Assembly (NCBI RefSeq): GCF_900113065.1
Contig: NZ_FOOA01000006.1
Coordinates: 124,001-188,000, forward strand
DNA from: Aureimonas phyllosphaerae
GTDB lineage: Bacteria > Pseudomonadota > Alphaproteobacteria > Rhizobiales > Rhizobiaceae
Direction of reading: 5' to 3'
Length of the DNA: 64,000 nt
Part shown: piece after piece, positions 1-64,000 of the stretch
Numbering within the stretch: position 1 is the stretch's first letter
Layout: the number at the start of each line of letters is the position of its first letter
Translations under genes and position numbers: made by a program
Notes under the pieces: generated by a model
What the model saw: the letters and a program-made list of their open reading frames with translations, nothing else
The model's database searches: none
Told to the model about the DNA's origin: nothing

Positions 1-52
1 GGGCGTGTCCCATCCGCTAATCCGGGCCGATCACGGTTTCGATGGAGGACGC

Positions 53-1096
53 ATGAGCACGCTGACCCAGTATCTCGAGGCCCATGCGGCGGCCGATCCC
101 CGGCAGCGCGACGTCGCCGCGCTGATCGAGCGGCTGGCCGAGGCCGCCGGATCGTTGCAGCGGCTCATCTCGACCGGCGCGACCGGGGATGCCGGCGCGG
201 CCACGGGCCCAGCGGGCGATCCCAACGGCGGCGGCGACATCCAGAAGGTGCTCGACCGCGAGGCGGACCGCCTGTTCCTCGAGGCTGCGCGCGCCGCGCC
301 CGTCGCCTTCTACGGCTCGGAGGAGCAGGACGAGGCGGTGGTGCTGAACGAGGGCGCGAGCCTTGCCATGGCGATCGACCCGCTCGACGGCTCGTCCAAC
401 ATCGAGACGAACGTGTCGATCGGCACGATCTTCTCGATCCTGCCGGTCACCGACGCGCACCGCGCCGATGCCTCGGGCGTCTTCCGCCAGCCGGGCCGTG
501 CGCAGCTGGCCGCGGGCTTCTTCGTCTACGGCCCGCGCCTCATGCTGGTGGTGACGCTGGGAGCGGGCACCCACGCCTTCGGCTGGTCGCCCGAGACCGG
601 CGTCTTCACGCGCATGGGACCGCTCAACATTCCGGCCGTCGCCAAGGAATATTCGATCAACGCCTCGAACGCGCGCCACTGGGACGAGCCGGTGCGCCTC
701 TATATCGAGCGCTGCCAGGAGGGGGTGGAGGGCCCACGCGGGCGCGACTTCAACATGCGCTGGGTCGCCTCGATGGTGGCCGACGCCTATCGAATCTTCG
801 TGCGCGGCGGCATCTACATCTACACCGGCGACCGGCGGAAGGGCTACGATCGCGGCCGCATCCGCCTCGTCTACGAGGCGAACCCGGTCGGCTTCTGCGC
901 CGAGCAGGCGGGCGGTGCGGCGAGCGACGGCCTCCAGCCGATCCTCGACATCGTGCCGGACGGCCTGCACCAGCGCACGCCCGTCGTCTTCGGCTCGCGC
1001 GAGGAGGTCGTCGAGTTCGCACGGGTGATGGCCGATCCCTCCAGCCTCACCGAGACCTCGTCGCTGTTCGGCCAGCGCCCGATCGGGGGCATCTGA
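53..1096 (+). CDS. fbp: Class I fructose-1,6-bisphosphatase
   Basis: Hydrolyses fructose 1,6-bisphosphate to fructose 6-phosphate in the cytoplasm (gluconeogenesis, pentose regeneration). The protein is about 347 residues, normal for class I. It carries the metal/phosphate signature [17 protein letters not shown] near residue 108 and the substrate-binding stretch [18 protein letters not shown] near 257. A longer frame opens upstream at base 5, but the ATG at 53 has GGAGG six to ten bases before it and gives the usual N-terminus ([11 protein letters not shown]). The rpe gene follows after one base, so the two are probably cotranscribed. No RuBisCO or phosphoribulokinase gene lies in the window, so a Calvin-cycle role is not shown. 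Family assignment is secure. Confidence 0.95.
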
Positions 1097-1097
1097 G

Positions 1098-1769
1098 GTG
1101 GGCGGCGACATTCTCATCGCGCCGTCGATCTTGTCGTCGGACTTCTCGCGGCTCGGCGAGGAGATCGCCGCCGTCGACCGGGCGGGCGCGGACTGGATCC
1201 ATCTCGACGTGATGGACGGGCACTTCGTGCCCAACATCACCTTCGGACCGCCGGTCGTGGCGGCCGTGCGCGGCGCATCGCGCAAATTCTTCGACGCGCA
1301 CCTGATGATCGAGCCGGCCGATCCGTATCTCGAGGCCTTCGCCAAGGCGGGCTGCGACGGGATCACCGTGCATGCCGAGGCCTCGACCCATCTCGACCGG
1401 ACGCTGCAGGCGATCCGCGGGCTGGGGTGCAAGCCCGGCGTCGCGATCAATCCGGCGACGCCCGAGACCGCGATCGAATACGTTCTCGACCGGGTCGACC
1501 TCGTTCTGGTGATGACGGTGAACCCCGGCTTCGGCGGGCAGAGCTTCATTCCGGCGACGCTGGAGAAGATCCGGCGCCTGCGCACGCTGATCGGCGACCG
1601 GCCGATCCGGCTGCAGGTGGACGGCGGCGTCGCGCCCGACACGATCGGCGCGATCCGGGCGGCCGGTGCCGACACGTTCGTCGCGGGCTCGGCGGTCTAC
1701 CGCGGCGGCACGGAAGTAAGCTACCGTGACAATATCGCCAAGCTTCGCGAACACGCCGGTCTCAACTAA
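1098..1769 (+). CDS. rpe: Ribulose-phosphate 3-epimerase
   Basis: Interconverts ribulose 5-phosphate and xylulose 5-phosphate (non-oxidative pentose phosphate or Calvin pathway). At 223 residues it is full length. TIM-barrel signatures are visible: [10 protein letters not shown] at the start, the metal site [17 protein letters not shown] (residues about 34-50), the loop [14 protein letters not shown] (about 138-151) and VDGGV near 175. The start is a GTG one base after the fbp stop, with a G-rich stretch (CGGGGG) inside the end of fbp as a possible ribosome site. Translational coupling to fbp is likely. Transketolase is encoded separately at 32 kb. No terminator is obvious after the stop. Confidence 0.96.
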
Positions 1770-2050
1770 GCGTGATGGCGCCGAAGTAACGAGGCGCAAT
1801 CCCTTGGATTCAACCGGTTAGTCGCAGACTTTCGGCGCGGGCGTTTCTCCGGCGCTCTTCCGTCGCCAAGATTTGTGGCGCCGGGATGTTGCATTGCGGC
1901 AGCGATTGCACACCTAAGCGGCCGCATGCATGGGTTCGGGGAGTTGCGAGGTCTCGCGATCGTCCCAGCTATGCAGGCGATAGCACGGCCCTCGCGGCCT
2001 TTGTCAGTTTCGAAGCCGCATCCAGGACGGGCGGCGCTCAGGAGGGATCG
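1770..2050 (+). other. Leader region of the TerC gene, possible riboswitch
   Basis: This 281-base gap between rpe and the TerC-type gene has no convincing ORF. It contains TTCGGGGAGTTGC near 1934 followed by several GC-rich potential stems (around 1945-2000), ending in the AGGAGGG ribosome site at about 2040. TerC/Alx genes in proteobacteria are often preceded by a manganese-sensing yybP-ykoY element, whose conserved loop resembles GGGGAGTA. The match here is partial and I could not fold the RNA, so this is only a candidate. Confidence 0.25.
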
Positions 2051-3109
2051 TTGGAGCAAACACTTTCGGATGCGGCGGCACAAACGGCCGTGACGGGCGT
2101 CTCGCCCGACGTCGTGCCGACCTGGGTGTGGCTGGCCACCATCGCCGCCATCGGCGCCCTCTTCGTCTTCGACTTCCTCACCCACGTCCGAAAGCCCCAT
2201 GAGCCGACCTTCAAGGAATCGGCCCTGTGGTCCACCTTCTACGTCGGCCTGGCGCTTCTGTTCGGCTGGGGCGTCTGGCACTTCTGGGACCGCCAGCACG
2301 GCATCGAGTATTTCGCCGGCTTCGTCACCGAGAAGTCGCTCTCGGTCGACAACCTCTTCGTGTTCGTCATCATCATGAAGAGCTTCCTGGTGCCGCGCGC
2401 CTACCAGCAGAAGGCGCTCCTCATCGGCATCGTGATCGCGCTCGTCATGCGCGGCATCTTCATCGCGCTGGGCGCGGCGGCCATCGAGCGCTTCTCCTGG
2501 GTGTTCTATCTCTTCGGCCTGTTCCTCCTGTGGACGGCGTGGAAGCTCATCGTCGAGAGCCTGAAGCATCAGAAGTCGACCGACGAGGAGTACGAGCCGA
2601 ACTCGATCGTGAAGTACTTCCAGCGTCACCTGCCGACCACGGACGACTTCCGCGGCAACCAGCTGTGGGTGATCGAGAACGGCAAGCGCCTGTTCACGCC
2701 GATGTTCATCGTGATCCTCGCGCTCGGCATGACCGATCTCCTGTTCGCGCTGGATTCGATCCCGGCGATCTACGGTCTGACGGACGCGCCCTACATCGTC
2801 TTCACGGCGAACGCCTTCGCGCTGCTCGGCCTCCTGCAGCTCTACTTCCTGATCGGCGGCCTTCTCGATCGCCTCGTCTATCTCGGCATCGGCCTGTCGC
2901 TGATTCTCGCCTTCATCGGCCTGAAGCTCATCGTCCACGCCGTCGAGGCCAACACGCTGCCCTTCCTGAACGGCGGCCAGCCGATCGAGGTGCCGTCCTG
3001 GATGCACATCGAGATCGAGCAGTCGCTGATGGTCATCATCGGCATCCTCGTGGTGACCACGGTGGCGAGCCTCATCAAGAGCCGGGCGGACGGGCGCAAG
3101 ATCCAGTAG
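2051..3109 (+). CDS. TerC/Alx-family integral membrane protein (probable metal exporter)
   Basis: A polytopic inner-membrane protein of 352 residues with about nine hydrophobic segments. It has the two hallmark TerC motifs: EKSLSVDNLFVF (about 95-106) and MTDLLFALDSIPAIYGLT (about 227-244), whose acidic residues line the presumed ion path. Characterised members (Alx, MeeF/MeeY) export Mn2+; older names link the family to tellurite resistance. The frame is open further upstream, but the TTG at 2051 has GGAGG five to nine bases before it and no upstream start has a comparable site, so TTG is chosen. It stands alone between rpe and a strong terminator. Family is certain; the exported ion is inference. 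Confidence 0.9.
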   Translation: MEQTLSDAAAQTAVTGVSPDVVPTWVWLATIAAIGALFVFDFLTHVRKPHEPTFKESALWSTFYVGLALLFGWGVWHFWDRQHGIEYFAGFVTEKSLSVDNLFVFVIIMKSFLVPRAYQQKALLIGIVIALVMRGIFIALGAAAIERFSWVFYLFGLFLLWTAWKLIVESLKHQKSTDEEYEPNSIVKYFQRHLPTTDDFRGNQLWVIENGKRLFTPMFIVILALGMTDLLFALDSIPAIYGLTDAPYIVFTANAFALLGLLQLYFLIGGLLDRLVYLGIGLSLILAFIGLKLIVHAVEANTLPFLNGGQPIEVPSWMHIEIEQSLMVIIGILVVTTVASLIKSRADGRKIQ

Positions 3110-3137
3110 CGCCCGGACAGCCGAACCGCTCCGAACG

Positions 3138-3163
3138 AAGCCGGCCCTCGTGGCCGGCTTTTT
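3138..3163 (+). terminator. Rho-independent terminator after the TerC gene
   Basis: Seven-base GC stem GCCGGCC / GGCCGGC around the loop CTCGT, followed directly by five T residues, about 30 bases past the TerC stop. Confidence 0.85.
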
Positions 3164-3382
3164 CGTGTCACGCACGCGGGGGTGCCAAAGCCGGGGACGG
3201 CACACCTTGAGCCTCTTGCTCCGCCAGCGTTTTCCCGTTCACATAGCCGTCGGACGCAACGGCATCTCCGCCCGGTGCGAGCGACACGGAACTGTCACGC
3301 GTCGGTGATAGTCCCCGCTCGGCCGATGGCTGAGCGCCGGTTGCGCGGCACGCCCACTGCAGGACAACGTCAGGAGAGCTGG

Positions 3383-4498
3383 ATGATCGGGATTATGAAA
3401 CAGGGCGTGTCGCTTGCGGTGCTCGCGAGCTTTGCGTTGGGCGCGGCCGCGACCGGCGCGAGTGCGCAGGGCATGGACGCGCTGGTCGAGGCCGCCAAGA
3501 AGGAAGGCTCGCTCACCACGATCGCCCTGCCGCACGACTGGTGCAACTACGGCGAGATGATCTCCGGCTTCAAGGCGAAGTACGGCCTCCAGGTCAACGA
3601 GCTCAATCCCGACGCGGGCTCCGCCGACGAGATCGAGGCCATCAAGGCCAACCAGGGCAACACCGGCCCGCAGGCCCCCGACGTGATCGACGTCGGCCTG
3701 TCCTTCGGCCCGCAGGCCAAGACCGACAAGCTGATCCAGCCCTACAAGGTCGCGACCTGGGACGAGATCCCGGCCGACGCCAAGGACGCCGACGGCTACT
3801 GGTACGGCGACTATTACGGCGTGCTCACCTTCGAGGTGAACAAGGACATCGTGTCCGAGGTGCCGCAGGACTGGGCCGACCTCCTGAAGTCCGACTACGC
3901 CAACTCGGTCGCGCTCGCCGGTGATCCGCGCGCCTCGGCGCAGGCCATCCAGGCCGTCTACGCCGCGGGTCTCTCGAAGTCGCCGAACGGCTCGGCCACC
4001 GAGATCGCCGATGCCGGCCTCGACTTCTTCAAGCAGCTGAACGCGGCCGGCAACTTCGTGCCCGTGATCGGCAAGCCGGCATCGCTTGCGCAGGGCACGA
4101 CGCCGATCATGATCCGCTGGGACTACAATGCCCTGTCGAGCCGCGACACGCTGAACGGTAACCCGGCCGTCGAGGTCGTGGTGCCGAAGACGGGCGTGCT
4201 GGCCGGCGTCTACGTCCAGGCGATCAGCGCCTACGCGCCGCACCCGAACGCCGCCAAGCTCTGGATGGAGTACATCTACTCCGACGAGGGCCAGCTGACC
4301 TACCTCAAGGGCTACTGCCACCCGATCCGCTTCAACGAGATGGCCAAGGCCGGCAAGATCCCGAAGGATCTCCTCGACCGCCTGCCGCCGGCCGCCTCCT
4401 ACGAGGCTGCGAAGTTCCCGACGCTCGACGACCAGAACGCCGCCAAGGCCGAGATCACGACCAAGTGGGATCAGGTCGTGGGCGCCAACGTCCAGTAA
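3383..4498 (+). CDS. ABC transporter periplasmic substrate-binding protein (iron/polyamine/phosphonate class)
   Basis: Captures a solute in the periplasm for the ABC importer encoded downstream. The protein has 371 residues with a classical signal peptide (about residues 1-30, ending GAAATGASAQ) and a type II binding-protein fold; it starts DALVEAAKKEGSLTTIALPH, like AfuA/FbpA and 2-aminoethylphosphonate binders. Start ATG 3383 has AGGAG six bases upstream; ATG 3395 is an alternative. The genes for two permeases and an ATPase follow. The four-gene layout matches Fe3+, spermidine/putrescine and phosphonate importers; the substrate is not determined by sequence. A region of about 220 bases with no gene precedes it and should hold the promoter. 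Confidence 0.88.
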   Translation: MIGIMKQGVSLAVLASFALGAAATGASAQGMDALVEAAKKEGSLTTIALPHDWCNYGEMISGFKAKYGLQVNELNPDAGSADEIEAIKANQGNTGPQAPDVIDVGLSFGPQAKTDKLIQPYKVATWDEIPADAKDADGYWYGDYYGVLTFEVNKDIVSEVPQDWADLLKSDYANSVALAGDPRASAQAIQAVYAAGLSKSPNGSATEIADAGLDFFKQLNAAGNFVPVIGKPASLAQGTTPIMIRWDYNALSSRDTLNGNPAVEVVVPKTGVLAGVYVQAISAYAPHPNAAKLWMEYIYSDEGQLTYLKGYCHPIRFNEMAKAGKIPKDLLDRLPPAASYEAAKFPTLDDQNAAKAEITTKWDQVVGANVQ

Positions 4499-4519
4499 GC
4501 GCCGATCGGCCACGCGTGC

Positions 4520-4545
4520 GGACCGTCGCCTCGCGGCGGCGGTCC
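4520..4545 (+). other. Intercistronic stem-loop between binding protein and permease genes
   Basis: GGACCGTCGCC pairs with GGCGGCGGTCC (one G-U pair) around the loop TCGC. No T run follows, so it is unlikely to terminate fully. Such hairpins after binding-protein genes usually stabilise the upstream mRNA or attenuate the permease genes. Confidence 0.55.
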
Positions 4546-4597
4546 ATCGTCCTCCCAACACGCCGCCCGCGGCGTCCTGCGCGAAGGGGTCCCCGCG

Positions 4598-5512
4598 TTG
4601 AGTGTCCAGGTCCTCGAGCCCATGACGGGTGTCGCCGCCGCAGCCGGGCCGCCGGCCGAGCGCGCCAGGAAAGGCTCGCTGGCCTGGCTCGGCGTCGTCC
4701 CGTTCTTCGCCTTCGCGATCCTGTTCCTGATCGCCCCGACCTTCTACCTCGTGGTCGGCGCCTTCCAGGACCCTACGGGCAGCTTCACGCTCGCCAACAT
4801 CGCCGGGCTGTTCCAGTCGCAGATCGTGGCGGCCTACTGGATCTCGATCCGCATCAGCCTCGCCTCGGCGGGTCTCGGCGCGCTGCTCGGCTTCTTCCTC
4901 GCCTATGCGATCGTGCACGGCGGCCTGCCGTCCTGGATCCGCTCGTCCGTCGTCACCTTCTCGGGCGTCGCCTCGAACTTCGCCGGCATCCCGCTCGCCT
5001 TCGCCTTCCTCGCGACGCTCGGGCGCATCGGCCTCGTCACCTGGTTCCTAAACGAGGCCTTCGGCCTCAACATCTACCGGCTCGGCTTCAATCTCCTGAG
5101 CTTCTGGGGCCTGACGATCACCTATCTCTACTTCCAGATCCCGCTGATGGTGCTGATCATCACGCCGGCGCTGGATGGGCTGAAGCGGGAATGGCGCGAG
5201 GCCTCCTCGATCCTCGGCGCCTCCAACTGGCAGTACTGGCGCATGGTGGCGCTCCCCGTTCTGTTCCCGAGCCTCATGGGCTGCTTCCTGCTCCTCTTCG
5301 CCAACGCCTTCGGCGCCATCGCCACGGCCTACGCGCTGACCGGCTCCTCGCTCAACATCGTGCCGATCCTCCTCTACGCGCAGATCCGCGGCGACGTCCT
5401 CTACAACCCCAATCTCGGCTACGCGCTCGCCTTCGGCATGATCGTGATCACCGGCTGCTCCAACCTCCTCTACATCTGGCTGCGCTCGCGCGCCGAGCGG
5501 TGGCTGCGATGA
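4598..5512 (+). CDS. ABC transporter permease 1
   Basis: First inner-membrane subunit of the importer, 304 residues with about six transmembrane helices. The binding-protein-dependent transport loop, which docks onto the ATPase, is visible as EWREASSILGASNWQYWRMVALP (about 201-223; EAA motif with the conserved G). The start is taken as TTG 4598 with AAGGGG about eight bases upstream; an in-frame ATG at 4622 is possible. The last four bases overlap the next permease (ATGA), implying coupled translation and a heterodimeric channel. Family PotB/FbpB-like. Confidence 0.88.
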   Translation: MSVQVLEPMTGVAAAAGPPAERARKGSLAWLGVVPFFAFAILFLIAPTFYLVVGAFQDPTGSFTLANIAGLFQSQIVAAYWISIRISLASAGLGALLGFFLAYAIVHGGLPSWIRSSVVTFSGVASNFAGIPLAFAFLATLGRIGLVTWFLNEAFGLNIYRLGFNLLSFWGLTITYLYFQIPLMVLIITPALDGLKREWREASSILGASNWQYWRMVALPVLFPSLMGCFLLLFANAFGAIATAYALTGSSLNIVPILLYAQIRGDVLYNPNLGYALAFGMIVITGCSNLLYIWLRSRAERWLR

Positions 5513-6324
5513 AGGCGCCGCGGGTTCTGGCCTGGATCGCGGTGGTTCTGGCCGCGCTCTACTTCCTTCTGCCGCTCTGGGCGACGTTCCAGTTCTCGCT
5601 CTCCATGCTGCGCGGCCAGTGGAGCTTCGAGGCCTACCGGGTCGTCTTCGCCGACAACCGCTTCCAGGAGACCTTCCTCTTCTCCGGCATCTGCGCCGTG
5701 ACGACCATCGTGCTCGGCACGCTCCTCGTCGTGCCGACGGCCTACTGGGTGCGCCTGCGCCTGCCGCGGCTGCGCCCGGTGGTCGAGTTCATCACCCTCC
5801 TGCCGCTGGTGATCCCGCCGATCGTCCTCGTGTTCGGGTATCTCCGGCTCTACAACTCCTCGTCCTGGCTGCCCTTCACGGGCACGGTCGCGGGCACCAA
5901 CGTCATCCTCGTCTTCGGCTACACGGTGCTGGCGCTGCCCTACATGTACCGCGCCGTCGACACCGGCCTGCAGGCGATCGACATCCGCACCCTGACGGAG
6001 GCCGCCGAAAGCCTCGGGGCGAAACGCTCCACCATCATGAGCCAAGTGATCCTGCCGAACGTGCGCGCGGCGGTCCTGTCCGGTGCCTTCCTTACCTTCG
6101 CCATCGTGATCGGCGAGTTCGTGCTGGCGAGCCTCCTCAACCGCCCGGCCTTCGGCCCCTATCTCCAGAATGTCGGCGCCAACCGGGCCTACGAGCCCGC
6201 CGCGCTCGCGATGATCGCCTTCGCGGTCACCTGGGGTTGCATGGTGCTTCTGCACGTGGCGGGCGGCGCGGGGCCGGGTCGCGCGCGCTCCTTCCTCAAA
6301 CCCAAGGCGAAGGCGGTTCCATGA
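5509..6324 (+). CDS. ABC transporter permease 2
   Basis: Second channel subunit, 271 residues. An N-terminal helix (about 8-28) is followed by some five more hydrophobic segments, with the EAA-type loop LTEAAESLGAKRSTIMSQVI (about 163-182), PotC-like. The frame is open far upstream, but the ATG overlapping the stop of permease 1 by four bases is the natural start. The ATPase gene overlaps its end by four bases. The C-terminus ends in a basic tail (RSFLKPKAKAVP). Confidence 0.9.
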   Translation: MKAPRVLAWIAVVLAALYFLLPLWATFQFSLSMLRGQWSFEAYRVVFADNRFQETFLFSGICAVTTIVLGTLLVVPTAYWVRLRLPRLRPVVEFITLLPLVIPPIVLVFGYLRLYNSSSWLPFTGTVAGTNVILVFGYTVLALPYMYRAVDTGLQAIDIRTLTEAAESLGAKRSTIMSQVILPNVRAAVLSGAFLTFAIVIGEFVLASLLNRPAFGPYLQNVGANRAYEPAALAMIAFAVTWGCMVLLHVAGGAGPGRARSFLKPKAKAVP

Positions 6325-7442
6325 GCTTTCTCGAGATCGCGGGCGTCGCCAAGAGCTTCGGCGCCAACACCGTGCTGCACGGCTTCGACCTCGCGGTGGA
6401 GAAGGGCGAGTTCGTCACCTTCCTCGGGCCGTCGGGCTGCGGCAAGACCACGATGCTGCGCATCGTCGCCGGTTTCGAGACGGCGAGCCGCGGCACCGTG
6501 CGCATCGACGGCCAGGACGTCACCGACCTGGCGCCCAACGCCCGGCGCATCGGCATGGTGTTCCAGGCCTACGCCCTGTTCCCCAACATGAGCGTCGCCG
6601 ACAACGTCGCCTTCGGCCTCAAGGTCGCCGGCGTTCCGAAGGCGGAGCGCCGCTCGCGCGTCGAGGACATGCTGCGCCTCATCGGCCTGCCTCACATCGC
6701 CGACCGCTATCCCTACCAGCTGTCGGGCGGCCAGCAGCAGCGCGTGGCGCTGGCGCGCGCCATCGCGCCGCGCCCGCGCGTCCTCCTCCTCGACGAGCCC
6801 CTGTCGGCGCTCGACGCCAAGATCCGCGTGTCGCTGCGCACCGAGATCCGCGACCTCCAGCGCGAGCTCGGCATCACCACGATCTTCGTGACGCACGACC
6901 AGGAGGAGGCGCTCTCCATGTCGGACCGCATCGTCGTCATGTCGGAAGGGCGCATCGAGCAGGTCGGCACGCCGTTCGAGATCTACAACCGCCCCCGCAC
7001 GCGCTTCGTCGCCTCCTTCGTCGGCACGCTCGGCCTCCTCAAGGGCGAGGTCGCGCACGGGGACCGCGTCGTCGTCGATGGGCAGGAGATCGAGGCCCAT
7101 GCCGGCGAGGCGCGGGTCGGCGACACCGTGACGTTGGCGCTGCGCCCCGAGGCCCTGTCGCTCCATCCCAGCCGCGAGCGCTCCAACGAGCTGCGCGGCG
7201 AGATCACGTCCGTCGCCTTCCTCGGCTCGGTGGTGCGCCTGCGCGCCCGCTTCGGCCGGGACGAGCTGATGATCGACACGTTCAACGATCCGGCCCTGCC
7301 GCCCCCGAACCTCGGCTCGACCGTGAAGGTGCATTTCGCGCCGGTCGATGTCCTGTGCCTCGGCGCCGGGGCCGGCGCGCCCGGCGCCGGTGCGCGCCCA
7401 TCGACGCCGGTCACAGGCCTCCGGATGCCGCTCGCCGTCTGA
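6321..7442 (+). CDS. ABC transporter ATP-binding protein (PotA/FbpC-like)
   Basis: Cytoplasmic ATPase powering the importer, 373 residues. Nucleotide-binding domain 1-235 with Walker A GPSGCGKTT (about 34-42), Q-loop VFQAYALFPNMSV, signature LSGGQQQR, Walker B LLLDEPLSALDA and switch histidine THDQEEAL. The C-terminal 240-350 region is a TOBE-type domain, as in polyamine and iron importers, which often bears regulatory sites. The last 30 residues are a Gly/Ala/Pro-rich tail (GAGAGAPGAGARPSTPV) absent from most homologues. ATG 6321 overlaps the preceding gene by four bases. No terminator is evident in the 88 bases that follow. Confidence 0.93.
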   Translation: MSFLEIAGVAKSFGANTVLHGFDLAVEKGEFVTFLGPSGCGKTTMLRIVAGFETASRGTVRIDGQDVTDLAPNARRIGMVFQAYALFPNMSVADNVAFGLKVAGVPKAERRSRVEDMLRLIGLPHIADRYPYQLSGGQQQRVALARAIAPRPRVLLLDEPLSALDAKIRVSLRTEIRDLQRELGITTIFVTHDQEEALSMSDRIVVMSEGRIEQVGTPFEIYNRPRTRFVASFVGTLGLLKGEVAHGDRVVVDGQEIEAHAGEARVGDTVTLALRPEALSLHPSRERSNELRGEITSVAFLGSVVRLRARFGRDELMIDTFNDPALPPPNLGSTVKVHFAPVDVLCLGAGAGAPGAGARPSTPVTGLRMPLAV

Positions 7443-7530
7443 GCTTGCCGCGCGCCCAAGCCTTGTCGCGGCCCGCTCGCGCACGACATGTCGGGCGTCG
7501 AGAAGCGGCCGGACGAGGAACCCGAGGACG

Positions 7531-8985
7531 TTGAGCACCACACCCTTGCACGCGTCGGCGCTGGTCGCCGGCCCCATCCTCTATGCGCGTGGTGCGGACG
7601 CGGCCGCGGTCCGGCTCGGCGTCGTCGCGGTCACGCGGCAGGGCGCCGAGGCGCCCCGGCTGGAAGCGGACGGGGCGGACGCGGTGCCGCTCGCGCTTCG
7701 CGCCGAGCTCTTCGGCCACGCCGTGTGGGGCGCCGAGTTCGTGCTGCCGGTCGGGCCGGAGACGGGATACTGGCTGGACGGGCGGCGCTTTCCCGTCGTG
7801 ACCGACCTCTCCGGGGATCTCGCGGTCGGCTTCGTCTCCTGCAACGGGCAGGAGAACGGTGACGAGGCGCGCAGCCACGAGGATCGCGACGTCATGTGGC
7901 GGCGGCTGGCCGCCGAGCACCGGACGCGGCCCTTCGCGCTGCTCCTCCACGGCGGCGACCAGCTCTATGCCGACGAGGCGGTGGACGCCCATGCCGAGAC
8001 GCGGCGCTGGGCGGATCTTCCCATCGACGGGAAACCGGCCGTCGCGTGGACGACCGACATGGAGGAGGCCATTCGCGGCTACTTCTTCCGCCGCTATCTC
8101 GCGCTGATCCGCCAGCCGGCCTTTGCCGAACTCGGCGCGCGCGTGCCCTCGCTGATGATCTGGGACGACCACGACATCTTCGACGGCTGGGGCAGCCATC
8201 CCGTCGGCCTGCAGGAGAGCCCCGTCGCGCTCGGCCTCTTCCGGGCGGCGCGCGAGATGTTCGTGCTGTTCCAGATCGGCGCCGATCCGGCCGCGCTGCC
8301 GGCCACCTGCCGCGACCGGACCGGCACGAGCTTCTCGCAGGACGCCCTCTTTCCCGGCTTCTCGGTCCTCCTGCCCGACCTGCGCTCGGAGCGAACGCCG
8401 GGGCGCGTCATGGGAGACGAGGGCTGGACGGCGTTCGAGGCGGGGCTTGCGGCGGCGCCCGGCGGCGACCGGCGGATCGTCGTCTCCAGCGTGCCGGCGC
8501 TGGGCCCGCGCCTGTCGCTGGTGGAGGCGCTGCTCGACCTCTATCCCGGCCAGCAGCAATACGAGGACGACCTGCGCGACCAGTGGCAGAGCCGCGGCCA
8601 CCGGGCGGAATGGGTGCGCCTTCTCTCGAGCCTCGAGCGCGAGGCGGTGGAACGCGGCGGCCCGGTCACCGTCGTGTCGGGCGAGATCCATCTGGCGACG
8701 CGCGGCGAGATGCGCCTGCGCGACGGCTCGTCGCTGCACCAGCTGGTCGCCTCGGGCATCACCCACCCCAAGCCCCCGGCGGCCCTCGGTCTCGGCCTCG
8801 GGCTCCTGTCGCGACTCGGCCACTCGCCGCTGCCGGGGCGGCCGATCCGGCTGAAGCGCCTGCCGGGCCAGCGCACGGTCTACACCGCCGAGCGCAACTA
8901 TCTCGTGCTGCGCCGGCGCGCCGGACACTGGACCGCGTCCTGGGAACTGGAGGACAGCGGGCGCACCGCCGAGCTCGGGCTTTGA
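7531..8985 (+). CDS. PhoD-like metallophosphatase
   Basis: About 484 residues with the metallophosphatase core of the PhoD superfamily: LLHGGDQLYADEAVDAHAET (about 133-152) and MIWDDHDIFDGWGSHP (about 209-224) provide the metal-binding Asp/His residues, and SGEIHLATRGEM (about 384) gives a late His. No Tat or Sec signal is visible, so it is probably cytoplasmic or unconventional, unlike secreted alkaline phosphatase D; related unsecreted proteins occur in many rhizobia with unknown substrate. The start is TTG 7531, preceded by GAGGA; no ATG fits. It converges with the SLC13-type gene, leaving four bases between stops and no room for a terminator. Confidence 0.85.
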   Translation: MSTTPLHASALVAGPILYARGADAAAVRLGVVAVTRQGAEAPRLEADGADAVPLALRAELFGHAVWGAEFVLPVGPETGYWLDGRRFPVVTDLSGDLAVGFVSCNGQENGDEARSHEDRDVMWRRLAAEHRTRPFALLLHGGDQLYADEAVDAHAETRRWADLPIDGKPAVAWTTDMEEAIRGYFFRRYLALIRQPAFAELGARVPSLMIWDDHDIFDGWGSHPVGLQESPVALGLFRAAREMFVLFQIGADPAALPATCRDRTGTSFSQDALFPGFSVLLPDLRSERTPGRVMGDEGWTAFEAGLAAAPGGDRRIVVSSVPALGPRLSLVEALLDLYPGQQQYEDDLRDQWQSRGHRAEWVRLLSSLEREAVERGGPVTVVSGEIHLATRGEMRLRDGSSLHQLVASGITHPKPPAALGLGLGLLSRLGHSPLPGRPIRLKRLPGQRTVYTAERNYLVLRRRAGHWTASWELEDSGRTAELGL

Positions 8986-8989
8986 GAGA

Positions 8990-10759
8990 TCAGCCCCCGA
9001 CCGGCCAGAACAGTGCGATCAGCGGCACGCCGACGAAGAGCACGATAGCCGAGAGCGGCAAGCCGAGGCGCCAGTAGTCGCCGAACCGGTAGCCGCCCGG
9101 CGCCATGACGATCGTGTTGCACTGGTGGCCGATCGGCGTGAGGAAGTCGCAGGCCGCCCCCAGCGCCACCGCCATCAGGAACGGGTCGGGGTTCAGCCCC
9201 AGCCGCACCGCGAGGCTGCCGGCGATGGGCCCGAGCATCAGGACGGTCGCCGCGTTGTTGAGGAACGGGGTGACCGCCATGGCGAGCAGCGTCACCATGA
9301 AGAGCGAGGTGAGCGGCGACAGCCCGTGCAGGGCGGTCGACAGCCAGCCCGCGATGAGGTCGGTGCCGCCGGTGGTCTGGATCGCCTCCGACAGCGGGAT
9401 CAGCGCGGCGAGGAGCACGATCACCGACGCTTCCACCGTGCCGTAGGCCTCGTGCATGCTCATGACGCGCAGGAGAAGGAGGATCACGGCCGCGCCAAAG
9501 AAGGCGGCGACCGCGCTGACGATACCCGCGGCGGTCAGGATCATCGCGGCCATCAGCACCCCGAGCGGGATGAACGAGCGGCGCGAGCGGCCGAGCACGA
9601 TCGAACGCTCGGCGAGCGGCAGGATGCGCAGCTCGGCGAGCGCCGCCGGCACGCTTTCGCTGGTTCCCTTCAGGACGAGGACGTCGCCCTCGCGGAGGCG
9701 GAGCGTTGCGAGCCGCTGCTCGATCGGCCGCCCGGAGCGGCTGACGGCGAGCACCGCCACCCCGTGCGCCGTCTCCAGCGCCAGCTTGCCGAGACGCGAG
9801 CCGATCGCCGGCGACTGCGGCGTCACGACGCCCTCGACGACGCTCTCGGTCTCGATGTCGGCGCGCGTCGACAGGTCGCCCGTGAGGCTGAGGCCGGCGC
9901 GCGCCACGGCCCGCTCGATGCCCTCCGGCTCGCCGCCGAGGAGCAGGAGGTCGCCCGCCTTCAGCACCATGCCGGGCGTCGGCTCATGGCGTCGGAACCG
10001 CTCGCGGATCACGAGGCGCACGGCGATGTCGTTGTCGGCGGCCGCCTCCAGCTCGGCGACGCTGCGCCCGGCGATGGTCGAGCCTTCCGGGATCTCGGCC
10101 TCGGCCGTGTAGGCGTCGAGCGCGAAGGCCTCGCCCATGCCGCCGGCCGGCTTCCGCTTCGGGATGAGGCCGGAGGCGAGCGACAGGAACAGGAAGCCGC
10201 AGACCACGACCCCGATGCCGACCGGCGCGTAGTCGAACATGGCGAAGGGCTGGCCCGTCATGTCTTGGCGGATCTTCGAGACGATGATGTTGGGCGAGGT
10301 GCCGACGAGGGTGACGAGACCGCCGATCAGCGAGCCGAAGGCCATCGGCATCAGGAGCTGCGAGACGGACGTGCCGTTCTTGCGCGAGACCTGCGCGGCG
10401 ATCGGCATGAACATGGCGAGCGCGCCGACGTTCTTCGTCACCATCGAGAGCAGCGTGACGGCGCCGACCAAGACGAAGACCTGCCGGCGCGCCGTGCGCA
10501 TGTGCGGCATCAGCGGGCGCATGATGTCCTCCACGACGCCCGAGCGCGCGATCGCGGCGCTGACGAGGAGTGCGGCGACGACGATCACCACCACGTCGTC
10601 GGCAAACCCGGAAAAGGCGCTCTTGACCGGCACGATGCCGGTGACGACGCCGGCGAGCAGCCCGAGGAGCGCGATGAGATCGTAGGGCAGGCGCCCCCAG
10701 ACGAAGCCGGCGACGGTGAGGCCGACGAGGCCGAAGGCGAGGGCTTGGTCGAGGGTCAT
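8990..10759 (-). CDS. SLC13/DASS-type anion transporter with two TrkA-C domains
   Basis: Inner-membrane transporter of 589 residues. Two blocks of hydrophobic helices (about 1-200 and 395-589) flank a soluble middle region (about 205-385) with two TrkA-C/RCK-C repeats, for example AEIPEGSTIAGRSVAELE and GDLLLLGGEPEGIERAV. The second membrane half has TPFLNNAATVLMLGPIA and ACDFLTPIGHQCNTIV, typical of the family (SPT motif variant SPNI in the first half: LVGTSPNIIVSKIRQ). Homologues move sulfate, dicarboxylates or other anions; the cargo is unknown. Start ATG 10759 gives the usual MTLDQAL N-terminus. It is divergent from the hybrid kinase gene across about 140 bases. Confidence 0.88.
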   Translation of the reverse strand: MTLDQALAFGLVGLTVAGFVWGRLPYDLIALLGLLAGVVTGIVPVKSAFSGFADDVVVIVVAALLVSAAIARSGVVEDIMRPLMPHMRTARRQVFVLVGAVTLLSMVTKNVGALAMFMPIAAQVSRKNGTSVSQLLMPMAFGSLIGGLVTLVGTSPNIIVSKIRQDMTGQPFAMFDYAPVGIGVVVCGFLFLSLASGLIPKRKPAGGMGEAFALDAYTAEAEIPEGSTIAGRSVAELEAAADNDIAVRLVIRERFRRHEPTPGMVLKAGDLLLLGGEPEGIERAVARAGLSLTGDLSTRADIETESVVEGVVTPQSPAIGSRLGKLALETAHGVAVLAVSRSGRPIEQRLATLRLREGDVLVLKGTSESVPAALAELRILPLAERSIVLGRSRRSFIPLGVLMAAMILTAAGIVSAVAAFFGAAVILLLLRVMSMHEAYGTVEASVIVLLAALIPLSEAIQTTGGTDLIAGWLSTALHGLSPLTSLFMVTLLAMAVTPFLNNAATVLMLGPIAGSLAVRLGLNPDPFLMAVALGAACDFLTPIGHQCNTIVMAPGGYRFGDYWRLGLPLSAIVLFVGVPLIALFWPVGG

Positions 10760-10899
10760 GGGGGGCTCGCGGAGGGAACGGCGTAAGGCGGAAGGCGACA
10801 AAAAGCGGCACGGCGGCCCGTGCCCGTCGAACGAAATCCGGCGCGCGCCGTTACGCGAGGGATGCGGCGCCTCCGTCCGCATTCGGGGGACTTCCAAGC

Positions 10900-13800
10900 A
10901 TGACACAAGGTGGCGCCGGGATCGCATCCGGCAATAAGGGCGTGGCGACGGTCCAAGCGGCCCTCGGACGCACGGCGGTTCTGGCCGGACTGCTGCTGGC
11001 GCTGGCGACCGCGGCCTTCGTCTGGACCATCTGGCAGGACACGCGCCGCGAGGAAGCGGCGAGCGGCAATGCCGCCATCATCGCCGAGGCTGAGCGCTAC
11101 CTGTCGATGATGACCAGCATCGAGACCTCGACGCGCGGCTTCGTCATCGCCGGCACGGAGGAGTTCCTGTCCCCGTTCCGCCAGAACGTCGCCGATCTGC
11201 CGGCGCAGCTCGTACGGATGGAGAATGTCTGGGCGGAGGGCGGCGGCGATCCCGCCCGGCTGGCGCGCCTGCGCGAGCTGGCCGAACAGGAGATCGCGAT
11301 CGAGACCGAGACGGTGCGCCTGCGCAACGAGGAGGGGATCGAGGCCGCGTCCGACCTCGTGCGCTCGGGCATCGGCAAGCGGCTGATGGACGATATCCGC
11401 ATGGAGGTCGGGCTCGCGCAGACGAACGCGCAGAAGCGCGTCGATCTCGCCGAGGCGACGGCGCATCGCGACGCGCTGGTCTCCAACATCGCCTTTCTCG
11501 CCGCCATCCTGTCGGCCGCCTCGCTCGCCGTCATCGCCTTCCGCCGCCATGTCGAGAGCCGGCGGGCGAGCGGCATGCTGTCGGCGGTTCTTGAAAACTC
11601 GCCGGTGGCGATCGGCTTTGTCGGCCGCGACGGCCGGCTCGGGCGCCTCAATCCCGCCTTCGCGCAGGCCGGCGCCAGCCTGAAGCGCGAGGTCGCGGTC
11701 TCGGATTCGCTGCTGGACCTCTTCCCGCACGACCGCGTGATGCTGGAGCGCATGCTGGACGAGACGCTGCGCTGGGGCCGCACGCACAACGGCGTCGAGC
11801 TGCGGGCGGGCGAGGGCGCGGACGAGCAGATCTATCTCGCGAGCATCTATCCGCTGCGCGCCGAGGGGCGTATTGCGCACGAGACGGTGGGCGCGGGCAT
11901 CGTCCTCACCAACGCCACCAAGCGCCTGCGCGCCGAGCGGCAGCTCGCCTATTCGGAGACGCGCTTCCGCTCGCTGATCGAGGCGACCTCGGCAATCGTC
12001 TGGTCCGCGCCGAGTTCCGGCCGCTTCTCCGGCGCCCAGCCGGGCTGGGCCGCGTTCACCGGCCAGTCGGAGGCGCAGTATTCGGGTTTCGGCTGGACCG
12101 AGGCCCTCCATCCCGAGGACCGCGAGCGCAGCGCCAAGGCCTGGAAGGAGGCGGTGGAGCGCGAGGGGACGTACAAGATCGAGCACCGCGTGCGCCGCCA
12201 CGACGGCGAGTGGCGCGACATGCTGGCCCGCTCCGTGCCGATCCGCGGACCGGACGGGAGCCTCACCGAATGGGTGGGCACCCACACCGACATCACCGAC
12301 CAGAAGCGGATCGCCGCCGAGCTCGGTCATTCCAACGAGCAGTTCCGCATCATCGCCGACAACATCCCGCAGTTCGCTTGGATCGCCGATCCCAGTGGCG
12401 ACATCGACTGGTACAACCAGCGCTGGTTCGACTACACCGGCACGACACTCGAGGAGATGCGCGGGCACGGCTGGACCAAGGTCCACCACCCCGACCATAT
12501 CGAACGGGTGCGCCAGGAACTGGCACGGCGCTTTGCGGAAGGCGTGAAATGGGAGGACAGTTTTCCGCTGCGCGGCGCCGACGGGCAGTATCGCTGGTTC
12601 CTCTCCCAGGCGATCCCGATCCGCGACGAAACGGGCACGATTACGCGCTGGTTCGGCACCAACACCGACATCACCTCGCAGCGCGCCGCCGAGCAGGAGC
12701 TTGCCGCGGCCAAGGAGGCGGCCGAGAACGCCAACCGCGCCAAGTCGCAGTTCATCGCCAACATGAGCCATGAGTTGCGCACGCCGCTCTCGGCCGTGAT
12801 CGGCTATGCCGAGATGCTGGAGGAGGAGGTCGAGGATCTCGGCGAGGCCCACCTTCTCACCGACCTGAAGAAGATCGAGCAGAACGCCCGGCATCTTCTC
12901 AGCCTGATCAATGACGTCCTCGACCTGTCGAAGATCGAGGCCGAGCGGATGGATGTGTATGCCGAGAGCTTCCGGCTCTCCGACGTGCTGGACGAGGTGG
13001 CCTCGACGGTCGGCTCGCTGATCACCAAGAAGAACAACCGTCTGGCGGTGGAGAAGGACGGCGATCTCGGCGAGATGCACACCGATCAGGTGAAGCTGCG
13101 CCAGTGCCTGATCAACCTCCTGTCGAATGCCGCCAAATTCACCGAGGAGGGCACGATCACCCTGTCGGCCAGCCGCGAACCGCAGGACGGCGGCGACTGG
13201 ATCCGGCTCGAAGTGACCGATACCGGCATCGGCATGACGCCCGAGCAGGTCGAGCGCCTGTTCGAGCGCTTCGCGCAAGCCGACGAATCGACGACGCGCA
13301 AGTTCGGCGGTACCGGCCTCGGGCTCGCCATCACCCGCGCCTTCTGCCGCCTGCTCGGCGGCGACATCGGCGTCACCAGCGCCGAGGGGCAGGGGACGAC
13401 CTTCACCATCCGCATTCCCGCCGAGGTCGAGAAGCCTGCCGAGGAGGTCCTGCCGGACACGACCGACGTCAAGCCGCCCGCGGAGGCGGGCGCGGGGCTC
13501 GTGCTGGCGATCGACGACGACCCGCATGCGCGCGAGCTTGTCACCCGCTTCCTGATGCGCGAGGGCTTTTCGGTGCGCACCGCCGCCGACGGCCTCAGCG
13601 GCCTCGAGATGGCGCGGCTCCTCAAGCCCGACGTGATCCTTCTCGACGTGACGATGCCCAAGATGGACGGCTGGGCCGTCCTGACCGAGCTGAAGGGCGA
13701 TCCCGAGGTATCGGCGATCCCGGTCGTGATGATCACCATCATCGACGAGCATAGCCTCGGCTATGCCTTGGGCGCGGCGGACTATCTTCTGAAACCGGTC

Positions 13801-14280
13801 GAATGGAACCGCCTGAAGGCGGTGCTCGATCGCTTCCGCACCAGCGACAACGGGTTGATCCTTGCGGTCGACGACGACGAGGACGGCCTGCACCGCACCG
13901 CCACCATGCTGGAGCGCGAGGGACTGAAGGTGATCACGGCGCTGAACGGGCGCGAGGCGCTGGCGCGCATGGAGACCGAGCGCCTGAGCCTCATCCTCCT
14001 CGACCTGGTCATGCCCGAGATGGACGGTTTCGCCTTCATCAAGGCCATGCGCGAACGGGCGGACTGGCGCGATATCCCCGTCGTCGTCCTCACCTCCAAG
14101 GATCTCAACGCCGACGAGAAGCGCTTCCTGCAGGGTCAGGCCGAGGACGTCTTCTCGAAAGGCGATGTCGACCTTAGGGACCTTGCGGCCCAGATCCGCG
14201 TTATGGTCGGTCAGGGGGCGCACGCCGAGGCAACGCAGCCTGCACAGACGGGACAGTCCGCATCGGAGCCGACATCATGA
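10900..14280 (+). CDS. Hybrid sensor histidine kinase: CHASE3, PAS repeats, two receiver domains
   Basis: Membrane-bound sensor of 1126 residues. Order: helix 24-45; extracytoplasmic CHASE3-like domain about 46-190 with the diagnostic TRGFVIAG at 78-85; helix 193-214; three PAS-like regions (about 225-340, 350-470, 475-595); HisKA with MSHELRTP (His 624); HATPase with N box NLLSNAAKF and GTGLGLA; then two receiver domains with acceptor aspartates at about 916 (LLDVTMPKMDG) and 1035 (LLDLVMPEMDG). It starts at ATG 10900 and overlaps the next receiver gene by four bases. No Hpt domain is encoded nearby, so the phosphorelay may use an unlinked Hpt or the downstream receiver directly. The signal is unknown. 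Confidence 0.93.
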   Translation: MTQGGAGIASGNKGVATVQAALGRTAVLAGLLLALATAAFVWTIWQDTRREEAASGNAAIIAEAERYLSMMTSIETSTRGFVIAGTEEFLSPFRQNVADLPAQLVRMENVWAEGGGDPARLARLRELAEQEIAIETETVRLRNEEGIEAASDLVRSGIGKRLMDDIRMEVGLAQTNAQKRVDLAEATAHRDALVSNIAFLAAILSAASLAVIAFRRHVESRRASGMLSAVLENSPVAIGFVGRDGRLGRLNPAFAQAGASLKREVAVSDSLLDLFPHDRVMLERMLDETLRWGRTHNGVELRAGEGADEQIYLASIYPLRAEGRIAHETVGAGIVLTNATKRLRAERQLAYSETRFRSLIEATSAIVWSAPSSGRFSGAQPGWAAFTGQSEAQYSGFGWTEALHPEDRERSAKAWKEAVEREGTYKIEHRVRRHDGEWRDMLARSVPIRGPDGSLTEWVGTHTDITDQKRIAAELGHSNEQFRIIADNIPQFAWIADPSGDIDWYNQRWFDYTGTTLEEMRGHGWTKVHHPDHIERVRQELARRFAEGVKWEDSFPLRGADGQYRWFLSQAIPIRDETGTITRWFGTNTDITSQRAAEQELAAAKEAAENANRAKSQFIANMSHELRTPLSAVIGYAEMLEEEVEDLGEAHLLTDLKKIEQNARHLLSLINDVLDLSKIEAERMDVYAESFRLSDVLDEVASTVGSLITKKNNRLAVEKDGDLGEMHTDQVKLRQCLINLLSNAAKFTEEGTITLSASREPQDGGDWIRLEVTDTGIGMTPEQVERLFERFAQADESTTRKFGGTGLGLAITRAFCRLLGGDIGVTSAEGQGTTFTIRIPAEVEKPAEEVLPDTTDVKPPAEAGAGLVLAIDDDPHARELVTRFLMREGFSVRTAADGLSGLEMARLLKPDVILLDVTMPKMDGWAVLTELKGDPEVSAIPVVMITIIDEHSLGYALGAADYLLKPVEWNRLKAVLDRFRTSDNGLILAVDDDEDGLHRTATMLEREGLKVITALNGREALARMETERLSLILLDLVMPEMDGFAFIKAMRERADWRDIPVVVLTSKDLNADEKRFLQGQAEDVFSKGDVDLRDLAAQIRVMVGQGAHAEATQPAQTGQSASEPTS

Positions 14281-14660
14281 CACGCATCCTGCTGGTCGAG
14301 GACCACGAGGAAATCTGGGACTTCCTGTCCCGCCGCCTGCAGCGGCGCGGCTACGAGGTGGTGCTGGCCCATGACGGGCAGGACGGCATCGAGAAGGCCC
14401 GCGGCACGGCGCCCGACATCATCCTCCTCGACATGAACCTGCCGGTTCTTGACGGCTGGACCGCCGCGCGCACCATGCGGGCCGACGCCTCGATGCCCCG
14501 GATTCCGATCATCGCGCTGACCGCCCACGCCATGTCGGGCGACAAGGAGAAGACGCTGGCGGCCGGCTGCGACGACTACCACGCCAAGCCCGTCGACTTC
14601 TCCAAGCTCCTCGGCCAGATCGAGGCGCTGCTGCAGCAGCCCGCGGCGGCGCAGGCTTGA
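14277..14660 (+). CDS. Single-domain response regulator
   Basis: 127 residues, a lone receiver domain with acidic pocket VEDHEE, phosphoacceptor Asp at about 53 (ILLDMNLPVLDG), Thr in IIALTAHAMSGD and Lys in HAKPVDFSKLL. No output domain; such proteins act as phosphate shuttles or protein-binding switches. It overlaps the hybrid kinase stop by four bases (ATGA) and its own TGA overlaps the TTG start of the next gene, so the three form one translationally coupled unit. Confidence 0.93.
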   Translation: MTRILLVEDHEEIWDFLSRRLQRRGYEVVLAHDGQDGIEKARGTAPDIILLDMNLPVLDGWTAARTMRADASMPRIPIIALTAHAMSGDKEKTLAAGCDDYHAKPVDFSKLLGQIEALLQQPAAAQA

Positions 14661-15244
14661 GCGTCGAATGGCTCTGGCGCCTGGCCGGGCGCCAGGCGGG
14701 ACCACGCGACGGGCAGGGCCTGAACCTCGAGGCCCTCGACCTGCCCGCGATGGACGGTGCCGCAGCGCCGACGCCGACCTCGACGCGCCGCGACGGCGTG
14801 GAAGCGACGCTGGCGTTGAAAGTGCTGTCGGCGCATCTGGCGAACTTTCGGCAGGTCTCGTTTCCGCTGACCCTCGACTTCCGCTCCTTCTCGGCCGAGG
14901 AGGCCGCGCTCGCCGTCGATGCGGCGGCGTTGGCGCTCGAAGCCGACGAGGGCGGTTGGGCGGACGCCACGCGGCGCGAGCGCGCGCGGGAGACGCTGAC
15001 GCGGCTCGGCGCTTCGCCGTCGCATCTCGCGCCGCTGGAGCACGACACGGCAGCGCCAGTCTCGATCGGCGCCCTGGCGGATACGGCACGCCGGCTCGAC
15101 AAGGCGGCGCATGCCTATGCCGTGTCGCTTCTCGTGATCGGCCAGCGCTCAGCGGTCGCGCAGGCCTACCTCACCTATCTCGCCGCCCGCCTCGGGCTGA
15201 CGGCCAATGTCGTCGGCAGCCTCAACCGGCGCTTTCGCGCGTGA
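14657..15244 (+). CDS. Uncharacterised protein, possibly TerB/DUF533-like C-terminus
   Basis: 195 residues, not firmly recognised. The N-terminal 70 residues are low complexity and variable; residues about 80-190 are predicted helical, and the ending (AHAYAVSLLVIGQRSAVA then AYLTYLAARLGL) resembles the C-terminal end of DUF533/TerB-like proteins. It has no signal peptide or membrane helix. It starts at a TTG overlapping the receiver's stop codon (TTGA), so it is probably made together with the signalling proteins and could be an output or partner. Its last 23 bases overlap the end of the convergent CBS gene. Alternative: a wholly novel helical protein. Confidence 0.55.
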   Translation: MSVEWLWRLAGRQAGPRDGQGLNLEALDLPAMDGAAAPTPTSTRRDGVEATLALKVLSAHLANFRQVSFPLTLDFRSFSAEEAALAVDAAALALEADEGGWADATRRERARETLTRLGASPSHLAPLEHDTAAPVSIGALADTARRLDKAAHAYAVSLLVIGQRSAVAQAYLTYLAARLGLTANVVGSLNRRFRA

Positions 15245-15650
15245 TCTCGCGCAGCGCCGACTGAACCGTGCCCGACTCCAGAAGAAGCACGCGCGACAGG
15301 TCGGCGAGCGTCACCCAGCCGACCACGGCCCCGTCGCCTTGCGTGACGGCGAGGCGCCGGATGCGGTGCGCGGTCATCAGGTCCATCGCGGCCTGCAGGC
15401 TGTCGGACGGACGGCAGGCAAGGATCGGCGACGACATGACGTCGCGCGCCCGCGTCTGCGCCGGATCGAGCCCGCGCGCCACGACGCGGTAGAGGATGTC
15501 GCGATCGGTGACGACGCCCCGGGCGTCGTCCGCCGTACCGATGGGCAGCGATCCGACGTCGAGATCCCCCATCATGACGGCAAGCTCCGACACGGGGTCG
15601 TCGAGCCCGGCAAACTCCACGTGCCGGTTCATTACGTCCTGGATCTTCAA
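15222..15650 (-). CDS. CBS-domain-pair protein
   Basis: 142 residues made almost only of two CBS motifs: about 1-60 (IQDVMNRHVEF ... RGVVTDRDILYRVVARG) and 65-130 (ARDVMSSPILACRP ... VVGWVTLADLSRVLL). Stand-alone pairs bind adenosine nucleotides and regulate partners or stress responses. The start is TTG 15650 with GAGGAAG about eight bases upstream. It is divergent from glgX over about 140 bases and overlaps the preceding plus-strand gene tail to tail. Confidence 0.88.
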   Translation of the reverse strand: MKIQDVMNRHVEFAGLDDPVSELAVMMGDLDVGSLPIGTADDARGVVTDRDILYRVVARGLDPAQTRARDVMSSPILACRPSDSLQAAMDLMTAHRIRRLAVTQGDGAVVGWVTLADLSRVLLLESGTVQSALREITRESAG

Positions 15651-15788
15651 GATATCGCTTCCTCGTCGCGCATTGATCGCCGGGACATAACGGGGACGCC
15701 GCCAAACGGTTCGCAGGTGCGGGAACCAAATGCGCTTCCATCCCCTTTCCCGATCCGGCGTGTCTCAATTCATGACGGGATCCATCCC

Positions 15789-18065
15789 TTGAACATTCAA
15801 CCGAATGCCTCCGACTTCGCGTCCACTCTCGCGAAGCCCGGCCTCCACAAATCACGTGTTGAGGCTGGCCGGCCGTTCCCGCGCGGCGCCACATGGGACG
15901 GACTGGGCGTCAACTTCGCCCTGTTCTCCGCCAATGCCACGAAGGTCGAGCTCTGCATCTTCGACCAGACCGGCACCACCGAGCTCGAGCGCATCGTGCT
16001 GCCGGAATACACCAACGAGGTGTTCCACGGCTATCTGCCGGATGCGCGCCCCGGCCTCGTCTACGGCTATCGCGTCCATGGCCCCTACGAGCCCGACGCC
16101 GGCCATCGCTTCAACCCGAACAAGCTTCTCCTCGACCCTTACGCAAAGCAGCATGTCGGCGAACTGAAGTGGGATCACGCCCTCTTCGGCTACACGATCG
16201 GCCACGCTGACGGCGACCTGTCGTTCGACGAGCGCGACTCGGCGGCCTTCGTACCGAAGTCGCAGATCGTCGACCCCGCCTTCACCTGGGGCAACGATCG
16301 TCGGCCGAACGTGCCCTGGGAGCGGACCGTCTTCTACGAGACCCACGTCAAGGGCTTCACCCAGCGCCATCCCAGCGTGCCGGAGCGTGACCGCGGCAAG
16401 TTCTCGGGTCTCGCGCACCACGACGTCGTCCAGTACATCAAGAGCCTCGGCATCACGTCGGTCGAGCTCCTGCCGATCCATGCCTTCGTGGACGACAGCT
16501 ACCTCGTCGAGAAGGGCCTGCGGAACTTCTGGGGCTACAACACCCTCGGCTTCTTCGCGCCCGATCCGCGCTACATGGGCTCGCCCTTCGTCAATGAGTT
16601 CAAGGAACTCGTCTCGACCTTCCACCACAACGGGCTCGAGGTGATCCTCGACGTCGTCTACAACCACACGGCCGAGGGCAACGAGAACGGGCCGACCCTC
16701 TCGTTCAAGGGCATCGACAACGCGACCTACTACCGGCTCCTGCCGGACAACAAGCGCTACTACATCAACGACACCGGCACCGGGAACACCGTCAACACCT
16801 CGCATCCGCGCGTGATGCAGCTGGTGATGGACAGCCTCCGCTACTGGGCCGGCGAGATGCGCGTCGACGGGTTCCGCTTCGACCTTGCGACCATTTTGGC
16901 GCGCGAGCCGACGGGCTTCTCGGAGGAGTCCTCCTTCCTCCACGCCACGATGCAGGATCCGCTCTTGTCCCAGGTCAAGCTGATCGCCGAGCCTTGGGAC
17001 TGTGGTCCGGGCGGCTATCAGGTCGGCCGCTTCCCGCCGGGCTGGGCCGAGTGGAACGACGGCTACCGCGACACGGTGCGCGCCTACTGGCGCGGCGACG
17101 AGGGCAAGGTTCCGGCGGTCGCCGGCAAGATCTCGGCTTCCGCCGACCTCTTTAACAATCGCGGTCGCCAGCCCTGGGCGAGCGTCAACTTCATCACCGC
17201 CCACGACGGTTTCACGCTGCACGACCTCGTCTGTTACAACGACAAGCACAACGAGGCGAACGGCGAGGACAATCGCGACGGCCATTCGCACAACCTCTCG
17301 AACAACTACGGCGTCGAGGGGCCGACCGAGGATGCGGAGATCAACAACGTCCGCTTCCGCCAGCTGCGCAACTTCTTCGCGACGCTCCTCCTCTCGCGCG
17401 GCACGCCGATGATCCTAGCGGGCGACGAGTTCGCCCGCACGCAAGGGGGCAACAATAACGCCTACGCGCAGGACAACGAGATCGGCTGGGTCGACTGGAA
17501 CGTCACGCAGGACGGCGAGGATCTGGCGGAATTCGTCCAGAAGCTCATCATGCTGCGTCAGGCGCTTCCGATGTTGCGTCGCGGCCGCTTCCTCCAGGGG
17601 CGGTTCGACGAGGAGATCGGCGCCAAGGACGTGACGTGGATGTCGCCGTCGGGCGGCGAGATGCAGCAGGCGGAATGGGACGATGCCGGCGCACGCTGCT
17701 TCGGCGTCCTTCTCGACGGCCGGGCGCAGGCCGAGGGCATCAAGCGCATCGGTTCGGACGCGACGATGCTCCTCGTCCTCAACGCGCACCATGACGTCGT
17801 GAACTTCAAGCTGCCGCAGGCCCCCGGCGGTCGCCGCTGGCACTGCATCATCGACACCAACATGCCGAACCGCGACGAGCTCGTGCCCTTCGAGTTCGAC
17901 ACCGACTACATGGCGACCGGCCGCTCGCTGCTCGCCTTCATCCTCGAGCCCGAGGATGGCTACTCCCTGTCGGACGAGGCGCACCAAGCCTTCCAGCACG
18001 TGTCGGAAGCCTTCCGCCGCGCCGCCGCCGAACGCGTGCATATCGTCCGGCCCGACAAGGGCTGA
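15789..18065 (+). CDS. glgX: Glycogen debranching enzyme (isoamylase type)
   Basis: Removes alpha-1,6 branches during glycogen breakdown; cytoplasmic GH13 enzyme of about 758 residues, slightly longer than the usual 690-720. N-terminal CBM48 region about 27-130 (FPRGATWDGLGVNFALFSAN), then the TIM barrel: region I DVVYNHTAEG, nucleophile Asp about 365 in RVDGFRFDLAT, acid Glu about 401 in LIAEPWDCGPGG, Asp about 473 in ITAHDGFTLHD. The GEDNRDGHSHNLSNNYG loop is typical of GlgX/TreX. The start is uncertain: TTG 15789 is used, giving MNIQPNASDF; a GTG some 30 bases upstream is possible. No other glycogen gene lies in the window. It ends in a strong terminator. Confidence 0.92.
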   Translation: MNIQPNASDFASTLAKPGLHKSRVEAGRPFPRGATWDGLGVNFALFSANATKVELCIFDQTGTTELERIVLPEYTNEVFHGYLPDARPGLVYGYRVHGPYEPDAGHRFNPNKLLLDPYAKQHVGELKWDHALFGYTIGHADGDLSFDERDSAAFVPKSQIVDPAFTWGNDRRPNVPWERTVFYETHVKGFTQRHPSVPERDRGKFSGLAHHDVVQYIKSLGITSVELLPIHAFVDDSYLVEKGLRNFWGYNTLGFFAPDPRYMGSPFVNEFKELVSTFHHNGLEVILDVVYNHTAEGNENGPTLSFKGIDNATYYRLLPDNKRYYINDTGTGNTVNTSHPRVMQLVMDSLRYWAGEMRVDGFRFDLATILAREPTGFSEESSFLHATMQDPLLSQVKLIAEPWDCGPGGYQVGRFPPGWAEWNDGYRDTVRAYWRGDEGKVPAVAGKISASADLFNNRGRQPWASVNFITAHDGFTLHDLVCYNDKHNEANGEDNRDGHSHNLSNNYGVEGPTEDAEINNVRFRQLRNFFATLLLSRGTPMILAGDEFARTQGGNNNAYAQDNEIGWVDWNVTQDGEDLAEFVQKLIMLRQALPMLRRGRFLQGRFDEEIGAKDVTWMSPSGGEMQQAEWDDAGARCFGVLLDGRAQAEGIKRIGSDATMLLVLNAHHDVVNFKLPQAPGGRRWHCIIDTNMPNRDELVPFEFDTDYMATGRSLLAFILEPEDGYSLSDEAHQAFQHVSEAFRRAAAERVHIVRPDKG

Positions 18066-18104
18066 TCGACCACTCCGGCGCCTTGCCGGCGCCGGCCGGC
18101 AACG

Positions 18105-18139
18105 AAAAGGGCCGCTTCCGAAAGGAGGCGGCCCTTTTT
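18105..18139 (+). terminator. Rho-independent terminator after glgX
   Basis: GGGCCGC...CC pairs with GG...GCGGCCC around a GAAA loop, flanked by an A run on the left and TTTTT on the right; 40 bases after the glgX stop. The A/T symmetry would let it also work on the opposite strand for the AI-2E-family gene ending at 18320. Confidence 0.85.
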
Positions 18140-18319
18140 CATGTCGGGTCGAGGCGTCTTTCAGGCGAGCGCGAAGCGGGCAGGATCGACTGGACGCTCA
18201 CGAAGATTCAAGGCGCTCCTAAAGCGCGGCAGTTACCCGGACGGCAAGAACCCAAGTCACCGATGGCTCTCCGCCAAACGGCCGCAAACCGTGCCGGCTT
18301 GTGCTGTGGGCGGCCTCAG

Positions 18320-20320
18320 TCATACTGCTTCGACGGCGGCCTCGACCTTGGTCTCGTCGGTCACGTTGGGGGCGGCGTGCGTCTCCGGCGCCGGCACGTG
18401 CATCGCCTGACCGGACATGTCGAGCGCGGCGGCGAGCGCTCCGTTCAGCGTCGTCACCAGAGCGTCGGCATGGACGCGGCGCTTCAGTTCCTGCAGCATC
18501 GCCGGGTCGCGCTGACGCCAGATGCCGATCAGAATGCGCGCGCGCGGTGCGAAACGGTGAACGCGCCGAACGGCCTGCCTCAGGTGCACCGTGGACAGGG
18601 GCTCCACGAAGGACAGGCAGACCAGCGCGACGCCCTTGGCATCCTCGCGGCTCGGCGGGTTCTGGATCAGCGAGGCGAGGCTGACCGCCTCCGCCCGAAG
18701 ACCGTGGCGGGTGAGGACCTGCGCGAGCATGGCGGTGACGGCGCCGTCGAGCGCGTTCGAGCCGGACAGGCAGACGACGGGCCGGTCGCCGCGCCAGGCC
18801 GGCGCCAGATCCTGCTGGCGCTGGACGATGCGCGTGACCTCCTGATCGGGACCCGCCGCATCGACGGCCGCGGCGGCTTCCGCCGACATCGCCTTCTTGC
18901 CGCGCCGGCCGCCGAGGGCCGAGGTTCGCACGGACTTCAAGCCTTCGACGAGTTCGAGCGTCGAGCGCTGGAGCGTTTCCAGCCGCTCGCCTTCGACCGC
19001 AAAGCGCGCGACGTCCTCATGGGCTATGCGCAGCCCCTCGAGCGCCACCTCGTCGTAATAGGTCGCAAGCTCGCGCTGGCGCAGGAAGTCGTGCGCCTGG
19101 TCGATCGCCTCGTCGGGCGCGCCGGCCAGCATGCGTTGGTAGAAGATCTGCGGCGGCGACAGCGCTGGCCGGTCGCCGAACATGACGTCGATGAAGGCAA
19201 GGCGCGGCACGTGCCGGCCCATGACCACGAGACAGATGGTCAGGGGGGTGGCGAGGATCAGGCCGACCGGTCCCCAGAGGAAGGCCCAGATCGTCGCGGC
19301 GAGCAGGATGGCGACCGGCGACAGGCCGGTCGAATGCCCGTAGAGCACCGGCTCCACGACGTTGGAAAGGATCGTTTCGGCGCCGAGATAGAGGACGGCG
19401 GTCCAGATCACCATCGACCAGCCGGGATCGACCGCGAAGGCGAGCAGCATCGGCAGGCCCGCGCCGACGAAGCCGCCGACATATGGGATGAAGCGCAGGA
19501 TGCCGCCGAGAATGCCCCAGAGCGCCGGGCTCGGCACGCCGAGGAGCCAGAGGCCGAGCGCCGTCACGACGCCGAAGGCGGCGTTCACGCCGAGCTGGAA
19601 CAGGAGGAGCTTCGACAGGCGGCGCGCGGCGTCGTCGATCGCGGCCGTGGTCTGCTGGAGATCGTCGGTGCCGGCGAGGCGGATGAAACGGTTCCGGAGA
19701 TCCTCGCGCTGCAGGAGAATGAAGATCGCGAAGATGATCACGACGCCGAAGGTCGCAAGCGGCTGGAGGAGCGGCAGGGCGATGGCACCGATCGTGTCGA
19801 AGAGGGAGGTCTCGTTCTCGACCGTCACCGGGATCGGGCGCGGCGCGGGGGGGCCGTCGGCGCCGTTGCCCCGCGTCGTCTCGGCGGGCGCCGCGAGGTG
19901 CTGGATGTCGGCCGCCATCTCCTCGAGCGCGACGGCGGCCCGGCTGAACGGGCCGTTGCCGCTGGCCTGCGCGGAGGCCGACAGCGATTGCAGTTTCTCC
20001 TGGACCGTCAGGCGGTAGGATGGGATCTCGCCGACCAGCGAGGTGATCTGCAGCGCGATGATGAAGCCGAGGGCCACGATGGCGACGGTGGCGGCGAGGA
20101 TCGCGCCCGAGATCGCCAGCATGCGTGGCACGCGGCGGCGCTGCAGCCCGATCACGATCGGGGCGAGGATGAAGGCGAGGAGAATGCCGAGGGCGAAGGG
20201 CACGAAGATCTCGCGCCCGAGCGTCAGAATCGCGGCGATCGACAGCGTCAGGACGCCGATCGCCAGCGCCGTGAACAAGGGCAAGGCGCGACGCAGCATC
20301 TGCGAAGTGACGATATCCAA
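18320..20320 (-). CDS. AI-2E family transporter with long soluble C-terminal region
   Basis: 666 residues. Residues about 1-370 form the PerM/AI-2E-family membrane region: helices at 13-32, 36-58, 66-92, 185-203 and several between 235 and 370, with the family stretch ILGGILRFIPYVGGFVGAG (272-290) and AETILSNVVEPVLYGHSTGL. Members export small molecules or act as Na+/H+ antiporters; a role in AI-2 uptake is not general. Unusual is the soluble region 380-666: a helical linker (385-465), then about 510-630 with a Rossmann-like alternation (RPVVCLSGSNALDGAV, GVALVCLSFVEPL, ARILIGIWR) resembling B12-binding-like folds. I know similarly long versions from rhizobial proteins. It is divergent from the small-protein gene at 20548. 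Confidence 0.85.
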   Translation of the reverse strand: MDIVTSQMLRRALPLFTALAIGVLTLSIAAILTLGREIFVPFALGILLAFILAPIVIGLQRRRVPRMLAISGAILAATVAIVALGFIIALQITSLVGEIPSYRLTVQEKLQSLSASAQASGNGPFSRAAVALEEMAADIQHLAAPAETTRGNGADGPPAPRPIPVTVENETSLFDTIGAIALPLLQPLATFGVVIIFAIFILLQREDLRNRFIRLAGTDDLQQTTAAIDDAARRLSKLLLFQLGVNAAFGVVTALGLWLLGVPSPALWGILGGILRFIPYVGGFVGAGLPMLLAFAVDPGWSMVIWTAVLYLGAETILSNVVEPVLYGHSTGLSPVAILLAATIWAFLWGPVGLILATPLTICLVVMGRHVPRLAFIDVMFGDRPALSPPQIFYQRMLAGAPDEAIDQAHDFLRQRELATYYDEVALEGLRIAHEDVARFAVEGERLETLQRSTLELVEGLKSVRTSALGGRRGKKAMSAEAAAAVDAAGPDQEVTRIVQRQQDLAPAWRGDRPVVCLSGSNALDGAVTAMLAQVLTRHGLRAEAVSLASLIQNPPSREDAKGVALVCLSFVEPLSTVHLRQAVRRVHRFAPRARILIGIWRQRDPAMLQELKRRVHADALVTTLNGALAAALDMSGQAMHVPAPETHAAPNVTDETKVEAAVEAV

Positions 20321-20405
20321 CGCTTCACGCTCCCCAGCCGCGCCGGACCCGTGCGACGCGAACCGTGAGGAATGCCGCGTCTCTCGATAGGTTCCCGCCT
20401 CCCAC

Positions 20406-20461
20406 TCTAATCGGTTTAGAATGGCTGACGGCCCCGATATGCGAAAATCGCATGGCTGACG
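20406..20461. promoter_or_regulatory. Dyads and direct repeats in the divergent promoter region
   Basis: Between the AI-2E-family gene and the small-protein gene lie: TCTAATCGGTTTAGA (15-base dyad, one mismatch, about 20406-20420), ATGCGA-AAA-TCGCAT (perfect dyad, about 20439-20453) and two copies of ATGGCTGACG (about 20421 and 20452). No other gene fits in this 227-base gap. These look like operator sites; the protein is unknown. Confidence 0.4.
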
Positions 20462-20547
20462 CGCCGAATCGACGCTTCAAGTCCGGAGGGCGAAGGCCCA
20501 TCTTCTGGTCATCGAAACGAGACAGACACCTTGAAAGGACGACCTCG

Positions 20548-20727
20548 ATGACCCCCCGCAACAACCGCACGCGCTCCTTCGGCCAGCGGATCCGCAGCAT
20601 GACCGAAGCTTTCGGTGGCATCGCTGCATGCGCGGCGGCGGCCGAGGCCGGCAAGCGTCCCTCGCGCGCGGCCCTCAAGGCTGCCGGCATCGAGCCGAAC
20701 GCCTTCGACGAGATCAAGCTCGGCTGA
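20548..20727 (+). CDS. Small conserved-type hypothetical protein, 59 residues
   Basis: ATG 20548 has AAAGGA about eight bases upstream and the gene ends 30 bases before a strong terminator, so it is a complete transcription unit. The product is basic at the N-terminus (NNRTRSFGQRIRS) and alanine-rich in the middle (FGGIAACAAAAEAGKRPSRA), ending AGIEPNAFDEIKLG. No membrane helix or known domain. I believe similar short proteins occur in Rhizobiales, but the function is unknown; a small regulatory or DNA/RNA-associated protein is possible. Confidence 0.7.
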   Translation: MTPRNNRTRSFGQRIRSMTEAFGGIAACAAAAEAGKRPSRAALKAAGIEPNAFDEIKLG

Positions 20728-20756
20728 CGGCCGAAACCTTAACGACCCATGCATGA

Positions 20757-20790
20757 AAAGGGCGGCTTCCTCGCGGAAGCCGCCCTTTTT
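20757..20790. terminator. Bidirectional rho-independent terminator
   Basis: GGGCGGCTTCC pairs perfectly with GGAAGCCGCCC around the loop TCGC, with an A run on one side and TTTTT on the other. It sits between the convergent small-protein gene and tctA and can serve both. Confidence 0.9.
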
Positions 20791-20813
20791 CGTTCGCTCC
20801 GTGCGAGGCCCGG

Positions 20814-22424
20814 TCAGTCCTCGTCGGCCGCCATCTGCGACAGGATCTGGCCGCGACCGCGAGCGCGCAGGATCATCGGCACCACGAGGGCGAGCACCGC
20901 GAGCGTCAGGAGCGCGACGGCGAGCCAGGAGTGGACGAGGATCGTCGGATCGCCCTGGCTGATGGCGAGCGCGCGGCGCAGTTGCTGCTCGGCCATCGGC
21001 CCGAGGATCAGGCCGACCACGACGGGAGCGATCGGATAGCCGAAGCGGCGCAGCATGTAGCCCATCAGGCCGAAGAGCAGCAGCATGCCGAGCTCGACCG
21101 GCGAGGGGTTGGCGCCGATGCAGCCGAGCGTCGCGAAGACGAGGATGCCGGCATAGAGCCAGGGGCGGGGGATCGTGAGGAGCCGCACCCAGAGGCCGAT
21201 CAGCGGCAGGTTCAGCACCACCAGCATCAGGTTGGCGATGAGGAGGCTGGCGACGAGGCCCCAGACGATCTGCGGCGAGGTGATGAAGAGGAGCGGGCCC
21301 GGCTGGAGGCCGAACTGCTGGAAGGCGGCCAGCATGATCGCGGCGGTCGCCGAGGTCGGCAGGCCGAGCGTCAGGAGCGGCACGAGCGTCCCGGCGGCCG
21401 AGGCATTGTTGGCGGCCTCGGGACCCGCGACGCCCTCGATCGCGCCGTTGCCGAACTCTTCCGGGTATTTCGTGAGGTTCTTCTCCATCGAATAGGAGAG
21501 GAAGGTGCCGATCTCGGCGCCGCCGGCCGGCATCGCGCCGATCGGGAAGCCGACCGCGGTGCCGCGCAGCCACGGCTTCCACGAGCGCTTCCAGTCCTCC
21601 TTGGTCATCCAGAGCGAACCCTTCACCGCCTCGATCGTGTCGGGCGTGCGGGTCGCGGCGGCCGCCACCACGAGGCACTCGCCGATGGCGAACAGCGCGA
21701 CGGCGAGCGTCGTCACCTCGATGCCGTCGAGGAGGTTGGCCGAGATGCCGCCGAAGAAGCTGGCGAGCGCGGCCCAGAGCCCGTGCATGGAGGCGGCGGG
21801 GTCGGCGGCCATGCCCTGGAAAACTTGAGCGATCGGGGTCAGCGTCAGGCGCGCCTGGCCGGTCTGGAGGTCGATGCCGACAAGGCCGAGCGTCAGGCCG
21901 ACGACGAGCGCCGTCAGGCCGCGCAGCGCCGAATCGCCGAAGGCCGCCGAGACGGTGACGAAGGCGAGCAGCATCAGCGCGAAGTATTCGGCGGGGCCGA
22001 ACGAGAGCGCAAAGGAGACGATGACGGGCGCGAGGAAGGCGAGGCCGAGCGTCGCGATCAGGCCGGCCACGAAGGAGCCGATCGCGGCCGTCGCGAGAGC
22101 CGGTCCGCCGCGGCCCTTGCGGGCCATCTTGTTGCCCTCGAGCGCCGTGATGATCGAGGCGCTTTCGCCCGGCGTGTTGAGGAGGATCGAGGTCGTCGAC
22201 CCGCCGTACATGCCGCCGTAGTAGATGCCCGCGAACATGATGAGCGAGCCCGCGGCATCGAGCTGGTAGGTGACCGGCAGGAGCAGCGCGACGGTGAGCG
22301 CCGGCCCGATGCCCGGCAGGACGCCGACCGCGGTGCCGAGCGTCACGCCGATCAGCGCGTAGAGGAGGTTCATCGGCTGGGCGGCGGTCGCCAGGCCCTG
22401 ACCGAGAAGCGCGAAGGTATCCAT
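20814..22424 (-). CDS. tctA: Tripartite tricarboxylate transporter, large membrane subunit
   Basis: Inner-membrane carrier of about 536 residues and some twelve helices; with TctB and the periplasmic TctC it imports carboxylates by ion symport. Family signatures: [23 protein letters not shown] (about 21-43), [20 protein letters not shown] (about 65-84) and the second-half glycine motif [20 protein letters not shown] (about 287-306). The start is taken as ATG 22424 ([10 protein letters not shown]), matching the family; a TTG three codons upstream is also open. Last gene of tctC-tctB-tctA and followed by a terminator. Confidence 0.94.
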
Positions 22425-22522
22425 CGCTGGCAACCCATGGTTCGAGCGGGCGCGGGCCGATCCGTCGGGAGGCGCGCGCTGGAGGGGAGAAGCCTTCGGC
22501 GCCGGGCCGGAGGCGAAGAGGC

Positions 22523-23011
22523 TCAGCCGAACAGGCGTTCCAGCGGGCCGGCCGGCAGTGCGAGGTTCAGGACCTTCGTGAACATCAGCCAGATCGCGAG
22601 GCTCAGGAGGATGCCGACCGGGATCGACACGTAGAGCTTGCGCTTGCCGAAGGCCCGCGCGGTCGCCGCGAAGAGGAGGCCCGTGGCGATCGAGAAGCCG
22701 GCGGTGGTCAGGAGCAGGAGCTGGGCCGCCAGCCCGCCGACGATCCAGACGATCGGGGCGAACTCGTCATGGTCGCGCTCGGGAAAGTCGCCGCGCCACG
22801 CCTCGACCATGGTCCAGCCGGACAGGCCGAGGAGCGCGAACCCGATCAGGGTCGGAAAGGTCGCCGGCCCGATGCGGGCATAGGCGCCGCCGCCGATCTG
22901 GCTGGCGTCGAGCAGCACGAGGAGGCCGATGATCCCCAGCCCCAAGCCGATGGCAAACGCCGCCCGGTCGGGGCGGCGTTCGGTCGGCACGTGGTCCGAC
23001 GGGGCGCTCAT
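22523..23011 (-). CDS. tctB: Tripartite tricarboxylate transporter, small membrane subunit
   Basis: 162 residues with about four transmembrane helices (about 19-36, 48-66, 87-122, 128-148), the normal size and layout for TctB, the accessory membrane partner of TctA. Its ATG shares one base with the tctC stop (TAATG), so translation is coupled. About 98 bases separate it from tctA. Confidence 0.9.
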
Positions 23012-23961
23012 TACTGGACGAGGCCGATCGCGGTGAGGACTTCCTTGGTGTCCTCAATGTTCTTGGCGAGCTCGGTCTTGAAGGCGTCGCCGGCGAGGAA
23101 CGTGTTCTGCCAGTTGTTGCGCTCGAGGACCGCCTTCCATTCGGGGCTGTCGACCATCTTCTGCATGTTGGCGATGGTGGCGGCCTGCTCGTCGGCCGTG
23201 AGGCCCGGCGCGCCGGCGACCATACGCCAGTTCTGCAGCTCCATGTCGATGCCGGCTTCCTTCAGCGTCGGCGCCTCGGAGCCCGGCACCCGCTGGCCGC
23301 CCGTCGTGGCGAGAAGACGGAGCGTGCCGGCCTTCACTTGGCTCTCGAACTCGCCGTAGCCGGAGATGCCGGCCGCGACCTGCTGGCCGAGGATGGCCGC
23401 GAGGGCCTCGCCGCCGCCGGAGAACGCGATGTAGTTGATCGCCTTCGGGTCGGCGCCGACGGCCTGCGCGAGGAGGCCGGCCGCGATGTGGTCGGTGCCG
23501 CCGGCCGAGCCGCCGGCGATCGCCACGGCGCCTGGGTTCTCCTTCATCGCCTTCGCGAGGTCGGCGATGGTCTGGTAGGGCGAGGACGCCGGGACCACGA
23601 TGGCCTCGTCCTCGCCGGTGAGGCGGGCAAGCGGCGTCACCTGGTCGAGCGTGACCGGCGACTTGTTGGTGAGGATCGCGCCGACCATCACGTAGCCGCC
23701 GACGAGCAGCGCGTTCGGGTTGCCGGACTTCGTCGAGACGAACTGCGCGAGACCGATCGTGCCGCCGGCGCCCGGAACGTTGACGACCTGCACGTTGCTG
23801 GCGAGCTTGGTCTCCTGCAGGACGTTCTGCATGGCGCGGGCGGTCTGGTCCCAGCCGCCGCCGGGCGAGGCCGGGGCCATGATCTCGTAGGCGGGCGCCT
23901 GGGCGAAGGCGCTGGTGGAGACGAGAAGCGCGGCGAGCGCGCCGAAGATGATCGACTTCAT
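23011..23961 (-). CDS. tctC: Tripartite tricarboxylate transporter substrate-binding protein
   Basis: Periplasmic receptor, 316 residues, with a signal peptide ending at STSAFAQA (about 22). It shows the TctC/Bug features [15 protein letters not shown] (ligand-binding loop, about 32-46) and [15 protein letters not shown] (about 60-74). Members bind citrate, other carboxylates or amides; the ligand is not predictable here. The strong ribosome site GGGAGGATCC lies before ATG 23961. The upstream gap to the sensor gene (about 245 bases) carries a tandem repeat that may bind TctD. Confidence 0.93.
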
Positions 23962-24172
23962 GGCTGGATCCTCCCTGGTGGCGACGCTTCCATCGCGTCG
24001 TCCTGCAAAACCTTCACGATGGTCGCGGGGAGAGTGGCGGCGCGCGTCGGCTGCCCAGAAAGACCGTCTTGCCCCTCCAGGCCGTCCGGTCGATGGGCGA
24101 GAGCTTCTTGAAAGCCCGCCCACGGTCGCATCCAGCCTCCCCGGCCGTCTGGAAACATCCTAACAAAGGGTT

Positions 24173-24190
24173 CCTGTCAAAAACCTGTCA
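24173..24190. promoter_or_regulatory. Tandem CCTGTCA direct repeat upstream of tctC (TctD or PhoB-type site)
   Basis: CCTGTCA-AAAA-CCTGTCA: two identical 7-mers, 11 bases apart start to start, the geometry used by OmpR/PhoB-family regulators; it is also close to the E. coli Pho box (CTGTCAT repeats with a 4-base spacer). On the minus strand the repeat contains TTGACA, a possible -35 for tctC transcription. It lies 212-229 bases before the tctC start. A TctD site is the likelier reading because tctD is two genes away. Confidence 0.5.
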
Positions 24191-24205
24191 CGAAGCCAGC
24201 CTGCC

Positions 24206-26659
24206 TTATTGCGGTGCAACGATCTCCATCCAGGTGTCCAGAAACCGGGCACGGCGCTGGCGGTCGAGCCCGACGAGGAGGGAGGGGCCGAGCGGCACCG
24301 GTTGCACGGCACCGCGACCGCGCGCCGCGATGCGCTCGGCCGTCCAGCTTCCTTGCGTCCCCGGCACCACGGCGCCGAGTGCGGCGGGACCGGCAAGGAT
24401 CGACTGGCCTTCGTCGGACAGCGCGAACTCGAGGAAGGCTTCGCCGAGATCGGCGCGCTGCGCCCCGACCGGCACGAACATCGAGCGGGTCACGACGAGC
24501 ACGTAGTCGTCGGGCACCACGATGCCGATGCGCGCGCCCGCCGCCTGGCGCGCAAAGGCGTAGGAGCCGAGGACGTTGTAGCCGAGCGCGAGATCGCCGC
24601 GCTCGATGCCATCGAGGATCGCAGGGCTCGCCCCGGACAGGCGCACACCCGCTCGGCCGAAGGCGCTGGCGAGGCGCCAGAAATAGGACGATACCGACTG
24701 GTCCTGCGCTGCCAGCATGTAGCCGACGCCCGAGCGCGCGACGTCGTAGGTGGCGATCTTGCCGGCGAGCCGCACGGCCTGCTTTTCGAGAAGCTCGGCG
24801 AGTTCCAGATGGCTGCGCGGCACCTCGTTCTCGGCGAGGATGTCGGGATTGTAGACGATCACCGCCGGCTCGAAGGAGAAGCCGAACAGCTCGGAGCGCC
24901 ACTGCGCCCAGCCGGGGAGATTGGCAGCGCCCGCAAGGTTCAAGGGCTGCGCGAAGCCGTCGTTGACGAGCTTGACCTGAAGGTCGGAGGCCGAGCTGAT
25001 CATCACGTCCGGCGGCGGGCGGGATCCGGAGGCGAAGGCTTCGAAGATGGCGAGCGTCTCGCCCTCCTCGTAGGTGACGGTGACGTCGGGCCGGAGCGCC
25101 TGGAAGCCGCGCACGAGATGGGCGAAAAGGCCCGTGTCGGTGGCGCCGAGGATCTGGAGGCGCGTCTCGCCGGAGCCGTCCGGCGCGGGGTAGACGACTT
25201 CGGTGGCGCCCGCGCCGCCCGCCGGCAGCAGGAGAAGCGCCAGAAGCGCCAGCGAGGCGAGCGCCTTGACGCCCTGCGAAGGCGAGCGGACCGGAACGCG
25301 CGGCAGCACGAGCCGGACGAGCAGCCCGCCGCCCGGCCGGTCCTGGAGGTCGATGCGTCCGCGCTGGGCCTCGACCGCGCGGCGCACGATCGCAAGGCCA
25401 AGCCCCGAGCCGTTGGTGCCGCTCGATGCCGCGCCGCGCCGGAAGCGCTGGAACACCGCCTCGCGCTCTTCGATCGCGATCCCCGGACCCCGGTCAGCGA
25501 CGTCGATCCCGACCGATCCGTCGGCGCGCGCCGCGACCGCGATCTCCACCGGGCCGCGGCTGTAGGTGAGGGCGTTGTCGACGAGGTTGCGGAGCATCTC
25601 GCGCAGGACCACGCGGTCGGCCCCGAGCGTGGCCTCGGCCATGCCGGGCGCGATCGAGACGCGCACGCGGTCGGCGGTGTCGGGGTCGAGCCGGCGCACG
25701 ACCTCGTTCACCACGGCGCCGACCGGCGTCGCGCCCGCCGGCGTGGTGTCGAGCCGGTGCGAGATCGTCGCGTCCATCAGGAGCTGGGAGACGAGCTGGC
25801 TCGCCTGCACCGCCTCGTCGTGGATGCGCGCGACTTGGGTGCGCAGCGCCTCGGGGTCGCTCTCGCCGCGCGCCACCTCGGCCTGGAGGCGCAGCGAGGC
25901 GAGCGGCGTGCGCACCTCGTGTGCGGCTTCGGCGACGAGGGCCTCCAGGCGCTCGCGCGCCAGCGCCAGCCGGCCCATGAAATCGTTCAGCGCCCCGACC
26001 AACTGCACGGCCTCCTGCGGCACCGGCAGGTCGACGGGCGACAGGTTTTCCGGGGCGCGGGCGCGCAGGTGCCGCTCCAGCGACAGGAGCGGGCGGAAGG
26101 CGCGGCCGATGCCGAACCACAGGATCACCAGCGCCAGGAGGAGGAGCGCCACCACCGGCAGGAGCGCGTTCTGGAAGATCTCGCGGGCGAGCGCGCGCCG
26201 CTCACCGAGCGTTTCGGCGACGCGCACCGTCGCCCAGCCCGTGCCGGACGCGGTCGAGACGAGCCGCCCGGCGCTCGCCACGCGCACCGGCTCGCCGCGG
26301 TAGACGGCGTCGGCGAAGGTCGGCTCGCTGTCGTCCTCGGGGACGAGGCCCTCCGACAGGTCGGGATAGCCGGTGACGTTGGTGCCGTCCGGCGCTTCCA
26401 CCGCGTAGAAGATGCGGTCGCGGCCGGAGAACATCGAGAAGGAGGCGAGCGGCAGTTCCACCGTCACCTCGCCCTCCTCGAGCTGGACGGCGCCCGCGAT
26501 GATGAGAGCCGAGGCGCCGAGCAGGCTGTCGAAGGCGCGCTCGGACGCCCGCTCGGCATAGTCGCGGATGAAGGCGACGAGGACGAAGGCGGCGAGCAGC
26601 AGAAGAAGTGTCGCGGCGACCAGCACGCGACGCCGGATCGAGACCGTCCTATCCGCCAT
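24206..26659 (-). CDS. tctE: TctE-like sensor histidine kinase fused to a periplasmic binding-protein domain
   Basis: One uninterrupted frame of 817 residues. Kinase part: helix 11-31, periplasmic sensor about 32-163, helix 165-185, HAMP-like region, HisKA with AHEVRTP (His 247), HATPase with NLVDNAL and GSGLGLAIVRR, ending near 453. Then a third hydrophobic segment (about 465-486, LASLALLALLLLPAGGAGA, signal-peptide-like) and a 330-residue type II solute-binding domain (TEVVYPAPDGSG ... IVYNPDILAE ... LALGYNVLGSYAFAR) like iron/phosphonate ABC binding proteins, not TctC. The kinase start ATG 26659 overlaps tctD by 11 bases. An in-frame GTG at 25309 could start a separate binding protein, but it has no good ribosome site. 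Alternatively a stop was lost by mutation or sequencing error. Confidence 0.85.
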   Translation of the reverse strand: MADRTVSIRRRVLVAATLLLLLAAFVLVAFIRDYAERASERAFDSLLGASALIIAGAVQLEEGEVTVELPLASFSMFSGRDRIFYAVEAPDGTNVTGYPDLSEGLVPEDDSEPTFADAVYRGEPVRVASAGRLVSTASGTGWATVRVAETLGERRALAREIFQNALLPVVALLLLALVILWFGIGRAFRPLLSLERHLRARAPENLSPVDLPVPQEAVQLVGALNDFMGRLALARERLEALVAEAAHEVRTPLASLRLQAEVARGESDPEALRTQVARIHDEAVQASQLVSQLLMDATISHRLDTTPAGATPVGAVVNEVVRRLDPDTADRVRVSIAPGMAEATLGADRVVLREMLRNLVDNALTYSRGPVEIAVAARADGSVGIDVADRGPGIAIEEREAVFQRFRRGAASSGTNGSGLGLAIVRRAVEAQRGRIDLQDRPGGGLLVRLVLPRVPVRSPSQGVKALASLALLALLLLPAGGAGATEVVYPAPDGSGETRLQILGATDTGLFAHLVRGFQALRPDVTVTYEEGETLAIFEAFASGSRPPPDVMISSASDLQVKLVNDGFAQPLNLAGAANLPGWAQWRSELFGFSFEPAVIVYNPDILAENEVPRSHLELAELLEKQAVRLAGKIATYDVARSGVGYMLAAQDQSVSSYFWRLASAFGRAGVRLSGASPAILDGIERGDLALGYNVLGSYAFARQAAGARIGIVVPDDYVLVVTRSMFVPVGAQRADLGEAFLEFALSDEGQSILAGPAALGAVVPGTQGSWTAERIAARGRGAVQPVPLGPSLLVGLDRQRRARFLDTWMEIVAPQ

Positions 26660-27323
26660 CGCGCACCCGCGCGACATAGCCGGACCCGCGCACCGTCGCG
26701 ATCTCCAGGGCCGAGCCCTCCAGCTTGCGGCGCAGGCGCGAGACGTAGAGTTCGAGCGCGTTGATCGAGACCGCCTCGTCGAAGGAGAAGAGCTGCGCCA
26801 TCAGCTGCTCCTTGCCGACGACGACCCCGGGCCGCGACAGGAGGATCTCGAGCAGGCGGAACTCGCGCCGGCCGATGTCGAGCCGTTCGCCGCCCCGGCT
26901 CACCGCGTGGCCGGCGAGATCCACCGTCACGTCGCCGAAGGCCGAGACGCTGGTGGTCTGCCCGGCCGGGCGGCGCAGGAGCGCGCGCAGCCGGGCGTCG
27001 AGCTCGCGCAGGTCGAAGGGTTTGGTCAGGTAGTCGTCGGCGCCCTGGTCGAGGAGGCTGACCTTGTCGTCGATTTCGGAGCGCGCCGTCATCACGAGGA
27101 CGGGGACGCTGGAGCGCGCGCGGCGCAGCTGCGAGATTACCCAGAGCCCGTCGCGGCCGGGCAGCGTGAGGTCGAGGATCACCGCGTCGAACGTGTCGAG
27201 CCCGAAGGCCTCCACCGCGTCCTCGGCGCTCTTCACCCACTCCACCGCGTGGCCGGCCCCGCGCAGGTGGCGATTGACGGCATCGCCCAGTCCCTCGTTG
27301 TCCTCCACCAGGAGCATGCGCAT
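26649..27323 (-). CDS. tctD: OmpR/PhoB-family response regulator (TctD-like)
   Basis: 224 residues: receiver domain 1-115 with acidic VEDNE, phosphoacceptor Asp 51 (VILDLTLPGRDG), Thr in VLVMTARSE and Lys in YLTKPFDLREL; then a winged-helix DNA-binding domain with GRREFRLLEILLSRPGVVV and ELYVSRLRRKLEGSA. The start is ATG 27323, two codons before an alternative ATG. It lies first in the order tctD-tctE-(tctCBA), the usual arrangement for carboxylate-responsive control of the transporter. It is divergent from the SAF-domain oxidoreductase. Confidence 0.9.
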   Translation of the reverse strand: MRMLLVEDNEGLGDAVNRHLRGAGHAVEWVKSAEDAVEAFGLDTFDAVILDLTLPGRDGLWVISQLRRARSSVPVLVMTARSEIDDKVSLLDQGADDYLTKPFDLRELDARLRALLRRPAGQTTSVSAFGDVTVDLAGHAVSRGGERLDIGRREFRLLEILLSRPGVVVGKEQLMAQLFSFDEAVSINALELYVSRLRRKLEGSALEIATVRGSGYVARVRDGG

Positions 27324-27369
27324 GAAAGGCCGGTTCCGCCGCTCTAGAAGGTCGCAGAGGTCCGACCAT

Positions 27370-27384
27370 AGGGCCTCGGGCCCT
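27370..27384. promoter_or_regulatory. Perfect dyad between tctD and the SAF-domain oxidoreductase gene
   Basis: AGGGCC-TCG-GGCCCT within the 180-base divergent gap. It could be an operator for either gene; GC-rich dyads occur by chance in this genome, so support is weak. Confidence 0.25.
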
Positions 27385-27503
27385 CCTTGGAAACACAAGC
27401 GAAGACGTGACGTCGCGGCCGGTTGATTCCCCCGCCGCCCTGCCGCTATCGGTCGGAACCTCCAGCGCCCTCCATGCGGCGCGAATCGCAAAGGCGGGCT
27501 TTC

Positions 27504-28835
27504 ATGCACTCCATCGCACGCGTCGGCCTTGCCGCCGATCTCCACGCCTATGCGGACAAGCATGGAGCGGTGACGGTCGGTGTCGCCGGGGCGGGACAGA
27601 TGGGCATCGACCTCCTCGTCCAGCTGAGGCTGATGCCGGGTGTCCGGCTCGGCGCCGTGTCGACCTCCCGCGCCGCCGAGACGGAGGCCGCGCTCGCCTA
27701 TGCCGGCTATGCGCCGGAGGAAAGCGCACGGGCCGAGCGCGCCGCCGACGTCGACGCCGCGATCGAGGCGGGCCGCGCGGCGATCGTGCCGGACGCCTCG
27801 CTCCTGTGCGAGGCCGGCCGCATCGACGTCGTGGTGGATGCGACGGGCAGCCCGAGCTTCGGCACGACGCTGGCGCTGAAGGCCTTTGCGGCCGGCAAGC
27901 ACGTCGTGATGCTGAACGTCGAGGCCGATATCGCCGTGGGCCGGCATTTCAACGCCGCGGCGAAGCGGGCGGGCGTCGTCTATACGGGCGCGGCGGGCGA
28001 CGAGCCGCACGCGACGATCGAGCTGATCGGCCTCGCCCAGTCGCTCGGCCTCGATATCGTGTGCGCTGGCAAGGGCAAGAACAACCCGCTCGACTTCAAC
28101 GCCGTGCCCGCCGACTACGAGGCCGAAGCGGCCCGGCGCAACATGAACGCACGCATGCTGGTCGAGTTCGTGGACGGATCGAAGACCATGGTCGAGATGG
28201 TGGCGATCGCCAACGCCACCGGACTCGTGCCGGACGTTCCGGGCATGCACGGCCCGAACGCCACCGCCGACGACCTCGCGCAGGTGCTCTGCCCGAAGGA
28301 GGATGGGGGCATCCTGTCGCGCATGGGCTGCGTCGACTACACGATCGGGCGCGGCGTCGCGCCGGGCGTCTTCTGCGTCGTCAAGGGCCGGCATCCGCGC
28401 GTCACCGAGCGCATCGCCGACCTGAAGGTCGGCCCCGGCCCCTGCTTCTCGCTCCTTCGCCCCTTCCACCTCACCTCGATCGAGGTGCCGCTGTCGGCGA
28501 TCCATGCGGCCGTCCACCGCCGCCCGCACATGGAGCCCCTGGATCGGCCGGTCGCCGAGTGCATCGCCGTCGCCAAGCGCGACCTCGCCCCCGGCGAGCG
28601 GCTCGGGCGCATCGGCGAGACGCAGTATCGCGGCTTCGCGATGACTTGGGGGGAAGCGCGCGCGGCCGGCGGCCTGCCGCTCGGCCTCGCCGAGGGCGCC
28701 CGCGTGACCGCTCCGATCAGGGCGGGCGAGAAGATCACCTACGCCAACGCCGCCCCCGACGAGAGCCTCGAGATCACCCGCGTGCGCCGCGAGTTGGACG
28801 CGGCGGACGAGCGGTTCGTCGGCCGGGTCGCCTGA
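27504..28835 (+). CDS. NAD(P)-dependent oxidoreductase with SAF domain (homoserine dehydrogenase-like)
   Basis: 443 residues. The N-terminal Rossmann fold has VGVAGAGQMGIDLLVQL (about 21-37) and DVVVDATGSPSFG (about 110-122); the middle part (about 170-330) resembles the catalytic half of homoserine dehydrogenase-like enzymes (CAGKGKNNPLDFNAVP); the C-terminus (about 345-440) is a SAF domain (CIAVAKRDLAPGERLGRIG). Such proteins are distinct from true homoserine dehydrogenase and often sit with carboxylate or sugar-acid transporters; the substrate is unknown. Start ATG 27504 chosen because the typical N-terminus begins here; ATG 27423 and 27474 lie in frame upstream without ribosome sites. It is divergent from tctD, so its substrate may derive from the Tct cargo. 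Confidence 0.8.
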   Translation: MHSIARVGLAADLHAYADKHGAVTVGVAGAGQMGIDLLVQLRLMPGVRLGAVSTSRAAETEAALAYAGYAPEESARAERAADVDAAIEAGRAAIVPDASLLCEAGRIDVVVDATGSPSFGTTLALKAFAAGKHVVMLNVEADIAVGRHFNAAAKRAGVVYTGAAGDEPHATIELIGLAQSLGLDIVCAGKGKNNPLDFNAVPADYEAEAARRNMNARMLVEFVDGSKTMVEMVAIANATGLVPDVPGMHGPNATADDLAQVLCPKEDGGILSRMGCVDYTIGRGVAPGVFCVVKGRHPRVTERIADLKVGPGPCFSLLRPFHLTSIEVPLSAIHAAVHRRPHMEPLDRPVAECIAVAKRDLAPGERLGRIGETQYRGFAMTWGEARAAGGLPLGLAEGARVTAPIRAGEKITYANAAPDESLEITRVRRELDAADERFVGRVA

Positions 28836-28857
28836 TGTTAAACTCCGAGGTTTCCTC

Positions 28858-29358
28858 ATGACCGTCGTAATGGGCGGTATCGGCCTCCTTCCCACCTTGC
28901 GGCAGGCCTCGTTCATGCAAGCCGGGTCCGAACCATCGACCGATGCTACGACGATCGGGACGTGCCTTGCGGGTCACTGGAACAGGCGCGAGCAAGCGAC
29001 CTGCATCGGCGAGATCGCAACGTCATTCCGGCGCAAAAACTCCAAAGAACCAGTGTCTGTACAAACCTACTTCTGCACGGCGCGGGAGTTGGCGGCGTGG
29101 GACGTGGTTCTCAACGAGAACTACGCCGCGCAGCTGCGGAGCATCGAACGCGCCGATGAGCCGGACGGCTCCGTCCGGCGCGATCAGATGGAAGCCCTGC
29201 GCACCGCCCAACGTTTGTGGATCCAGTTCCGGGATGCGGAGATGGAGCGGGAGCGCGCCAATTCGCACGGAGCAAACTCGGTGTGGATGACCGCCAACGT
29301 CGAGACGGTCGGGCTGGAGATGACGGCGCGCCGCGCCATCGACCTCAGCCTCGACTGA
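28858..29358 (+). CDS. LprI/DUF1311-like protein
   Basis: 166 residues. The region about 70-145 matches the LprI N-terminal (DUF1311) pattern: a Cys followed by REL-WD-LN-NY (CTARELAAWDVVLNENY) and later RTAQRLWIQFRDAEMERE. LprI of mycobacteria is described as a lysozyme inhibitor; most relatives are uncharacterised secreted proteins. Only a weak hydrophobic N-terminus is visible (MTVVMGGIGLLPTL), so export is uncertain. Three cysteines are present. Its base composition is visibly less GC-rich than its neighbours, suggesting later acquisition. GAGG precedes ATG 28858. It converges with tonB across 60 bases. Confidence 0.75.
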   Translation: MTVVMGGIGLLPTLRQASFMQAGSEPSTDATTIGTCLAGHWNRREQATCIGEIATSFRRKNSKEPVSVQTYFCTARELAAWDVVLNENYAAQLRSIERADEPDGSVRRDQMEALRTAQRLWIQFRDAEMERERANSHGANSVWMTANVETVGLEMTARRAIDLSLD

Positions 29359-29418
29359 CAGGCTTCTGGGCTGGAATCGATGGGCGCCTTTGTGAACTGG
29401 GCCGTCCATACGTCGTCA

Positions 29419-30366
29419 TTATCGATAATCGAACGGCAAGGTGATGTCCTTGCTTCTCCCTTCCGGTGGAGGCGGGAAGGGGCTCGCCCGCCGGACGATC
29501 GATCGAGCGGCCTCGTCCAGAATCGGGTTGCCGGATGATCGGCTTACCCGGATGCCAGATGCGCTGCCGCTTGCGGTGATTGTAAAGGAGACGACGACCC
29601 GTCCGCTCCCGCCACCGCGTGGGGTGCGCTTGAAGCGAACGACACGAGCTTGGACCTGTGCCTCCCAGCGCTTTTCCGCCGAAGCACTCGGCCGCGCGCG
29701 CTGACCCTGCGAGGTCTCCGGCGCGGCGCGCGAGGCGCTGGAGGCCGGGGCGGCGGCCTGTCGGCGTTCGGTGCGGGGCCGCTCGCGTTCGCGCGGCCGC
29801 TCCACCTCGCGCGGGCGTTCCGGCCTGCGCTCGGCGACCTCTCGCCGCGGCTCGGGCGGGCGAGGTCGGGCGCGCGGGACCGGCGCGTTGATCACGGCTT
29901 CCGCCGGCGTCTCGACGGCGGGCGGCGGCTCGGGCTGGGGTTCCGGCGGCGGCTCGGGCAGGGGCTCGGGGTCCACGACCGGGGGTGGCTCCTCCACCGC
30001 CGGGGGCGCCTCCTCGACGGGCGGCGGGGGATCGGGTTCGGGGGGCGGCGCAATGGCCTCGGGCGGCGGTGGCTCGGGTTCCGGCTCCGGCGGCAGCGGT
30101 TCGGGCGGCGTTTCCTGCGGCTGCTCAGTGGGCTCCGGCGCTTCCACGGCAGGCGCGGCCGGCGGCGCGGCCTCCGGCGGCGCGAGTTCCATCAGGATCG
30201 GCGCCTCGGGCGCGCCGGCCGGCGGGGTGGCGATCGGGGGCATCTGCACGAAGAACCAGGCAGCCGCGGCATGGGCGGTGGCGATGCAAAGCATCGCCGT
30301 GCCCCAGCGCGCGACGCTCATCGTGGTGGAGCCGCGTTCGAGATCGTCGGGACGGGCGAGCGTCAT
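29419..30366 (-). CDS. tonB: TonB energy-transducing protein
   Basis: 315 residues: N-terminal signal anchor (about 23-42, TAMLCIATAHAAAAWFFVQM), a very long proline/glutamate-rich periplasmic spacer (about 45-160, many PEP and PPP units), an arginine-rich stretch (about 170-215) and a C-terminal TonB domain (about 235-315; RVVVSFTITASGSASGIRV and SPFPPPPEGRSKDITLPFDY). It couples proton-motive force from ExbBD to outer-membrane receptors for siderophores, haem or other large ligands. Its ATG overlaps the exbD stop by four bases. Probably iron-regulated from the candidate RirA site before exbB. The internal ATG near codon 16 is an alternative start. Confidence 0.92.
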   Translation of the reverse strand: MTLARPDDLERGSTTMSVARWGTAMLCIATAHAAAAWFFVQMPPIATPPAGAPEAPILMELAPPEAAPPAAPAVEAPEPTEQPQETPPEPLPPEPEPEPPPPEAIAPPPEPDPPPPVEEAPPAVEEPPPVVDPEPLPEPPPEPQPEPPPAVETPAEAVINAPVPRARPRPPEPRREVAERRPERPREVERPRERERPRTERRQAAAPASSASRAAPETSQGQRARPSASAEKRWEAQVQARVVRFKRTPRGGGSGRVVVSFTITASGSASGIRVSRSSGNPILDEAARSIVRRASPFPPPPEGRSKDITLPFDYR

Positions 30367-30818
30367 GGTTGCGGGGCGGCCCCGGCGGCGGGCGCGGCGC
30401 CCGTGTTCTCGAGCCCGACCAGCGCGATCTTGAGATAGCCCGCGTCCCGCAGCGCGTTCATCACCTCCATGAGGTCGCCGTAGTCGACGGCGGCATCGGC
30501 GCGCAGGAAGATGCGCTCGTCCCGGTTGCCCCCGGTGCGCGCGTCGATCGCCGACCGCAAGGCCTCGCGGGCGATCGCCTCCTCCCCGAGCACGAGGTTC
30601 AGGTCGTCCTGCACGGTGAGATAGAGCGGCTCGTCGGTGCGCGGCTGGGGCAGCGCGTTGGAGACGGGAAGGTCCACCGGCACGTCGACCGTGGAAAGCG
30701 GCGCGGCCACCATGAAGATGATGAGAAGCACGAGGACGACGTCGATGAAGGGCGTGACGTTGATCTCGGAGACTTCGCCAGAATCGTCGTCGTCGGAGCT
30801 TTTCAGGCTGACACCCAT
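30363..30818 (-). CDS. exbD: ExbD, TonB-system proton channel subunit
   Basis: 151 residues with one N-terminal transmembrane helix (about 21-42) holding the key Asp in [20 protein letters not shown], followed by a periplasmic domain ([20 protein letters not shown]). Start ATG 30818 ([12 protein letters not shown]) lies four bases after the exbB stop; the frame extends upstream into exbB but that is a shadow. Confidence 0.94.
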
Positions 30819-30822
30819 CGCG

Positions 30823-31905
<1,083 letters not shown>

Positions 31906-31987
31906 CGTCGACCTTTTTCGCCGATCGGGCGGGGAGCGCCCGTGCCTCGATGACAGCCGGAGGGAGGGCCAGCTGCCGATCGGCAAT

Positions 31988-32008
31988 ACATGAACATCTA
32001 AGTCATGT
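31988..32008. promoter_or_regulatory. Candidate iron-responsive (RirA, IRO box) operator upstream of exbB
   Basis: ACATGA-N9-TCATGT is a perfect six-base inverted repeat containing TGA-N9-TCA, the published pattern of the rhizobial IRO box. It sits 83-103 bases before exbB, in the 301-base divergent gap to tkt (31906-32206), which otherwise holds no gene I can see. RirA represses iron-uptake genes in iron-replete rhizobia, so its place before the TonB system fits. Confidence 0.6.
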
Positions 32009-32206
32009 TTTCCATACGCATCGGGTCCCGATCGCACAAGCCCCTGTGCGAGGCCGTCTTCTCGCTTCGGGGCGACGGCGCGTCGCGCGCCCCCATCGAC
32101 ACCGGCGCCGCGCGCTCCACCATAAGGCCGGAGATGAGCGGGACGCCGCGTCGCTCGGGGTCGAACCCTCGCGACGCGCCCGGCCTCGAACCACAAGGAA
32201 CGCCCC

Positions 32207-34303
32207 ATGAGCGCGAACCCCACAGCCGCCAACGCCGGATCCAGCGAGAGCGGCTCGCCCGAGCAGCTGGCGATCGACACGATCCGCACCCTGTCGATGG
32301 ACGCCGTCCTGAAGGCGCATTCCGGCCATGTCGGCGCGCCGCTGGGCCTTGCGCCGGTCGCCTACACGCTGTGGACCGAGTTCATGCGCTACGATCCCGG
32401 CCAGCCGGACTGGCCGAACCGGGACCGCTTCGTGCTATCGGTCGGCCACGGCTCGATGCTGCTTTACTCGGTGCTGCATCTCGCGGGCGTCGAGGAGATC
32501 GACGCGCACGGCAAGAAGACCGGCAAGCCGGCCGTCTCGCTCGACGACGTCAAGGCGTTCCGCCAGCTCTCGTCGAAGACGCCGGGCCACCCGGAATATC
32601 GGATGACCACAGGCGTCGAGACGACGACCGGCCCGCTCGGTCAGGGCTGCGGCAACTCGGTCGGCATGGCGATCGCCGAACGCTGGCTCGCCGCGCGCTA
32701 CAACAAGCCGGAGGCCAAGGTCTTCGATCACGACGTGATCGTGCTCTGCGGCGACGGCGACATGATGGAGGGCGTGTCCTCCGAGGCCGCCTCGCTCGCC
32801 GGCCACCTGAAGCTCTCGAACCTTCTCTGGATCTACGACAACAACAAGGTCTCGATCGAGGGCTTCACCAGCCTCGCCTTCTCCGAAGACGTCGCGAAGC
32901 GCTTCCGCGGCTACGGCTGGAAGACCCTGCACGTGTCCGACGCCAACGACCGGTCGGCGATCCGCCGCGCCATGGAGGAGTTCCGCGCGACCGACGACCG
33001 GCCGACGCTCGTCGTCGTCGACAGCGTGATCGGCTACGGCCTCGCGAAGCAGCAGGGCACGGCCGCCGCCCATGGCGAGGCCTTCGACGCCGAGGATGTG
33101 AAGGGCGCCAAGCGCTCCTACGGCTGGCCGGAGGACAAGGACTTCTACGTGCCGGACGGCGTCGCCGCCGATTTCCGCGGTCGCGTCGAGACGCGCGGCA
33201 AGGCCGCGCGCGAGGCCTGGGAGGCCGACTTCGCCCGCTACCGACAGGCCCATCCCGAGCTTGCCGCCGAGATCGACGCCATGCGCGAAGGCCGGCTGCC
33301 GGACGGCTGGGATGCCTCCATCCCGAGCTTCGAGCCGGACGCCAAAGGCATCGCCTCGCGCGATGCGTCCGGCAAGGTGCTGAACGCGATCGCCGAACGC
33401 GTACCCTTCCTCGTCGGCGGCTCGGCGGACCTTGCGCCGTCCAACAAGTCCAAGCTCGGCTTCGAGGGAGCGGGTAGCTTCTCGGCGGACGACTATGCCG
33501 GGCGGAACCTCCATTTCGGCATCCGCGAACACGGCATGGGCGCCGTCGTCAACGGCATGGCGCTCTCCTACGTGCGCCCCTACGGCGCGACGTTCCTCGT
33601 CTTCTCCGACTACATGCGCGCGCCCGTGCGCCTGTCGGCGATCATGGAGATCCCCGCGGTCTGGGTCTTCACGCACGATTCGATCGGCGTCGGCGAGGAT
33701 GGGCCGACCCACCAGCCCGTGGAGCACCTCGCCTCGCTTCGCGCGATCCCGGGCCTCAACACGATCCGCCCCTGCGACGCCAACGAGACGGCGGAAGCTT
33801 GGCGCGTCGCGATGGAGCAGACCCACGAGCCGACCGCGCTTGTCCTGTCGCGCCAGCCGCTGCCGACGCTCGACCGCTCGAAATTCGCGCCCGCTTCGAA
33901 CCTTCGCCGCGGCGCCTACATCCTCGCCGAGGCCGAGGGCGGCAAGCCGGACGTGATCCTCCTGGCCACCGGGTCCGAGGTCTCGCTCTGCGTTGCCGCG
34001 CGCGAGACGCTCGCGGGGGAGGGCATCAAGGCGCGGGTCGTCTCGATGCCGTCGTGGCACCTCTTCGAGCGACAGGACGAGAGCTACCGCGACGAAGTGC
34101 TGCCGCCGGACGTCATGGCCCGTGTCGCGGTGGAGCAGGGCGGGTCGCTCGGCTGGGACCAGTATGCCGGCTCCAAGGGCGCCAAGATCGTCATGAAGAC
34201 CTTCGGCGCCTCCGCCCCGATCGCCAAGCTCCAGGAGAAGTTCGGCTTCACGGTCGACAACGTCGTCAAGCTCGCGCGCGAACAGGTGGCGGCCGGCCGC
34301 TGA
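32207..34303 (+). CDS. tkt: Transketolase
   Basis: 698 residues, full length. Thiamine-diphosphate region: [20 protein letters not shown] (about 182-201) and the following [14 protein letters not shown]; the pyrimidine domain has [17 protein letters not shown] with the catalytic Glu (about 438-454); the C-terminal domain carries [10 protein letters not shown] and ATGSEVSL. It transfers two-carbon units in the pentose phosphate or Calvin pathway. AAGGAA lies before ATG 32207. Followed by gnd after 49 bases and a HAD phosphatase gene, probably one operon. Confidence 0.96.
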
Positions 34304-34352
34304 GCCGCCCGCTGCCCTCACCAACCGACGCAACGAACATCGCAGGACCCAC

Positions 34353-35330
34353 ATGCAGATCGCGATCATCGGCCTCGGCCGCATGGGCGGCAACATCGCC
34401 CGCCGCCTCCTGGCGCACGGCCACGAATGCCTCGTCTTCGACCGCAACGCGGAGGCCGTGTCGGGCCTTCAGGGCGAGGGCGCCAAGGGCGCGTCGTCGC
34501 TCGCGGACCTTGCCGGCCAGTTTGCTGGGCGCCGCGTCTTCTGGGTCATGCTGCCGGCCGGCGAGCCGACGGAGGCCACGATCCGCGAACTCAGCGATCT
34601 CGCCGCGCCCGGCGACGTCGTGATCGACGGCGGCAACTCCTTCTATAAGGACGACATCCGCCGCGCCAAGGAACTGGAGCCGAAGGGCATCCGATACGTC
34701 GACGTCGGCACCTCGGGCGGCGTCTGGGGGCTGGAGCGCGGCTACTGCATGATGATCGGCGGACCGGAGGACACGGTGCGCGAACTCGATCCCGTCTTCG
34801 ACGCGCTGGCGCCGGGATACGGCGACATCGAGCGCACACGCGGCCGGCACGCGGCCGACGACCGGGCCGAGCGCGGCTATATCCATGCCGGGCCTGCGGG
34901 CGCGGGCCACTTCGTCAAGATGGTACACAACGGCATCGAGTACGGGCTGATGCAGGCCTATGCGGAAGGCTTCGACATCCTGAAGACCAAGAACTCCGAG
35001 CATCTTCCGCCGGACGAGCGCTTCGACCTCAACCTCCCCGACATCGCCGAGGTCTGGCGCCGCGGTTCGGTGATCTCGTCCTGGCTTCTCGACCTCACCG
35101 CGATCGCGCTGGCCGGCGACCGAAACCTCGACCACTTCTCCGGCAACGTCGCCGATAGTGGCGAGGGGCGCTGGACGCTGGAGGCGGCGATGGAGGAGGC
35201 GGTGCCGGTCAACGTCCTGTCGGCCGCGCTCTACGCGCGCTACCGCTCGCGCCAGATGGCGACCTTCGGCGACAAGATGCTGTCGGCCATGCGCTACGGC
35301 TTCGGCGGCCACGTCGAGATCCCGCAATAG
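34353..35330 (+). CDS. gnd: 6-Phosphogluconate dehydrogenase, decarboxylating (short form)
   Basis: 325 residues, the short class, which often prefers NAD+ over NADP+. Nucleotide-binding [19 protein letters not shown] at the N-terminus with an acidic residue after strand 2 (LVFDRN), consistent with NAD+; substrate motif [12 protein letters not shown] (about 90-101), [16 protein letters not shown] and [18 protein letters not shown] with catalytic Lys. A short arginine-rich insert ([17 protein letters not shown], about 157-173) lies before the Lys region. Oxidises 6-phosphogluconate to ribulose 5-phosphate, feeding Rpe and Tkt. Confidence 0.93.
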
Positions 35331-35331
35331 C

Positions 35332-36168
35332 ATGGCGGACGCGCTCGATCCGGCCAAGGCGAGGGCGATCCGCCTCGTGATCTGCGACATCGACGGCACG
35401 ATCGTGCGCGACGACAAGACCCTGTCGGACGCGACGGTCGCGGCCGTCGCGCGGGCGCGCGAGGCCGGCATCGCGGTGACCCTCATCAGCGCGCGGCCCG
35501 CGAGCGGGCTCGGGCGCATCGTCGGAGACCTCGGGATCGAGGGCGCGGTCGGTGCCTTCAACGGCGGCACGCTGTTCGAGGCCGGCGGCGACGTGATCGA
35601 GGCGCATCGCCTCGCGCCGGGCGACGCCAGGCGTGCGGTCGAGGCGCTGGACGGGGCCGGGGTGCCCGTCTGGGTGTTCGCGGACGGGCTCTGGCTCGCC
35701 CGCAGCGAGGACGCGCTGCACGGCGACCGCGAGCGCAAGGCGGCCCAGCTCGACCCGACGATCGTCCAGGACTTCTCGCCTTGGTTCGATCGCACCGACA
35801 AGGTCGTCGGCGTGTCGGACGATCATCCGCTGGTCGAGCGCATGGAACGCGAGATCGGCGATCTTCTCGGCGAGACCGCCAACGTCGTGCGCTCGCAGCT
35901 CTATTTCCTCGACGTGACCGCCAAAGTCGCCAACAAGGGCGACGGCGCGGCCTTCCTCGCCAAGGCCCACGGCGTGCCGTTGGAGGAGACCGCGGCGGTC
36001 GGCGACATGCCCAACGACATTCCGATGCTCCGGCGCGCCGGCCTCGGCGTCGCGATGGGGCAGGGAAGCGAAGCGGTCCGCCGCGCCGCCGGCTACGTCA
36101 CCGCCTCCAACGAGGAGGACGGGGTGGCGAAGTTCCTCGACCGGCTCGTGGAGGCGCGGCGGAGCTAG
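35332..36168 (+). CDS. Cof-type HAD-IIB phosphatase
   Basis: 278 residues. HAD motif I ICDIDGTIVRDDKTLS (nucleophile Asp about 20), motif II region TLISARPASGL, Lys in VTAKVANKGDGA, and motif IV GDMPNDIPMLRRAG; the Cof-type cap lies between about 85 and 190. The family dephosphorylates sugar phosphates and similar metabolites; the substrate is unknown but linkage to gnd and tkt suggests a sugar phosphate. The ATG follows the gnd stop by one base. The end overlaps the convergent LysR gene by four bases. Confidence 0.87.
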   Translation: MADALDPAKARAIRLVICDIDGTIVRDDKTLSDATVAAVARAREAGIAVTLISARPASGLGRIVGDLGIEGAVGAFNGGTLFEAGGDVIEAHRLAPGDARRAVEALDGAGVPVWVFADGLWLARSEDALHGDRERKAAQLDPTIVQDFSPWFDRTDKVVGVSDDHPLVERMEREIGDLLGETANVVRSQLYFLDVTAKVANKGDGAAFLAKAHGVPLEETAAVGDMPNDIPMLRRAGLGVAMGQGSEAVRRAAGYVTASNEEDGVAKFLDRLVEARRS

Positions 36169-37061
36169 TCCGCCTCGCCGAGGGCGCCGGCCAGAAAGTC
36201 GACGATCTGGCCGCCGAGCGGGCCCGGCGCGCGGTCGATCGACCAGGCGGCGCCGAGCGCACGCACAGGATGCAGCCGGTTGTCCGCGCTGCGCAGGCGC
36301 TTCACCGCGCCCGATGCCTCCTCGCGCGCGAAGAACGCCTCGTTGGTGAAGCACCAGCCAAAGCCGCCCGTCACCAGCATCCGGATGTGTTCGAGGTCGT
36401 TGGAGGTCCAGACGTCCGGGCCGAACACGCGGCCCAGGCGCTCCACGTCGACGCCGGGATCGCCGATGAAGTAGATCTGCCGCTCCGACTGGAAGGCCTC
36501 GATCGGGATCGGCTGCGCCATCCGCGCGAGCGGATGGGTCGCAGCCGCCACCGGCCACATCGTCACGTTGCGGAACGAGCGGGCCGTCATGTCGGCCGGA
36601 ACGTTGGCGAGGAAGGTCAGCGCGAAGTCGACATCGCCGCTGCGCAGGGTTTCCCAGAGCGTGTTGAGCGAGCTCGTGAAGAGCTGGACACGGGCGCGCG
36701 GGCGCGCCGCGTCGAAGCGCTGGAGCGCGGCGTGAAGATGGTCGAGCGGGAAGAGGACGTCGACCGCGATGCGGATGCGCGTTTCCTCGCCCTTCTCCAG
36801 CGCCTTCATGTGGGCCGTCAGGCGGCGCGCGCTTTCCACGAGGAAGCTGGCTTCCGCAAACACCGCCCGGCCGCGGCGCGTGAGCTCGGGCTGGCGCGTG
36901 ACGCGCTCCAGAAGTGGGAAGCCGCAGTGCCGCTCGATCTGGGCGACCGCATAGGACACCGAGGAGACCGCCCGGTTGAGGCGGCGCGCCGCGCCCGTGA
37001 AGCTGCCCTCCTCCACCACCGTCACAAAGGTGCGGAGCTGGTCGATCAGATTGGGGTTCAT
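36165..37061 (-). CDS. LysR-family transcriptional regulator
   Basis: 298 residues: N-terminal helix-turn-helix (LRTFVTVVEEGSFTGAARRL ... AVSSVSYAVAQIERHCG) and an effector-binding domain from about 90. Divergent from the ABC importer/ligase operon starting at 37201, which it most likely controls; a large dyad lies in the 139-base gap. The effector is probably the acid or CoA ester handled by that operon (inference). Confidence 0.9.
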   Translation of the reverse strand: MNPNLIDQLRTFVTVVEEGSFTGAARRLNRAVSSVSYAVAQIERHCGFPLLERVTRQPELTRRGRAVFAEASFLVESARRLTAHMKALEKGEETRIRIAVDVLFPLDHLHAALQRFDAARPRARVQLFTSSLNTLWETLRSGDVDFALTFLANVPADMTARSFRNVTMWPVAAATHPLARMAQPIPIEAFQSERQIYFIGDPGVDVERLGRVFGPDVWTSNDLEHIRMLVTGGFGWCFTNEAFFAREEASGAVKRLRSADNRLHPVRALGAAWSIDRAPGPLGGQIVDFLAGALGEAD

Positions 37062-37133
37062 TCGAAGGATCCGAACGATCTATGCGATCGATTACGTATT
37101 CCTGAAAGCGCTTCGCTTTGCTAGCCTCCTTCT

Positions 37134-37163
37134 GGTTGTGCCGATTGGGAGATCGGACCAACC
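37134..37163. promoter_or_regulatory. Large imperfect dyad before the importer/ligase operon
   Basis: GGTTGTGCCGAT and ATCGGACCAACC are 12-base arms with ten matching positions around TGGGAG, 38-67 bases before ATG 37201. It may be the LysR operator or a leader hairpin just ahead of the GGGAGGAGG ribosome site. It does not show a clean T-N11-A core. Confidence 0.4.
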
Positions 37164-37200
37164 CGTATCGGCACTGACAGGCTCTGGGAGGAGGCGGGTC

Positions 37201-38037
37201 ATGCAACATCCAACGGCGCTCGTCGCCGCAAGCGCTCGCGCGTCCGACAGCGCGGCAGTCCGGCCGGAAGCGCTGGCCTGCGAGAATGTCAGCCGCTGGT
37301 TCGGCGGGCTTCAGGCACTGAAATCCGTGTCGATCCGTGTCGGCCAGGGCGAGATCTTCGGCCTCGTCGGGCCAAACGGCTCCGGCAAGACGACGCTCGT
37401 CAACGCCATCACCGGCTTCTATCCGCCGCAGGAAGGCTCGATCCGCCTCCACGGGGACCGGATCGAAGGCACGCGGCCGCACAAGGTCGCCCGGATGGGC
37501 GTCGCCCGCACCTTCCAGAACGTCGCCCTTTTCCGCGGCATGAGCGTTCTCGACAACATCCTGATGGGCCGGCACATCTTCATGCGCCCGTCGGCGCTGG
37601 CCGCCTTCTTCTATCCCGTCTGGGCCGAGCGCGCCGAGATCGAGAACCGCCGCAAGGTGGAGGACGTGATCGACCTCCTGCAGCTCCAGAGCGTGCGCGA
37701 CGAGCATGTCGACACCATTCCGCTGGGGCTGCAGAAGCGCGTCGAACTCGCCCGCGCGCTCGCCGCCGAGCCGCGCCTCCTGGTGCTGGACGAGCCGATG
37801 GCCGGCATGAACCAGGAGGAGAAGGAATACATGGTCCGCTTCATCCTCGACGCACGCGAGGAACTCGGCCTGACCGTGCTCCTGATCGAGCATCACCTCG
37901 ATGTGGTGACGGCGATCTGCGACCGGGTCGTCGTCCTCAACAATGGCAAGGCGATCGCCGAGGGGCCGGCGCGCGAGGCGATGAGCGACCCGGCCGTGGT
38001 CGCCGCCTATATCGGAGGGGCCGCCCATGCTGCATGA
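37201..38037 (+). CDS. Branched-chain-amino-acid-type ABC importer ATPase (LivG-like)
   Basis: 278 residues, with about 22 N-terminal residues before the ATPase domain. Walker A GLVGPNGSGKTTLVNAITG (about 59-77), Q-loop ARTFQNVALFRGM, Walker B LLVLDEPMAGMNQEE, switch LIEHHLDV. The usual LSGGQ signature is replaced by PLGLQKRVELARAL, a variant I associate with LivG relatives linked to acyl-CoA synthetase genes. The strong GGGAGGAGG ribosome site precedes the ATG, and the end overlaps the next gene by 11 bases. Pairs with the LivF-like protein at 43233. Confidence 0.9.
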   Translation: MQHPTALVAASARASDSAAVRPEALACENVSRWFGGLQALKSVSIRVGQGEIFGLVGPNGSGKTTLVNAITGFYPPQEGSIRLHGDRIEGTRPHKVARMGVARTFQNVALFRGMSVLDNILMGRHIFMRPSALAAFFYPVWAERAEIENRRKVEDVIDLLQLQSVRDEHVDTIPLGLQKRVELARALAAEPRLLVLDEPMAGMNQEEKEYMVRFILDAREELGLTVLLIEHHLDVVTAICDRVVVLNNGKAIAEGPAREAMSDPAVVAAYIGGAAHAA

Positions 38038-39994
38038 CGGGGCGACGATCGAGGCCGGCGCGCGGGCCCTCCATCCGGACTGGCGGGACGGCGACACGCT
38101 GATCGCCGCGCTCGACGAGAATGCGCGCACGCACGGGACCACCGTCGCCATCCGCGAGCGCGACCGCGGCATCTGGCAGGAATGGACGTGGGGGCAGTAT
38201 CGCGACCTCGTCCTCGAGCAGGCCGCCGGCTTCGAGGCGGCGGGCCTCAAGGCCGGCGACATCGTGCTGGTGATCGGCGACAACCGCGCGAACCTCTATG
38301 TCGCGATGCTCGCGGTGATCGCGCTGCGCGCCGTGCCCTCGCCCGCCTATTCCGAGGTCGCACCGGAGGAACTTGCCGGCCAGATCCGCCGCGAAGGCAT
38401 CCGCTTCGCCATCGCCGAGGACCAGGAACAGGTCGACAAGCTCCTGGTCGTCCGCGAAGGCGTGCCGGAGCTTGCCACGATCGCCTACGACGACCCGCGC
38501 GGCCTGAAGGGCCGCGAGCCGCCGGGCGTCGTCGCGCTGGAGGCGCTGCTGGCGAAAGGACGCGAGCGGCTGACGCGCGAGCCAGCCCTTCGCGACGATC
38601 TCCTGAAGCGCGCCGGCGTCCACGATGTCGCCGTGCTCCTCCATTCGTCCGGCACGACCGGCGCGCCGAAGGGCATTCCGTTGAAGCACGGCCATGTCCT
38701 GTCGGGCGTGCGCAACGCGGCCGCGGCCGGCTACTTCCGCGAGGGCGAGGTCCATATGGCCTATCTGCCCATGGCCTGGGTCGGCGACTTCCTGTTCTCG
38801 CTCGCCGCCGCCATCACGCTGCGCTTCGTGGTCGCCATTCCCGAGCGGCAGGAGACCGCCCAGCACGACCTGCGCGAGATCGCGCCGACCATCTACTTCT
38901 CCTCGCCCCGCGCCTGGTCGAACATGCTGACGCGCGTCCAAGTCGGCATGGAAGAGTCGACGTGGCTGAAGCGCGGCCTCTTCGAGCATTTCGTGCCCTT
39001 CGCGGTGGAGCTTGAACGCCGTCGGCTGGAGGGTCGCGAGCCTTCCGCGCTGAAGCGCCTGCGCTGGCAGATCGGCCGGCTCCTCGTCTTCGGGCCGCTT
39101 CTCGACCAGCTCGGACTGTCGCGCGTCGAGCGGCCCTATACGGCGGGCGAGGCGATCGGCGAGGACGTGTTCCTGTTCTTCCGCGCGCTCGGCCTCAACC
39201 TTCGCCAGTTCTACGGCCAGACCGAGAACTGCGCGCTCGCCGTCGCGCAAGGGGCGGGCGATCTCCAGCTCCACACGGTGGGCCGTCCCTTTCCCGGCAT
39301 CGAGGTCCGGATCGACGAGACCGGCGAGATCCTGATGCGCGGCGACAACGTCTTCGACGGCTACCACGGCGACGAGGCGGCAAGCGCCAAGGCGCTCGAC
39401 CGCGGCTGGCTGCGCACTGGCGATGCCGGCCAGGTCGAGCCCGACGGGCAGATCGTGGTGCTCGGCCGCGTGTCCGAGGTCGTTCACACGGCGTCCGGCA
39501 CCCGCTACATCCCGACCTATATCGAGAACCGGCTGAAGTTCTCGCCCTATATCCGCGACGTGTGCGTCGTCGGGCGCGGGCGGCCGTCGCTCGCCGCGAT
39601 CGTGTGCATCGACTTCGAGGCGGTCGGCCACTTCGCGCAGGAAAACGCGGTCTCCTACACGTCCTACGCCGACCTGTCGCAGAAGCCCGAAGTCTACGAT
39701 CTCGTCGAGCGCACGATCGCGACCCTCAACAAGCGCCTGCCCGACGGGCTGGCGATCACCCGCTTCGTCAACCTCCACAAGGAGTTCGATCCCGACGACG
39801 GCGAGGTGACGCGCACCCGCAAGCTGAAGCGCGACGTGATCGACGCCCACTACGCCCCGATCGTCGAGGCGCTCTATGCCGGCGCCGGCGAGATCGCCTT
39901 CGAGGCGCGCGTCGCCTACGAGACCGGCGCGGAAGGCGTCCTGAAGCGCGATCTTGCCCTCCGAACCGTGGGCGTGGGGAGGGCCGCGGCATGA
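38027..39994 (+). CDS. AMP-dependent acyl-CoA synthetase (long-chain type)
   Basis: 655 residues, adenylate-forming superfamily. ATP-binding P-loop LLHSSGTTGAPKGIPLKHGH (about 204-223), FYGQTENCALA (about 396), and RGWLRTGDAGQVEPDGQIVV (about 461). The layout resembles long-chain acyl-CoA ligases, with no signal or membrane helix. It lies between LivG- and LivH-like genes and overlaps both (11 and 4 bases), so it is part of the transporter operon; the natural reading is that the imported acid is activated to its CoA ester at the membrane. The actual acid is unknown. Confidence 0.9.
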   Translation: MLHDGATIEAGARALHPDWRDGDTLIAALDENARTHGTTVAIRERDRGIWQEWTWGQYRDLVLEQAAGFEAAGLKAGDIVLVIGDNRANLYVAMLAVIALRAVPSPAYSEVAPEELAGQIRREGIRFAIAEDQEQVDKLLVVREGVPELATIAYDDPRGLKGREPPGVVALEALLAKGRERLTREPALRDDLLKRAGVHDVAVLLHSSGTTGAPKGIPLKHGHVLSGVRNAAAAGYFREGEVHMAYLPMAWVGDFLFSLAAAITLRFVVAIPERQETAQHDLREIAPTIYFSSPRAWSNMLTRVQVGMEESTWLKRGLFEHFVPFAVELERRRLEGREPSALKRLRWQIGRLLVFGPLLDQLGLSRVERPYTAGEAIGEDVFLFFRALGLNLRQFYGQTENCALAVAQGAGDLQLHTVGRPFPGIEVRIDETGEILMRGDNVFDGYHGDEAASAKALDRGWLRTGDAGQVEPDGQIVVLGRVSEVVHTASGTRYIPTYIENRLKFSPYIRDVCVVGRGRPSLAAIVCIDFEAVGHFAQENAVSYTSYADLSQKPEVYDLVERTIATLNKRLPDGLAITRFVNLHKEFDPDDGEVTRTRKLKRDVIDAHYAPIVEALYAGAGEIAFEARVAYETGAEGVLKRDLALRTVGVGRAAA

Positions 39995-40869
39995 GCTACT
40001 TCGCGGAGCTTTTGGTCAACGGCGCGCTGACCGGCCTGATGTACTCGCTCGTCGCGCTCGGCATCGTCCTCATCTACAAGTCATCGGGCGTGCCGAACCT
40101 TGCGCAAGGCGCGGTGGTGCTGATCGGCGCCTACGTGGTCTGGCTGCTGGTGGCCGCCGGCCTGCCGCTTCTCGCCGCCGTGCCGATCGCCTGCGTGGTC
40201 ATGTTCGGCTTCGGCCTTGCCGTGGAACGCCTGCTCCTCCGGCGCATGGTCGGCCAGCCGATCATCATGGTGGTGATGCTCACCCTCGGCCTCGAGATCT
40301 TCCTGCGCGGCCTCGGGCCGGGGCTTCTCGGCGCCGCGCCGAAATCCCTCGATCTCGGCATCGACCTCTCGCCGATCATCGTCGGCGACGTCTTCATCAA
40401 CCGCGACTATCTCTACGGCGGCGTGATCGCGCTTCTCCTGATCGGCGCCTCGCTCCTCTTCTTCCGCACGCGCCTCGGCACCAAGCTGCGCGCGGTCTCG
40501 GACGACCACGTCTCGTCCTGGGCGGTCGGCATCTCGGTGGAGCGGGCGATCGGCATCTCCTGGGGGCTCGCCGCGGTCGCCGCGGTCGCGGCCGGCACGC
40601 TCTGGGGCTCGGTGCAGGGCGTCGACTGGACGCTCTCGGCGCTGCTCTTCCCGGCGGTCGCGGTCGTCATCCTCGGCGGGGTGGATTCCATCGTCGGCGT
40701 CCTCGTCGGCGGGCTTCTCGTCGGCATCCTCGGCTCGGTCGTGCCGGGCTATCTCGACAGTCTCGTCGGCGGCGGCACGCGCGACGTCGTGACCTCGCTG
40801 ATCATCCTCTTCACCATCATGGTCCGGCCCTACGGCATCTTCGGCCGCGAGGACATCGAAAGGATCTGA
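39991..40869 (+). CDS. LivH-like ABC importer permease
   Basis: 292 residues, about eight membrane helices. Family features: NGALTGLMYSLVALGIVLIY (about 10-29), NLAQGAVVLIGAY, and VWGI-type ATPase-facing region around SDDHVSSWAVGISVERAIG (about 170-188). First membrane subunit of the importer. ATGA overlap with the ligase gene. Confidence 0.92.
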   Translation: MSYFAELLVNGALTGLMYSLVALGIVLIYKSSGVPNLAQGAVVLIGAYVVWLLVAAGLPLLAAVPIACVVMFGFGLAVERLLLRRMVGQPIIMVVMLTLGLEIFLRGLGPGLLGAAPKSLDLGIDLSPIIVGDVFINRDYLYGGVIALLLIGASLLFFRTRLGTKLRAVSDDHVSSWAVGISVERAIGISWGLAAVAAVAAGTLWGSVQGVDWTLSALLFPAVAVVILGGVDSIVGVLVGGLLVGILGSVVPGYLDSLVGGGTRDVVTSLIILFTIMVRPYGIFGREDIERI

Positions 40870-40872
40870 CCG

Positions 40873-41946
40873 ATGTTCTACCGTCTCGCCGGCGTCCACC
40901 ACACGTCCTACCGCTCCGACGCCCGGCTCTGGCGCGTGCCGGCCGACCGCTATGCCCTCGCCCTCGTCCTGGCGCTCGGCGTCGCCGCGCCCCTCCTCGT
41001 GTCGCCGCTCTATCTCGGCTCCTACCTCCTGCCCTGGCTGGTCTGGAGCGCGGCGACCCTGTCGCTGACGCTTCTGATGGGCCTTGCCGGCCAGCTCCAT
41101 TTCGGCTTCGCGGCCGTCATGGCGATCGGCGCCTACACCTCGATCCACCTGACGCGCGCCGGCCTGCCGTTCGAGCTCGCGCTGATCGGTGCCGGGCTCG
41201 TCTCGGCGGTGGTTGGCTGCGTCTTCGGCGCGGCGGCGCTCCGGGTGAAGGGGCTCTACCTCGTGATGGCGACGCTCGCCATGCAGTATCTCGTGGACTG
41301 GGTGATCATCAACGTGCCGGCGATCTCCGGCGGCGCGCAGGCGACGCTCCAGACCCCGCGCGTCTCGCTTCTCTTCCTGCCGCTCGACGGGCCGTGGGCG
41401 CGCTACTGGGCGGCGCTCGCCTGGGCGGTGGTGGCCGCGCTCTTCCTCCTCAACGTCAAGCGCACGGCCTTCGGGCGCGCGCTCATTGCCATCCGCGAGA
41501 AGGACTTCGCGGCGGCCGTGATCGGCGTTGATCCGTTCCGCACCAAGCTCGTCGCCTTCTTCACCTCGTCCTTCATGGGCGGCGTGTCGGGCGCGGTGCT
41601 CGCCTTCTGCTACTACCGGGCGGTCACGCCCGAGCAGTTCACCTTCAACGTCTCGATCCAGCTCGTCGCCATGGTGCTGGTCGGCGGCCTCGGCTCGGTG
41701 ATCGGCGCGTTCCTCGGCGCGGGCTTCGTGCTTCTCGCCCCGATCGTCCTCACCAATCTCGTGATCGCCCTGTCGTCGGCCGGCTGGCTGTCGGTCTCGA
41801 CCAATCTTCTCTCGCACATCCCGATGATGGCCTACGGCGCGCTGATCGTCGCCTTCCTGCTCCTGGAGCCGCTCGGGATGGCTAAGATTTACGACAACAT
41901 CCGCAACACCTTCCTCGTCTGGCCCTTCCGCCACGCGAGGCGCTGA
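40873..41946 (+). CDS. LivM-like ABC importer permease
   Basis: 357 residues with about nine to ten helices; contains the GLAGQLHFGFAAVMAIGAYT stretch (about 73-92) typical of LivM and the ATPase-docking loop AIREKDFAAAVIGVDPFRTK (about 206-225). Starts four bases after livH-like stop. Partner of the LivH-like permease. Confidence 0.92.
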   Translation: MFYRLAGVHHTSYRSDARLWRVPADRYALALVLALGVAAPLLVSPLYLGSYLLPWLVWSAATLSLTLLMGLAGQLHFGFAAVMAIGAYTSIHLTRAGLPFELALIGAGLVSAVVGCVFGAAALRVKGLYLVMATLAMQYLVDWVIINVPAISGGAQATLQTPRVSLLFLPLDGPWARYWAALAWAVVAALFLLNVKRTAFGRALIAIREKDFAAAVIGVDPFRTKLVAFFTSSFMGGVSGAVLAFCYYRAVTPEQFTFNVSIQLVAMVLVGGLGSVIGAFLGAGFVLLAPIVLTNLVIALSSAGWLSVSTNLLSHIPMMAYGALIVAFLLLEPLGMAKIYDNIRNTFLVWPFRHARR

Positions 41947-41983
41947 CCGCCGAAAACCCAAGAAACAACCGGAGGAGACCCAC

Positions 41984-43228
41984 ATGAAACGCAGTCTCGC
42001 ATCGATCCTGGGAGGGCTCGCCCTCGCGGCCGGTCTCTCCGGCGCGGCGCTCGCGCAGGAGACGATCAAGTTCGCGATGCCCCAGGATTTCACGGCGGTC
42101 TACACGTTCGTGACCGGCGAATACAATCAGGGCCAGCGCGACTATCTCAGCCTCGTCAACGCCGAGGGCGGCATCGACGGCCGCAAGTTCGAGGCGCTGG
42201 TTTCCGACACCGGCAACCAGCCGCAGCGCGGTATCGAGGCCTACAACCGGGCCCGCGACCAGGGCGCGATCCTCTTCGACTTCCTGTCGACGCCCGTCTC
42301 GCGCGCCCTCGTGCCGCAGGCGCTGCAGGACAAGGTGGTGATGATCACGCCGGTGCACGGGCGCGGCGACGCCTCGGACGGCGAGACCTTCCCCTACATC
42401 TTCCCGATGATGGCGACCTACTGGAGCCAGGCGACCGTTCTTGCCGACTGGATCGAGACGAAGGGCGGCGGGCTCGCCGGCAAGAAGATCGCCCTCGTTC
42501 ACATCGACAGCCCGTTCGGGCGCGAGCCGATCAACGTCCTGAAGGACCTCGCCGCCGAGAAGGGCTTCGAGGTCTCGACCTTCGCCTATGCGAGCCCCGG
42601 CAACGAGCAGGGCTCGACCTGGACCGAGGTGCGCCGCTACCGACCCGACTACGCGCTGATCTGGGGCGCGGGCGGCGGTCAGGCCGTGTCGGTGCGCGAG
42701 GCCATCCGCAACGGCATCGCAGCCGACAAGATCCTGTCCGTCGTCTGGCTGACCGAGACCGACGCGCGCACCGTCGGGCCCGACGTCATGAAGGGCGTCA
42801 AGCGCTTCGAGGCGGTGGCGCCGGGCCGCGACCATCCGATCATCCAGCGCATCGAGGAGAAGGTCGTCAAACCCGGCCAGGGCGCCGGCGATGCTGGGCT
42901 CGTCGGCTCGTCGCTCTACAATCTCGGCGTCGCGACCATGGCGGTCGCGGTGGAAGCCGCGCGCCTTGGTCTTGCCGACGGCGCGGGCGGCGAGCTGACC
43001 GGCGAGCGCCTCAAGGCGGGCTTCGAGAAGATCGCCAACTTCAACGCCGAAGGGCTGATGCCGCCGATCACCATCACCGCCAAGGACCACCAGGGCGGTG
43101 GCTTCGGCCGCGTGTCGGAATGGAACGGCGAGGCCTGGGTGCCGGTCACCGACTGGGGCGCGCATTACGGCGAGGTCGTCCAGAAGGAGATCGACGCCGG
43201 CGCCAAGGGCTTCCGCGAGGGACGCTGA
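41984..43228 (+). CDS. Periplasmic binding protein of the Liv-type importer
   Basis: 414 residues with a clear signal peptide (MKRSLASILGG ... GAALAQ, cleavage about 25) and a type I periplasmic-binding fold of the leucine/amide/urea family (YNQGQRDYLSLVNAEGGIDG about 47-66; GRGDASDGETFPYIFPMM). A strong GGAGGAG ribosome site precedes ATG 41984, fitting the high expression needed for a receptor. Many relatives bind aromatic or aliphatic acids rather than amino acids, which agrees with the ligase genes in this operon. Confidence 0.9.
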   Translation: MKRSLASILGGLALAAGLSGAALAQETIKFAMPQDFTAVYTFVTGEYNQGQRDYLSLVNAEGGIDGRKFEALVSDTGNQPQRGIEAYNRARDQGAILFDFLSTPVSRALVPQALQDKVVMITPVHGRGDASDGETFPYIFPMMATYWSQATVLADWIETKGGGLAGKKIALVHIDSPFGREPINVLKDLAAEKGFEVSTFAYASPGNEQGSTWTEVRRYRPDYALIWGAGGGQAVSVREAIRNGIAADKILSVVWLTETDARTVGPDVMKGVKRFEAVAPGRDHPIIQRIEEKVVKPGQGAGDAGLVGSSLYNLGVATMAVAVEAARLGLADGAGGELTGERLKAGFEKIANFNAEGLMPPITITAKDHQGGGFGRVSEWNGEAWVPVTDWGAHYGEVVQKEIDAGAKGFREGR

Positions 43229-43232
43229 CGCC

Positions 43233-44024
<792 letters not shown>

Positions 44025-44047
44025 CGCGGGATCGGAAGGACACTCCC

Positions 44048-45280
44048 ATGACGGTCTATGACAGGACCCTCGCCCGGCGCGAGCCGGCGGCGCGCGCGGC
44101 TGCGCAGTTCGCGACCCTGCGCACGCTCCTCGGCCAGGCGCTCGACACGGCGCCCGGCTGGCAGGCGCATCTCGGCGCCCTCGACCCCGCGACCGTCACC
44201 TCGCGCGAGGCGCTCGCCCGCCTACCGGTGCTGCGCAAGTCCGACCTGCCGCGTCTCCAGGACGAGCGGCCGCCCTTCGGCGGGCTGGCGCTCAAGGCAC
44301 CCGGCGCACTCGCGCGTCTCTTCGTCTCGCCGGGGCCGATCCTCGACCCGGAGGGCTTCGGCGCGGACTGGTGGGGCGCGGCGCGCGCGCTCGACGCCCT
44401 CGGCCTCGAGCCGGGCGACGTCCTGCACAACAGCTTTTCCTATCACCTGACCCCGGCCGGCGCGATGTTCGAGAGCGGCGCCCATGCGCTCGGCTGCGCC
44501 GTGATCCCGGCCGGCACCGCGGGCTCGGAGGCGCAGGTCGACGCCCTCGCGCGATACGGGGCACGGGCCTATGTCGGCACGCCGGACTTCCTGAAGGTCC
44601 TCCTCGACAAGGCGACTGAGCTCGGGCGCGACGTGTCCTCGCTCCGGCTGGCGCTCGTCTCCGGCGCGGCGCTGCCGGCGTCCCTGAAGCGCGAGCTGGA
44701 GGGGCGCGGGCTCCGGCTCGCCCAAGCCTACGGCACCGCCGATCTCGGCATCATCGCCTTCGAGACGGGCGCGGCCGATGACGGCATGGCGGTCAGCGAA
44801 GAGGCGATCGTCGAGATCGTCGCGCCCGGCACGGGCGACCCGGTGCCGGACGGCGAGATCGGCGAGCTCGTCGTCACCCGCCTCAACGCCGACTATCCGC
44901 TCTTCCGCTTCGCGACCGGCGACCTCTCGGCGATCCACACCGGCACCCCGGCCGGCGACGACACCGCGCCGCGGATCCGCGGCTGGATGGGCCGCGCCGA
45001 CCAGACCACCAAGGTGCGCGGCATGTTCGTGCGGCCTGAGCAGGTGGCGACGGTCGGCAAGCGCCACCCCGAGGTCGGGCATCTCCGGCTCGTGGTCACG
45101 CGCGAGGGCGAGCGCGACGTGATGACCCTCCACGCGGAAGGGCGGGACGAGGCGGTGGCCGCGGCCCTCGCCGAAACGCTCGCGAGCGTCACCAAGCTGC
45201 GCGGCACCGCGCGGGTCGTGGCGCCCGGCTCCCTGCCGCGCGACGGCAAGGTGATCGCCGACGAGCGGCGCTACGACTGA
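44048..45280 (+). CDS. Phenylacetate-CoA ligase-like adenylate-forming protein
   Basis: 410 residues, PaaK-like in overall layout: LPVLRKSDLPRLQDERPPFG (about 58-77), SFSYHLTPAGAMFESGAHAL (about 130-149), AYGTADLGIIAFE (about 228), GDLSAIHTG and the C-terminal GWMGRADQTTKVRGMFVRP. The ATP-binding P-loop normally reading SSGTTGKPT is replaced by VSPGPILDPEG (about 98-108), so catalysis may differ or need checking. Last gene of the importer operon; with the other ligase it gives two CoA-activating proteins in one transport operon. Convergent with the thioesterase gene. Confidence 0.85.
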   Translation: MTVYDRTLARREPAARAAAQFATLRTLLGQALDTAPGWQAHLGALDPATVTSREALARLPVLRKSDLPRLQDERPPFGGLALKAPGALARLFVSPGPILDPEGFGADWWGAARALDALGLEPGDVLHNSFSYHLTPAGAMFESGAHALGCAVIPAGTAGSEAQVDALARYGARAYVGTPDFLKVLLDKATELGRDVSSLRLALVSGAALPASLKRELEGRGLRLAQAYGTADLGIIAFETGAADDGMAVSEEAIVEIVAPGTGDPVPDGEIGELVVTRLNADYPLFRFATGDLSAIHTGTPAGDDTAPRIRGWMGRADQTTKVRGMFVRPEQVATVGKRHPEVGHLRLVVTREGERDVMTLHAEGRDEAVAAALAETLASVTKLRGTARVVAPGSLPRDGKVIADERRYD

Positions 45281-45288
45281 ATTAAGCC

Positions 45289-46080
45289 TCAGCGCGGGCG
45301 CACCGTCAGGCTCTGCGACACGGAGCCGAGCGGCCCCTGCGCATCGTGCAGGATCGAGTGGGTGAGGCCGATGCCGACTGAACCGAAGCTCACCGCCGTG
45401 TCGAAGCCGAGCCATTCGCCGACGGGCTCGCGCAGGAGATGGACCGTCAGGTCGACATTGGGGAAGAGGGCGGTTTCCGGGCCGCAGCGCGGGGTGATCC
45501 CGTTCGCGAAGTCGACGAGCCCCAACGTGCGCGCCGTTGGGCCGACAACCTCGCCGCCGATCAGCGCGACGTCGGTGTTGAGCCACCCCCGGGCGCGACC
45601 CTGGCCCAACTGCTCTCGCCGCCCGTCCAGCGTGCGCACGCAGGCCCCCGCCCAGACGCCGTCGAACGTGTGTTCGCTCAACGTCTCGCGCGCAGGGATC
45701 GGGTCGAGCGCCGTACCGGCGATCGCGCTGGTGTCGTAGGCCTTCAGCGCCCAGGCCCGCGCGAGGACGCAAGCGCGCCCGTCGTAGAGGAGCTTGGCTT
45801 CCACGAGCTCGATCGTCCGGCCCGGCCGGATGACCGCGGTCTCGATGCTGACGACGCCGATCGGGATGACGCCGAGGATGTCGTAGGACAGGCGCGACAG
45901 GACCAGCGGATCGTCGCCGCGGCGCGCACGCATGTCCGCCTCGATCGCGTGGCCGATCAGCCCGAGCGCCGGTGCGATGTGCTGCTCGGCCGGGTTCCAG
46001 GCGCCCTCGGTAAGGTGGGTCGCGCGAAAGGCGTGGTCGCCCTCGCGCCGGAAGAAGCAGGCGGGCTCGTCGGGCGTCAT
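45289..46080 (-). CDS. Acyl-CoA thioesterase-like protein (double hotdog)
   Basis: 263 residues with the pattern of double-hotdog thioesterases: FRATHLTEGAWNPAEQHIAP near 18, SRLSYDILGVIP (about 67), VSIETAVIRPGRTIELVEAKL (about 76-96), and a C-terminal half ending with VSFGSVGIGLTHSILHDAQG. It likely hydrolyses an acyl-CoA. Last gene of the operon that begins with ivd; its ATG overlaps the stop of the CitE-like gene by four bases. Confidence 0.75.
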   Translation of the reverse strand: MTPDEPACFFRREGDHAFRATHLTEGAWNPAEQHIAPALGLIGHAIEADMRARRGDDPLVLSRLSYDILGVIPIGVVSIETAVIRPGRTIELVEAKLLYDGRACVLARAWALKAYDTSAIAGTALDPIPARETLSEHTFDGVWAGACVRTLDGRREQLGQGRARGWLNTDVALIGGEVVGPTARTLGLVDFANGITPRCGPETALFPNVDLTVHLLREPVGEWLGFDTAVSFGSVGIGLTHSILHDAQGPLGSVSQSLTVRPR

Positions 46081-46928
46081 GCGGTGTCCCCAGCGCGGTC
46101 GAGAAGCTTGCGGGCTTGGGCGAGGTGCGGCGCGTCGACCATCCGCCCGTCCACCTGGAGCGCCCCGGCGTCGGGCGCGGCGGCGAAGGCCTCGACGATG
46201 CGCCGGGCGGCGGCGACGGCATCCGCGCTCGGGGTGAAGGCGGCGTTGATCACCGGGACCTGGGCCGGATGGATCGCCATCATGCCGGTGAACCCGTCGC
46301 GCGCGGCCCGCCGCGCAAAGGCGTCAAGCCCGGCCTCGTCCTTGAAGGCCGGATAGACCGTCTCGATCGCCGCGGTGCCGGCCGCATGAGCGGCAAACAG
46401 CGTCAGCGAGCGCGCGATCTCGTAAGGGGGCGTGAAGCGGCCGTCGGCCTCGCGGGACGTGCTGGCCCCGATCGCCGCCGGCAGATCCTCCGCGCCCCAG
46501 GTGAGCCCCGCGAGGCGATCCCGCACCTCGCCGTAGCTGCCGAGGCCGAAGATCGCGGCGGGCGTTTCGGTGGCGATCGGCAGGATCGGCGCAACGATGC
46601 GGTGCTCGGCCAAGCGCTCGGCGCAGGCGAGGACGCTTCGCCCCCCTTCCGCCTTCGGCAGCACCACGGCATCGGGGGCGAGGCTTGCCAGCGCCGCGAT
46701 GTCGGCGTCGAAGAGCGGCGTGCCCAGCGGATTGACGCGCACGAAAAGGCGCGGCCGCCCGCGCGGGGACCGCAGGCGTTCGGCCACCGCCCGGCGCGCG
46801 GCGTCCTTGGCGCTTTGGGCCACGGCGTCCTCGAGGTCGAGGATCAGCGCATCGGCGCCGCTCGCTTCGGCCTTGGCGAAGCGCTCCGGCCGGTCGCCCG
46901 GCACGAAGAGGAGCGAGCGCAGGCTCAT
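46077..46928 (-). CDS. CitE-like beta-hydroxyacyl-CoA lyase (HpcH/HpaI family)
   Basis: 283 residues. CitE-family hallmarks: RSLLFVPGDRPERFAKAEAS near the N-terminus, ADALILDLEDAVA (metal-binding Glu/Asp), RLFVRVNPLGTPLF (about 58-71), VVLPKAEGG, IATETPAAIFGLGSYG (Glu metal ligand) and GMMAIHPAQVPVINAAF. Stand-alone CitE-like enzymes cleave malyl-, citramalyl- or HMG-type CoA esters. Lying after MaoC and methylcrotonyl-CoA carboxylase, it may take the place of HMG-CoA lyase in leucine breakdown (inference). Start ATG 46928 overlaps maoC by four bases. Confidence 0.88.
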   Translation of the reverse strand: MSLRSLLFVPGDRPERFAKAEASGADALILDLEDAVAQSAKDAARRAVAERLRSPRGRPRLFVRVNPLGTPLFDADIAALASLAPDAVVLPKAEGGRSVLACAERLAEHRIVAPILPIATETPAAIFGLGSYGEVRDRLAGLTWGAEDLPAAIGASTSREADGRFTPPYEIARSLTLFAAHAAGTAAIETVYPAFKDEAGLDAFARRAARDGFTGMMAIHPAQVPVINAAFTPSADAVAAARRIVEAFAAAPDAGALQVDGRMVDAPHLAQARKLLDRAGDTA

Positions 46929-47379
46929 GGCGCGGCCTTCCGCTTCACCAGCGCGGTGCGCAGGCATTCGCAGACGATCTCGTTCCGCTGGTTCAGCATG
47001 CGGTGCGCGAAGGTGACGATGCCGGCTTCGGGGCGCGATCGGCTCTCTTTCAGTGCATGGACCTCGGTCTCGGCCCGCAGCGTATCTCCGATGAAGACGG
47101 GTCTGGGCATCGCCAGCTTGTCGTAGCCAAGATTGGCAACGAGCGTGCCCAGCGTCGTGTCTCCGACGGACAGGCCGACCATCAGCGCGAACGTATAGGT
47201 CCCGTTGACGAGGATCTGCCCGAACTCGCTCGCGCGCGCGGCCTCCGCGTCGAGATGCAGCGGCTGCGGGTTGTGGGTCATCACCGTGAACAGGAGATTG
47301 TCGGTTTCCGTCACCGTGCGGCGGATCTCGTGGGCGATCCGGTCGCCGACGGTCCAGTCGTCGAATGGGCGTCCGGCCA

Positions 47380-47380
<1 letters not shown>
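46925..47380 (-). CDS. MaoC-family enoyl-CoA hydratase
   Basis: 151 residues, single hotdog fold with the MaoC hydratase motif (VTETDNLLFTVMTHNPQPLH about 23-42, catalytic Asp/His) and GTYTFALMVGLSVGD. Such enzymes hydrate 2-enoyl-CoA. In this operon, with carboxylase upstream and CitE-like lyase downstream, it is placed to hydrate 3-methylglutaconyl-CoA to HMG-CoA (inference). Its ATG shares one base with the mccA stop (TGATG). Confidence 0.88.
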
Positions 47381-49233
<1,853 letters not shown>

Positions 49234-49235
49234 CG

Positions 49236-50831
49236 TCACATCCGGAACAGGCCGGCGCGCGGGCGCTCCGGGATGGGGGCGTTGAGCGTCGCCGAGAAGG
49301 CGAGGCCGAGGATGTCGCGGGTGTCGGCCGGATCGATGATGCCGTCGTCCCAGAGGCGGGCGGTGGCGTAGTAGGGGTTGCCCTCGTCCTCGTATGTCTG
49401 GCGGATCGGCGCCTTGAAGGCTTCGGCTTCCTCGGGCGTCCACGTGTCGGCGTCGCGGTGGACGGTCGCGAGCACGGCGGCCGCCTGTTCGCCGCCCATC
49501 ACCGAGATGCGCGCGTTCGGCCAGGAGAACAGGAAGCGCGGGCTGTAGGCGCGTCCGCACATGCCGTAGTTGCCGGCACCGAAGCTGCCGCCGATGAGGA
49601 CCGTCACCTTCGGGACGCTGGCGGTCGCGACCGCGGTCACGAGCTTGGCACCGTTCTTGGCGATGCCCTCGCCCTCGTACCTGCCGCCGACCATGAAGCC
49701 CGAGATGTTCTGGAGGAACAACAACGGCACGCGGCGCTGGCAGGCAAGCTCGATGAAATGCGCTCCCTTCAACGCGCTCTCGGAAAAGAGGACGCCGTTG
49801 TTGGCGAGGATCGCCACCGGCATGCCCCAGATCCGCGCGAAGCCGCAGACGAGTGTCGTGCCGTAAAGCGCCTTGAACTCGTGGAACTCGGACCCGTCGA
49901 CGAGCCGCGCGATCACCTCGCGCACGTCGTAGGTGGTGCGAAGGTCGGTCGGCACGATGCCGTAGAGCTCGGCCGGATCGAGGAGCGGCGGGCGCGGGGG
50001 CGCGCGCTCGATGTCGACCGCCTTCGCGCGGTTCAGCGTCGCGACGATATCGCGAACGATGAGGAGCGCGTGGGTATCGTCCTCGGCGACATGGTCGACG
50101 ACGCCCGAGCGCCGCCCATGGGTCTCGGCGCCGCCGAGTTCCTCGGCCGAGATCACCTCGCCCGTCGCGGCCTTCACCAGGGGCGGGCCGGCGAGGAAGA
50201 TCGTGCCCTGGTTCCGGACGATCACTGTCTCGTCGCACATCGCCGGCACATAGGCGCCACCCGCCGTGCACGAGCCCATGACGCAGGCGATCTGCGGGAT
50301 GCCCGCCGCCGACATCTGCGCCTGATTGAAGAAGATGCGGCCGAAATGGTCGCGATCGGGAAAGACCTCGGCCTGATGGGGCAGGTTGGCGCCACCCGAA
50401 TCCACGAGGTAGATGCAGGGGAGATGGTTCTCGAAGGCGATCTCCTGCGCCCGCAGGTGCTTCTTCACCGTCATCGGGAAATAGGCGCCGCCCTTCACCG
50501 TGGGGTCGTGCGCGACGATCATGCATTCGCGCCCCGATACGCGGCCGATGCCGGCGATCATCCCGGCGCCGGGCGCGGCGTCGCCATAGAGGCCGTTCGC
50601 CGCGAGCGCCCCGATCTCGAGGAAGGGCGAGGCGGGGTCGAGGAGCCGGGCGACGCGGTCGCGCGGCAGGAGCTTGCCGCGGGCGACATGCCGGGCGCGG
50701 TGCTCGGCCGATCCGCCGAGTGCGGTTCTGGCCGTCGTCTCGCGCAGCGTCGCGGCGAGCGCGCGGTTGTGGGCGTCCTGGGCCGCGAAGGCCGGCGAGG
50801 CGGTGTCGGCGAGCGAGCGGAGCGTCGGCAT
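49236..50831 (-). CDS. mccB: Methylcrotonyl-CoA carboxylase, carboxyltransferase beta subunit
   Basis: 531 residues, typical MccB size. Carboxyltransferase features: [20 protein letters not shown] (about 45-64), [20 protein letters not shown] (about 142-161), [13 protein letters not shown] and, in the second half, [17 protein letters not shown] and [20 protein letters not shown], which is strongly MccB-like. Works with MccA on 3-methylcrotonyl-CoA. Ten bases separate its start from the ivd stop. Confidence 0.94.
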
Positions 50832-50840
50832 CGGCGGGGC

Positions 50841-52010
50841 CTACTGGACGCGCGGGGCGTCGTGCTTGATCAACTCGCGGCCGACCAGCATGCGTCGCAT
50901 CTCGTTGGTGCCGGCGCCGATGTCGAGAAGCTTGGCGTCGCGCCAGTAGCGCTCCACCGGCCAGTCGCGCGTGTAGCCGGCGCCGCCGAGCGCCTGGATC
51001 GCCTCGCCGGCGACCCGCACCGCGCTCTCGGACGCGAACAGGATGCAGCCCGCCGCGTCGAACCGCGTGACGCGGCCGGCGTCGCACGCCCTTGCGACGG
51101 CGTAGCAGTAGGAGCGCGAGGCGTTGAGTGCGACATACATGTCGGCGACCTTCGCCTGCATCAGCTGGAAATCGCCGATCGGGCGGCCGAACTGTCGGCG
51201 CTCGCGAACATAGGGCACCACCACGTCGAGGCAGGCCTGCATGATGCCGACCTGGATGCCGGACAGGACCACGCGCTCGTAGTCGAGGCCCGACATCAGC
51301 ACCTTCACGCCGCCGTTGAGCGGCCCCATCAGCTGTTCGTCGGGCACGAAGCAGTCGTCGAACACGAGTTCGGCCGTCGGCGAGCCGCGCATGCCGACCT
51401 TGTCGATCCGCTGGCCGATCGAGAAGCCGGCAAAGTCCTTCTCGATCAGGAAGGTCGAGATGCCCTTGGAGCCGGCCTCCAAATCCGTCTTGGCGTAGAC
51501 CACGAGCGTGTCGGCGTGGCTCGCGTTGGTGATCCAGAACTTGGTCCCATTGAGGCGCCAGCCGCCGTCCACCTTGTCGGCCTTCAGCTTCATCGACACG
51601 ACGTCGGAGCCGGCGCCCGCCTCCGACATGGCAAGGCTTCCGACATGCTCGCCCGACACGAGTTTCGGCAGGTACTTCGCCTTCTGCTCCGGGCTCGCCC
51701 AGCGGCGGATCTGGTTGATGCACAGGTTCGAATGGGCGCCGTAGGAGAGGCCGATCGCGGCCGAGGCGCGGCTCACCTCCTCGCAGGCGACGAGATGCTC
51801 GAGATAGCCTTGTCCGAGGCCGCCGTGCTCTTCCTCCACCGTGATACCGTGGAGCCCGAGCGCGCCCATCTGCGGCCACAGCTCGCGGGCGAAGCGGTCC
51901 TCCCGATCCACCTCCGCGGCGATCGGCTCGATCCTGTCCGTCGCAAAGCGCCGCGTCGTGTCGCGGATCGTGTCCGCCATCTCGCCGAGGCCGTAATCCA
52001 GGTCCGCCAA
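50841..52010 (-). CDS. ivd: Isovaleryl-CoA dehydrogenase
   Basis: 389 residues, acyl-CoA dehydrogenase family. FAD-binding AMSEAGAGSDVVSMKLKA and WITNASHADTLVVYAKT; the catalytic Glu is in helix G, MSGLDYERVVLSG (about 240-252), the position used by isovaleryl-CoA dehydrogenases rather than the C-terminal Glu of short-chain enzymes; ALGGAGYTRDWPVERYWRDA near the end. Converts isovaleryl-CoA to 3-methylcrotonyl-CoA in leucine breakdown. First enzyme of the operon. A LysR-type dyad lies 76-100 bases upstream of ATG 52010. Confidence 0.94.
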   Translation of the reverse strand: MADLDYGLGEMADTIRDTTRRFATDRIEPIAAEVDREDRFARELWPQMGALGLHGITVEEEHGGLGQGYLEHLVACEEVSRASAAIGLSYGAHSNLCINQIRRWASPEQKAKYLPKLVSGEHVGSLAMSEAGAGSDVVSMKLKADKVDGGWRLNGTKFWITNASHADTLVVYAKTDLEAGSKGISTFLIEKDFAGFSIGQRIDKVGMRGSPTAELVFDDCFVPDEQLMGPLNGGVKVLMSGLDYERVVLSGIQVGIMQACLDVVVPYVRERRQFGRPIGDFQLMQAKVADMYVALNASRSYCYAVARACDAGRVTRFDAAGCILFASESAVRVAGEAIQALGGAGYTRDWPVERYWRDAKLLDIGAGTNEMRRMLVGRELIKHDAPRVQ

Positions 52011-52085
52011 CGCGCCCTCCCAAGCTTGTCGAAGCGCAAGACTACGTGGCTTCGCCCGTCCGGCAAAATTGAAAGATGCCGGGCT

Positions 52086-52110
52086 TCATCATAGGCGAGA
52101 TCTATGATGA
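52086..52110. promoter_or_regulatory. Perfect LysR-type operator dyad upstream of ivd
   Basis: TCATCATAG-N7-CTATGATGA, nine-base perfect arms, containing the T-N11-A core (ATAG-N7-CTAT) expected for LysR regulators. It overlaps the last codons and stop of the LysR gene and lies 76-100 bases before ivd. No T run follows it, so a terminator role is less likely. Confidence 0.6.
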
Positions 52111-52998
52111 GATGGACGGTGCAGACGCGGCCCCTGCGCAGGCTTCCGCCAGCCGATCGGCGGTGCGTCCCGAGGTCAGCGACCGGGCGTCGGCATGGGG
52201 GGCGACGACAAGGCCGAGGTCGCGCCGGAAGGCGAAGTCCTCCATCGGCACCCTGGCGACGCCCGCCTCTGTGAAGCCGTCCGGCATCACCGTCAGCCCG
52301 AGGCCGGCCCGAATATAGGCGAGCGCCTTGTCGTCGCTGGTGGTGCGGGCGGCAAAGAAGGGGCGCACGCCCCGCGCTGTGAAGAAGCGGCTGGTCTCGG
52401 GCAGAAGCTCGCAGTGTCGGCGCACCAGCATCGGCTCGTGGAGGAGGTCCTCGGCGCGTAGGGCGGGGCGGCCGGACAGGGGATGCGTCGCGGCGAGAGC
52501 CAGGGAATAGCCTTCCGACACGACCGGGCGTCCGCTCGTCCGCTCGGCCTCCTCGCGCAGGATCGTCAGCGCCATGTCGATCCGCCCGCGCGTCAGGCGC
52601 GTGCGCAGGTCGCGCTCGCCGCCCTCCACGATCTCCAGCCGCTCGGATGCCCCGTCCTGCGTATGCCGCATGAGGAAATCCTCGGTCCAGCGGCGGGGCA
52701 CGGTGGAGAGGATGCCGAGCCGGAGGACCGGCGCGGCGGCGCTGCCCGCGGCCTCCCGCTCGGCCGCCGCAAAGCCCGCCTCGATCGCGCGCGCATGGGC
52801 GAGAAGGGCGGCCCCCGCCGGGGTCAGTTCGACGCGCCGGTTGCTGCGATGGAAGAGCACGCGCCCGAGCCCCTGCTCGAGCTTGGCGATGCCGACCGAA
52901 AGGGTCGGCTGCGAGACGTGGCACGCGGCGGCCGCGCGCGAGAAGTTTCCCGTGTCGACCACGGCGAGGAAATAGCGCAGGTGATAGCGGTCGATCAT
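52102..52998 (-). CDS. LysR-family regulator of the ivd operon
   Basis: 298 residues. HTH region LRYFLAVVDTGNFSRAAAAC with VSQPTLSVGIAKLEQGLGRV (about 7-50), then an effector domain resembling the CbbR/OxyR-like group with VPRRWTEDFLMRH and DDKALAYIRAGLGLTVMPDG. It reads in the same direction as ivd with a 91-base gap, and the perfect dyad at its 3' end suggests it controls ivd and downstream genes. Leucine operons elsewhere are more often under MerR- or TetR-type regulators (LiuR, LiuQ). Confidence 0.9.
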   Translation of the reverse strand: MIDRYHLRYFLAVVDTGNFSRAAAACHVSQPTLSVGIAKLEQGLGRVLFHRSNRRVELTPAGAALLAHARAIEAGFAAAEREAAGSAAAPVLRLGILSTVPRRWTEDFLMRHTQDGASERLEIVEGGERDLRTRLTRGRIDMALTILREEAERTSGRPVVSEGYSLALAATHPLSGRPALRAEDLLHEPMLVRRHCELLPETSRFFTARGVRPFFAARTTSDDKALAYIRAGLGLTVMPDGFTEAGVARVPMEDFAFRRDLGLVVAPHADARSLTSGRTADRLAEACAGAASAPSISS

Positions 52999-53051
52999 AG
53001 CCGCAGTCTATGGAGCGCCCTCGCGCGCCGCAACGGGTGGCGCTTCGCGCC

Positions 53052-53210
53052 TCAGGCTTCGCCGTAGTGCTCGATCAGGCAGACGAGTTCGACGGCGGTC
53101 CAGCCGAGGAGACCGGCGAAGGCCAGCACCGCGCCGCCGGCGCCGATGGTCAGCGCGATGGCGATCGCCCCGAAGGCGGTCGGATCGGGTCCGGGCATGA
53201 GGGGCAGCAT
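53052..53210 (-). CDS. Small single-pass or two-pass membrane protein, 52 residues
   Basis: ATG 53210 has a perfect AGGAGG six bases upstream. The peptide (MLPLMPGPDPTAFGAIAIAL to LIEHYGEA) has a long hydrophobic stretch (about 12-46) that could form one long or two short helices. No family recognised. It lies downstream of the GldA-like operon, past a large inverted repeat, and could be its own unit. An opposite-strand ORF here is a shadow. Confidence 0.6.
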   Translation of the reverse strand: MLPLMPGPDPTAFGAIAIALTIGAGGAVLAFAGLLGWTAVELVCLIEHYGEA

Positions 53211-53297
53211 CGGGGCCTCCTGTGGCGTCGCGAGTGATATCGCGCGAGCGCGGCCGGCCGGCAAATGCAACGAAGGATTAACCCTAATGCGGCCGGC

Positions 53298-53334
53298 CCC
53301 CGCGACGCCGGCGCGGCCGGCCGGCGTCGCGGGG
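53298..53334. repeat. Fifteen-base perfect inverted repeat after the GldA-like gene
   Basis: CCCCGCGACGCCGGC / GCCGGCGTCGCGGGG around a seven-base loop, seven bases past the stop of the GldA-like gene. There is no T run on either side, so it is either a factor-dependent terminator or an mRNA-protecting hairpin. Confidence 0.7.
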
Positions 53335-53341
53335 CGAGGGG

Positions 53342-54475
53342 TCAGTGACCCGGCGCGGCGGGCGCTGCGGGATCGGCCTTGCCGCGCTCTGCGAGGTGAC
53401 TCGCGGTCCAGATCGCATCCGAGATCGCGCGCGCCGTCAGCTTGACGGGGACCGAATGGATGACGTTGGTCGGGACCATCGCGGCCTCGCCGACGCGGGC
53501 GATGTCGGCGGCGCCGGCGTCCTTCAGGCCGAGGTCGGCGAGCGTCGTCGGCAGGCCGACGTCGCGGCAGAAGGCGAGTGCCTCCTCGAACTCGGCCGGC
53601 GGCCGGTTCTCGAGGACGAGGAGGCACAGGACCCCGAAGGCGACCTTCTCGCCGTGTAGGAAATGGTGCACCGGCTCGAGGACGGTCAGCGCGTCGTGAA
53701 TGCCGTGCGCGCCGGATACGCCGCAGTTCTCGAAGCCGAGGCCGGACAGAAGCGTGTTGGCCTCGATGATGTTCTCGACCGCGGTCGTCAGGCGCCCGTC
53801 CCTTGCCGCGACATAGGCCGCGCGCCCGTCGCGCATCAGCGTATCGTGGCAGGCGCGCGCGATCTGGTAGCCGCCGACCGTCGTGGCATAGCCGTCGCCG
53901 ATGTAGTTGTTCGAGCGCGACTCGACGTTGGAGCGGGCCTCGTAGAAGGTCGAGAGCGCGTCGCCCATGCCGGCGGCGAGGAAGCGCGCCGGCGCCTTCA
54001 CGATCAGTTCGCTGTCGACCAGCACCACGTCCGGGTTGCGCCCGCAGCGCACCACGCGGTCGTAGACGCCGTCCGGCGAATAGATCACGCCGAGCGAGCT
54101 CGTGGGCGAATCGGTCGATGCGATGGTCGGCACGGTCACGATCCGCGCGCCGATGTGGAAGGCGGTGATCTTGGCCGTGTCGAGCGCCTTGCCGCCGCCG
54201 ATGCCGACGACGGACTTCGCGCCGGCCTCGCGGCCGGCGGCCACGCAACGCTCGATCTCGGCGTCCGACGATTCGCCGCCGAAGCGCACGAACTCGGCCG
54301 CGACCCCGGCGGCCGACAGCGCCGACTGGAGGTCTGGGCGCAGCGTCTCCCAGAAGAAGCCGTCGATCACCACTAGCGCCCGGTCGCCCAAGGGGGCGAC
54401 GTAGCGGCCGAGATCGGAGGCGATGCCCGGGCCCTGGACGTAGCGAAGCGGTCCGCCGTATCCGCGTTGTGTCAT
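53342..54475 (-). CDS. GldA-like iron/zinc-dependent polyol dehydrogenase
   Basis: 377 residues, glycerol dehydrogenase branch of the iron-type alcohol dehydrogenases. NAD-binding GIGGGKALDTAK (about 91-102), VPTIASTDSPTSSL (about 115-128), metal ligands in AAGMGDALSTFYEAR (Asp), SGAHGIHDALT (His) and VHHFLHGEKVAFG (His). Oxidises a polyol or hydroxy compound at a secondary alcohol. Last enzyme of the GntR-GMC-SDR-GldA operon, 24 bases after the SDR stop. Substrate unknown; glycerol is only the family default. Confidence 0.9.
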   Translation of the reverse strand: MTQRGYGGPLRYVQGPGIASDLGRYVAPLGDRALVVIDGFFWETLRPDLQSALSAAGVAAEFVRFGGESSDAEIERCVAAGREAGAKSVVGIGGGKALDTAKITAFHIGARIVTVPTIASTDSPTSSLGVIYSPDGVYDRVVRCGRNPDVVLVDSELIVKAPARFLAAGMGDALSTFYEARSNVESRSNNYIGDGYATTVGGYQIARACHDTLMRDGRAAYVAARDGRLTTAVENIIEANTLLSGLGFENCGVSGAHGIHDALTVLEPVHHFLHGEKVAFGVLCLLVLENRPPAEFEEALAFCRDVGLPTTLADLGLKDAGAADIARVGEAAMVPTNVIHSVPVKLTARAISDAIWTASHLAERGKADPAAPAAPGH

Positions 54476-54499
54476 GATGGGACTGTCCTCGAAGGGGTG

Positions 54500-55294
54500 T
54501 CAGCGCAGCGTCAGGCCGCCGTCGACCGTATGGATTTCGCCGGTGGTGAAGGAGGCGGCGTCGCTCGCGAGATAGACGACCGAGCCGGCGAGTTCGTCCA
54601 CCGTCCCGATGCGGTTCTGCACCGCGCTCTTCGCCCAGTGGTTGTTGACGACGTCCGGGTTCTCGCGCAACACCTCCTCCGTCAGTTCGGTGAGGATGTA
54701 GCCGGGCGCGAGCGCGTTGACGCGGATGTTGTGCTCGGCCCACTCGGTGGCGAGGCACTTGGTCAGCATGTGCACCGCCGCCTTCGACACGTTGTAGGCG
54801 GAGTGCTTGAACGGCCAGTTGACGATGCGGCCGGACATCGAGCCGATATTGATGATCGAGCCGGACTTCTGGCGGATCATCAGGCGCCCGATCGCCTGGC
54901 TGACGAGGAACACGCCGTCGAGATTGGTCGCCATCGTGGCGCGCCAGTCGGAGAGAGCGTAGGTCTCGGCGTCGCCGGGATAGATGGTGCCGGCGTTGTT
55001 GACGAGGATGTCGGCGCGTCCCCAGCGCGCCTCGACGCCCGCTGCCAGCCGCTCGACGTCGGCGGGGTCGGCGACGTCGGCCTGGATCGCGAAGCTGTCG
55101 CCGCCGCCGGCATTGAGCTCGGCCACGAGTTCCTCGGCCTGGGGCAGCGTCGAGCGCACGACGACGCACACGTCCGCGCCGTGCGCGGCGAGCGCCTCCG
55201 CGAGCGCCCGGCCGATGCCGCGCGAGCCCCCGGTCACGATGGCCTTGCGGCCGGTCAGGTCGAACATGCGTGCGTAGTCACGCTTGGGCGCCAT
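54500..55294 (-). CDS. Short-chain dehydrogenase/reductase
   Basis: 264 residues, classical SDR: cofactor motif TGGSRGIGRALAEAL (about 21-35), NNAG (about 98), catalytic Ser in IINIGSMSGR, Tyr-X3-Lys in SAYNVSKAAV, and the C-terminal GYILTELTEE / VDGGLTLR. Closest in style to gluconate 5-dehydrogenase or 2-deoxy-gluconate dehydrogenases (IdnO/KduD-like). Central gene of the sugar/polyol oxidation operon. Confidence 0.9.
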   Translation of the reverse strand: MAPKRDYARMFDLTGRKAIVTGGSRGIGRALAEALAAHGADVCVVVRSTLPQAEELVAELNAGGGDSFAIQADVADPADVERLAAGVEARWGRADILVNNAGTIYPGDAETYALSDWRATMATNLDGVFLVSQAIGRLMIRQKSGSIINIGSMSGRIVNWPFKHSAYNVSKAAVHMLTKCLATEWAEHNIRVNALAPGYILTELTEEVLRENPDVVNNHWAKSAVQNRIGTVDELAGSVVYLASDAASFTTGEIHTVDGGLTLR

Positions 55295-55339
55295 GGTGGT
55301 CCCCTTCCCTTGAAAAGTCTTCTGTCGTTCGATGCGGCG

Positions 55340-56914
55340 TCAGGCGGGCACGGTCTCGGCCACCCGCACCGGTGGGACGGGCACGGCCATCGGCTCGCCG
55401 AGTTCTCGCTCGATGTGCTCGGCGGTGCGCAGCGCCTGCGCCACGATGGTCAGCGACGGGTTGAAGCCCGTCGAGGACGGCAGGAAGGAGGCGTCGACGA
55501 CGTAGAGATTGTCGACGTCCCAGACCTTGCAGTTCGTGTCGAGGACCGAGGTCTTCGGATCGTTGCCGAAGCGCGCGGTGCCGCACTGATGCATCGAGAC
55601 CTTGATGTCCATCTTCTGCGTGATGATGAGGGGATAGCCGAGCGAGCGCATCACCTTCGACCAGACCTTCACCAGCTCGCCGTGGGATTTCAGGTTGTTC
55701 GACGTGTAGGACAGGCGGATGCGGCCGTCGGGATCGACGCTGACGCGGTTCTCCGGGTCGGGAAGGTCCTCCGACATCAGCCACCAGTCGACCGAGCGCT
55801 CGGCGAACAGGCCCATCGCCCATTCCGGCGCCCACTTGGCGTTGGCCGTCAGCATGCCGGCCTGCAGCTTGCCGAGGCCCTGGATGTTGCCGAGCGGGTA
55901 GGGCTTTTCGGAATTGGCGAGATAGAAGTCGTTGATCGCCATCGACTTCTGGAAGGTGACGCGGTTCTTCTTGAACGGCGAGATCGCCATCATCGCCGTG
56001 TTGTTGTGGGCCATGTAGTTGCGGCCAAGCTGGTCGGACGTGTTGTTGCCGAGGCCGCGCGGGTGCTTGTCGCTCTTCGAACGCAGGAGGAGGGCGGACG
56101 AGTTGATGGCGCCGGCCGACGAGACGAAGATCTGGGCCGCGACCGTGCGGCGCTCGCCCTGGTAGTCGAGCTCGACCGCTGTCACCCGCGCGCCCGACGG
56201 GTCGGTCATGAGGCGGTGGACGAAGGCCTCGGTGATCAGCGTCACACCGCCCTTGGCGAGCGCCGGGTTGACGAGACGCACCTCGGCGTCGCCCTTGGCG
56301 CCGATCTTGCAGGCGAAGCCGTCGCAGGTACGGCAGCGCGCGCAGGCGCCCCCGTCGTGGTAGTCGATCGCGATCGGCAGCGGGAAGGGGCGCAGACCCT
56401 TCTGGCGTAGCTTCCGCTCGAACCAGGCGATCTCCGGCTCGTGGCCGATCGCAGGATAGGGCATCGGTCCCGAGCGCGGCGGCTCGATCGGATCGACGCC
56501 TGCCTCGCCGTGCGTGCCCATCAGCTTCTCGGCGCGGGCGTAGTAGGGCTCGAACGCGTCGTAGCGGACCGGCCAGGCCGGGGCGACGCCCGCCTCGTGC
56601 TGCAGATCCTCGAAATCCTCCTTGCGGAAGCGCACGGTGGCCGCCCCGAAGAACTTCGAGTTGCCGCCGACATAGTAGTAGGTCGAGGGGTTGAAGAGCT
56701 TGCCGTCGCGGTCGCGCCACTCTTCCTTGGTGGCGTACTTCTTCTTGTGGAAGACGGCGTCGACGCTCCAGTTGTCCTTCTCGCGCGGCAGGCGGGGGCC
56801 GCGCTCGATCATCAGGATTTCGCGGCCGGGCGCGGCCAGGGCGTTCGCCAGCGCGCCGCCGCCGACGCCCGCGCCGATGATGACGATGTCGTAGCTGTTC
56901 TTGAGTTCGCTCAT
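55340..56914 (-). CDS. GMC-family FAD-dependent oxidoreductase
   Basis: 524 residues. FAD-binding IVIIGAGVGGGALANALAAP at the N-terminus, ERGPRLPREKDNW, and the C-terminal GMC region with MHQCGTARFGNDPKTSVLD and SLTIVAQALRTAEHIERELG; catalytic His lies in MHQCG. A cysteine cluster CARCRTCDGFAC (about 191-202) is unusual for soluble GMC enzymes but occurs in the gluconate/sorbose dehydrogenase-like branch. No signal peptide. AGGA precedes ATG 56914. Membrane-type relatives work with a small subunit and cytochrome, neither of which is intact here. Confidence 0.88.
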   Translation of the reverse strand: MSELKNSYDIVIIGAGVGGGALANALAAPGREILMIERGPRLPREKDNWSVDAVFHKKKYATKEEWRDRDGKLFNPSTYYYVGGNSKFFGAATVRFRKEDFEDLQHEAGVAPAWPVRYDAFEPYYARAEKLMGTHGEAGVDPIEPPRSGPMPYPAIGHEPEIAWFERKLRQKGLRPFPLPIAIDYHDGGACARCRTCDGFACKIGAKGDAEVRLVNPALAKGGVTLITEAFVHRLMTDPSGARVTAVELDYQGERRTVAAQIFVSSAGAINSSALLLRSKSDKHPRGLGNNTSDQLGRNYMAHNNTAMMAISPFKKNRVTFQKSMAINDFYLANSEKPYPLGNIQGLGKLQAGMLTANAKWAPEWAMGLFAERSVDWWLMSEDLPDPENRVSVDPDGRIRLSYTSNNLKSHGELVKVWSKVMRSLGYPLIITQKMDIKVSMHQCGTARFGNDPKTSVLDTNCKVWDVDNLYVVDASFLPSSTGFNPSLTIVAQALRTAEHIERELGEPMAVPVPPVRVAETVPA

Positions 56915-56977
56915 CTCTTCATTCCTCCCGGACGTCCGGCCGCTCGCCTCCCAGCGCGCTGGCGCGACGTCCCGTCC

Positions 56978-57136
56978 TCACATCACCGCGCCGACCTGTC
57001 GGGGCGTGAATTCGTTGTCGTCCACGGTCTCGGATGTCGGCGGCTCGGCGGATGCAGCCGCCGGAATCGCGGCAAAAATCCGGGCGCCTGTCCCGCCCTC
57101 TTTCCAGCGCCGAGCGCCGGCAGAAGCGACCGGCAT
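56978..57136 (-). CDS. 52-residue ORF, possible remnant of a gluconate 2-dehydrogenase small subunit
   Basis: ATG 57136 shares one base with the GntR stop (TGATG) and has GGAGG just upstream, so it is probably translated. The peptide has a twin-Arg-like start (ARRWKEGGTGARIFAAIPAAA) and ends with DDNEFTPRQVGAV, which resembles the beginning of the mature region of gluconate 2-dehydrogenase subunit 3, the usual partner of membrane GMC dehydrogenases. That subunit is normally over 150 residues, so this may be a truncated relic; chance similarity is possible. Confidence 0.4.
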   Translation of the reverse strand: MPVASAGARRWKEGGTGARIFAAIPAAASAEPPTSETVDDNEFTPRQVGAVM

Positions 57137-57849
57137 CAGACCTCCTTGCGCCTGAAGTAGCGGCCGTCCTCGTACATCGCGCTCATCACCGCGAAGGAGG
57201 ACTCCAGGTGGATCTTCATCGCAAGCTCCGCCTGGTCGGCATTGCGCCGGCCGAGCGCGCGCACGATCGCGGCGTGCTGCTCGGTCACCTCCGCGAGATG
57301 GCCCGGCAGGGGCGCCGAGAGCTGTCGCATCCGGTCGAGATGCGCCTTGACGAGGTTGATGAATTTCCAGATGCGCGGATAGCGGCTGATGCCGGCGATC
57401 GCCGCGTGGAAGGCGTCGTCCACCTCGATATATTCGTGCAGCGCCCCGCGCTCCAGAATGTCGCGCATCTCGCCGATCAGGCGCTCGAGCCGGCGGATGT
57501 CCTCGTCGGTGGCATAGGCGACGGCCCGGCGGATGCTCTCGATCTCGAGCGCGCGGCGGATCACGAAGCCCTCTTCCGCGACCTCGAAGGAAATCTTGGA
57601 GACGTAGGTCCCCGAGTGCGGAAACACGTCGACGAGGTCCTCGTCGGCGAGCCGCTTCAGCGCTTCGCGCACCGGCGTGCGCGACACGCCGTAGGCGAGG
57701 CACAGCTCCTTTTCCGAGATCACCGAGCCCGGCTCCATCCGGAGACGCACGATGGCGTGGCGCAGCACCTCATATATCTGTTCGGCCTTCAGCGTCGGCT
57801 TTTCCGCCGGCGAGCGCCTGTCTCTTGCGGCGCTAGTCCCTGCAATCAT
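57136..57849 (-). CDS. GntR-family regulator (FadR/FCD subfamily)
   Basis: 237 residues: winged HTH (about 20-90) with ISEKELCLAYGVSRTPVREA (recognition helix), then an FCD effector domain with metal-binding histidines in EVDDAFHAAIAG (about 138) and later in VTEQHAAIVRAL and KIHLESSF. Divergent from the iron-type alcohol dehydrogenase/ABC importer operon and cotranscribed with the GMC-SDR-GldA genes, so it may regulate both. The likely inducer is a sugar acid or related carboxylate. Confidence 0.92.
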   Translation of the reverse strand: MIAGTSAARDRRSPAEKPTLKAEQIYEVLRHAIVRLRMEPGSVISEKELCLAYGVSRTPVREALKRLADEDLVDVFPHSGTYVSKISFEVAEEGFVIRRALEIESIRRAVAYATDEDIRRLERLIGEMRDILERGALHEYIEVDDAFHAAIAGISRYPRIWKFINLVKAHLDRMRQLSAPLPGHLAEVTEQHAAIVRALGRRNADQAELAMKIHLESSFAVMSAMYEDGRYFRRKEV

Positions 57850-58184
57850 GGATCAATCCGACGGATCTGTTGAGGTGTTGACAACCTGGAACCGGTCTGG
57901 CTTCAATAACTCATATATCGGTTGACGGCGCAAGGCGCAATCCGATACGAGATCGAACAGCGGCGGAGGAGGCCGCCGACACGCACCGGCAGGGCCGGTC
58001 CGACCCGCCCGAACCATCATCGCAGACCCGATCGCGTGGGCCCTCCGGGCGAGCGCCGGCACCTCGTCGGCGAGCGTCCCGGCATGCCCCGACAAGACCC
58101 ATCGCGCCCGATCGGCGCGGCCGGTTTCCCGGCCGCGAACGGTGCCGCGCATCCTGAATGTCGACAAGTCCGGAAGTGCCCGTC
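57850..58184. promoter_or_regulatory. Divergent control region between GntR and alcohol dehydrogenase operons
   Basis: No gene is evident in these 335 bases. Visible sites: ATCCGACGGAT, a perfect 11-base palindrome (57856-57866); AGGTGTTGACAACCT with AGGT/ACCT arms (57873-57887); and on the plus strand TTGACG (57922) with TACGAG 18 bases later, a possible promoter. The first two are candidates for the GntR operator. Confidence 0.4.
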
Positions 58185-59297
58185 ATGGCCCTGATCACCT
58201 ACCTCACCCGCATCGAGTTCGACGAAGGCGCGATCGCCAGGCTGCCCTCCATCCTGGAGGGGCTGAACGTCTCGCGTCCGCTGGTCGTCACCGATCGGGG
58301 GCTGGTCGCAAGCGGTCTCGTGGAGCGGCTGCTCACCCTCTTCACTGAGCGTCCGGTGGTCTTCTCCGACACGCCCGCCAATCCAACCGAAGCGGCGACC
58401 GAGGCCGCCTTTGCCCTCTACCGCGCCGAAGGCTGCGACGGGATCGTCGGCCTTGGCGGCGGCTCGTCGATCGACCTCGCCAAGGCCGTGCGGCTTCTGA
58501 GCGGCCACGAGGGGCCGCTCGCGCAGTACACCGCGGTCGAAGGGGGAGCCGCCCGGATCCACGGCCGGATCTGCCCGCTGGTCGCCGTCCCGACGACGTC
58601 GGGCACCGGCTCCGAGGTCGGTCGCGCCGCCGTCATCATCACGGCCGAGGGGCGCAAGCTCGGCATCGTCTCGCCGCACATGCTGCCCTCGGTCGCACTC
58701 TGCGACCCCGAACTGACCTACGGCCTGCCGCCGTTTCTGACGGCGGCGACCGGCATGGACGCGATCTCGCACTGCCTCGAGACCTTCATGGCGCCGTCCG
58801 TCAACCCGCCGGCCGACGCCATCGCGCTCGACGGGCTGAAGCGCGGCATGGCGGCGATCCGGCAGGCCGTGCGCGACGGCTCCGACGCCCGCGCCCGCTG
58901 GGAGATGATGATGTGCGCGCTGGAAGGCGCGATGGCCTTCCAGAAGGGCCTCGGCGCGGTGCACGCGCTGACCCACCCGCTCGGTGCGGTGCGCGAGTTG
59001 AACCTTCACCACGGGACGCTGAACGCCGTCCTGATGCCCGCCGTCCTCCGCTTCAACCGCGAGACGATCGGGGAGAAGTGGCAGGTGCTGGCGGGCATCC
59101 TCGGCGGCGAGCCGGATGCGGTGATCGCAAGCCTCGTGCGCGACATCGGCATGCCGTCCGGCCTGCGCGCCATGGGCGTCACCGACGAGATGATGGAGCG
59201 CATCGCCAGCGAGGCGCTGAAGGACCATTGCCACGGCACCAATCCGCGCATCCCGACCCGCGAGGACTACCTCGAACTGCTTCGCCAGTCCGCCTGA
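58185..59297 (+). CDS. Iron-containing alcohol dehydrogenase
   Basis: About 370 residues. NAD-binding GLGGGSSIDLAKAVRLLSG (about 85-103), PTTSGTGSEVGRAAVI (about 134-149), metal ligands in ATGMDAISHCLETF (Asp/His), VHALTHPLGAVRELNLHHG (two His). Fits the group III/maleylacetate-reductase-like iron enzymes. ATG 58185 is used; ATG 58158 in frame is the alternative, neither with a strong ribosome site. First gene of the sugar/polyol importer operon; its substrate probably enters through that importer. Confidence 0.9.
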   Translation: MALITYLTRIEFDEGAIARLPSILEGLNVSRPLVVTDRGLVASGLVERLLTLFTERPVVFSDTPANPTEAATEAAFALYRAEGCDGIVGLGGGSSIDLAKAVRLLSGHEGPLAQYTAVEGGAARIHGRICPLVAVPTTSGTGSEVGRAAVIITAEGRKLGIVSPHMLPSVALCDPELTYGLPPFLTAATGMDAISHCLETFMAPSVNPPADAIALDGLKRGMAAIRQAVRDGSDARARWEMMMCALEGAMAFQKGLGAVHALTHPLGAVRELNLHHGTLNAVLMPAVLRFNRETIGEKWQVLAGILGGEPDAVIASLVRDIGMPSGLRAMGVTDEMMERIASEALKDHCHGTNPRIPTREDYLELLRQSA

Positions 59298-59367
59298 GGG
59301 CGGCCGGCGCCATGCGCATCGGGGCGGCGGGGGGCCGCCTCGTCCATTCATCACTGGGAGGACCGAC

Positions 59368-60393
59368 ATGACCGACTTCGACGATAACAGCCCGGAAGCG
59401 GCCCGTCTGCGCCTGACGCGCCGCGGGTTCCTGAGCGGGGCCGCCGCGTTGACGGTGGCAACAGCGCTCGCCCGGCCGAACTTCGCCTTCGCGCAGGACG
59501 CGCAGTTCTGCGCCTCGCTCGGCTGGACGGTCTGGGAATCGGGCCGCCACATCGTGGCCGGCTACGAGGACGCCGTGAAGCGCCTCGGCGGCACGCTGAC
59601 CATCGCCGACGCCAACTACGACGTGAAGAAGCAGGCCGACCAGATCGCCGCCTTCGTGGCGTCGAAGCCCGCCGCGATCTTCATCACGCCCGCCGACGCC
59701 GCCGCGATCGCCCCGGCCGTGCAGGCCGCGGTCGCCTCCGGCATCCCGATCTTCTGCGGCGACAGCTACGTGCCCAACACGACGGTGACCTCCACCGCCA
59801 TGTCCAACAATTTCGGCCTCGGCTCCTACGGCGCGCAGTACATCGCCGACCGCCTGAAGGGGAAGGGCAAGGTCGCGATGGTCTGCCTGCCCTCCAACGA
59901 GTCCTGGGACCAGCGCACGCTCGGCGCGAAATCGATCTTCACGCGCTATCCCGATATCCAGGTCGTGTCCGAGATCGCCTTCGCGCTCGGCGGCACGACG
60001 ACGCCGCGCCAGGTGGTCGACAACATCCTCACCGCCAATCCCGAGCTCGACGCCATCTGGTGCGCCTGGGACGGTGCGGCCTCCGAGGGCACGCTCGCCA
60101 TCAAGGCGTCGGGCCGCGACGTCTTCATCACCGGCATCGACGGCGGTGCGCAGTCCTTCGAGTACATCCAGGCCGGCTCGCCCTTCGCCCTCACCATGGC
60201 GCAGAGCTTCTACGAGATGGCCTACATGAACGCGTTCTTCGCGCATGAGGTGATCGCCGGGCGCAAGGCGCCGCGCTTCGTCATCACCCCGTCCTACGCG
60301 GTGACGCAGGAAAGCCTCGCCGATATCGACATTCCCGACACCTACGACCAGCCCGGCGAGGCCGCCAAGCTCGGCTGGAACCGCGTCCTCTGA
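59368..60393 (+). CDS. Sugar/polyol ABC importer periplasmic binding protein
   Basis: 341 residues with a Tat-type signal (RLRLTRRGFLSGAAALTVAT, RRGFLSG motif, cleavage about 45 at AFAQ). The remainder is a ribose/xylose-type fold: YEDAVKRLGGTLTIADANYD, SKPAAIFITPADAAAI, GDSYVPNTTVTSTAMSNNFG and FITGIDGGAQSFEYIQAG. The ligand is probably a sugar, polyol or related small molecule. GGGAGGA precedes the ATG. Confidence 0.9.
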   Translation: MTDFDDNSPEAARLRLTRRGFLSGAAALTVATALARPNFAFAQDAQFCASLGWTVWESGRHIVAGYEDAVKRLGGTLTIADANYDVKKQADQIAAFVASKPAAIFITPADAAAIAPAVQAAVASGIPIFCGDSYVPNTTVTSTAMSNNFGLGSYGAQYIADRLKGKGKVAMVCLPSNESWDQRTLGAKSIFTRYPDIQVVSEIAFALGGTTTPRQVVDNILTANPELDAIWCAWDGAASEGTLAIKASGRDVFITGIDGGAQSFEYIQAGSPFALTMAQSFYEMAYMNAFFAHEVIAGRKAPRFVITPSYAVTQESLADIDIPDTYDQPGEAAKLGWNRVL

Positions 60394-60411
60394 TCGACGC
60401 CGACAGACGAA

Positions 60412-60441
60412 GGGAGGACGGGCATCAAGCCCGTCCTTCCC
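60412..60441 (+). other. Stem-loop after the sugar-binding protein gene
   Basis: GGGAGGACGGGC pairs with GCCCGTCCTTCCC (one bulged T) around ATCAA, 20 bases past the binding-protein stop and 20 before the ATPase ATG. No T run. Likely an mRNA-protecting hairpin giving more binding protein than ATPase. Confidence 0.6.
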
Positions 60442-60461
60442 GCGCAAGAGGAGGGGAGCCC

Positions 60462-61973
60462 ATGTCGAAAATCCTGACCATGAGCGGTATCGCCAAGCGG
60501 TTCGGGCCGGTGCAGGCGCTCGGCGGCGTCGATTTCGACCTCGACCGGGGCGAGATCCACGCGCTGCTCGGCATCAACGGCGCGGGCAAGTCGACGCTGA
60601 TCAAGATCCTCTCCGGCGTCTACGTGAAGGACGAAGGCACGATCACGATCGACGGCGAGGCGGTCGAGCTGGGCACCCCGCGCGCGGCGATCGAGGCGGG
60701 CGTCGCCACCGTCCAGCAGCATCCCGAACTCGTGCCCGACTGCACCGGCGTCGAGAACATCTTCCTTGGAGGCGAGGGCGCCTCGCCCGGCCTCTTCCGC
60801 CGCATGAACCGCGCCGCGATGCGCGAAAAGGCGCAGAAGCTCCTCGTCCGCTTCCCGATCGAGATCGATCTCGACGCGCGGGTCGGCGAGATGCCGGCGG
60901 TGGACCGCGAGATCGTCGCGATCCTCCACGCGCTGCGGCACGACCATATCAAGATCCTGATCCTCGACGAGCCGACCTCGACGCTGACCGAGCGCGAGAA
61001 GGCCTCGCTCTTCCAAATGATGCGGGCGCTTCAGGCGGGCGGCATCTCGATCATCTACATCACCCACCGGCTGGAGGAGGTCTACGAGATCGCCGACCGG
61101 TTCACCGTGTTTCGCGGCGGGCGCAACGTGGCGACGATGACGCTTGGTGAGGCGCGCCTGACGGGCGTGTCGATCCCCGAGCTGATGCTCGACGAGGCCG
61201 CGGGCGACCTCTACCCCGCCCGCGACGGCCGCTCCGACGGCGACGTCCTCCTCGAGGCGAAGGGCCTTGGCTGCGGCGCGCACTTCTCCGGCGTCGACCT
61301 CGTCGCGCGGCGCGGCGAGATCCTCGGCATCTTCGGCCTTGTCGGTTCCGGCGTCGACGAACTGTCCAAGGTGCTCTACGGCGCGATGCGCCACGATGTG
61401 GGCGAGCTCGTCGTGAAGGGCGAGACGCGCAACTTCCGCGGGGCCCATGATGGTCTGGCCGCCGGCATCTTCCTCGTCCCGGGTGACCGGCGGACGGAAG
61501 GGCTGACGATGACCAAGGACGTCGTCTTCAACACCACCGTCGCCCATCTCGGCCGTGCCTCCTGGGTTGGCGGCCTCCTGCGCATGCGCGCCAACCGGCA
61601 GGCGAGCGAGCGGCTGGCGCGCGACGTCGGCCTTCAGCCCTTCGAGCTGGATCGTCCGGTCAGCGCCTTCTCGGGCGGCAACCAGCAGAAGATCGTCATC
61701 GCCAAGGGCCTCTTCCGCGACGCCGACATCTACATCTTCGCCGAGCCGACGGTCGGCGTCGACATCGGCGCGCGCGCCAAGCTCTATGCCCTGATGCGCG
61801 AACTCTCGCAGCGCGCCGCCGTGATCGTCGTCTCGTCGGACTGCGACGAGGTCCACGGTCTCGCCGACCGGGTGCTCGCCCTCTACAAGGGCCGCCCCGT
61901 GCATCCGGGCGGGGCCGAGCCAACCCGCGACCAACTTCTCGCCGCCGGCATCATGGGAGCGCGCGCAGCATGA
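60462..61973 (+). CDS. Sugar ABC importer ATPase with two nucleotide-binding domains
   Basis: 503 residues, RbsA/MglA type. First domain: Walker A LLGINGAGKSTLIKILSG (about 33-50), Walker B ILILDEPTSTLTERE, switch YITHRLEEV. Second domain (about 260-503): degenerate Walker A GIFGLVGSGVDELSKVL, canonical signature FSGGNQQKIVIAKGLF and an acidic FAEPTVGVDIGARAKL Walker B. The degenerate second site is normal for this family. Overlaps the next gene by four bases. Confidence 0.94.
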   Translation: MSKILTMSGIAKRFGPVQALGGVDFDLDRGEIHALLGINGAGKSTLIKILSGVYVKDEGTITIDGEAVELGTPRAAIEAGVATVQQHPELVPDCTGVENIFLGGEGASPGLFRRMNRAAMREKAQKLLVRFPIEIDLDARVGEMPAVDREIVAILHALRHDHIKILILDEPTSTLTEREKASLFQMMRALQAGGISIIYITHRLEEVYEIADRFTVFRGGRNVATMTLGEARLTGVSIPELMLDEAAGDLYPARDGRSDGDVLLEAKGLGCGAHFSGVDLVARRGEILGIFGLVGSGVDELSKVLYGAMRHDVGELVVKGETRNFRGAHDGLAAGIFLVPGDRRTEGLTMTKDVVFNTTVAHLGRASWVGGLLRMRANRQASERLARDVGLQPFELDRPVSAFSGGNQQKIVIAKGLFRDADIYIFAEPTVGVDIGARAKLYALMRELSQRAAVIVVSSDCDEVHGLADRVLALYKGRPVHPGGAEPTRDQLLAAGIMGARAA

Positions 61974-62962
61974 AACGACGCACCAACCCGCTCGTCCCGC
62001 GCATCCTCGCCTTCGCAGTCTTGCTCGGCGTCGTCGCCGCGGTCTTCGCGAGCCTCAGCCCGGCCTATCTCTCGGCCGGCAACCTTCACGGCCTCTTCCG
62101 GCACATGGCGGTGCAGGGTCTCGCCGCGCTCGGCCTTACCTTCGTGATCGTCGTGCGCCAGTTCGACCTGTCGTTTCCAGGCGTTGCCTCGCTCGGGGCG
62201 ATGACGCTCGGCTGGCTGATCGCGGGTCGCTACGGTCTGGGCATGGGCGTCGCCGGCGCGCTCGCCGTCGGGCTCCTGTGCGGTCTCGTCAATGGCTTCG
62301 CCGTCGCGTATCTCCGCCTGCCCGACATCGTCGCGACGATCGCGACCGGCGGGGCGGCCGTCGGCCTCTCCTACTTCTATTCCAACGGCACGTCGCTCTC
62401 GAAGAACTTCTTCTCGTCGGGGATCCTCGATCTCAACGACGCGAAGTATCTCGGCCTCGACGCGCCGGTCGCGATTCTCGCCCTCGCGGCCCTCCTGTCG
62501 GCCGTCGTGCTGCACGGCTCGCGCTTCGGGCGGGCCTTCTACGCGACCGGCGAAAACCGAACCTCCGCGATCTTCTCCGGCATCCGCGTCAGGCTCTACG
62601 TGCTGGCGGCCTTCGCGCTGTCGGGCATGCTCTCGTGCCTCGCGATCACGCTCCTCGTCGCCTCCTCGGGCGCGGCCAACGTCACGGCGGGCGCGCAGCT
62701 CCTGATGCCGGCCTATGCCGCGGTCTATCTCGGCGCCGCCCTCTTCGGAGCGGCATCGGTTCCCGCCACCGTCGCGGGCACGCTCCTGATGTCGGCGATG
62801 CTGAACGGCTTCACGCTGCTCGCGGTCCCCTACTACTACTCCGACGCCATCGTCTCGATCGTCCTCATCAGCGCCATCGCGCTCTTCGACCCGAAGATCG
62901 CGGAAGGCTTCCGCCGCTTCCGGGACGCCGGCAAACCCGCCTTCCGCGAGGCCCGTTCATGA
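61970..62962 (+). CDS. Sugar ABC importer permease 1
   Basis: 330 residues, RbsC-like, about eight to nine helices; contains LTFVIVVRQFDLSFPGVASL (about 55-74) and the family GLVNGFAVAYLRLPDIVATIAT stretch. Starts by four-base overlap with the ATPase stop. Forms the channel with the second permease. Confidence 0.91.
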   Translation: MKRRTNPLVPRILAFAVLLGVVAAVFASLSPAYLSAGNLHGLFRHMAVQGLAALGLTFVIVVRQFDLSFPGVASLGAMTLGWLIAGRYGLGMGVAGALAVGLLCGLVNGFAVAYLRLPDIVATIATGGAAVGLSYFYSNGTSLSKNFFSSGILDLNDAKYLGLDAPVAILALAALLSAVVLHGSRFGRAFYATGENRTSAIFSGIRVRLYVLAAFALSGMLSCLAITLLVASSGAANVTAGAQLLMPAYAAVYLGAALFGAASVPATVAGTLLMSAMLNGFTLLAVPYYYSDAIVSIVLISAIALFDPKIAEGFRRFRDAGKPAFREARS

Positions 62963-63954
62963 GCGCCGTCATGCCCACCGCCTCCCGCCCCGTGCCGGCC
63001 GCCGGCTTCGACGTCAGACGCTTCGTGGTGCGCTTCGGCCTGTTCTTTCTCCTCGCGATCCTCGTCGTCGTCTTCTCCTGGCTCCGGCCGAGCTTTGCGA
63101 GCGCCGGCAACGTCACCGACATCCTGCGCTCGGCCTCGATCTCGGCCGTGATGTTCCTCGGGCTCACCTGGATCATCGCAGCCGGCGAGATCGACGTGAG
63201 CTTCATGTCGGTCGCCGCTCTGTCCACCATGATCATCGCCGGGCTCGTCTCGTCCGGTTTCGGCTGGCCGGTGGCGGTTCTGGTGGCGCTCAGTGCGGGC
63301 GTCGCGGTCGGCCTTCTCAACGGGCTTCTCGTCGCCGGCATGGGCCTGCCCGCCCTCGTCATCACCATCGCGACCGGGGGCCTCGCCGGCTCCGTCGCGG
63401 CGGCGATCGGCAAGGGCACCTCGATCCCGATGGCAACGACCGGCTTCGTCGGGCCGATCGTCGACGCCGATCTCGGCATCGTGCCGGTGATCGCGATCGT
63501 CGTCGCCGCGCTCTACGCGGTGGCCTGGGTGCTGCAGGACCGCACGACCTTCGGCCATTACATCTACGCGATGGAGCAGAACCGCCGGGCCGTGGTGGAA
63601 GCGGGCGTGCGCGCCAACCGCATCCTGATGATGCTCTACGTCCTGTCGGGCACGCTGTCGGCCGTGGCGGGCGCTCTTCTCGCCGCCGATCTCTCGTCCG
63701 GCCAGCCCTATATCGGCACGTCCTATTTCATCGACGGGCTGACGGCCGTGCTGCTCGGTGGCATGGCGCTGAAGATGGGCAAGCCGAACGTGATCGGCAC
63801 CCTGGTCGGCGTCGTGCTGCTCGCCGTCCTTCTGTCCGGCGCGGCGCTCCTCGGCTGGACCGACTCGCAGCGCCAGATCGTGCGCGCCGCGCTCCTGATC
63901 GCCGGCGTCGCTCTCGTCGTCTGGACCCGCCGCAAGACGCGCGCGCATCTCTGA
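62959..63954 (+). CDS. Sugar ABC importer permease 2
   Basis: 331 residues, RbsC-like, about nine helices; shows LGLTWIIAAGEIDVSFMSVA (about 65-84) and VGLLNGLLVAGMGLPALVIT. ATGA overlap with permease 1. Two distinct permeases in place of one homodimer is typical of autoinducer-2- and rhamnose-type relatives (LsrC/D, RhaP/Q). Confidence 0.91.
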   Translation: MSAVMPTASRPVPAAGFDVRRFVVRFGLFFLLAILVVVFSWLRPSFASAGNVTDILRSASISAVMFLGLTWIIAAGEIDVSFMSVAALSTMIIAGLVSSGFGWPVAVLVALSAGVAVGLLNGLLVAGMGLPALVITIATGGLAGSVAAAIGKGTSIPMATTGFVGPIVDADLGIVPVIAIVVAALYAVAWVLQDRTTFGHYIYAMEQNRRAVVEAGVRANRILMMLYVLSGTLSAVAGALLAADLSSGQPYIGTSYFIDGLTAVLLGGMALKMGKPNVIGTLVGVVLLAVLLSGAALLGWTDSQRQIVRAALLIAGVALVVWTRRKTRAHL

Positions 63955-63975
63955 CGCGGCAAAGCCGTCCCCCGA

Positions 63976-63997
63976 TCGGCGACCGCGCGGTCGCCGA
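63976..63997. other. Perfect 22-base palindrome at the window end
   Basis: TCGGCGACCGC / GCGGTCGCCGA, about 20 bases past the last stop. It may be a terminator stem whose T run lies beyond the window, or an intercistronic hairpin. Confidence 0.5.
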
Positions 63998-64000
63998 ACC

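Follow-up and report, generated by a model that had tools for sequence, protein, structure and literature searches.

In the window, namely the 64,000-nucleotide stretch of the Aureimonas phyllosphaerae genome analyzed here, a sensor histidine kinase and a solute-binding protein (SBP) are encoded together in one continuous frame, which is conserved and is tied by its locus context to the tctCBA genes. The kinase, the regulator next to it, and the SBP form a cassette of known kinds, and the one-frame form, with a putative signal peptide in the middle of the chain, is a variant of it. We estimate at roughly 0.55 the probability that a single chain is made and processed to a membrane-anchored kinase plus a periplasmic SBP, and that the latter would report a tricarboxylate to the kinase and thereby turn on tctCBA.

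Results

A kinase and an SBP in one open frame

The fused gene is read on the minus strand from 26659 to 24206 (Table 1), and its 817 codons run without interruption, corresponding to a computed mass of 86.8 kDa. On this strand, the genes follow one another as the regulator, the fused gene, 244 bases, tctC, tctB, and tctA. The N-terminal part of the protein has the domain set of a TctE/BctE-type kinase in Pfam: namely, 2CSK_N, which we take as the mark of this kinase class, HisKA with the phosphoacceptor His, and HATPase_c. As expected of such kinases, furthermore, the gene adjoins an OmpR-type regulator and tctCBA; the label “TctE-like” is nonetheless based on gene context. His247 was invariant in all of the 54 fused proteins aligned, which were 33–76% identical to that of the window. 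Kinases of the TctE/BctE type typically end after the catalytic domain, whereas the fused protein runs 363 residues further with the SBP, in which four solute-binding families of Pfam (SBP_bac_1, SBP_bac_11, SBP_bac_8, and SBP_bac_6) were matched over about residues 509–764. No NCBIfam model reached its cut-off against the fused protein among the 25 of 80 matches listed.

A preliminary description of this DNA had proposed that one uninterrupted frame encodes a complete kinase, a third hydrophobic segment, and a full-size SBP domain, and all of these parts were indeed recovered. The hydrophobic core of the third segment spans residues 466–479 (25223–25264) and lies inside the region of 25201–25309, for which the description had allowed that a stop or a frameshift might separate the two halves. 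We looked for such an interruption at the junction and found none.

Table 1. Features of the fused gene and its neighbors in the window
Feature	Position	Strand	Basis
Fused sensor kinase and SBP gene, 817 aa	24206..26659	-	Open frame, Pfam, 20/21 genus genomes
2CSK_N: end of TM1, periplasmic sensor loop, start of TM2 (residues 20-161)	26177..26602	-	Pfam, E 2.9e-35
HisKA dimerization and phosphoacceptor domain (239-299), His247 at 25919-25921	25763..25945	-	Pfam
HATPase_c catalytic domain (348-454)	25298..25618	-	Pfam, E 1.8e-23
Linker and internal signal-peptide-like segment (455-485)	25205..25297	-	Conservation and motif comparisons
Predicted signal peptidase I site, A485^T486	25202..25207	-	A485 in 52/54 fused proteins; inferred
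SBP domain (486-817)	24209..25204	-	Pfam; PDB 3c9h, E 1.8e-70
Response regulator, OmpR type (TctD-like), overlapping the kinase start	26649..27323	-	Response_reg and Trans_reg_C
tctC	23011..23961	-	Pfam TctC, E 5.3e-24
tctB	22523..23011	-	Pfam TctB, E 8.9e-21
tctA	20814..22433	-	Pfam TctA, E 9.6e-144

Distribution of the fused and split forms

The full-length fused frame was found without a stop in 20 of the 21 Aureimonas genomes, the window included, and the closest relative found was 96% identical (in G010). In the exceptional genome, G017, the best match was kinase-only (E 8e-29, residues 133–462). We also noticed that another Aureimonas genome, G015, is equipped with a second fused copy (L051, at G015:C2:238000-250000), which is 39% identical and adjoins another SBP gene; an ABC permease match lies within the same fetched stretch.

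When the species-genome collection was scanned with the fused query, 157 relatives were confirmed, and all of the best 80 were fused; having been picked by a fused query, however, these 80 are biased to the fused form and are no guide to the frequency of fusion. Fused genes occur in Aureimonas, Devosia, Pelagibacterium, Labrys, Mesorhizobium, Yoonia/Loktanella, Achromobacter, Bordetella, and a few others, and 98 unique fused proteins were extracted (100 by the HMM count). Because the frame is kept open in 20 of the 21 genus genomes and is fused in 80 of the best 80 relatives, the fusion is not an artifact, and a frameshift, an assembly error, or a pseudogene is ruled out. In one of the 80, L125, the match length is not divisible by three and the short frame of 727 aa has a broken kinase part; we retained this locus for the junction counts but excluded it from the HMM training. 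A locus composed of the regulator, the fused gene, and tctCBA was also seen in a record labeled Mycobacterium sp. KBS0706 (L121), which groups with the proteobacterial loci, and either the label or the assembly of this record is doubtful.

In evenly drawn samples, fusion is the minority form. Within the order, 178 of 397 genomes gave a match (E 1e-40), and 21 of them, including the window, had both halves in one stop-free frame. Within the class, 27 of 385 genomes matched (E 1e-60) and three were fused (the window included), and in the phylum, where 96 of 398 genomes matched (E 1e-60), the window was the sole fused one among the matches listed. The homologues are thus not always split, as the preliminary description had considered they might be, given the 98 unique fused proteins, although most relatives sampled across the phylum have the kinase and the SBP as separate genes, usually adjoining tctA.

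Origin of the fusion

On sequence grounds, the fused forms and the split kinase/SBP pairs share a common ancestry. Among 61 split pairs, 47 were tandem and 14 divergent. Where a start was chosen in the tandem pairs (n = 41), an SD-like site was present in 37 and a 4-nt overlap with the kinase stop in 24, the choice itself favoring SD-like sites; at three split loci, furthermore, the SBP that comes after the kinase stop is in frame with the kinase.

On the SBP tree, which has 98 rows (37 fused and 61 separate), the fused/separate label changes five times. A main fused clade of 31 rows (SH-aLRT 99) holds the protein of the window as well as those of Achromobacter and Bordetella, and the fused proteins of L051 + L163, L161, L164 + L214, and L213 are placed outside it. 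This tree rejected a single origin of all fusions, the constraint of one clade for all fused SBP rows giving an AU p of 0.0003. The main clade plus L164 + L214 was also rejected (p 0.0018); the main clade plus L213 and the main clade plus L161 were not (p 0.18 each). The groups in these tests were named after the tree was seen, and the branch of L163 is long. On the kinase tree, with 30 fused among its 85 rows, there were four label changes and the same main groups, and L051 + L163, which are apart on the SBP tree, are sisters of the main clade. These trees support at least two origins of the fusion, five being a parsimony count. As the split form is spread wider, we infer that the change went from split to fused, on trees whose root is not known.

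Start signals for a separate SBP are mostly lost in the fused genes. Over the stretch that lies 28–62 residues ahead of the SBP core, ATG combined with an SD-like site was present in 7 of 100 fused genes versus 64 of 98 separate SBPs, and the corresponding numbers for any start codon with an SD-like site were 27 of 100 and 71 of 98; in 11 of the 100 fused genes, this stretch had neither ATG nor GTG. When the gene of the window was searched for in-frame ATG, GTG, and TTG at 10–75 residues before the SBP core, only two GTGs were found, both inside the kinase, and there was no SD-like site at either.

The third hydrophobic segment

In 21 fused proteins, residues 456–489 showed a mean pairwise identity of 24%, compared with 64–83% in the other seven segments; TM1 and TM2 had 71% and 68%, respectively. 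Within this variable stretch, column 485 is Ala in 52 of the 54 aligned proteins, and the next best column of 455–489 reaches 38 of 54. The two proteins with no aligned A485 (L121 and L163) have an AxA nearby that was put elsewhere by the aligner. Substrates of signal peptidase I carry small residues at positions −3 and −1 and no Pro at +1, after a hydrophobic core, and this is the pattern found at A485: in the 52 proteins, position −3 is occupied by A (32), V (6), G (4), L (4), T (3), S (2), or P (1), and Pro is never at +1. Upon realignment of the segment, the top column reached 51 of 54, compared with at most 36 in 40 shuffles of the whole segment and at most 44 in 40 shuffles of its last 14 residues; these shuffles ignore relatedness, and the better control is the other columns of the same segment, which are of equal ancestry.

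A strict [AV]xA motif after the core, scored by a fixed rule, was present in 80 of 99 fused junctions (one of the 100 was too short), 83 of 98 separate SBPs, and 98 of 101 TctC proteins, and it was found in only 21 of 99 cases after TM1 and 4 of 100 after TM2. Shuffling of the fused junctions gave a mean of 50.9 and a maximum of 63 in 300 runs. A lax motif separates the groups less well (fused, 97/99; separate SBPs, 96/98; TctC, 100/101; TM1, 60/99; TM2, 68/100). When the set was thinned to 23 junctions, the strict motif was found in 15 versus 12.4 in shuffles, which is not significant, and the lax motif in 23 versus 19.1. An anchored version of the test (strict, 61/91 versus a shuffle mean of 39.5; lax, 75/91 versus 69.5) missed the Achromobacter clade, in which the site is further from the anchor, and was superseded by the fixed rule. 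The median nonpolar run was 17 in the third segment, 14 in separate SBPs, 16 in TctC, and 20 in TM1/TM2. With a matrix learned from separate SBPs, the fused junctions scored well below, 24 of 100 reaching the level of 90% of separate SBPs, which, taken at face value, would count against a signal peptide. The matrices trained on separate SBPs and on TctC, however, drifted to family-specific mature sequence and were dropped. On the whole, the third segment looks like the former signal peptide of the SBP. In L134 (Achromobacter animicus), the SBP domain is set off from the predicted cleavage site by an extra Ala/Pro-rich stretch.

Gene neighborhoods

The regulator was present in 78 of 80 fused loci and in all of 35 split loci. 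Among the fused loci (the best 80 of 157), 49 have tctA, 20 have an ABC permease, and 11 have neither, and tctA was also present in all of a further 20 fused loci, which are mostly from the same genomes as the best 80. The split loci keep the kinase, the regulator, and the SBP together; 29 of the 35 adjoin tctA, and six have neither tctA nor an ABC permease. In no fused or split locus were tctA and an ABC permease found together by a search with one Achromobacter permease query (E 1e-10), which could miss distant permeases. An SBP gene is therefore found with a kinase and a regulator and without an ABC permease of its own, as in three-component systems, the exception being the 20 loci with a permease. 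These loci are all from Achromobacter or Bordetella (within L119–L142), and each also has a second, separate SBP gene; in L119, the one locus checked with Pfam, the SBP, permease, and ABC ATPase genes come after the fused gene. With a separate gene for a homologous SBP and an ABC permease gene next to the fused one, the 20 loci look as if the sensing and transport SBPs were paralogues.

The 11 fused loci with neither gene are from Devosia (L090, L095–L097, L100–L105, and L108), some of them on short contigs. M20-peptidase genes are located near the fused gene in L101 and L103, together with a dapD-like gene in L103. The fused gene of L193 (G406), outside the main clade, is near the citrate lyase genes citF and citG. 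In the genome of the window, we also noticed a second tct-type locus (L060, at G000:C50:64000-76000) with a regulator, a related kinase, TctC, and TctA, and no SBP of the fused-gene type was found beside its kinase.

The protein of PDB 3C9H is 84–86% identical to separate SBPs, one of which, that of L053, adjoins a kinase, a regulator, and tctCBA; no paper on the 3C9H structure was found in the literature search. The present results suggest that 3C9H-type proteins, which are labeled as ABC transport proteins, are sensors. Two split SBPs carry lipoprotein-like signals, LAGC in L165 (G269) and LAAC in L166 (G183), and judging from these lipoboxes the same cassette may have a membrane-anchored SBP.

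Discussion

In the mechanism that we favor, a kinase gene and a receptor gene would have become one frame of a three-component nutrient sensor, and a single chain would be produced from it. The kinase would be anchored by TM1, the periplasmic loop, and TM2, with its catalytic domains remaining in the cytoplasm, and the former signal peptide of the SBP would then enter the membrane with its N terminus inside and carry the SBP out in a second export. Signal peptidase I would most likely cut after A485, and the two products, in equimolar amounts, would be a membrane-anchored kinase (about 51.5 kDa) and a soluble SBP in the periplasm (about 35.3 kDa). The SBP, when loaded with what its context suggests to be citrate or another tricarboxylate, would dock on the periplasmic domain of the kinase, and the TctD-like regulator would relay the signal and turn on tctCBA. 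As regards the SBP as a separate polypeptide, the gene shows one frame plus a predicted cleavage site that is conserved; a single frame giving two products appears likelier than one sensor of 87 kDa because the signal peptidase I site is kept while the rest of the segment diverges. We set the odds slightly lower, nonetheless, because the thinned motif test, the lax counts, and the matrix from separate SBPs are not all supportive. The more general proposal is that of a signaling polyprotein whose mid-chain signal peptide is cleaved by signal peptidase I, which has arisen more than once from neighboring kinase and receptor genes, and which ensures 1:1 synthesis; in our view, this proposal has an even chance of being correct.

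The main rival to cleavage is a third segment that stays uncut in the membrane and holds the SBP C-terminally on the periplasmic face, at a high local concentration by the kinase loop; this would agree with a frame for one polypeptide, with a kinase that would set the N terminus of the segment inside, and with a nonpolar run that is longer than in separate SBPs (a median of 17 versus 14), and the lipoprotein-like signals in L165 and L166 suggest that anchoring is tolerated. We consider it unlikely, though a serious contender, as A485 stands out as near-invariant in an otherwise variable segment, TM1 and TM2 are conserved at about 70% versus 24% in the third segment, and the strict site is seldom seen after TM1 or TM2. 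Much less probable still is additional synthesis of the SBP by itself through internal initiation. In its favor, 27 of 100 fused genes have a start codon of some kind with an SD-like site in the stretch before the SBP core, and in L007 such a site accompanies an ATG located just ahead of the hydrophobic core; an internal start is nonetheless disfavored by the scarcity of ATG with an SD-like site (7/100 versus 64/98 in separate SBPs), by the 11 of 100 fused genes with no ATG or GTG in the stretch, and by the gene of the window, which has no start codon there outside the kinase.

Alternatively, the SBP half might not be the receptor, and the kinase could be driven by its own loop or by loaded TctC, with the SBP serving transport or being a by-product. 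The doubt over which binding protein reports here arises mainly because BctC reports to BctE in a tct-type system; indeed, BctC is required for citrate induction and contacts BctE in a two-hybrid assay, as reported (PMC5812351). The L060 locus with TctC and no such SBP found, and the ABC permease beside the fused gene in the 20 Achromobacter/Bordetella loci, would also fit. Those 20 loci hold a second, separate SBP as well, however, and no ABC permease was found with the one query (E 1e-10) at the loci with tctA (fused, 49/80 and 20/20; split, 29/35). The kinase and SBP trees, furthermore, have their main groups in common, and we regard a nonreceptor SBP as improbable.

A sensing role for tctCBA, which the preliminary description had proposed, is plausible, given that the fusion is genuine and conserved and that its gene context links it to tctCBA. 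A sensor domain that stays tethered at the C terminus for good, in which it had cast this role, is not favored, as the third segment keeps a signal peptidase I site while the rest diverges. The layout that it had set apart from standard two-component systems is better seen as the fused form of a known cassette of regulator, kinase, and SBP than as something wholly unknown. Cleavage of the chain would make it a bacterial signal-transduction polyprotein that supplies kinase and receptor in equal numbers, and the genome annotation of such kinases would then conceal another product, which is secreted; without cleavage, the protein would be a kinase that carries a tethered flytrap behind its catalytic domain. 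In either case, a kinase/SBP pair seems to be widespread at tct loci, and in Aureimonas and several other bacteria both halves of a nutrient sensor may come from a single gene.

Comparison with known systems

A kinase fused at its C terminus to an SBP was not found described in the open-access literature, most subscription journals being outside this search. FbcH of Bradyrhizobium would be a precedent for one chain that is cut into two proteins, for which no confirmation was found in the same literature, but it is not a signaling protein, unlike the fused kinase and SBP. As reported (PMC13186574), a Rieske protein of Streptomyces has a second, in-chain export signal by which its C-terminal domain is exported; it thus resembles the fused protein in its mid-chain export signal and differs from it in using a Tat signal and having no signaling role. 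BvgS and EvgS have flytrap (SBP-fold) domains in the same chain, in the periplasmic region ahead of the kinase (PMC8534201), whereas Pfam places the SBP of the fused protein C-terminally, after the catalytic domain and behind the signal-peptide-like segment.

Comparable, too, are HptASR of Staphylococcus aureus, in which the loaded secreted binding protein HptA reports to the loop of the kinase HptS (PMC8774646), and PgtABC of Salmonella, in which loaded PgtC, also secreted, reports to the loop of the kinase PgtB (PMC11077982). Like the system proposed here, both combine a regulator, a kinase, and a binding protein for an anionic nutrient and control a separate transporter; in contrast to it, they have separate genes and other ligands, and the likeness is one of description. 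TctD-TctE and BctD-BctE resemble the locus of the window in that a regulator and a kinase lie beside tctCBA or bctCBA. In Bordetella pertussis, citrate-bound BctC, a TctC, acts with BctE as the reported citrate reporter, and the expression of bctCBA depends on BctDE, which requires BctC in its loaded form (PMC5812351). There, the reporter is the transporter's own TctC-type SBP, whereas in the window an ABC-type SBP lies within the kinase frame. The split tct cassettes, finally, have the homologous kinase and SBP beside tctCBA as two genes, which often overlap by 4 nt (24/41).
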